A stretch of 24,900 nt of DNA from a virus, in the IMG/VR virus record IMGVR_UViG_3300043395_002799, positions 1 to 24,900 of that record; one strand, 5' to 3'. The notes under the pieces were generated by a model that was not told where the DNA came from, made no database searches, and worked only from the letters and a program-made list of their open reading frames with translations. The position numbers were made by a program, and so were the translations under genes. Below are positions 1-24,900 of this stretch, in pieces (the first letter of the stretch is position 1; the number at the start of each line of letters is the position of its first letter).

Positions 1-40
1 GTGCAACTTATGTCGGCGCGCGACCCCCTCCCAAGCCTGG

Positions 41-52
41 GTAGCATGCTAC
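41..52. promoter_or_regulatory. 12-bp perfect palindrome upstream of terminase genes
   Basis: GTAGCATGCTAC is a perfect 12-bp inverted repeat lying 30 bases before the first start codon in the only non-coding stretch before the late module. It could be an operator, a terminase recognition site or chance. I see no convincing -35/-10 pair beside it. Confidence 0.25.
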
Positions 53-82
53 TCTGAGTGTCATCTTAGCTACTGGTGGTAG

Positions 83-706
83 ATGAAGAGGTCACAGCCG
101 CGCACGGTGTCCGAGATCGTCGAGGTCTTCGCTGAACTGGCCCGACTGGCCCGCGAGGATGGGCTCAGCGAGCCCAGCGCCGAGCACAAGCGGCAGGTCT
201 GCGAGGATCGCGGCGTCAACGCCTCCACGCTCAGGGTCTGGTTCGGGCGGTACGCCGATGAGTGGGCCGCCGCGTGCTGCGATCTACCGAAAGTAGATCC
301 GCCTCCACCGATCCGGCTGGTCCAGTCCGCGCCCCACCTCCCCACGCCCGACCCGGACGAGTTGCCGGCCACGGTCCGCATGGACTCCATCCTCTTTGAG
401 GAGTGGATGGTGGCCACCCTGACCCGCAACCTGGAGGCCAGTCGCCCCGGGACCACGGGCTATGCAGGCGTCGCCAAGCTCCTGGGCGAGCATCACGATC
501 GCCTGACCGCGCTCCGAGCCGCAGCCGTGGCCGCCGCGAAGGCCGAGGGTCGCAACCTCTCGCCTGCCGAGCGCATGGCCGCCGTCGAGACGGCAGCGGC
601 AAAGGCGCCGGTCCACGAACTGGAGGTCTTCGTCCGCGAGTACCTCCGCCGTCAAGGTCACCAGCTCGTGGCGGAGGGTGATCGACTCATGCTGCGTCGG
701 GCCTGA
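83..706 (+). CDS. Probable terminase small subunit (207 aa)
   Basis: The likely role is recognition of the phage DNA packaging site and loading of the large terminase subunit. This is inferred mainly from position: the stop codon overlaps the start of the large subunit by one base (TGATG), the standard order in tailed phages. Residues about 30-60 read as a helix-turn-helix-like segment (VCEDRGVNASTLRVWFGRY), which fits a DNA-binding N-terminus. The middle is proline-rich and probably a linker, and residues 120-207 are rich in Ala, Glu and Arg and predicted helical, suitable for oligomerisation. At 207 aa it is within the family range. The ribosome site (GGTGG just before ATG) is weak. It could instead be another DNA-binding protein, but the neighbour makes terminase most likely. 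Confidence 0.65.
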   Translation: MKRSQPRTVSEIVEVFAELARLAREDGLSEPSAEHKRQVCEDRGVNASTLRVWFGRYADEWAAACCDLPKVDPPPPIRLVQSAPHLPTPDPDELPATVRMDSILFEEWMVATLTRNLEASRPGTTGYAGVAKLLGEHHDRLTALRAAAVAAAKAEGRNLSPAERMAAVETAAAKAPVHELEVFVREYLRRQGHQLVAEGDRLMLRRA

Positions 707-2109
707 TGATCGAGCTCTACCAGGACACCCCGCCCAGCGCCGCGAAGGTAACGCGGTACTGGAGCGACAAGCAGCGCGCCTTCATTGAGAGCCCGTTGTT
801 CTTCACTGCCTTATGGGGCGGCAACGCGGCCGGTAAGAGCCAGGTCCTGGCCGAGATCGCCAAGCGCGGCCTCATGGGGGATCTCCACTGGCAGCAGCCC
901 GGCCGTCCCTACGTGGTGATCCTCACGGGCAACACCTGGACCCAGCTCGGGCAGACTCTCAAGTACCTTTTCGCGAGCCTGCCCGAGGGCATGTTTCGCG
1001 AGGGGATCCGCTACGAGGGCGGCGGCGTCAAGGGTCAGCGCCTCGCGGTCTATGAGGTGATCAGTGGCCCATGCGCCGGCTCTGAGCTTCGGTGCGGCAC
1101 CTTCCGGGCATCGAACCTCGCCGGCCCGCGCGCGGACATCGTAGCCGCGGACGAGCCCCTGCCAGCGGACGTCCAGAATGAGCTCCTGCCTCGACTCATG
1201 GCCCGCAATGGCCGGATGTACGTCACCTTCACCCCGACGATCGCCACGTCCCACAAACTCGATCATATGTGGCGGCTCATCGACGATCCCGCCATCGACT
1301 GGGCGGGCGAGATCCAGGTCGAGACGACCTTGGCGAACTGCACGCCCCGCGGCGGACTGGTCGAACTGCCTTGGATCACGCAGGCGGAGATCGACCGACT
1401 CCAGCAGGGGGTGAGCGCCATCGAGGCGGACATGCGCCTCGGGCGGTCACGTCGCCCACGCATGGACACCGCCTATTTCTCCGAGTGGGGCCAGCATCTA
1501 CGCCAGGACTGGAAAGCCCCAGACGGCACCCTGATCGGCATCGGCATCGACCACGGCTCCCGCCCGGGCGCCCAGCGTGCCAGCCTCGTCTACGTCTCCG
1601 GGAGCTCCTACAACGCCCGCGTCCACGTCGCCGACCACGCCAAGGCCGATGGGCGCACCGAGATTGAGCAGGACGCCAGGAACATCCTCGACATGATCGC
1701 CCGCAACGGACACCGGATCGAGGACGTGGACCTCTGGGTCGGCGACCGCTCCCACGGCGGTGATCGATGGGGCGGCGTCAAGAGCAACCTCCGCCTCCAG
1801 CAGGCCATCGCCCAGGCCATGGGGATCAATACCGAGCGGAAGCGGCATCTATGGATCGTAGATTTGCCACCGGCCCTCCAGCATATGGGCAAGCCCCGGA
1901 AGTACCACGGCTCGGTCTGGGACGGCTGCGAGAGCCTCCACCGCCTCATGGTCGCCAAGCGGTTCACGATCTCCACCCGCCCCGAGTGCAACGCCTTGGA
2001 CGCCGACTTCGCCTCCTGGCAGGCTGCGACCACCGACCCAGCCAAGGACGGGATCGACTCCGTCCGCTACCCCACGATCGCCCTGGTAGACGGGCGACAA
2101 GCAGCGTAG
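706..2109 (+). CDS. terL: Terminase large subunit (ATPase and nuclease, 467 aa)
   Basis: This is the motor that pumps DNA into the prohead and cuts it. The N-terminal ATPase has a Walker A motif GGNAAGKS (residues 38-45), a Walker B segment IVAADE with D149 and E150 as metal-binding and catalytic acids, and a motif III candidate TFTPT (174-178). The C-terminal RNase H-like nuclease has GIGIDHG with D282, GDRSHGGD with D347, and DSVRYP with D451, the usual spacing of three acidic metal ligands. Length is typical of the family. It follows the small subunit with a one-base overlap and precedes the portal-like gene, as in most siphoviruses. Family assignment is firm from motifs; the packaging mode (cos or headful) cannot be told from this sequence. 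Confidence 0.95.
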   Translation: MIELYQDTPPSAAKVTRYWSDKQRAFIESPLFFTALWGGNAAGKSQVLAEIAKRGLMGDLHWQQPGRPYVVILTGNTWTQLGQTLKYLFASLPEGMFREGIRYEGGGVKGQRLAVYEVISGPCAGSELRCGTFRASNLAGPRADIVAADEPLPADVQNELLPRLMARNGRMYVTFTPTIATSHKLDHMWRLIDDPAIDWAGEIQVETTLANCTPRGGLVELPWITQAEIDRLQQGVSAIEADMRLGRSRRPRMDTAYFSEWGQHLRQDWKAPDGTLIGIGIDHGSRPGAQRASLVYVSGSSYNARVHVADHAKADGRTEIEQDARNILDMIARNGHRIEDVDLWVGDRSHGGDRWGGVKSNLRLQQAIAQAMGINTERKRHLWIVDLPPALQHMGKPRKYHGSVWDGCESLHRLMVAKRFTISTRPECNALDADFASWQAATTDPAKDGIDSVRYPTIALVDGRQAA

Positions 2110-2121
2110 TAGGATCTATCC

Positions 2122-2352
2122 ATGGTAGATTTCATCCTGCATCCGCAACTTCGAGACCTCTCCCCGACGGTGACCCGGCGCCCATCGGACGGCGCCATCG
2201 AGGGATCAATCGTTGTCGATGGGGTCAGGTACGCGGCGGCCCTCGATCTGGCCGACTGGGCCGAACCCGATCAGGCCCATCGAATCGGTGACTGCCTGTT
2301 CGCGATGGCAATGAAGACCCTCGCATGGCCCGAAGAGCGGGCACCCGGATGA
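2122..2352 (+). CDS. Small hypothetical protein between terminase and portal (76 aa)
   Basis: I do not recognise this protein. It has an AGGA ribosome site seven bases before ATG and ends in a 4-base ATGA overlap with the next gene, so it is very likely translated. The sequence reads as a short beta-rich segment (GSIVVDGVRYAAALDL) followed by a helix. Small genes at this place in phages are sometimes head-tail accessory proteins, but nothing here supports a specific role. Confidence 0.7.
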   Translation: MVDFILHPQLRDLSPTVTRRPSDGAIEGSIVVDGVRYAAALDLADWAEPDQAHRIGDCLFAMAMKTLAWPEERAPG

Positions 2353-3665
2353 GCTACCCCCGCTCCCTCGGTGGCGTCACCCAGCGCCGGACCCCGATCA
2401 AGCAGATCGAGCTGGCCTGCCGTATCCTCGCCCAGGAGCACGAGGACGACATCCGGCGCAGGTCCAAGGCGACATTCGGCGACCGGGCCAATCAGTGGAT
2501 CCCGGACGTCTCGCGCAACCGCCTCCGCTCCTGGGTCGACCGGATCAACCGCACCCACTACCGCCCGCCCCTCGTGGTGGAGATGCGACCCGATCTCGCC
2601 ATTCTCCTGGGCGACGCCTCAGCATCGGTGCTCGTCAGGCAGTACAGCGCAGCCGGCGGGCGCCCGCTCCCTACCTCCGTCGTCCAGGCAGACGTGGTCG
2701 CCCACCGCTACCGGATCGGCGTGTGTTTCGCGGGCGTCGAGATCGGCTGGTCGGCGAGGTCGAAGCAGATCACCCTCACCCCGATCCGCCCCTGCGACCT
2801 CCGCCTCCAGTACGCCAGCGACGACCCGACCGAGCCGACGAGGATCGCCCGCTACGTGTCTGTCGTGGTCGGCGGCGTCGAGCAGTCCGCATGGGCCATC
2901 TACGACCTGACCGACCTCGACAACCCGAGCCTCCGGATCATGGGCGGAGAGGATGGCAGCGGCCAGGATCTCACCCAGCAGGTCCACGGCGAGACCTACG
3001 AGGGCGCGGACTACTGGTGGCGCTATTCGGACGGCCGCCCCTTCCACCCGATTGTCATCACCGGCAACGACCGCTATCCATACGAGACAAACCCTCTCGT
3101 GGAGGCCACTTGCGCCGTCGCCATGCGCTGGACGGCATGGGGCGTGGGCACCGACCAGGCCAGCCACCCGGCCCGCAACGTGCGGGGCATGGAAATCTCC
3201 CGCGACACCTCCGCCTCTGAGGGTGGTCACGGGGCATCCGGCACCGTCGCCGGCCCCGAGTACGTCCACCGCTGGCAGGACACTGATCCGGAGAGGCCCG
3301 GCGACCACTGGCAGGACGCGCCTGCCTTCGACCCCCTGACGACCGGAAAGGCGATCCGCGAGTACGAGCAGGGAGCCGGCGAGGTCATGGGCCTTGCGGT
3401 CAGCCTGGAGCAGACCGGCGGCGAGCCGACCGAGACCGAGCGGCGGGCCGTCGAGGAACTGATCTCGATGCAGCACGCCGAGTGCCGCCGCTTCGACTCC
3501 GAGATCCTCCGCCGCTGCGCCGCCGTCGCCAACCGGCTCCCCAACGACATCGTGCCCGGCACCGACTTCGATGAGACGCCCTATGAGGTGTTGTACCGGG
3601 GCGAGATTGATGAGGCGCTCAAGCCCGCTGCAGCACCACCACCCGATCCGAAGACCACTCCGTAG
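2349..3665 (+). CDS. Probable portal protein (438 aa)
   Basis: The likely role is the dodecameric ring at the head vertex through which DNA is packaged. The evidence is position directly after terminase and before scaffold and capsid genes, a length of 438 aa that fits siphovirus portals, and a long charged helical region near the C-terminus (about 340-420, with EYEQGAGEVMGLAVSLEQ and EELISMQHAECRRFDSEILRR) of the kind seen in portal stem/crown regions. I chose the ATG at 2349, which overlaps the previous stop as ATGA; an in-frame ATG at 2325 would add eight residues but lies deep inside the upstream gene. No diagnostic portal motif is visible, so the call rests on synteny and overall build. 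Confidence 0.7.
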   Translation: MSYPRSLGGVTQRRTPIKQIELACRILAQEHEDDIRRRSKATFGDRANQWIPDVSRNRLRSWVDRINRTHYRPPLVVEMRPDLAILLGDASASVLVRQYSAAGGRPLPTSVVQADVVAHRYRIGVCFAGVEIGWSARSKQITLTPIRPCDLRLQYASDDPTEPTRIARYVSVVVGGVEQSAWAIYDLTDLDNPSLRIMGGEDGSGQDLTQQVHGETYEGADYWWRYSDGRPFHPIVITGNDRYPYETNPLVEATCAVAMRWTAWGVGTDQASHPARNVRGMEISRDTSASEGGHGASGTVAGPEYVHRWQDTDPERPGDHWQDAPAFDPLTTGKAIREYEQGAGEVMGLAVSLEQTGGEPTETERRAVEELISMQHAECRRFDSEILRRCAAVANRLPNDIVPGTDFDETPYEVLYRGEIDEALKPAAAPPPDPKTTP

Positions 3666-3677
3666 GAGGGACACAGC

Positions 3678-4376
3678 ATGGCTGACCTGGACATCGCGGC
3701 GCTTGCCGCCGAACTGAAGAAGGCGCTCAAGATGGACAAGCGCGCGCCTGTCGATGACGACGAGGATGGAGATCCCCCGCCCCGCGGTGGCCGCCTCGAG
3801 CCCTGGATGCAGCAGCGGCTCGATCGCGAGTCGAAGAAGCGCAAGGAAGCCGAGGATCGCGCGACCGCCGCCGAGAGGCGGATCGAAGAACTGTCCGCCA
3901 AGGTCGGCGACCTGGAGAAGGGCTATGAGATGGAGACGAAGAAGCTCCGCGAAACTGCCGCCGATTCGGTGAGCCAGGTCATGGCCCGCCACCAGGAGGA
4001 TCTCGCCCTCGTCGAACATGGCATCAGCGATCCCCTCGGGCGCAAGGCTCTCCGCGACGCATGGGAGGCGCTCCCCAAGGACACCCGACCGAAGAGCGCC
4101 GTGGACTATCTGATCGGGATCAAGACCGCCCAGGCCGCCCACGTCGAAGACCCGAAGAAGAACGCCCCGCCCGAGATCCCGCGCACCGTCGCCGCCTACC
4201 TCGCGCCACCGGCCGACACCGGCAACAAGGGCGGAGGTGGCAGCGGAAAGCCCCCGCCAAAGGTGCTCGCCAAGCCCGAGGGGGGAGCCGATCCGCTGGC
4301 CGCCGCCGGCAAGGCAACCACGATGGCGGAGTACCTCGCCGCGCTGGCGAAGATCGATCCAGCCGCGGAGACTTGA
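3678..4376 (+). CDS. Probable capsid scaffolding protein (232 aa)
   Basis: It probably acts as an internal scaffold that guides capsid assembly and is then lost. It sits immediately before the major capsid gene. The protein is highly charged: residues about 50-110 form a likely coiled coil (RESKKRKEAEDRATAAERR, then KVGDLEKGYEMETKKL), followed by a Pro/Gly-rich, low-complexity stretch (about 165-205, including GNKGGGGSGKPPPK) and a short C-terminal helix (about 210-232) that would be the capsid-binding end in known scaffolds. An AGGAGG ribosome site lies eight bases before ATG. No protease domain is visible, so this looks like a plain scaffold rather than a protease-scaffold fusion. Confidence 0.75.
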   Translation: MADLDIAALAAELKKALKMDKRAPVDDDEDGDPPPRGGRLEPWMQQRLDRESKKRKEAEDRATAAERRIEELSAKVGDLEKGYEMETKKLRETAADSVSQVMARHQEDLALVEHGISDPLGRKALRDAWEALPKDTRPKSAVDYLIGIKTAQAAHVEDPKKNAPPEIPRTVAAYLAPPADTGNKGGGGSGKPPPKVLAKPEGGADPLAAAGKATTMAEYLAALAKIDPAAET

Positions 4377-4401
4377 CACGCCCATGGGGCCGTGGTAGAC
4401 C
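4373..4401 (+). promoter_or_regulatory. Putative sigma70-type promoter for the capsid gene
   Basis: A perfect TTGACA (4373-4378) is followed after exactly 17 bases by TAGACC (4396-4401), which matches three of six -10 positions. It overlaps the scaffold stop codon and lies in the only intergenic space of the head region, before the most heavily expressed structural gene. The -10 match is weak and host promoter rules are unknown. Confidence 0.4.
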
Positions 4402-4441
4402 TTGACCATCGCCCCACCACGTCATGCCAAGACGGTAAAAA

Positions 4442-4469
4442 ACGAGTCCTCGGGGTAGCAAGGACTCGT
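4442..4469. promoter_or_regulatory. Hairpin covering the capsid gene ribosome site
   Basis: ACGAGTCCT (4442-4450) pairs perfectly with AGGACTCGT (4461-4469) around a 10-base loop. The right arm contains the only plausible Shine-Dalgarno of the capsid gene (AAGGA, 4460-4464, nine bases before ATG at 4474), so folding would block ribosome access. On the opposite strand the same hairpin is followed by six Ts (A-run at 4437-4442), the form of an intrinsic terminator for leftward transcription. Either reading, or both, could be right. Confidence 0.55.
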
Positions 4470-4473
4470 CGTC

Positions 4474-5433
4474 ATGGCCGCTGGCAACTGGCTCACCACC
4501 GCTGGTCTGGGCGATGCCTACATCGCCGTCGCTCGTCGCTCCATCGAGCTCGCCCTCTCCGACACGGTGAAGAACCGGGAGGTCATGGGCCACCCCGTGA
4601 TCCTCGGCATTCTGGCTGCGGATGAGGCGCTCGGCCAGCTCCTGGGCGAACTCGGCGTCTCGGTCTCGCTGCTCACCCTGGGCGCTGGCAAGATGACCGC
4701 CGTGGCTGAGGGCACGACTGCGACGGCCACCAGTTTCTCGACGAGCAACACCTCGACGATCAGCCCCGGACGCCGGGCCTACGCGCGGACCGCTAGCGAC
4801 TTCGCCCGCTCCATCGGCGAGCCCATGCTCCGCGGCCAGCTCAGCCCGAGCATCTACGCCATGATGATCTACGAGGCCATGCGCGTATGGTTCAACGACT
4901 GGCTCGATCGCATCCTCGCCCTCGCGACGACTGCGACCTACACCATCGGCTCCACCGGCGTCGACCTCACCTTCGAGGCGCTTGACGACGGGATCGTCGA
5001 CTTCAAGAACCGTGGCGCTGGCGAGGGCCCGGCGATCGGCTTCCTCGATGCCAAGGGCATCAAGGATCTCAACGCTGACGCCCGCTCCCTTGGTGGCGCG
5101 GTCCAGTTCAGCCAGGAGGCCGCGGCCGGCATCACCCGTCTCGGCGGTGGCGCTTTCGTCGGCACACGCAACGGCGTGGAATTCTATCTCAATGGCGAGC
5201 TCGATGCCTCCGGCGGCGACACCTACGGTCTGATCCTGACCACGGGCGCTGTGATGTCCAAGCACCAGCGCGTCCCTCTGCCTCCGGAGGCCGACCTGGT
5301 CGCCGATCTCGGCATGGTCACCATCGAGGCCAAGCGCGGCGCCGGCGGCACAACTCTGTACGAGATGGTCTCGCACAACGCCGTCGGTTGGCGTGAGCAG
5401 GCCCGCGCCGCCGCCCTCGTCTACGTGACCTGA
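4474..5433 (+). CDS. Major capsid protein (319 aa)
   Basis: This is the likely shell-forming subunit of the head. It has the expected length for an HK97-fold capsid protein without a delta domain, sits just after the scaffold gene, and has its own leader with a putative promoter. Features visible include an Ala/Ser/Thr-rich early region (about 78-98), a long amphipathic helix like the HK97 spine helix (about 120-155, SIYAMMIYEAMRVWFNDWLD), and a beta-rich C-terminal part ending VGWREQARAAALVYVT, which resembles the terminal strand of capsid proteins. No N-terminal scaffold segment is fused, consistent with the separate scaffold gene. The call rests on synteny and architecture, not on a sequence signature. 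Confidence 0.82.
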   Translation: MAAGNWLTTAGLGDAYIAVARRSIELALSDTVKNREVMGHPVILGILAADEALGQLLGELGVSVSLLTLGAGKMTAVAEGTTATATSFSTSNTSTISPGRRAYARTASDFARSIGEPMLRGQLSPSIYAMMIYEAMRVWFNDWLDRILALATTATYTIGSTGVDLTFEALDDGIVDFKNRGAGEGPAIGFLDAKGIKDLNADARSLGGAVQFSQEAAAGITRLGGGAFVGTRNGVEFYLNGELDASGGDTYGLILTTGAVMSKHQRVPLPPEADLVADLGMVTIEAKRGAGGTTLYEMVSHNAVGWREQARAAALVYVT

Positions 5434-5462
5434 TCCGACCCCGCCACGAGTAGGACGTACCC

Positions 5463-6254
5463 ATGGCCGTTCAGCCCTCCGCCTCCCCGCAGAATCCCGC
5501 AGCCAGCGCATTCGCCGGCAACTTCGCCACCGGCTCCGGCTCTCCCGGCGGAGGGCTCCCGATCTTCTCGGGATCGAACTTGCCATGGTCCTACGTCGTC
5601 AATCCCGGCCGCCTCGAATGCAGGGGCGGCCGGATCCTGCCCGTGGTGGGCAAGGTCTGGCACGAGCCCGGCTTCGGCGCCAACGCGGTCGGCGACTCTG
5701 AGGGTGGGATGGGCTTTTTTTCCAACGTCCGTGCATCGGCGCCCGGCACCCTCATCATCCCCCACGACCGCCCCGCGACGGCATGGGGTGTCCTCCGCGA
5801 CCCGGCCACCTACGGCCCGCCCCATGGCTCCACCTACATGGTCTGTCACCGCGGGCGCACCGCGGGCGGGAGTGATGCCTACCAGTGGTCTGACGCCTGG
5901 GCCCGACCGGTCCCCCTGGGCGCCATCCAGGCCACCTGGAAGCAGGACCTGGACGGCCGTGATCGGTGGCTGGAGACCTGCCTCGATCTGATCTGCCCCA
6001 ACGGCCACCCCACCGACGAGCAGATCACCATCGCGATCCGCCCGACCATCGAGCACTGCCGCCACATGCAGGATCGCAACGACCCCCGCGGTCAGCGCGC
6101 CCTCCGGATCGCGGTGCTCCACCTCCCCGAGGAGCACGTCCCCGCCGACCTGCGGGGCATCTACGACGACGCTCGCGGCGTCGCGGCGGAAGTCGCCGGC
6201 AAGGCGGCCCGCCGGGGTCGTGCGAAGGCGCCCGAGGTCATCGCCGAGAAGTAG
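5463..6254 (+). CDS. Unknown head-region protein (263 aa)
   Basis: I do not recognise this protein. It lies directly after the major capsid gene in the same direction with a ribosome site (AGGA) about seven bases before ATG. The N-terminal 40 residues are Pro/Ser/Gly-rich and probably disordered. A compact middle follows, with many Trp, Cys and His (TYMVCHRGRT, ETCLDLICPNGHPTDEQ, IEHCRHMQD), then a basic C-terminal tail (AGKAARRGRAKAPEV). Position suggests a capsid-associated or minor head protein. The Cys/His content could hint at a metal site, but the spacing does not match a zinc finger I know. Confidence 0.7.
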   Translation: MAVQPSASPQNPAASAFAGNFATGSGSPGGGLPIFSGSNLPWSYVVNPGRLECRGGRILPVVGKVWHEPGFGANAVGDSEGGMGFFSNVRASAPGTLIIPHDRPATAWGVLRDPATYGPPHGSTYMVCHRGRTAGGSDAYQWSDAWARPVPLGAIQATWKQDLDGRDRWLETCLDLICPNGHPTDEQITIAIRPTIEHCRHMQDRNDPRGQRALRIAVLHLPEEHVPADLRGIYDDARGVAAEVAGKAARRGRAKAPEVIAEK

Positions 6255-6301
6255 AACCCACCAGCAAGGGGCGGCGAAAGCCGGCTCACACGAGGTCCCC
6301 C

Positions 6302-7276
6302 ATGAGTGTCCATCCCACCTTCCGTGGCGTGTCCTTCGGTCTCGAAGTCCCCAGCCTGAGCCGCAAGACCGATCCGATCTTCTTCTCCGGCGAGGGCGCC
6401 CCCTCGGGCGGAGTGCTCCCCACTGGGCAGGTGATGGACTCGACCCAGGCGGCCGTGTACTTCCGCCGCGATGGTACCGCGTCCACGTTCCTGTACGTCA
6501 CCGTCAACGGTGGCACCAACTGGACCGCCGCCGACCCGGCCGCCCTCAGCACCCTGGACCTCAACGGAACGGAGCTGATCCTCGATGCGGACGGCAACAC
6601 CAGCATCACCGCGGACACCGACGACCAGATCGACGTCAAGATCGGCGGTGCCGATGACTTCAAGTTCACGGCGAACCTGTTTTCCGTCCTGTCCGGTTCG
6701 CACGTCCTTCTCGCCGATTCCTCCGGCGCGAAGTTCGGCGACGGCTCCGACATCGTGTTCTCCTGGGACGGCACCCGCCTGAACGTCACTCAGGCCGCGA
6801 CCAACAGCGAGATCCGCTGGGGCGTCGACGGCGCTGGGATCGATCAGGTCTGGTACGGCGACACTGCGAGCCAGAAGGCGACGTGGGACCAGTCCGCCGA
6901 TGCCCTCGTGCTCACGGCTGCCGTGTCCATCACCGGCCAGGGCTCCACCGTCGTCCCCCTGATCCCGATCGCTGCCGCACAGGCGCTCAGCGGCGCGGGC
7001 GCGATCAACATCACGACCTACCGAACCAACTGGACCACGACCGCGGCCAATGCTGGCACACTCGCCAATGGTGCCCAGATCGGTCAGCTCAAGCGGATCC
7101 AGATGGTCGCGGACGGCGGAGACGGTACCCTCACCCCGACCAGCCTGAGCGGCGGCACCACGATCACCTTCGCCGACGCGGGCGACTACGCGGTGCTTTG
7201 CTGGAGCGGTACCGCCTGGGTCGCCATCGAACTCGGCAACGACGCCGATGGCGTGACCGCGCCGGTTCTCGCCTGA
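6302..7276 (+). CDS. Virion structural protein, possible head decoration (324 aa)
   Basis: It starts at the ATG at 6302, seven to eight bases after GAGG, because the reading frame upstream is only an antiphase extension across the preceding gene. The sequence is Gly/Thr/Ala-rich and beta-rich: an early segment with AVYFRRDGTASTFLYVTVNG, a middle with repeated DGNTSITADTDDQIDVKIGG-like strands, and a C-terminal part TTITFADAGDYAVLCWSGT. Such sequences are common in phage surface or fibre-like proteins. Located between capsid and neck genes, it may be a head decoration or head-fibre protein. The stop overlaps the next start (TGATG). No catalytic motif is seen. Confidence 0.65.
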   Translation: MSVHPTFRGVSFGLEVPSLSRKTDPIFFSGEGAPSGGVLPTGQVMDSTQAAVYFRRDGTASTFLYVTVNGGTNWTAADPAALSTLDLNGTELILDADGNTSITADTDDQIDVKIGGADDFKFTANLFSVLSGSHVLLADSSGAKFGDGSDIVFSWDGTRLNVTQAATNSEIRWGVDGAGIDQVWYGDTASQKATWDQSADALVLTAAVSITGQGSTVVPLIPIAAAQALSGAGAINITTYRTNWTTTAANAGTLANGAQIGQLKRIQMVADGGDGTLTPTSLSGGTTITFADAGDYAVLCWSGTAWVAIELGNDADGVTAPVLA

Positions 7277-8037
7277 TGGCCGTCCGCAACGAGACCTACG
7301 CGATCGCGCGCCCCATTCCCTATCTGATCCAGATGGGGCAGGCGCAGACGCTGACGTTCCCGGTCCGCGACCCCGGATCGGGAGCCCTCGTTGCGCCCAC
7401 TCTCGCCGGCTCGACCGTCCAGATCGTCCGCCCCGACCTGACCACCAGTCTCGTGGCGGCCGGCACCGCCATGACCGCCGTGTCGGGCTCCATCGCCCAG
7501 TACGACCTCAGCGCCCCGGCCTCCACCGAGCCCGTCGGCCTCGGGTGGACCGTCTACGCCCACCTGGTCATCGGCTCGACGACCTACGTTCTCCGCTCGT
7601 CGGCGATCATGTGTGAGTACGTCCCTCCCAACGTGGTGTCGGCGGCGGACCTCTATGCCCGCGTGCCCGAGCTCAAGCAGCGCATCCCGCAGGCCCAGGG
7701 CCCGCGGGGCGATGATGTCGGCTGGCAGCCCCAGATCGACGAAGCCTACTACGAGCTGATCCAGCGTATGCTGGACAACGGGCGCCCGATCTGGAAGTGC
7801 CGCGAGCCCACCGGCTATCGAGCGTGGCTACTCGCCCGCGCCCGCCAACTCGCGATCCTCGCCTGCCCCAACGACTCCGGCGGTTGGCTCGATCGGGCCT
7901 CCAAAGATGCTTTCTTCGAGATGCAGAGGGCCGAGGCGGCCCTGGTCCTCCAGTACGACGACGAGCCCGCCGAGGTCAAGCGCGGCGCAAGCCAGCCCAT
8001 CCGACTCGCCCCCGTGGCGACCGGGGGGTGGTGGTGA
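7276..8037 (+). CDS. Probable head-tail adaptor protein (253 aa)
   Basis: It is likely a connector component bound below the portal. The N-terminal about 115 residues are beta-rich (QTLTFPVRDPGSGALVAP, and GWTVYAHLVIGSTTYVLRSS). The C-terminal part (about 120-253) is helical, starting SAADLYARVPELKQRI and including a Tyr/Arg-rich helical bundle (QIDEAYYELIQRMLDNGR, YRAWLLARARQLAI), the kind of all-alpha build found in gp6/gp15-type adaptors. Such a beta plus adaptor fusion is unusual in length, as adaptors are often 100-150 aa. It begins in a one-base overlap with the previous stop and ends in a GTGA overlap with the next gene. The role is inferred from position and the helical half. Confidence 0.6.
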   Translation: MAVRNETYAIARPIPYLIQMGQAQTLTFPVRDPGSGALVAPTLAGSTVQIVRPDLTTSLVAAGTAMTAVSGSIAQYDLSAPASTEPVGLGWTVYAHLVIGSTTYVLRSSAIMCEYVPPNVVSAADLYARVPELKQRIPQAQGPRGDDVGWQPQIDEAYYELIQRMLDNGRPIWKCREPTGYRAWLLARARQLAILACPNDSGGWLDRASKDAFFEMQRAEAALVLQYDDEPAEVKRGASQPIRLAPVATGGWW

Positions 8038-8465
8038 TCGCCGACGCCGCCTACTACGCCAGCATCATCGAGGACGTGCAAGCCCGCCTCGCGGGCCTCG
8101 ACACGACCGGCTACCGATGGGATACCTCGGACGGGTGGGCTCAGGCCCGCCACCCCGCGGACATCATCACCGCACCCGAGCACCTCCGGGCGTGGTTCGC
8201 CCTCGGCCAGGCAGCCACCTTCGTCCGCACCCACATCGAGCACTCCGCGGTGCTCGTCTTCGCCGCACGCTACCAAGCTGATGACGACGCCATCTCCCAG
8301 GCTCGCGCCCACGCCGCCGCCCGCGCTGCTGCTGATATGCTGAATGGCTGGAGTCTCCCGGGCGGGGAACGCCTGCTCCCCAAGGCGTGGACCATCGAGC
8401 CCGCCCAAAACGACTTCCTCACGGTCACCCTGACCGCCTCCCTTCTTCTCCCGCGAGGCAGCTAA
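8034..8465 (+). CDS. Probable tail-terminator or head-closure protein (143 aa)
   Basis: I chose the GTG at 8034 because it gives a GTGA overlap with the preceding stop and follows a G-rich ribosome site; GTG codons at 8028 and 8031 are equally in frame. The protein begins with an amphipathic helix (YYASIIEDVQARLAGLD), followed by alternating strands and helices, and ends in a strand (FLTVTLTASLLL). Size, fold pattern and position between adaptor and tail-tube genes fit a ring protein that caps the tail. No family signature is visible, so a head-closure role is equally possible. Confidence 0.55.
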   Translation: MIADAAYYASIIEDVQARLAGLDTTGYRWDTSDGWAQARHPADIITAPEHLRAWFALGQAATFVRTHIEHSAVLVFAARYQADDDAISQARAHAAARAAADMLNGWSLPGGERLLPKAWTIEPAQNDFLTVTLTASLLLPRGS

Positions 8466-8971
8466 TGGCCACCGTCTCCGCTCACGCCCGCATCATGATC
8501 GAGGCCACCTCGACCCCCGCCGCAAACGCCGGGAAGTCCGGTCCGCGACTCAGCCTGCTCGAAAACGCGACCGGCGGTACCTACTGGACGAGCGGCAACG
8601 CGTCCGGACAGGCCGACACGATCTACAATCCCGGCCTCAAGACTCTCGCCGCTGCCGCGACCGACAGCTACAACACGCTCGCGGCCGGCGCCCTGACGGA
8701 CATCGAGGGTGCGACCGTCGACCTCGATGAGCTCAAGTGCATCGTGGTCAGGTGCGTTTCCGGCGCGATCAAGATCGACGCTCCGGCGGCAAACTACATG
8801 GGCTTCTTCGGTACCGCAACTGACTATGTGCCGCTCGGGGCGGGCCAGACCTGGGCCATGGATTTCGGACCTGGCGGCCTCAACGTGACCGTCAACTCGA
8901 AGTTCGACATCGTCGACACCAACGGCGGATCCGGCTCGACCTACTACATCGAAATGGTGGGAGCTTCCTGA
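8465..8971 (+). CDS. Beta-rich virion protein (168 aa)
   Basis: It overlaps its neighbours by one base at each end (TAATG and TGATG), so it belongs to the same translational chain. The sequence is almost all beta: ATVDLDELKCIVVRCVSG, AIKIDAPAANYMGFF, then DYVPLGAGQTWAMDFGPGG and a final strand STYYIEMVGAS. This build of a small beta-sandwich with a pro-gly-rich loop occurs in many phage virion proteins of uncertain role. Candidates are an accessory tail protein, a decoration protein or a tube subunit. The following gene looks the better tail-tube candidate. Confidence 0.6.
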   Translation: MATVSAHARIMIEATSTPAANAGKSGPRLSLLENATGGTYWTSGNASGQADTIYNPGLKTLAAAATDSYNTLAAGALTDIEGATVDLDELKCIVVRCVSGAIKIDAPAANYMGFFGTATDYVPLGAGQTWAMDFGPGGLNVTVNSKFDIVDTNGGSGSTYYIEMVGAS

Positions 8972-9465
8972 TGTCCACGATCCATGCCAACTTCACCGAC
9001 GGCTCCTTCACCGTCACCGACGACGCGGCGCACTCCGAGGCGCTGGAGCTCGCCGAGGGTGATTTTACGCTCGCCGGCCTGCTCCCCGACGGGCGCGCGT
9101 CCGACGAGGGCGAGAGCCGCGGGCACCTGACCGGCATCCGCAAGGGCGCCCGCGCCTACCCGACTGTCACCGTGACGGCCAAACTGTCGAGTCCGGCCCG
9201 ACCCTTCAATATGCTGGCGATTGGTGCCACCGCCGGGTTCACATCCACGAGCGTGGGCATCGGCGACTACGCCACTGTCGACGCCGTCTTCTCCTTCGCG
9301 TACGGCGCCGAGACGCGCAAGTACACGATGGACGACCTCAAGCTGACCGATTTCACGGTTACCGAGGGGTCGCCCTACTCCACCGTCGCATTCAGCTTCG
9401 AGGTCAAGGGCCCCATGACCACGACCGGCCCCGAAGGCACCTTCACCCTGATCAGCGCGAGATAG
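8971..9465 (+). CDS. Probable major tail tube protein (164 aa)
   Basis: This is the likely subunit of the hexameric tail tube. It is beta-rich with alternating strands, has a central segment TVTVTAKLSSPARPFNMLAI, and ends with YSTVAFSFEVKGPMTT, resembling the C-terminal strands of tube proteins. Its length is typical. It is followed seven bases later by the tail assembly chaperone pair, the classical order tube, chaperone, tape measure. The assignment is from fold pattern and synteny; the previous 168-aa protein is the main alternative. Confidence 0.6.
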   Translation: MSTIHANFTDGSFTVTDDAAHSEALELAEGDFTLAGLLPDGRASDEGESRGHLTGIRKGARAYPTVTVTAKLSSPARPFNMLAIGATAGFTSTSVGIGDYATVDAVFSFAYGAETRKYTMDDLKLTDFTVTEGSPYSTVAFSFEVKGPMTTTGPEGTFTLISAR

Positions 9466-9472
9466 CACGACC

Positions 9473-9871
9473 ATGGACGCCCCCACCATCACCATCGGCG
9501 CAATCACGACCACCCTGATCGAACCCTCGCCGCTCGCGGTGATGGCACTCATCCGCCAGCCGCAGGAGCTGGAGGTGATGGGGCTGGGTGGCGTCCTGGC
9601 GCTCTCTGCCGCCGCTCTGGCCGTGTCCTGGCCCAGGGGCGTCGCCTGGCCCACGCGGTCGCCTCCGCGGCCCTGGAGGCCCGGCACGCGCATCGAGGAC
9701 TACGGGCACTCCATCTATGACGACCTGCGGGCGGGCACCAAGGGTATGGTGCCCATGCGGGACCTCCATGCGGCCCTCGTCGCGGCGAAGGAGTGGTGCG
9801 AGTCGACGCTCCTCACCGAGGCTGAGGTCCAGGCAGCGCAGGATTTCTCCGAGCCCCCCGCGGGGGGCTGA
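9473..9871 (+). CDS. Tail assembly chaperone, gpG-like (132 aa)
   Basis: By position and by its overlap with a second short frame, this is the equivalent of lambda gpG, which binds the tape measure before tube polymerisation. The N-terminus is a short strand region (ITIGAITTTLIEPS), then helices with hydrophobic Ala/Leu content, and the C-terminus is acidic (ESTLLTEAEVQAAQDFSE). The last codons GCG GGG GGC are followed directly by TGA, and the heptamer G GGG GGC at 9862-9868 permits a -1 slip into the frame of the downstream 47-aa ORF. The shift would give a 181-aa product. The ribosome site is weak. Confidence 0.72.
   Translation: MDAPTITIGAITTTLIEPSPLAVMALIRQPQELEVMGLGGVLALSAAALAVSWPRGVAWPTRSPPRPWRPGTRIEDYGHSIYDDLRAGTKGMVPMRDLHAALVAAKEWCESTLLTEAEVQAAQDFSEPPAGG
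9852..9869 (+). promoter_or_regulatory. Candidate -1 frameshift site in a C6/G6 hairpin
   Basis: The heptamer GGGGGGC (9862-9868) sits in the zero frame as G GGG GGC, the X XXY YYZ form required for -1 slippage, one codon before the chaperone stop. The -1 frame then reads CTG ATC ATG and continues to 10017 without a stop. The G run is the right arm of a perfect inverted repeat (AGCCCCCC, GC, GGGGGGCT at 9852-9869). The same G run could also act as a ribosome site for restart at ATG 9874. Confidence 0.6.
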
Positions 9872-9873
9872 TC

Positions 9874-10017
9874 ATGGATGGGCTGGCACTGTGCCGCGAG
9901 TACAGCCAGCCGCCGCAGTGGTGGATGGACCTGGACCGCGGCACCCAGGCGCTCCTCCTCGCCGACTGGCGAGAGCGGATCCGGCTCCAAAAGGCAGCCA
10001 ACCCACGGAGGCGCTGA
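9874..10017 (+). CDS. Tail chaperone second frame, T-domain-like (47 aa)
   Basis: This short frame is open from the frameshift site to the start of the next gene, with which it shares one base (TGATG). As a frameshift product it would add 49 residues to the 132-aa chaperone, giving the gpGT-like long form; alternatively it could start independently at ATG 9874. The sequence has an early motif LCREYSQPPQWWMDLD and a helix LLLADWRERIRLQKAA ending in a basic tail. Short, Trp-rich, helical second frames of this kind are typical of chaperone T domains. The frame and spacing are seen; the frameshift is inferred. Confidence 0.65.
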   Translation: MDGLALCREYSQPPQWWMDLDRGTQALLLADWRERIRLQKAANPRRR

Positions 10018-10580
10018 TGTCCACGGTGGTCTACGGCCGAGGTAAGGCGAAGGTCACCATGACCGGGGCGCTCGCGGGCGACCTGGAGCGGGACCTACTC
10101 GCCTCCATCGGCCCGCTGGGCACCGAGATCAAGGCGCGCGCCGACGGTCTCCTGGAGCAGGCCCGCAGCCAGTGGCCGATTCGCACCGGAGCCAGCCGCA
10201 GGGGCCTCCACGTCGCGACTATCGTGGACCCCGTGAGGACCTCCATCCGCTGCTCCATCTACGGCTCGACCTCCTACGACTACTTCATCCGCTGGCATTC
10301 CTCTGAGTTTGAGGTGGACGCGAAGAAGCGCCGGATCACCATCGACGACCCGATCGCGCCCGGCGGCTGGGACCTCGTCTCAGAGGGCGAGAGCAAGAAG
10401 GGCTATTACCGAGTCTACAGGCCGTCGCCGACATTCAAGAGCGGCGCCCGCACCCCCGGCCGTGGCGGCGTGGTTCTCGACCTCCTCCGCAGCCCCGGAA
10501 AGGCGGTCCAGGCTGAGCTCAAGGCGGCCCTCCCCGGCATCGTGGCCGACCTTCTCAAGCGCGCCGGCTCGGTGTCCTGA
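10017..10580 (+). CDS. HK97-gp10-like tail completion protein (187 aa)
   Basis: The segment WPIRTGASRRGLHV (about 60-73) matches the hallmark of HK97 gp10-like neck/tail completion proteins, where a long helix (LGTEIKARADGLLEQARS) is followed by P-x-x-TG-x-x-R-x-(S/G). A beta region with YGSTSYDYFIRWHSSEFE and a C-terminal helix (AVQAELKAALPGIVADLL) complete the protein. Its place between the chaperone pair and the tape measure is unusual, since this family normally precedes the tube gene. It begins and ends in one-base overlaps with its neighbours. The middle (about 100-135) is longer than usual and basic. Confidence 0.6.
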   Translation: MSTVVYGRGKAKVTMTGALAGDLERDLLASIGPLGTEIKARADGLLEQARSQWPIRTGASRRGLHVATIVDPVRTSIRCSIYGSTSYDYFIRWHSSEFEVDAKKRRITIDDPIAPGGWDLVSEGESKKGYYRVYRPSPTFKSGARTPGRGGVVLDLLRSPGKAVQAELKAALPGIVADLLKRAGSVS

Positions 10581-12535
10581 TGGCCGATAGCCTCGTCTCC
10601 ATCGGCGCCGATCTCTCCGAACTGCGGAAGCAGCTTGCAGCCGTCGTGCCCGAAGGCGGAAAGGCGGCAGCCAAGGTCTTGAACGACCTGAGCAAGGCGA
10701 TCGGCCGGGCAGAAGCTGCCGCGACCAGGGCCGCGGCCGAAGCCGCAGCTCTGAACAAGCAAACCCGCGCCGGTACCGATGCATGGAGGGGCAACGAGCA
10801 GGCGGTAGGGAAAACCAAGGAAAGTCTGGCATCGCTGGGCGCAGCGCTGAGCGTCGTATCGCCTGAAATGGGCTCGGTCGTCACCCAAACGTCCGCACTC
10901 TCGGGCGCGCTCAAGGCTGCTGCTGCGGGTGGCCCAATCGTGGCGACCGCCCTTGCGGCCATCGCCACCGTTGCGGGTACAGGGTACATCGCGTGGCGGG
11001 CGTACAACGAGGAGTCCGAGCGAGCCGCCGCCATTGCCGCCGAGGTCTCCGCCGCGGAAAAGGCGCGCGCGCCGATTGTCGAGGCGCTTCGCAAGGCGAC
11101 CCTCGATCTGGCCGTCGCTACAGGTCAGATGACCGATGAGGCGCGCAAGCTGGAAGATGCGGGACAGTCGGCATGGAGGGCGTACCAGGACGGCACAGAG
11201 GAGACGCGCAAGCGGATCGCTGAACTGCGCAAGGAGCAGGCATCTCTTACCACGCAGCTTGTCGACCAGTTCGAGAAGCGAACACCCGAATGGGTGAAGG
11301 CATGGTCGCCGGTTTCGTGGGCGATCCGCGGAACCACATCCGATAGCGCGGAGCTTGGCACCGAGATCGACGCCCTCAACGCGGAGGTCTCCAAGTCGAT
11401 CGCCATTACCGGCAAACTGGCCGACGTCACCAAGGACGTCGTCAAGGCAGACGAGCGGGCGAAGGAGGCGAAGGATGCGGCGACCAAGGCAACAAAGGAC
11501 CAGGCAGCCGCCCTCGCCGCCCTCATGGCCCAGGAGGAGGCGCGCGCCCAGTCTGAGGAGCAGGCCGCCGTCCGCTCCGAGGCCCTGCGCGTCCAGGCTG
11601 CCCACGTTGCCGCAGCAGCCAACGCCGCCACCATCTCCGGACTCGACACCGTCACCGCGAGGGAGCAGGAGGCTCTCGCCGAGCTCGACCGCATCTACCG
11701 CCAGCGCTTCGCCCTCGCCCAGGAGGCGGGCGTCTCGATCCCCGGCATCGAGGCAGAGCTGGAGGCCCAGCGCACCCAGATCGCCGAGCAGGCGGAACAG
11801 GAGCGTACCCGGATCCGCACCGAGGAGGCAGCGAAGCAAGCGGACGCAGCGAAGCAGGCCGCGGCCCAAGCCATCGCCGCCTGGACGAGCAACGCCAACC
11901 AGCTCGGAGGCTACCTCCAGCAGGGCCTCGCGATGGTCGGCAGCGCGGCCGAGGAGTCGAGCCAGGTTGCCGCAGACAGCGCCCAGCGGCTCCAGGATCA
12001 GCTCATCGCGGGCGAGGAATTCTACACCGCGACGCAGAAAGCCGCCCTCGCCGCCCGAGTCAAGGCCCAGCAGGACGCCGCGAAAAAGGCATGGGAGACG
12101 GCAAAGGCGGCGAAGGTTGCCGAAGCGTTCGCGTCGACGGCTCTCGCGGCAATCAACGCCATCGCCCAGAGCCCGCCGCCGTCGCCATTCGGCATCATTG
12201 GCGCGACCATCGCGACCGCTGCAGGACTCGCCAGCGTGGCCCAGATCCAGAGCCAGAATCCAACGTTCCATTCGGGTGGCTCCCCTGACGAGATCCCGGC
12301 CACCCTGACCCGCAAAGAATATGTGTCCAGCCCTGTTGGTCGGTCTGTGCTCGGCGAGCGTACACTGCGCCGTGCGGACGCTGGGATCGCCCCTCAGCCG
12401 GCGGTATATGCAGTGTCGGTCTATCGGCATGACCGCGTGGTGACCAAGTGGAAGGGTGACGGGCTCAGGATGGGTGACCCCATCGACCAGGCCATCCGGC
12501 GGTCGATGACCAGCATCTATGGGCATCGGAGCTGA
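10580..12535 (+). CDS. Tail tape measure protein (651 aa)
   Basis: It sets tail length and is ejected with the DNA. The sequence is strongly helical and Ala/Glu/Lys-rich, with long coiled-coil stretches (about 10-60 and 270-500), a hydrophobic segment at about 116-140 (GGPIVATALAAIATVAG) and another at about 517-560 that could insert in the host membrane. Near the C-terminus FHSGGSPDEIPATLTRKEYV (563-582) has the GG-x-x-DE-x-PA-x-L-x-x-x-E-x-V pattern common at the end of tape measures. At about 1.5 angstrom per residue, 651 aa predicts a tail near 100 nm. No peptidase or lysozyme domain is visible. It follows the chaperone genes in the normal order. Confidence 0.9.
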   Translation: MADSLVSIGADLSELRKQLAAVVPEGGKAAAKVLNDLSKAIGRAEAAATRAAAEAAALNKQTRAGTDAWRGNEQAVGKTKESLASLGAALSVVSPEMGSVVTQTSALSGALKAAAAGGPIVATALAAIATVAGTGYIAWRAYNEESERAAAIAAEVSAAEKARAPIVEALRKATLDLAVATGQMTDEARKLEDAGQSAWRAYQDGTEETRKRIAELRKEQASLTTQLVDQFEKRTPEWVKAWSPVSWAIRGTTSDSAELGTEIDALNAEVSKSIAITGKLADVTKDVVKADERAKEAKDAATKATKDQAAALAALMAQEEARAQSEEQAAVRSEALRVQAAHVAAAANAATISGLDTVTAREQEALAELDRIYRQRFALAQEAGVSIPGIEAELEAQRTQIAEQAEQERTRIRTEEAAKQADAAKQAAAQAIAAWTSNANQLGGYLQQGLAMVGSAAEESSQVAADSAQRLQDQLIAGEEFYTATQKAALAARVKAQQDAAKKAWETAKAAKVAEAFASTALAAINAIAQSPPPSPFGIIGATIATAAGLASVAQIQSQNPTFHSGGSPDEIPATLTRKEYVSSPVGRSVLGERTLRRADAGIAPQPAVYAVSVYRHDRVVTKWKGDGLRMGDPIDQAIRRSMTSIYGHRS

Positions 12536-12536
12536 C

Positions 12537-15500
12537 ATGGGAACCGGCACCCTACCCACGGTCCTGCGGGGCCCAATCATCCCCGACCCGCGATTTACGT
12601 GGGACAACTTTTCGACGTCCTCCTCCAGCTATACCGAGTACGGCCCTCGCCCCGGTGATGTAGAGCCGCTCGATGATTCCGATCTCGTCCTGGAGGCAGT
12701 GGGCACCATCGGGCAGACCACGGACGTCACCGGCCGCACCATCGAGGCCGGCAGCCCCGACGGCACCGCGCGATTCGTCTGGAAGCAGTCGGGAGACGCA
12801 CTTTGGCGCGGCTGGGCGCCGCCAGTCAACCTGACCGGGTTTCGCTTCGTCGCCCGATCGACCACGGCCAACAAGTGGCACCCGCACCATCTCGCCAAAC
12901 TGGCCGATGGCTCCGTGCTGATCGTGTCCCACAAGGACCTTCGGCAAATCGTGGTCCACAAGCTGAACGCATCGAGCGGTGCGGCAACCGAGGTGGAGGT
13001 CTACGACCCGGGTGCAACCATGAGCATCGATGCCTATCCCTGCCTGCTCGTGCTGCCATCGGGTCGGGTGCTCTGCTACTACTGGCGTGACTTCACGACG
13101 TACTACCTCGTGGGAATGAGTTACTCTGACGATGGGGGTGCGACCTGGGCTGTCGGTTCGCAAAATGTACTGAGCGGACTTGTGGCGGGCCTGACCCCGC
13201 TCCGGATCCGCGCGGCTGAACTGCGCGACCAGGTCTGCATGATCCTGCATCTGACCGATACGGGCACCGGAGACGAGGAGCTGCATCAGTATGCAAGCAA
13301 CGATCTCGGTGCGTCGTTTTCGCTGATCGATACGCTGGACTCAGGAGACCGTGGGTACCCAGACATCATCGAGCACCAAGGGCGCCTCGTCATGGGCTAC
13401 GTGTCCACGGCGCCAGGTGGCTACTCCGCGACATACATTCCCTACATCCGGGTCCTGGGCAACGCGTTCTCCTTACTTTCCGATGCGACCGCCATTCCGG
13501 TAAGCGCCACGACCGATACCATGGAGTGGGCGACCGTCGCAGCGGGCCTGTTCACGGCTGGCGAGTTTGCCCTCTGGAAGGGCGATGAAGGCAATCTGTA
13601 TGTGGCTGGCGCGGACATGGACTCGGGCGGCGGGGCCTATCGCGAAGTCATGGTGCGATGGTCGACTGACGGTGGGGAGACATGGGATCATCTGGGTGGA
13701 ATCGGTCCAGTGGTCGCAGATGGCGTGCCGACCTGGACCGCCGCGGATCTGAGCACCTACCCCAAAGATTTCGCCATCATCGAGCACCAGGGCCGAAGCC
13801 TGCTCGCCTCCCGCCACGCAGCCAATCCCGGCACCGGTGATGATTCCGTGTCGTTGATGTATCTGGGCGGATACACCAGCGTAGAGCCCGCCCAGGATGT
13901 GATCGACTTCCCAGATCCGGAGCTGATCAACGGGTACGTGATCACCTGGGTGCCCTACGACCTGCCCGACAACACGGGCGCAACCTGGACCTACATCACC
14001 GCCGGAGCGCCTACGGTGGCGCTGACGGAGCTCGGGCTCCATGTGACCACGGCGGGAGGTGAGTCTGCGGTCTGGCGGGCTGGCCCCACGCTGGCCGGTA
14101 CGCTGGCCGAGGGCCTGGAGGTGATCGCGGAGGTCCGCGTGGAAGCCGGTACCGCCAGGGTCAACCTCCGGATCTCCGACGCCACCCCGCTGGAATATGA
14201 GGTAGTCGCTCAGGTTTCGACTACTGCGATCACCTTCTACGACAACAAAGCCGCAGCCAATATCGCGACGGTCGCCAGCACGATTGCCAGCGGTGCACAC
14301 ATCCAGGTGAAGGTGGCCATTTCGACCGCAACCGCCAAGATGTGGTATCGCCACGTCGGTACCAACCACGCACAGGCGGATCAGGAGTGGATCCTGCTCG
14401 GTTCGACGACGACGGCGACCTCGGCAGCGGTCAACAACGGCCACGCAGTCATCTTCGGTCAGGATGCGAACTCCGAGACATACTGGCGGCTGGTCGGCGT
14501 CTCCCATGACTTTTACACCGGTGGACACATCGTCAACCAGTCCAACCCTGACGATCTCGTGGGGCGTCCATACTCCGCACGTCCGGTCTATCTCACCGAT
14601 GGCGTAAGCATCCAGGCCATCGACGGCCCAGGATTTCGCAACGAGGAATGGAACCTCACTCCGCGTTTTGACTACCCGGTGTCCAACGTGCACACACCGA
14701 GCCCGCGGGAGGTCTGGAGGTCGCAGGATGACGATACCCAGGTCGACCTCGTCTGGGACTTCGGCGGTACGACATGGCCGATGGGCGCGCTGCTCGGAGT
14801 GTACCTGGGGGAGTGCAACTTCGGCACCGCCACGCTCTGGGGTCGCCCTGCCGGTGGGGTATGGGCGAACCTGGGGACGATGGACCTGCGCGTCCAGACG
14901 GGCCTGAAGTACACCCTTGACGACCGCATCGTGCGACCCGACACGACGGGCGGATCCTCCTGTGCAATGTTCTTCCCGATAGACATCCTCGCCGGTTCGC
15001 ACATCGTGGTCGGTGGCGCTGGCGAGTCGAGCGTCGTCCGAAAGATCCGGCACAACACGGGAGGCGCATGGGTCGCGGGCTCGACTACGCAGAATACGAG
15101 GATTCTCCTCGAAGAGGTCGACGGCACCGAAGACGCCTCCGGCACGGCCGCCGAAATCTGGCTCAAGGATGGCGTGTTCATCGTCCCGGTGACGACCGCC
15201 TACGATGCCTTCCGGATCCGCATTCCGGTGCAGTCCACCGCCGAAGGCTACTTCCAGATCGGGGTGGTGAACATCGGTCACTTTCACCATTTCGCCCGGG
15301 CCTATGATTGGGGTCGCAGCCTCGAAGTGACCCCGATCTACGAGATGACCGAGGGTCGTACCGGTCTGCGCCGGGTGCGCCGCTTGGCCAAGGCTCGACG
15401 TGCGGTCGAGATCGGCTGGACCGACGGCGTTGACGCATCGGCCGGAACGGCCATCAATCCGGCACCCAACTTCGCGCTGGGCTGGACGGCTGGCGGCGCC

Positions 15501-15773
15501 GCGTCTGGCGTTGGCGCCGATGCCATGACCCTCTATGACGTCTACGGCCTGCTTGAGCGGTGCGGGGGCGCGGAGGTGCCCGTGACATACGTGGCGGCTG
15601 CACCGCCCCCCAGTACCTCCAGCTCCCTTGTACGCGTCGTCAACCGCGCCCTGGTCCTGCATGGCCGGGTCGTGACGGAGACCTGGCGAAAGGACGTCGT
15701 GCTCGGCAATGAATGGGCCGATCCCGGTGAACTGCATCGTGGTAGCACGCTTCGCATCGAGGAGGATGTATGA
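12537..15773 (+). CDS. Large tail tip/adsorption protein with Asp-boxes (1078 aa)
   Basis: The start at 12537 has GGAG five bases upstream and lies just after the tape measure stop; an ATG at 12519 would add six residues. The N-terminal half looks like a sialidase-type beta-propeller, with Asp-box motifs SDDGGATW (197-204) and STDGGETW (376-383) and a weaker SNDLGASF (254-261). Residues about 480-670 look like a concanavalin-type beta-sandwich (EGLEVIAEVRVEAGTARVNL, WILLGSTT). The C-terminal third is beta-rich and probably attaches to the tail tip. Position between tape measure and hub suggests a baseplate or adsorption protein. I see no clear catalytic Arg triad for sialidase activity, so carbohydrate binding is the safer inference. 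Confidence 0.75.
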   Translation: MGTGTLPTVLRGPIIPDPRFTWDNFSTSSSSYTEYGPRPGDVEPLDDSDLVLEAVGTIGQTTDVTGRTIEAGSPDGTARFVWKQSGDALWRGWAPPVNLTGFRFVARSTTANKWHPHHLAKLADGSVLIVSHKDLRQIVVHKLNASSGAATEVEVYDPGATMSIDAYPCLLVLPSGRVLCYYWRDFTTYYLVGMSYSDDGGATWAVGSQNVLSGLVAGLTPLRIRAAELRDQVCMILHLTDTGTGDEELHQYASNDLGASFSLIDTLDSGDRGYPDIIEHQGRLVMGYVSTAPGGYSATYIPYIRVLGNAFSLLSDATAIPVSATTDTMEWATVAAGLFTAGEFALWKGDEGNLYVAGADMDSGGGAYREVMVRWSTDGGETWDHLGGIGPVVADGVPTWTAADLSTYPKDFAIIEHQGRSLLASRHAANPGTGDDSVSLMYLGGYTSVEPAQDVIDFPDPELINGYVITWVPYDLPDNTGATWTYITAGAPTVALTELGLHVTTAGGESAVWRAGPTLAGTLAEGLEVIAEVRVEAGTARVNLRISDATPLEYEVVAQVSTTAITFYDNKAAANIATVASTIASGAHIQVKVAISTATAKMWYRHVGTNHAQADQEWILLGSTTTATSAAVNNGHAVIFGQDANSETYWRLVGVSHDFYTGGHIVNQSNPDDLVGRPYSARPVYLTDGVSIQAIDGPGFRNEEWNLTPRFDYPVSNVHTPSPREVWRSQDDDTQVDLVWDFGGTTWPMGALLGVYLGECNFGTATLWGRPAGGVWANLGTMDLRVQTGLKYTLDDRIVRPDTTGGSSCAMFFPIDILAGSHIVVGGAGESSVVRKIRHNTGGAWVAGSTTQNTRILLEEVDGTEDASGTAAEIWLKDGVFIVPVTTAYDAFRIRIPVQSTAEGYFQIGVVNIGHFHHFARAYDWGRSLEVTPIYEMTEGRTGLRRVRRLAKARRAVEIGWTDGVDASAGTAINPAPNFALGWTAGGAASGVGADAMTLYDVYGLLERCGGAEVPVTYVAAAPPPSTSSSLVRVVNRALVLHGRVVTETWRKDVVLGNEWADPGELHRGSTLRIEEDV

Positions 15774-17551
15774 GCGCGCGCCATCTGCTCTCCCAAGTCC
15801 AGGGTGGCGCCAGGCTCTTTTGGCTGCTCGATCTCCAATGGGCCGGGGGCGTGATCCGTGTGGCTGACGGCGATCTGGAAGTGCAGACCGACGACGGGGA
15901 TTTGCTGAAATACAGCCCAGGATTGGATAGCCCCGAGATGGAGGAGGCGATCGAACTGCTGACCGACATGAGCGCGGCGCCGGCCAGTGCGACCATTTCG
16001 GTCCTGCTCCCGGTTGACGTTCCCCGGCTGGTTGCGCTCGGGCACGACTTGTCCGGCGCCATCGGCACGCTCTCGCGATGGGTGGAGGGCACCACGCTGG
16101 AGGCGCGGCGGGTGGTGCTGGTGGGCATCGTGTCGGATCCGGAGTATGAAACCGAAGACGACCCGGTGCGATTCACTCTGGAGGCCAACGTCTGGCAGGA
16201 CTCCACGGAGTTTCCAGATCCGGAGGCCGCAGTACTCGCCGACAACTGGGACGACGCCATGATTCTCAGTCTGGCGTTGAGCGATTTCGAGCTGGCCTAC
16301 CCAATCGTCATCGGGCGCCCCGGCGTAGTGTCGACAATGATCACGTCGGTCGGGTGGATCACCGGGTCGGCCGGCGTGTGGGTGGACAAGCAGAACACCG
16401 CAGCGGGCGGCGGAAATGTTGGGGATTTGACCTTGGTTATAGCTGGACATCACGTCACAGCTACCGAGGTGTACGCCAATACCGACGGGTACACCACCGG
16501 CACCCGTTTTCTGGTGCGCAACGGGTACGACCGCCAGGAACATCCGGTCGCGTTTCTGTCCTGGTGGGGCACGAAGACGGCGGGTGCGGATGACTTTACC
16601 TATTCGGCAGGCCCTTACGGCTTCGTCGCTGGCCCGCCGACATCGCTCGGCCACAATGCCGTAAACGTAGAGTTTCAGCCGGCATCCGGTGTAGACCGAC
16701 CGGTATACATCGGCTGGCTCGACTCCACCGATGGCGGCGGCGGCATGCAGGGCCCCAATGGTCAAACGATCGAGACAGCGGGCGAGGTGCTCGAATGGCT
16801 ACTCGGTCTGACCTCGATCAAGGTCGATCGCGGTCGATGCGCCGTTGCCGGTTCGCTCCTGTCCCGGTTCAAACTGGGATTCACGATCGAAACCGGCGTC
16901 AAGCCATGGGAATGGGCCAAGGAGCACCTTCTGCCGCTGCTGCCTGTGACGATCGTATCCGGGCCCGATGGGGTGTACCCGCTCGTCTGGCGCTACTGGG
17001 CAACGAGCGCCGACGCAGTCCACCACCTGGATTTGGACATCGACCCAGGCATCGAGCGGTCAAGCGCCGTCCGCGTCGACCGCAGCAAGATCGTCAATGA
17101 CTGGACCCTGCGCTATGCCTACACCCGCCGCACGGGCAGTTTCCGCGGAGTGGCCCGCCTGGGAGCGGAGGGCCTGTCCGTCGGCCTGCCGTCCATGCAC
17201 TGCACCATTTCCCAGCGGCGGTATCGGCGCCCGGACGGCGACCCTTTGGTGATTGCCGAGTCTATGGATACCGTGTGCATCTACGACGACTCCACGGCGC
17301 AGGCGGTGCTTTCCTGGCAGGCGCTGGCATATGCCCTCGCGCGCCGTCGAGTGTCGTATCGTGTGCCGCTGTCTCGCTATCCGAGCATTGAGCGCGGCCA
17401 GGTGATCACGGTCACAGATCCGGATCTCTACCTCTCGTCTCAGGTCGCCCTCGTGGAGTCGGTGAAGACCGATGGTTCGCCGACCTGTGATGTCGGGCTA
17501 CTCCTCATCGAGGATCCGGGGCGGGACATGCGCCTCGGTGCCGTTTCGTGA
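15770..17551 (+). CDS. Baseplate hub / tail tip protein (593 aa)
   Basis: It overlaps the previous stop as ATGA. The first 40 residues (FWLLDLQWAGGVIRVADGDL) and a middle region with EVLEWLLGLTSIKVDRG look like strands and helices of hub proteins. A segment at about 434-460 (VRVDRSKIVNDWTLRYAY) followed by YRVPLSRYPSIERGQVITV and DLYLSSQVALVESVK fits the pattern of phage tail hub or tip-attachment proteins, in which a beta-barrel domain ends in a strand pair before the product terminus. No peptidase motif is seen. Location between the large tail protein and the fibre genes supports a central baseplate role. Confidence 0.6.
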   Translation: MSARHLLSQVQGGARLFWLLDLQWAGGVIRVADGDLEVQTDDGDLLKYSPGLDSPEMEEAIELLTDMSAAPASATISVLLPVDVPRLVALGHDLSGAIGTLSRWVEGTTLEARRVVLVGIVSDPEYETEDDPVRFTLEANVWQDSTEFPDPEAAVLADNWDDAMILSLALSDFELAYPIVIGRPGVVSTMITSVGWITGSAGVWVDKQNTAAGGGNVGDLTLVIAGHHVTATEVYANTDGYTTGTRFLVRNGYDRQEHPVAFLSWWGTKTAGADDFTYSAGPYGFVAGPPTSLGHNAVNVEFQPASGVDRPVYIGWLDSTDGGGGMQGPNGQTIETAGEVLEWLLGLTSIKVDRGRCAVAGSLLSRFKLGFTIETGVKPWEWAKEHLLPLLPVTIVSGPDGVYPLVWRYWATSADAVHHLDLDIDPGIERSSAVRVDRSKIVNDWTLRYAYTRRTGSFRGVARLGAEGLSVGLPSMHCTISQRRYRRPDGDPLVIAESMDTVCIYDDSTAQAVLSWQALAYALARRRVSYRVPLSRYPSIERGQVITVTDPDLYLSSQVALVESVKTDGSPTCDVGLLLIEDPGRDMRLGAVS

Positions 17552-17573
17552 TACTCTGCACCCGAGGTCCCCG

Positions 17574-17609
17574 ATGTTCCCCCGTCACACGCCCCGCAGG
17601 ATGAGATGA
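17574..17609 (+). CDS. Possible 11-codon leader ORF
   Basis: In the 61-base gap before the next gene an ATG at 17574 follows GAGG by six bases and opens a frame encoding MFPRHTPRRMR, ending three bases before ATG 17613. It could be a leader peptide that couples translation of the downstream gene, or chance. No other feature is seen in the gap. Confidence 0.25.
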   Translation: MFPRHTPRRMR

Positions 17610-17612
17610 GCC

Positions 17613-17930
17613 ATGCCCGTTGACCATGACTACAGCGGCGTGAACGCCTTCCCGCATTTTGACAGGATCACACTGACGAATGCGAATGAGGCCGACGACA
17701 TGACCCTCCCAGATGGGCCCCTGCTCGTGACGTTCCATCCGATCACCAATGCCTGCCGGATCTCGCACGCTGGCACCCAGGGCGCACAGCTCACCGACGA
17801 CTTCTTCACCGTCGCCGGGAACTCGGCCTATGAGATTACCGTTTCTTTCCGACAGCCCATTTCGACCCTCTACGTCGATACCGCCAGCGCGGGCACCGTC
17901 GTGGAGGTAGAGCTGGCGAGGCCCGTCTGA
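17613..17930 (+). CDS. Small tail-associated protein (105 aa)
   Basis: I do not recognise a family. The protein is beta-rich throughout (DRITLTNANEADDMTLP, LLVTFHPI, AYEITVSFRQPISTLYVD, TVVEVELARPV) and reads like a single small beta-sandwich. It lies between the hub and fibre genes, with its stop overlapping the fibre start by one base, so a small baseplate or fibre-attachment component is likely. AGGA lies 11 bases before the start, which is distant; the leader ORF just upstream may assist its translation. Confidence 0.6.
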   Translation: MPVDHDYSGVNAFPHFDRITLTNANEADDMTLPDGPLLVTFHPITNACRISHAGTQGAQLTDDFFTVAGNSAYEITVSFRQPISTLYVDTASAGTVVEVELARPV

Positions 17931-18916
17931 TGGGACGACTCTACTACATCCCCCCGAGCGATGCTGCCGCGTCCATCCCATCCCTCCGCACCCTGGGCAC
18001 CTCGGCGACGTCCGCTGCGGCCGGGAATGACTCCCGCCTGACCGACTCGCGTGCCCCCTCGGGTGCTGCGGCCGGCGACCTCAGTGGCACCTACCCATCC
18101 CCCAGCGTGGTCAGGGTCGCGGGTACCACCCCCGGCGCTACCGGCCTCGCCCTGCTCGACGACGCGACCGCGGCGGATGCCCGGACCACGCTGGGCCTCG
18201 GGACCGCGGCGGTGCTCGCTGCCGTGACCGCGCCCACCGCCAGTGGGCTGATGCAGCTCGGCACCCTGGGCATCGCTGACATCCCGCTCGCCCTGGCCCT
18301 GCGCTCTGGGTACGGCATGGGCGCGTGCCTGGTCAACGGCGTCGGCACAAACAACAGCGGCATGCAGGCGCCGACCTACTACGGCACCGGCGGCGGTACC
18401 GCGCACAACTGGGTGACCCGCACCGGGGCCGCCGAGGCCGGATGCCGCATCGAGACGCGGTCGCTCGACTTCGCGAACGGTGGCGGTGCCTATGTGAACT
18501 TCCAGCTTCCCACCACGATCGGGGCTCGTCGAGTCTGGATGGGATGGGGCTCGACAAACGAGACCGACTCCGACACCATCACCGGCGACTTCGTCGGCCT
18601 GCGTTACAGCAGCATCGTACCCGACGCCGGCTTCATCCCGATCACCCGGGATGGGACCACTCAGGCCGCCGGCTCTGCCTTCGCGATGCCGGTCGCCGAT
18701 CACAGCTACACCCTGATCGTCCACTGGCCGCGGGGTGGCGCATCGGCAACGCTGATCCTGATCGATCGCACGGCGAACACCATGCAGCAGGTGGCGCTGA
18801 GCAGCAATCTGCCGCGGTCCGGTCAAACGCTGGGCCTGATCTGCATGGTGTACAACCAAACCGTCTCGAAGAACATCAAGTTCGGGAACACTGAGCAATT
18901 CCTGGGGCTGCCATGA
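17930..18916 (+). CDS. Tail fibre / receptor-binding protein (328 aa)
   Basis: The N-terminal 100 residues carry patterns typical of trimeric phage fibres: AAGNDSRLTDSRAPSG, then GDLSGTYPSPSVVRVAG, and ATAADARTTLGLGTAA. The C-terminal 200 residues are a beta-rich globular region with Trp, Tyr and Gly (ARRVWMGWGSTNETDSDTI, GLRYSSIVPDAGFIPI), likely the receptor-binding head. It is the last large gene of the tail module, the usual place for host-range proteins. The short shaft suggests a stubby fibre. No intramolecular chaperone or lyase motif is visible. It overlaps the next small gene by ATGA. Confidence 0.78.
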   Translation: MGRLYYIPPSDAAASIPSLRTLGTSATSAAAGNDSRLTDSRAPSGAAAGDLSGTYPSPSVVRVAGTTPGATGLALLDDATAADARTTLGLGTAAVLAAVTAPTASGLMQLGTLGIADIPLALALRSGYGMGACLVNGVGTNNSGMQAPTYYGTGGGTAHNWVTRTGAAEAGCRIETRSLDFANGGGAYVNFQLPTTIGARRVWMGWGSTNETDSDTITGDFVGLRYSSIVPDAGFIPITRDGTTQAAGSAFAMPVADHSYTLIVHWPRGGASATLILIDRTANTMQQVALSSNLPRSGQTLGLICMVYNQTVSKNIKFGNTEQFLGLP

Positions 18917-19062
18917 CCGAGATCCTCGCCACCATCACGACCCTCCGCGAGCAGGTGGCTATGCTGAAGACGGATACCCTGATGACGGAGGAGGAGCGCC
19001 GAGCCGTGATGCTGGCGATCCTTCGGGCCATGGCCGACGTGCTGTGGGAGGTCATCGGCTGA
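18913..19062 (+). CDS. Small helical protein after the fibre (49 aa)
   Basis: It starts in an ATGA overlap with the fibre gene and ends in a TGATG overlap with the next. The sequence is one or two amphipathic helices (TEILATITTLREQVAMLK and EEERRAVMLAILRAMADVL) and looks like a short coiled coil. Small coiled-coil proteins directly after fibre genes may be fibre accessory or holin-linked proteins. No function can be assigned. Confidence 0.6.
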   Translation: MTEILATITTLREQVAMLKTDTLMTEEERRAVMLAILRAMADVLWEVIG

Positions 19063-19166
19063 TGCCATCCCCCTCCGTCTTCCTCGCCTTCCTCCCTCTC
19101 GACGCGGCTCGGCTCCGGCGTCGAGCGGATCGGCTGGTGGCACGGGCGGCGGAGATGCGGCCGTGA
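19062..19166 (+). CDS. Small basic peptide (34 aa)
   Basis: The frame tiles exactly between its neighbours: TGATG at the start and GTGA at the end, which argues that it is translated. It has a short hydrophobic start (SVFLAFLPLDAA) and an Arg-rich helix (RLRRRADRLVARAAEM). It is not recognisable. It may simply carry ribosomes into the next gene. Confidence 0.45.
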   Translation: MPSPSVFLAFLPLDAARLRRRADRLVARAAEMRP

Positions 19167-19726
19167 CCGTCATCGCCGCCATCCACGATCCCCGGACCGG
19201 TCGCGCCTGGATGCAGGCCGACACCCGCGCCGTTGCCGGGTCCGCCATCGTTTCCTCGACGGTCCAGAAAGTCGCCCGCCATGGCCTCGCCCTCATCGGC
19301 GGATCCGGGCCTGCCGCGATCACAGGCTTCGTCCGTCGCCGCGCCCCCGACCTGGAGCCCGGCCAGGATGTGGAGGACTACCTGGAGCGCCTCTCGGACG
19401 CATGGGTGGAGTGGAGCGCCCACAACGGGCTCGACACCGTCCACGACGGGCGGACCTTCCGGGAGGGTGACCTGCTCGTGGCCACGCCCTATGGGCTCTG
19501 GGGCATCGGTGGGGATCGGTCGATCGCTCAGCACGATGGCTACATGGCGATCGGGTCGGGCTACTGCGAGGCCATGGGGGCACTCTATGCCACTCGGGCA
19601 TGTGATCCGGAGTTCCGTCTCAGGGTCGCCATCGAGGCTGCCTGTCTCCTGGACACCGGTTGTGCGGGGATGGGGGAGTTGTTCGAGGTCCAGGCGCCCA
19701 TGCGGATCGGGGAGGCTGCGAAGTGA
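19163..19726 (+). CDS. HslV/proteasome-like Ntn-hydrolase (187 aa)
   Basis: The protein aligns by eye with HslV, the peptidase of the HslUV protease. It begins MTVIAAIHD, so removal of Met would expose Thr as the N-terminal nucleophile. A later acidic position (QADTRAV, D20) and Lys (VQKVARHG, K36) fall two residues beyond the Asp17/Lys33 of HslV, explained by a two-residue longer first hairpin. ALIGGSGPAA matches the HslV GFAGG loop and YMAIGSGYCEAMGALYA matches its conserved IGSGG-x-x-A-x-AAA segment. Length is close to HslV. No HslU or other AAA+ unfoldase is encoded in the window. GTG at 19163 overlaps the previous stop. It may be a virion maturation, host takeover or lysis-related peptidase; family membership is firmer than role. 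Confidence 0.75.
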   Translation: MTVIAAIHDPRTGRAWMQADTRAVAGSAIVSSTVQKVARHGLALIGGSGPAAITGFVRRRAPDLEPGQDVEDYLERLSDAWVEWSAHNGLDTVHDGRTFREGDLLVATPYGLWGIGGDRSIAQHDGYMAIGSGYCEAMGALYATRACDPEFRLRVAIEAACLLDTGCAGMGELFEVQAPMRIGEAAK

Positions 19727-20181
19727 CCGCCCCCCGATTGGCCATCCGGATCACCCGCGACCACTTCCTCCCCGATCGCACCCTCGGAACGGTCCACCTC
19801 GATCTCCCCGACGACTCGGCCGGCTTCCTTCCTTTCGGCTTCTCCGCCGAGGACCCCGATCGCCACCTCGAGGAGCACCCCGAGGCGAAGATCAGGGGCG
19901 CGACCGCGATCCCGCTCGGGACCTACAAGGTCCACCTCTACGACAGCCCCAAGCACGGGCCCGACACGCCTGAGCTGCTATCGGTCCCCGGCTATGGCCA
20001 CGTCCAGATCCACCCTGGCAACGGCCCCGCTGACACCGAGGGCTGCCTCCTCTTCGGCCTCGCTCGCACTGACTCGATGATCCTCCGCTCGCGGCTGGCC
20101 TGCACCTGGCTTCGGGCGGAGATCATCCGGGTCATCCGGGCGGGCGGCGAGGTCACCGTCGAGATCAGGCGGGCACCATGA
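19723..20181 (+). CDS. DUF5675 family protein (152 aa)
   Basis: The start is GTG at 19723 in a GTGA overlap with the peptidase gene. The sequence has the family pattern: a strand pair early (LAIRITRDHFLPDRTLG), TAIPLGTYKVHLYDSP (61-76), then a conserved VPGYGHVQIHPGNGPADTEG with I96, H97, P98, G99, N100, D104, E106 and G107, C108, and a terminal helix (LRSRLACTWLRAEIIRVI). The conserved His, Asp and Cys resemble a possible catalytic set. DUF5675 proteins are widespread in phages near lysis genes and their biochemical role is unknown. The neighbouring membrane peptide supports a lysis or envelope role. Confidence 0.8.
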   Translation: MTAPRLAIRITRDHFLPDRTLGTVHLDLPDDSAGFLPFGFSAEDPDRHLEEHPEAKIRGATAIPLGTYKVHLYDSPKHGPDTPELLSVPGYGHVQIHPGNGPADTEGCLLFGLARTDSMILRSRLACTWLRAEIIRVIRAGGEVTVEIRRAP

Positions 20182-20267
20182 CCCCGCGCACCGCCATCGC
20201 CTCCGCGATCGCCGCGATCGTCGTCTTCCTCGTCGTCGTCATTGGCGTGTCGCTGGGGGCCCTGTGA
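20178..20267 (+). CDS. Single-span membrane peptide, holin-like (29 aa)
   Basis: It begins in an ATGA overlap with the DUF5675 gene. After MTPR nearly all residues are hydrophobic (IAAIVVFLVVVIGVSLGA), so it is a single membrane helix with a basic N-terminus, likely N-in. A tiny membrane peptide next to envelope-type genes could be a pinholin-like or regulatory lysis protein. It ends 43 bases before the next start; a 17-codon GTG-initiated frame (20264-20317) bridges that gap but is too short to judge. Confidence 0.55.
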   Translation: MTPRTAIASAIAAIVVFLVVVIGVSLGAL

Positions 20268-20309
20268 ATCCCCCCGCGGTCGGCGACTCTGGCGGGCTGC
20301 TGGTGCCGC

Positions 20310-20762
20310 ATGTCTGACCCCATCACCACCTCCCCTCAAGCCCAGGACGCCGCCGCCAGACTCGGCCGCGACACCCTGGCGGCGGAGGAGCGACGCCAGA
20401 CGAGCGCCGCGCTGGTGGCTTACCTGGAGGCCCAGGACGGCCGACAGGTACTCCAGGGCCTGCTCGCCAGGGTCGCCAGCCTGCTCGACCGGGTGAGCGC
20501 CCGCCTCGATGTGTCGGACCCGGTCGTAGCGCGTGCCGCTGAGCTCCTGCACCGCGAGGTCACCGGGCTGGAGCGCGAGGCCGCTGAGGATGTGGGTCGC
20601 GCTCGGGACGGGTCGCGGATCCTGATCCTGGCCACCTCCCGCCCCGCCCTCATCCTCTATGGCATTCTCGCGACCGCGATCTCCGGATGGCTCGGCATCC
20701 AGACCGGCTCGACTCCACCCACTACACCCGGAGCGGCATCTGCCGCAGAAGGTGCCCCATGA
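20310..20762 (+). CDS. Tail-anchored coiled-coil membrane protein (150 aa)
   Basis: Residues about 8-105 are helical and charged with heptad character (RLGRDTLAAEERRQTSAAL, VLQGLLARVASLLDRVSARL, EVTGLEREAAEDVGRARDG). A single membrane span follows at about 111-132 (PALILYGILATAISGWLGI) and then a short Thr/Pro/Ala tail. This layout, a long soluble helical part and a C-terminal anchor, fits a lysis-associated or membrane-remodelling protein, but i-spanins have the span at the N-terminus, so it is not a canonical spanin. It ends in an ATGA overlap with the next gene. No family recognised. Confidence 0.65.
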   Translation: MSDPITTSPQAQDAAARLGRDTLAAEERRQTSAALVAYLEAQDGRQVLQGLLARVASLLDRVSARLDVSDPVVARAAELLHREVTGLEREAAEDVGRARDGSRILILATSRPALILYGILATAISGWLGIQTGSTPPTTPGAASAAEGAP

Positions 20763-20923
20763 CCGCTCAGGACTGCGACCGCGTCGGCGGCGTGCACTTT
20801 ACTCCCGAGGAGATCCGCGCGATGACGCCCGCTGTGCGTCCCGCCGAGATCGAGCGAGAGATCCCCCCACGGCCTGCGAGCCCTCTTCGGCGACTGGTCG
20901 ACGCGCTCCTCGGGAGAAAGTGA
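20759..20923 (+). CDS. Small hypothetical protein (54 aa)
   Basis: It starts with ATGA overlap and ends with TGATG overlap, so it is in the translational chain. The middle is acidic and Pro-rich (FTPEEIRAMTPAVRPAEIE) and the C-terminus is a short basic amphipathic helix (PLRRLVDALLGRK) that may associate with membrane. Function unknown. Confidence 0.55.
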   Translation: MTAQDCDRVGGVHFTPEEIRAMTPAVRPAEIEREIPPRPASPLRRLVDALLGRK

Positions 20924-21210
20924 TGGGCCAAGGCGCGGAAAGCAACATCGGATATCTCGTCGACATGCCGGCGGGGCGGTCGCTCAACGACCCACCGGAC
21001 ATCGTCTACCAGGTGAGCGGCGCCGGGTCGGTGGCGGAGGCACCCCCCATCTCCTGGAGTGCCCGGGATGACCTCCAGGCCGCCGCTGCGGCCGGCCTCA
21101 CGGACTGGCTCGACTACCTCAACACCGACCATCACGACGTGTGGACCTGGATGGGCATGCGGACATCGGCCGAGCGCCAGCGGATGCACGTGGCCACGAC
21201 CTACCTGTAG
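20923..21210 (+). CDS. Hypothetical protein at the end of the late module (95 aa)
   Basis: Last gene of the rightward module. Its start overlaps the previous stop by one base. The sequence has a beta-rich first half (DPPDIVYQVSGAGSVAEAPP) and a helical second half (DLQAAAAAGLTDWLDYLNTD) ending with a Trp/Met-rich stretch (HDVWTWMGMRTSAERQR). Not recognised. Its last 10 bases overlap the 3' end of the convergent leftward gene. Confidence 0.6.
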   Translation: MGQGAESNIGYLVDMPAGRSLNDPPDIVYQVSGAGSVAEAPPISWSARDDLQAAAAAGLTDWLDYLNTDHHDVWTWMGMRTSAERQRMHVATTYL

Positions 21211-21551
21211 GCGAGGGCGACGCCCGCCACGATCCATCCCAGCACGCCGAGCACCGCCACGAGCCCCCATAGGCGCTCGATGGTCTGGAGGCGGTCCATG
21301 CGGGCGTGCAGGCTGTAGGCGAGCAGGGCAAGACGCGAGGCCACCTCGGCGAGGTCCTGCCCCTCGACGACGGGCAGCCGCGAGATCCGCTCCAGCTCGT
21401 CGACGATCGGCCGAGCTCCGGCTGCGTGATCTGGACCGGGCTCTGACAGGTGCAGCTCCACAGCCCCCGCGGCCTCCAGGGGGAGGTCGGGGCCGTCGCC
21501 GCGGGGGCCTGTCTGGACTGTAGCATGATGGGGTCCCGACTGGTCAGCCAC
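21201..21551 (-). CDS. Membrane-anchored helical protein, last leftward gene (116 aa)
   Basis: The first possible start is GTG at 21551, since an in-frame stop lies two codons upstream; the ribosome site is poor and a later start is possible. The N-terminal 50 residues are Pro/Gly-rich and likely disordered. Residues about 50-92 form an amphipathic helix (RPIVDELERISRLPVVEG, RLALLAYSLHARMDRLQTI), followed by a membrane span at about 93-114 (LWGLVAVLGVLGWIVAGVALA) and a short YR end. It resembles the 150-aa tail-anchored protein of the opposite strand in layout. It could be a holin, antiholin or membrane regulator. Confidence 0.55.
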   Translation of the reverse strand: MADQSGPHHATVQTGPRGDGPDLPLEAAGAVELHLSEPGPDHAAGARPIVDELERISRLPVVEGQDLAEVASRLALLAYSLHARMDRLQTIERLWGLVAVLGVLGWIVAGVALAYR

Positions 21552-21668
21552 TCGCTACCCACCCGGTCGAGCTCGTGGGGCGCGGTCCGCGGCCGGAGCC
21601 TCCCACGCTGATCCTGTCGAGCCGTCCCGGCCAAAGCCTTGTCCGCTGTGTCGGGGCCCAGGATCAGT
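21552..21668. other. Short intergenic stretch between two leftward genes
   Basis: I see no convincing gene here. The plus strand has an open frame with KPCPLCRGPG that resembles a zinc-ribbon start but no start codon, and it continues as the complement of the leftward gene. No promoter or strong hairpin is evident. Confidence 0.4.
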
Positions 21669-21926
21669 CTACCCCATCGAGCGGGGGCGTGACCAGTCGG
21701 GCGCCGCGGTCACCGGACCCACCGCGGGGAGCCCGTGCGCGCGCCGGGCGGCCTCGAAACTCTCATGCTGCTCACCATCGCTAACCCACGGGCTCTTGTG
21801 GTCGGCGGTGGCGACGATCACGGAGTCGAGGTCATCGCTGAAACTGATCTTGATGAAGCTGGTCCGCGTGTCGCGGGTCCGCTTCCACGTCTCCGAGTCG
21901 TTGGCGGACTTGATCAACTCGTCCAT
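21669..21926 (-). CDS. Hypothetical leftward protein (85 aa)
   Basis: The start at 21926 is set by a strong ribosome site (AGGAGGAG, six bases upstream); an in-frame ATG nine codons earlier lies upstream of that site and is less likely. A short N-terminal helix (DELIKSANDSETWKRTRD) precedes a beta hairpin (TSFIKISFSDDLDSVIVATA) and a loop with SPWVSDGEQHESFEAARRAH, then a Pro-rich tail. It may bind nucleic acid or protein, but no family is recognised. Confidence 0.6.
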   Translation of the reverse strand: MDELIKSANDSETWKRTRDTRTSFIKISFSDDLDSVIVATADHKSPWVSDGEQHESFEAARRAHGLPAVGPVTAAPDWSRPRSMG

Positions 21927-21942
21927 CGCTCTCTCCTCCTCG

Positions 21943-21966
21943 CCCAGCCGCATCCGCCCGGCTGGG
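21943..21966 (-). promoter_or_regulatory. Hairpin abutting a ribosome site
   Basis: CCCAGCC (21943-21949) pairs with GGCTGGG (21960-21966) around a 10-base loop, two bases before the Shine-Dalgarno of the gene starting at 21926. There is no U-tract, so it is not a standard terminator. It is one of four similar arrangements in this module. Confidence 0.45.
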
Positions 21967-21998
21967 GTTGTGGTGCCCGGCGGTGGGCGGGTGGATGT

Positions 21999-22106
21999 CT
22001 ACCTGGACAGCGGGGAGACCCCGCAGGCAAGGCAGATCCCGCCCCAGAGCATGAAGCCTGCCGCCCAGATTGGATGCTGCATCATCAGCATGAAGAGATC
22101 GGCCAT
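21999..22106 (-). CDS. Small membrane peptide (35 aa)
   Basis: The frame has GAGAGGA seven bases before ATG. It encodes a Met-rich hydrophobic peptide, MADLFMLMMQHPIW then AAGFMLWGGICLACGV and a short basic end, with one likely membrane span at about 13-30. It is too small for a family assignment. It may be an early membrane-acting peptide such as a superinfection or host-modulation factor, but this is guesswork. Confidence 0.5.
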   Translation of the reverse strand: MADLFMLMMQHPIWAAGFMLWGGICLACGVSPLSR

Positions 22107-22125
22107 GCTGGTATCCTCTCAGGTC

Positions 22126-22153
22126 CCCCGCACCGGAGCCGGTCAGCGCGGGG
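22126..22153 (-). promoter_or_regulatory. Hairpin upstream of a ribosome site
   Basis: CCCCGC (22126-22131) pairs with GCGGGG (22148-22153), and inside it ACCGG (22132-22136) pairs with CCGGT (22139-22143), with a four-base bulge. It lies five bases upstream of the GAGAGGA site for the gene starting at 22106. The rest of 22107-22230 shows nothing else I can name. Confidence 0.4.
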
Positions 22154-22230
22154 AGGGTGAAGCCGCGAGCCGGGCGGCAGGGGTCAGGAGGGGTCCTGGG
22201 CGGGTGGCGAGGGAGCGGGAGCAGTGAGGG

Positions 22231-22458
22231 CTACCCCGACACGCCGTGAATGATGCACCGCGATCGGATGTCCGCAAGGACGATCCCATCGTCCCTGGCG
22301 GCGCCATCACAGAGTGTGCTCAGCCTTGCGCCATCACGATCCACCACCGATAGACCACGATCCCCAATGGTGAGCAGCTCCAGTCGTGACGGAGCACGAA
22401 GCAGGATCCTCTCCAGGGAGCGGACCCATCGAGCCTCGTCTTCGGTGAGGGGATCCAT
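22231..22458 (-). CDS. Hypothetical leftward protein (75 aa)
   Basis: The start at 22458 has a strong GAGGAGG site five bases upstream; a longer frame upstream is only a basic antiphase extension across the neighbouring gene. The protein starts with a helix (LTEDEARWVRSLERILLRAP) and continues as a beta-rich part (LELLTIGDRGLSVVDRDGA, then GIVLADIRSRCIIHG). Not recognised. Confidence 0.6.
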   Translation of the reverse strand: MDPLTEDEARWVRSLERILLRAPSRLELLTIGDRGLSVVDRDGARLSTLCDGAARDDGIVLADIRSRCIIHGVSG

Positions 22459-22470
22459 CTCATCCTCCTC

Positions 22471-22488
22471 GGGCGGATCCGGCCGCCC
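22471..22488 (-). promoter_or_regulatory. Hairpin between two leftward genes, abutting a ribosome site
   Basis: GGGCGG (22471-22476) pairs with CCGCCC (22483-22488) with loop ATCCGG. It lies after the stop of the 156-aa gene and touches the GAGGAGG site of the gene starting at 22458. No U-tract follows. Confidence 0.4.
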
Positions 22489-22493
22489 TGCCG

Positions 22494-22964
22494 TCAGGTG
22501 TCCCGGGCTTCGGCTGCCGCGATGATGCAGGCGGAGAGGGCTTCGGCTTCGGTGGCGAGCGAGTGCAGATCGCGCACCCACTCGGGCCCATCCTCGGCAT
22601 CGATCCGCCAGAACCCATCGGGACCGCCGACCACGGACAGCCACGGACACCCGGCGGCCTCCCGTGCGAGGGCCAGCAGGCAGCCGACGGTGGCGGCGTC
22701 GGTGAGGTCGGGCTCACCGCGGGTGCGCCACCTCCAAAGTGCCTCCTCAAAGCCGGGGGCGGCGAAGTCGCGTGCACCTCCGTCCTCCCCTTCGCCCTGC
22801 CCGAAGCAGAGCGGACCATTGACTTCACGGATTCTGTACGCCTCCCCGACGGCATGCCCGCCGAAGTCGGGATCCTCCGTGCAGATGACGCGCATCCCAG
22901 GCCCCCACGGGCTCGCGATCTTGTCGGCCTTGCACAGGCGGGCGAGGGCTTCGGTCAGGTTCAT
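22494..22964 (-). CDS. Hypothetical leftward protein (156 aa)
   Basis: The start at 22964 has GAGGAG eight bases upstream and an ATGA overlap with the upstream gene. The N-terminal part has a short helix (LTEALARLCKADKI) and an SH3-like beta segment (GMRVICTEDPDFGGHAVGEA, YRIREVNGPLCFG). The C-terminal part holds LTDAATVGCLLALAREAAG, a phrase common in phage accessory proteins of unknown role, and ends in a helix (EAEALSACIIAAAEARD). No catalytic motif. It may be an accessory or host-interaction protein. Confidence 0.65.
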   Translation of the reverse strand: MNLTEALARLCKADKIASPWGPGMRVICTEDPDFGGHAVGEAYRIREVNGPLCFGQGEGEDGGARDFAAPGFEEALWRWRTRGEPDLTDAATVGCLLALAREAAGCPWLSVVGGPDGFWRIDAEDGPEWVRDLHSLATEAEALSACIIAAAEARDT

Positions 22965-23287
22965 GGCTTTGACTCCTCGGCCAGCATCAGGGCGACCACA
23001 GCCGCCGCCCGCTCCGCCCATCCCCGGCCGCTCGGGATGTCGAGGATCTTGGTGCGAAGCGGAGGCGAAAAGACTCCAGGCCCGCGCCACCGAACGACCA
23101 CGCGCCGCTGCCCGGACAGGCCGCCCAGAGTCCAGCAGGCGACCGACACCCGAGGCGTGCTCGCAGGCGCCATGTTGGCGTAGGGCGCCACGCGGTACTC
23201 AGCACTGCCGATGGTGCGCGGGCGCCAGGGGTAGCCGGTGGCGGCTTCGAGGGCGGGGAGGAGACGGGCGATCTCGGTGGATGTCAT
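22961..23287 (-). CDS. Hypothetical leftward protein (108 aa)
   Basis: It overlaps genes on both sides by ATGA, so its frame is well supported. It has a first helix (TSTEIARLLPALEAATGYPW), a beta-rich middle (PRVSVACWTLGGLSG, QRRVVVRWRGPGVFSPPL) and a C-terminal helix (GWAERAAAVVALMLAEE). No family recognised. The C-terminal helix has the same build as the ends of neighbouring proteins. Confidence 0.62.
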   Translation of the reverse strand: MTSTEIARLLPALEAATGYPWRPRTIGSAEYRVAPYANMAPASTPRVSVACWTLGGLSGQRRVVVRWRGPGVFSPPLRTKILDIPSGRGWAERAAAVVALMLAEESKP

Positions 23288-23697
23288 GGCGTGTCTTCCA
23301 TCCCCGCCAGCAGGAGGCACCCGCGGCGGAGGGTGTCGATCTGGTCGTCCGTCATGTCGGCGCCCATCCGGGCGCGGTGGAGCGCGACGACCCATCCCAT
23401 GTCGGACGGCCACTGGTCGATCGTCATCGTGGCCCCCACGCTGCCGGCCCACCACGCGGCGTGGGCCCGGCTGGTGCGGGAGGAGAGGTCGAGCGATAGC
23501 GATTCCACCCGATCCTGATGCCGAAGGGTCGCATTTCTGTGTGGCGGGATCAGGCCGCACACGGCGCGCGTGCCGAAGTCGGGGTGCGCTGGATAGAGGC
23601 CCACCACGGTAGCGACGATCCCGTCCGATGTGATGACGCGGGAGCCTTCCTGGAGCAGGCCGGGGATGGAGCCCGGAAGGACGAGGGGCATGTTCAT
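23284..23697 (-). CDS. Hypothetical leftward protein (137 aa)
   Basis: The start at 23697 is in ATGA overlap with the upstream gene and the stop overlaps the next start in the same way. The first 60 residues are beta-rich and SH3-like (EGSRVITSDGIVATVVGLYP, FGTRAVCGLIPPH). The second half is helical (MTIDQWPSDMGWVVALHRAR, TDDQIDTLRRGCLLLAGM). Possibly a two-domain accessory protein. Not recognised. Confidence 0.62.
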   Translation of the reverse strand: MNMPLVLPGSIPGLLQEGSRVITSDGIVATVVGLYPAHPDFGTRAVCGLIPPHRNATLRHQDRVESLSLDLSSRTSRAHAAWWAGSVGATMTIDQWPSDMGWVVALHRARMGADMTDDQIDTLRRGCLLLAGMEDTP

Positions 23698-24248
23698 TGA
23701 TCACCCACATCGAAGGGAAGCCCCCACGACTCCGGCTCATCGTAGGGTGAGGATCCGCCGCCGCCGCCGCGCCATCGAACCTTGCTGCCGGGCTCGATGA
23801 GTAGCCGGGCAAGATTCGCCGTGGCCCGGCCGGGGGCGTAGCGGATCACCCACCCGTTGGGCGGGACCAGGGTGCATCGACCACGCTGGAAGGCTCGCAT
23901 CGGAGGCGCTTCGCCCTGCCCGTCCCATCCGATCTGGCAGAGCAGCGCGACCACGGCCTCCATCACCTCGGGGTTGACCACGGCGGAGCCAAACCAGGCG
24001 TCGCAGGCGCACGCGGCTGGGGAGCGGCGGTCGAAGCCTTCAAGGCGCCCGATGCGGCGAATCCAGCTCTCGGTCTGGCCGGGCATGTCCATCCCCGGCT
24101 CGCCATGGATCTCGATGTCCCAGCGCCCAGGGCCCGCCGCTCGGGCGATGTAGAGCCGCGACCCGTCGGGGGTGCGCCAAGTCTGCCCTACGGCCACCGC
24201 TGGGACGGGGCAACGCAGCATCTCTTTCCACGTGAGGGGCGCGGTCAT
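23694..24248 (-). CDS. Hypothetical leftward protein (184 aa)
   Basis: I chose ATG at 24248, two bases after the upstream stop, because an upstream extension is only antiphase across other genes. The N-terminal part has an SH3-like start (VAVGQTWRTPDGSRLYIARA, RWDIEIHGEPG), a Cys-containing linker (SPAACACDAWF) and a helix (VNPEVMEAVVALLCQIGWD). The C-terminal part has CTLVPPNGWVIRYAPGRATA and a Gly run (WRGGGGGSSPYDE). VGQ-x-W-x-x-(D/N)G starts occur in many phage accessory proteins. Function unknown. Confidence 0.62.
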   Translation of the reverse strand: MTAPLTWKEMLRCPVPAVAVGQTWRTPDGSRLYIARAAGPGRWDIEIHGEPGMDMPGQTESWIRRIGRLEGFDRRSPAACACDAWFGSAVVNPEVMEAVVALLCQIGWDGQGEAPPMRAFQRGRCTLVPPNGWVIRYAPGRATANLARLLIEPGSKVRWRGGGGGSSPYDEPESWGLPFDVGDQ

Positions 24249-24250
24249 GG

Positions 24251-24460
24251 CTACTCCAGGGCCTCGCGGCCGGCGTCGGTGTCGGATGGCTCCACCGTGA
24301 GTTCGATTACTTCGCCAGTGTCGCGGTTGACGACGTGAAATGGACGATAGCGCGGATTCTGTGAGCCCCATTCGCCAGCGGCGCCAACCGCTGTTTCCCG
24401 GGTGGCGAAGGTCCCCCATGCGTTGCCGCTCTTCGATTCCACCCTCCAGGGGCGCCTCAC
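24251..24460 (-). CDS. Hypothetical leftward protein (69 aa)
   Basis: It starts with GTG at 24460 in a GTGA overlap with the upstream gene. The sequence suggests a compact alpha/beta unit: WRVESKSGNAWGTFAT as a beta hairpin, RETAVGAAGEWGSQNPRY as a helix, then FHVVNRDTGEVIELTVEP as strands. The pattern is that of small phage proteins of unknown role. Two bases separate its stop from the next start. Confidence 0.58.
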   Translation of the reverse strand: MRRPWRVESKSGNAWGTFATRETAVGAAGEWGSQNPRYRPFHVVNRDTGEVIELTVEPSDTDAGREALE

Positions 24461-24681
24461 GGTTCCACCCCCACCCGCTCCAGCGCCTCCGCCAGCAGCC
24501 CGCGGGCCCATCGGCGGGCCTCGTCCTGGGCGGCGGCGGGGTCGGTGGCCTCAATGATGGTGCCTTCCACCCCATCGGATTCGGTGACCACCTGCCACCC
24601 GCCATCCCGCAGCCTCCACATGGTGATCGTAAGGAGGCCGAGGTCCAGCACCCCGGATTGGCTCCACTCCGCCCGGCTCAC
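24457..24681 (-). CDS. Hypothetical leftward protein (74 aa)
   Basis: It starts with GTG at 24681 in a GTGA overlap with the upstream bL12-like gene and ends in GTGA overlap with the next. It is an alpha/beta unit: strands GVLDLGLLTITMWRLRDGG and WQVVTESDGVEGTIIEATD, then a helix AAAQDEARRWARGLLAEALE. Family not recognised. Confidence 0.58.
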   Translation of the reverse strand: MSRAEWSQSGVLDLGLLTITMWRLRDGGWQVVTESDGVEGTIIEATDPAAAQDEARRWARGLLAEALERVGVEP

Positions 24682-24833
24682 TGGCCACCTCCCGGCTCAC
24701 CGCCCATCACGCGGCGCGCGAACTCCGCCCGCGCCTGGCCCCGGATCTCCGCCATCCGCGGGTCGCGATCCATCGCGGCCTCGACGGCGTCCTTGGCCTC
24801 CTTGAGGCCCGCGCCAGTAGCCTCGCGGTGCAT
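24678..24833 (-). CDS. Mini-protein with bL12 C-terminal-domain motif (51 aa)
   Basis: Residues 2-19 read HREATGAGLKEAKDAVEA, a near copy of the helix of ribosomal protein L7/L12 (RGATGLGLKEAKDLVESA in E. coli), the helix that touches elongation factors. The rest (MDRDPRMAEIRGQARAEF, then a Gly-rich end) does not match bL12, and the N-terminal stalk-binding domain, hinge and most of the C-terminal domain are absent. AAGGAG lies five bases before ATG, so it should be well translated. It is the first complete gene of the leftward module. It may mimic or compete with the ribosome stalk for translation factors, or the motif may simply be a fold piece used differently. Confidence 0.7.
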   Translation of the reverse strand: MHREATGAGLKEAKDAVEAAMDRDPRMAEIRGQARAEFARRVMGGEPGGGQ

Positions 24834-24844
24834 GGCTTCTCCTT

Positions 24845-24863
24845 GCCCGGCTACCAGCCGGGC
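24845..24863 (-). promoter_or_regulatory. Hairpin abutting the ribosome site of the bL12-like gene
   Basis: GCCCGGCT (24845-24852) pairs perfectly with AGCCGGGC (24856-24863) around a three-base loop ACC. It touches the AAGGAG site (24839-24844). It could be a terminator of the upstream gene without a U-tract, a processing signal or an mRNA-stabilising structure. Confidence 0.5.
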
Positions 24864-24874
24864 TGCGGGTGGGG

Positions 24875-24900
24875 TCAGGGCTGCTCGGCCACGTCGAGGA
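24875..24900 (-). CDS. Possible 3' end of a leftward gene cut by the window edge
   Basis: The minus strand reads LDVAEQP and then a stop at 24877-24875, twelve bases before the hairpin. This fits the end of an upstream gene, but eight codons are too few to identify anything. Confidence 0.3.

Follow-up and report, generated by a model that had tools for sequence, protein, structure and literature searches.

What would a virus do with a proteasome-like peptidase that has no unfoldase encoded beside it? The stretch of DNA analyzed here, hereafter the window, comprises 24,900 nucleotides of a virus record (IMG/VR record IMGVR_UViG_3300043395_002799, positions 1 to 24,900). A sequence-only reading had described one of its genes as an HslV-like threonine peptidase lacking its HslU partner, and had suggested a role in virion processing, in lysis timing or in hijacking the host HslU. 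We asked what the protein is, whether the missing partner is unusual, and which function the evidence favors.

A peptidase gene in a divergent phage

The gene is real, and it occupies exactly the interval first called for it (19163-19726, plus strand), encoding 187 residues between a GTG start and a TGA stop. Its GC content by codon position (0.71/0.53/0.84) matches that of the putative terminase, capsid, tape-measure and fiber genes of the window; the frame that overlaps it at 19233-19973 has values of 0.65/0.79/0.63 and is not coding-like. Since the GTG at 19163 is the earliest start codon downstream of the previous in-frame stop, and since homology to relatives runs from residue 1, Thr2 directly follows the initiator, as had been read from the sequence. 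There is no propeptide, as is also the case in the betaproteobacterial homolog BPH. The gene belongs to a tight coding run (18913-20181) formed by a 49-residue ORF (18913-19062), a 34-residue ORF (19062-19166), the peptidase gene and a DUF5675 gene (19723-20181), with consecutive genes overlapping by 1-4 bases each. A search for promoter- or terminator-like sites delimiting the peptidase transcription unit found none.

The phage itself is very divergent. Its putative terminase (706-2109), portal (2325-3665) and capsid (4474-5433) genes have no PHROG or Pfam match; searches of phages and viral contigs found no relative of the terminase, and a search with the long tail protein found none either. 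A 1,084-residue tail-region protein (12519-15773) shows a weak BNR-repeat (sialidase-like) match over residues 128-288 (E = 8.8e-6) that does not reach the Pfam cut-off. The right end (21200-24681), as judged from ORF lists only, seemingly holds mostly short minus-strand genes running opposite to the structural genes. A role in anti-phage defense was rejected, PADLOC having returned no match.

An intact threonine active site

The features of the gene that bear on catalysis are as follows.

19163..19726, plus strand: proteasome-like (HslV/BPH-related) N-terminal-threonine Ntn peptidase; GTG start; putative catalytic T2, D20 and K36; Gly46 at the oxyanion-hole position; G131-S132-G133
19166..19168, plus strand: codon of Thr2, the predicted nucleophile, exposed on removal of the initiator Met; Thr in 11 of 11 HslV and in all sampled phage homologs
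19220..19222, plus strand: codon of Asp20 (mature D19, equivalent to D17 by alignment)
19268..19270, plus strand: codon of Lys36 (mature K35, equivalent to K33 by alignment), the sole lysine besides the C-terminal residue

In an alignment of the window protein with 11 HslV, 6 BPH and 50 phage or chromosomal homologs, Thr2, Asp20 and Lys36 fall on the catalytic T1, D17 and K33, and Gly46 and G131/G133 on conserved columns. The alignment thus upholds the earlier reading of an Asp and a Lys two positions beyond the HslV sites, and the glycine turn is present; Gly46 and G131-S132-G133 lie where HslV and BPH lead one to expect them. Across 42 related proteins, Thr2 and Lys36 are invariant and Asp20 nearly so. 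The conservation of Thr2 is partly built into those homologs that were found by a search pattern, because that pattern contained MTCIV; eight phage homologs retrieved by tblastn with no motif requirement are free of this bias, and all eight have the Thr, the Asp and the Lys, with Thr at position 2. Apart from Lys36, the only lysine in the protein is the C-terminal K187, against 15 arginines, which fits strong selection for the retention of Lys36.

The helix-cap segment had been given as IGSG-x-x-x-A-x-A. The IGSG part stands, and the A-x-A part does not: the actual sequence is IGSGYCEAMGA, that is, IGSG-x3-A-x-G-A. A glycine in the helix after GSG is common to BPH and nearly all phage homologs, whereas HslV has Ala or Ser there.

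Predicted fold and placement within the family

An AlphaFold model built from a 43-sequence alignment (pLDDT 94.6, pTM 0.90) shows the expected strands and helices H1-H4, at residues 51-59, 70-87, 134-143 and 149-163. The window protein is thus confidently predicted to adopt the Ntn/proteasome beta fold, in which helices flank two central sheets, and the earlier assignment to Ntn hydrolases of the HslV/proteasome type is borne out by this fold together with the structural matches and the intact Thr, Asp and Lys. Neither of the two outcomes named beforehand as refuting that reading, a fold of another kind or homologs lacking Thr at position 2, was observed. The model ends with a strand at 173-177 and a short low-confidence tail, describing a compact subunit with no insertions and no C-terminal S12/H5. 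Two of its elements matter for what follows.

19370..19423, plus strand: predicted helix H2, residues 70-87 (AlphaFold); the helix that PPH and RPC are reported to be without (PMC8665760)
19424..19468, plus strand: predicted extended loop following H2 (residues 88-102), which includes two short predicted strands and takes the place of the pore loop; not acidic in composition

The H2-S5 loop, AHNGLDTVHDGRTFREGD, is long, and its acidic residues are offset by Arg and His. The best solved structures by Foldseek are Td-BPH (E = 1.3e-11) and then HslV (3.0e-10), with no other fold indicated; viral structure matches include proteins of other phages named HslV, proteasome beta or Ntn hydrolase. In VIA-align, where residue 2 of the model is paired with chain residue 1 in most rows, the Z values for BPH (20.5), the Mtb proteasome beta subunit (20.6) and HslV (20.0) are tied, and subfamilies therefore cannot be told apart by fold.

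In sequence searches, the likeness to the proteasome/HslV/BPH family is much too strong to be due to chance. Residues 1-169 are matched by PHROG 1040, 'peptidase HslV family' (E = 2.7e-15), and phmmer against solved structures finds BPH from the single sequence (3.7e-6); the 43-sequence profile finds Cm-BPH (4.5e-13), Td-BPH (7.9e-13), Thermotoga maritima HslV (2.4e-9) and an archaeal proteasome beta subunit (6.6e-7). The Pfam Proteasome model does not match the window protein alone and does match 10 of 43 relatives. Viral contigs searched with the single peptidase sequence yielded no close relatives. Weak NCBIfam matches to an RcGTA tape measure (0.066) and an archaeal proteasome beta subunit (0.17) were set aside.

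Does this make the protein an HslV? The NCBIfam HslV models (TIGR03692, NF003964) do not match it at E ≤ 10; about half of its relatives match curated HslV models weakly. Compared with 11 HslV sequences, the invariant Gln of GDGQ and invariant Lys28, the near-invariant Arg35 and the C-terminal YTN are replaced by Arg, Ser, Ala and GCA. We take Lys28 and Arg35 to be contacts of the HslU tail in HslV. The window protein lies outside both the HslV clade (support 100/99) and the BPH clade (98/96) of the best tree; on a branch of 2.32 changes per column, it attaches close to the base, between HslV, BPH and the phage homologs. In AU tests, neither a clade uniting it with HslV (p-AU 0.39) nor one placing it with BPH (p-AU 0.35) is rejected. 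Given the unmatched models, the replaced residues, an H2-S5 loop longer than that of HslV and the position in the best tree, HslV is too narrow as an identity, the best solved match being BPH. We would instead classify the protein, on sequence and predicted structure, as a group I proteasome-like threonine peptidase with BPH, HslV, AAH and PPH as its relatives.

A homolog starting MTCIVGLVDGDRVWMGGDSAG and of nearly identical length throughout occurs in many Azospirillum genomes, across many species and their relatives (genome-contig loci L034-L067), which points to a gene that has been domesticated or retained by vertical descent.

Absence of an unfoldase is typical of the group

The sequence-only reading found no AAA+ unfoldase gene nearby, and this holds. 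There is no hslU in the 24.9 kb record, which may be a fragment, and the sole convincing Walker A motif of the window lies in the terminase, in a record without recognized replication genes, which limits what this search can say about motors. The reading had treated the absence as an oddity, and here we differ. HslU is absent from all 22 viral records considered, namely the window and 21 others with a homolog (up to 369 kb, some exceeding 340 kb). Fuchs et al. (2021; PMC8665760) described phage proteasome homologs (PPH, AAH) and identified no AAA+ partners for the novel homologs, and no unfoldase partner was found for BPH (PMC5777263). On these grounds the absence of HslU is the norm in this group. 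Both the literature and PHROGs already contain phage 'HslV' proteins that lack HslU, and the gene is a divergent example of known phage proteasome-like proteins rather than a surprise.

A model for the function of the peptidase

We propose that the gene probably encodes a phage-borne, self-compartmentalizing threonine peptidase that needs no ATP and trims unfolded polypeptides of the host or the phage, a proposal that draws on sequence, predicted structure and analogy with relatives. The host methionine aminopeptidase would cleave off the initiator Met, leaving Thr2 free to act as the nucleophile; Lys36 would activate Thr2, Asp20 would hold Lys36 in place, and Gly46 would contribute to the oxyanion hole. 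By homology, the subunits probably form a closed double ring like that of BPH and HslV. Such a ring would work without an unfoldase of its own and independently of ATP, unfolded or peptide substrates passing the elongated pore loop. Gene order suggests expression with the late genes, and the product of this accessory gene would then trim or remove selected polypeptides of the host or the phage in the course of infection. BPH, the closest characterized relative, is inert on standard substrates (PMC5777263); an intact site therefore need not mean general protease activity, and a narrow substrate range or an activator is possible. As connectase and Anbu show, relatives may also be monomeric, form split rings or act as ligases (PMC8665760).

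What is the relevance of this protein? A compact, divergent member of the family that retains an intact site and lacks a partner offers a handle on whether proteasome-type barrels work without an unfoldase, and this copy alone changes no picture. Descriptions of phage proteasome-like proteins go back to 2021 at the latest, and our literature search found no paper testing what any of them does.

Gene neighborhoods and alternative roles

Roles in the virion or in lysis had been suggested by the neighbors of the gene, and the comparison of neighborhoods does not support this argument. The homolog of Escherichia phage Eps7 lies among thymidylate synthase, dihydrofolate reductase, ribonucleotide reductase and RNase H genes, and those of Geobacillus, Xanthomonas, Pseudoalteromonas and Vibrio phages are accompanied by comparable metabolic genes or by PhoH. 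Four small phages carry the homolog in or beside the packaging module: between terminase and portal in one (L077:8347-12823), after the portal in another (L005:6201-11539), shortly before the terminase in a third (L014:10001-14599), and after the portal and minor-head genes in the last (L082:5662-10432), the contrast with the nucleotide-metabolism genes around the homologs of large phages being drawn from individual loci rather than a systematic count. As no neighbor is constant across the phage lineages examined, the position of the window gene in a fiber/DUF5675 cassette says little about function, and what fits best is an accessory gene inserted at different places by different phages.

Could the enzyme nevertheless stand in for the usual prohead protease and mature the head or tail? 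No canonical prohead protease was recognized between the putative portal and capsid genes of the window, and the four small phages place their homologs among or beside terminase, portal and minor head genes. The window gene, however, lies downstream of a fiber gene and a long way from the head genes, the homologs of T5-like and other large phages occur in the metabolic settings described above, and the head proteins of the window have diverged to the point where a protease could escape recognition. Moreover, a protease is dispensable in many phages that have a scaffold. We consider this role unlikely.

It is conceivable that the protein represents a proteasome-like subfamily of its own, distinct from HslV, BPH and PPH, carried in the late region of small tailed phages, working free of a motor and processing one specific structural or lysis protein. 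We give this reading a slim chance.

A third possibility is that an HslV homolog docks on the host HslU and redirects the substrates that HslU delivers. The protein shares its predicted fold and its catalytic residues with HslV, full-length HslU is encoded in three of the four bacterial genomes tested that carry a chromosomal homolog, and the trees leave a union with HslV statistically acceptable. Against this stand the unmatched HslV models, the exclusion from the HslV clade in the best tree and the replacement of the HslV-invariant Gln and of the presumed contact residues, which are Ser and Ala here. Pull-downs with BPH did not bring down HslU (PMC5777263). Hijack of the host HslU, as first suggested, is thus unsupported and strikes us as very improbable.

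Equally poor prospects attend a peptidase that times or regulates lysis, paired with the downstream DUF5675 and membrane proteins. The peptidase and DUF5675 genes share 4 bases, and the gene of a protein with a single hydrophobic stretch lies downstream; however, DUF5675 has no known function, and as a conserved partner it was rejected, being present in only 1 of the 21 other viral records with a homolog and distant from the homolog there. No lysis gene was recognized near most homologs examined. The nearest candidates are, in a Vibrio phage, a putative endolysin separated from the homolog by a few genes and, in a Pseudoalteromonas phage, a putative secretion activating protein. The DUF5675 protein itself (Pfam, E = 3.5e-19; PHROG 1501) has no solved relative that sequence searches could find and contains an H-x-G-N...T-x-G-C motif, which we take to recall L,D-transpeptidases. 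The 150-residue protein encoded at 20310-20762 has its single hydrophobic stretch at the C terminus, is possibly holin- or spanin-like and matches no family.

Least probable of all is a specific, non-degradative Ntn enzyme on the same fold, such as a connectase-like ligase or a monomeric amidase: connectase shows that the family can change its chemistry (PMC8665760) and the window protein forms a long branch, but H1 and H2, which are absent in connectase (PMC8665760), are predicted here, and the model has no two-helix insertion over the active site.

Relation to known systems

The trimming peptidase that we favor has its nearest counterparts among proteins of several kinds. With HslV (ClpQ) it shares the predicted fold, the catalytic Thr, Asp and Lys and the GSG motif, and it differs in its longer H2-S5 loop, in escaping the HslV models and in having no hslU in its record. 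Like the PHROG 1040 members of Escherichia phage Eps7 (AGC_0103) and Aeromonas phage 2L372X, it is phage-borne, carries Thr2, Asp and Lys and comes without HslU; it is only about 21-30% identical to aligned relatives, begins with MTVIAAIH where they have MTCIVGL, and stands on a long tree branch in another gene neighborhood. AAH and CPH (Fuchs et al. 2021; PMC8665760) are likewise group I proteins with compact subunits, AAH being reported from many phage genomes. PPH (PMC8665760) is also a phage-borne group I homolog without an AAA+ partner, but it is described as having about 140 residues and no H2, a description that does not fit the window protein, which is 187 residues long and has H2 predicted at 70-87. 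BPH (PDB 5OVS, 5OVT, 5OVU) is the closest solved relative by both sequence and Foldseek, and the two are alike in their four helices, predicted in the window protein, in the absence of a propeptide, the long H2-S5 loop, the lack of a known unfoldase and the Gly after GSG; they are only about 23% identical, and the pore loop, strongly acidic in BPH, is not so in the window protein.
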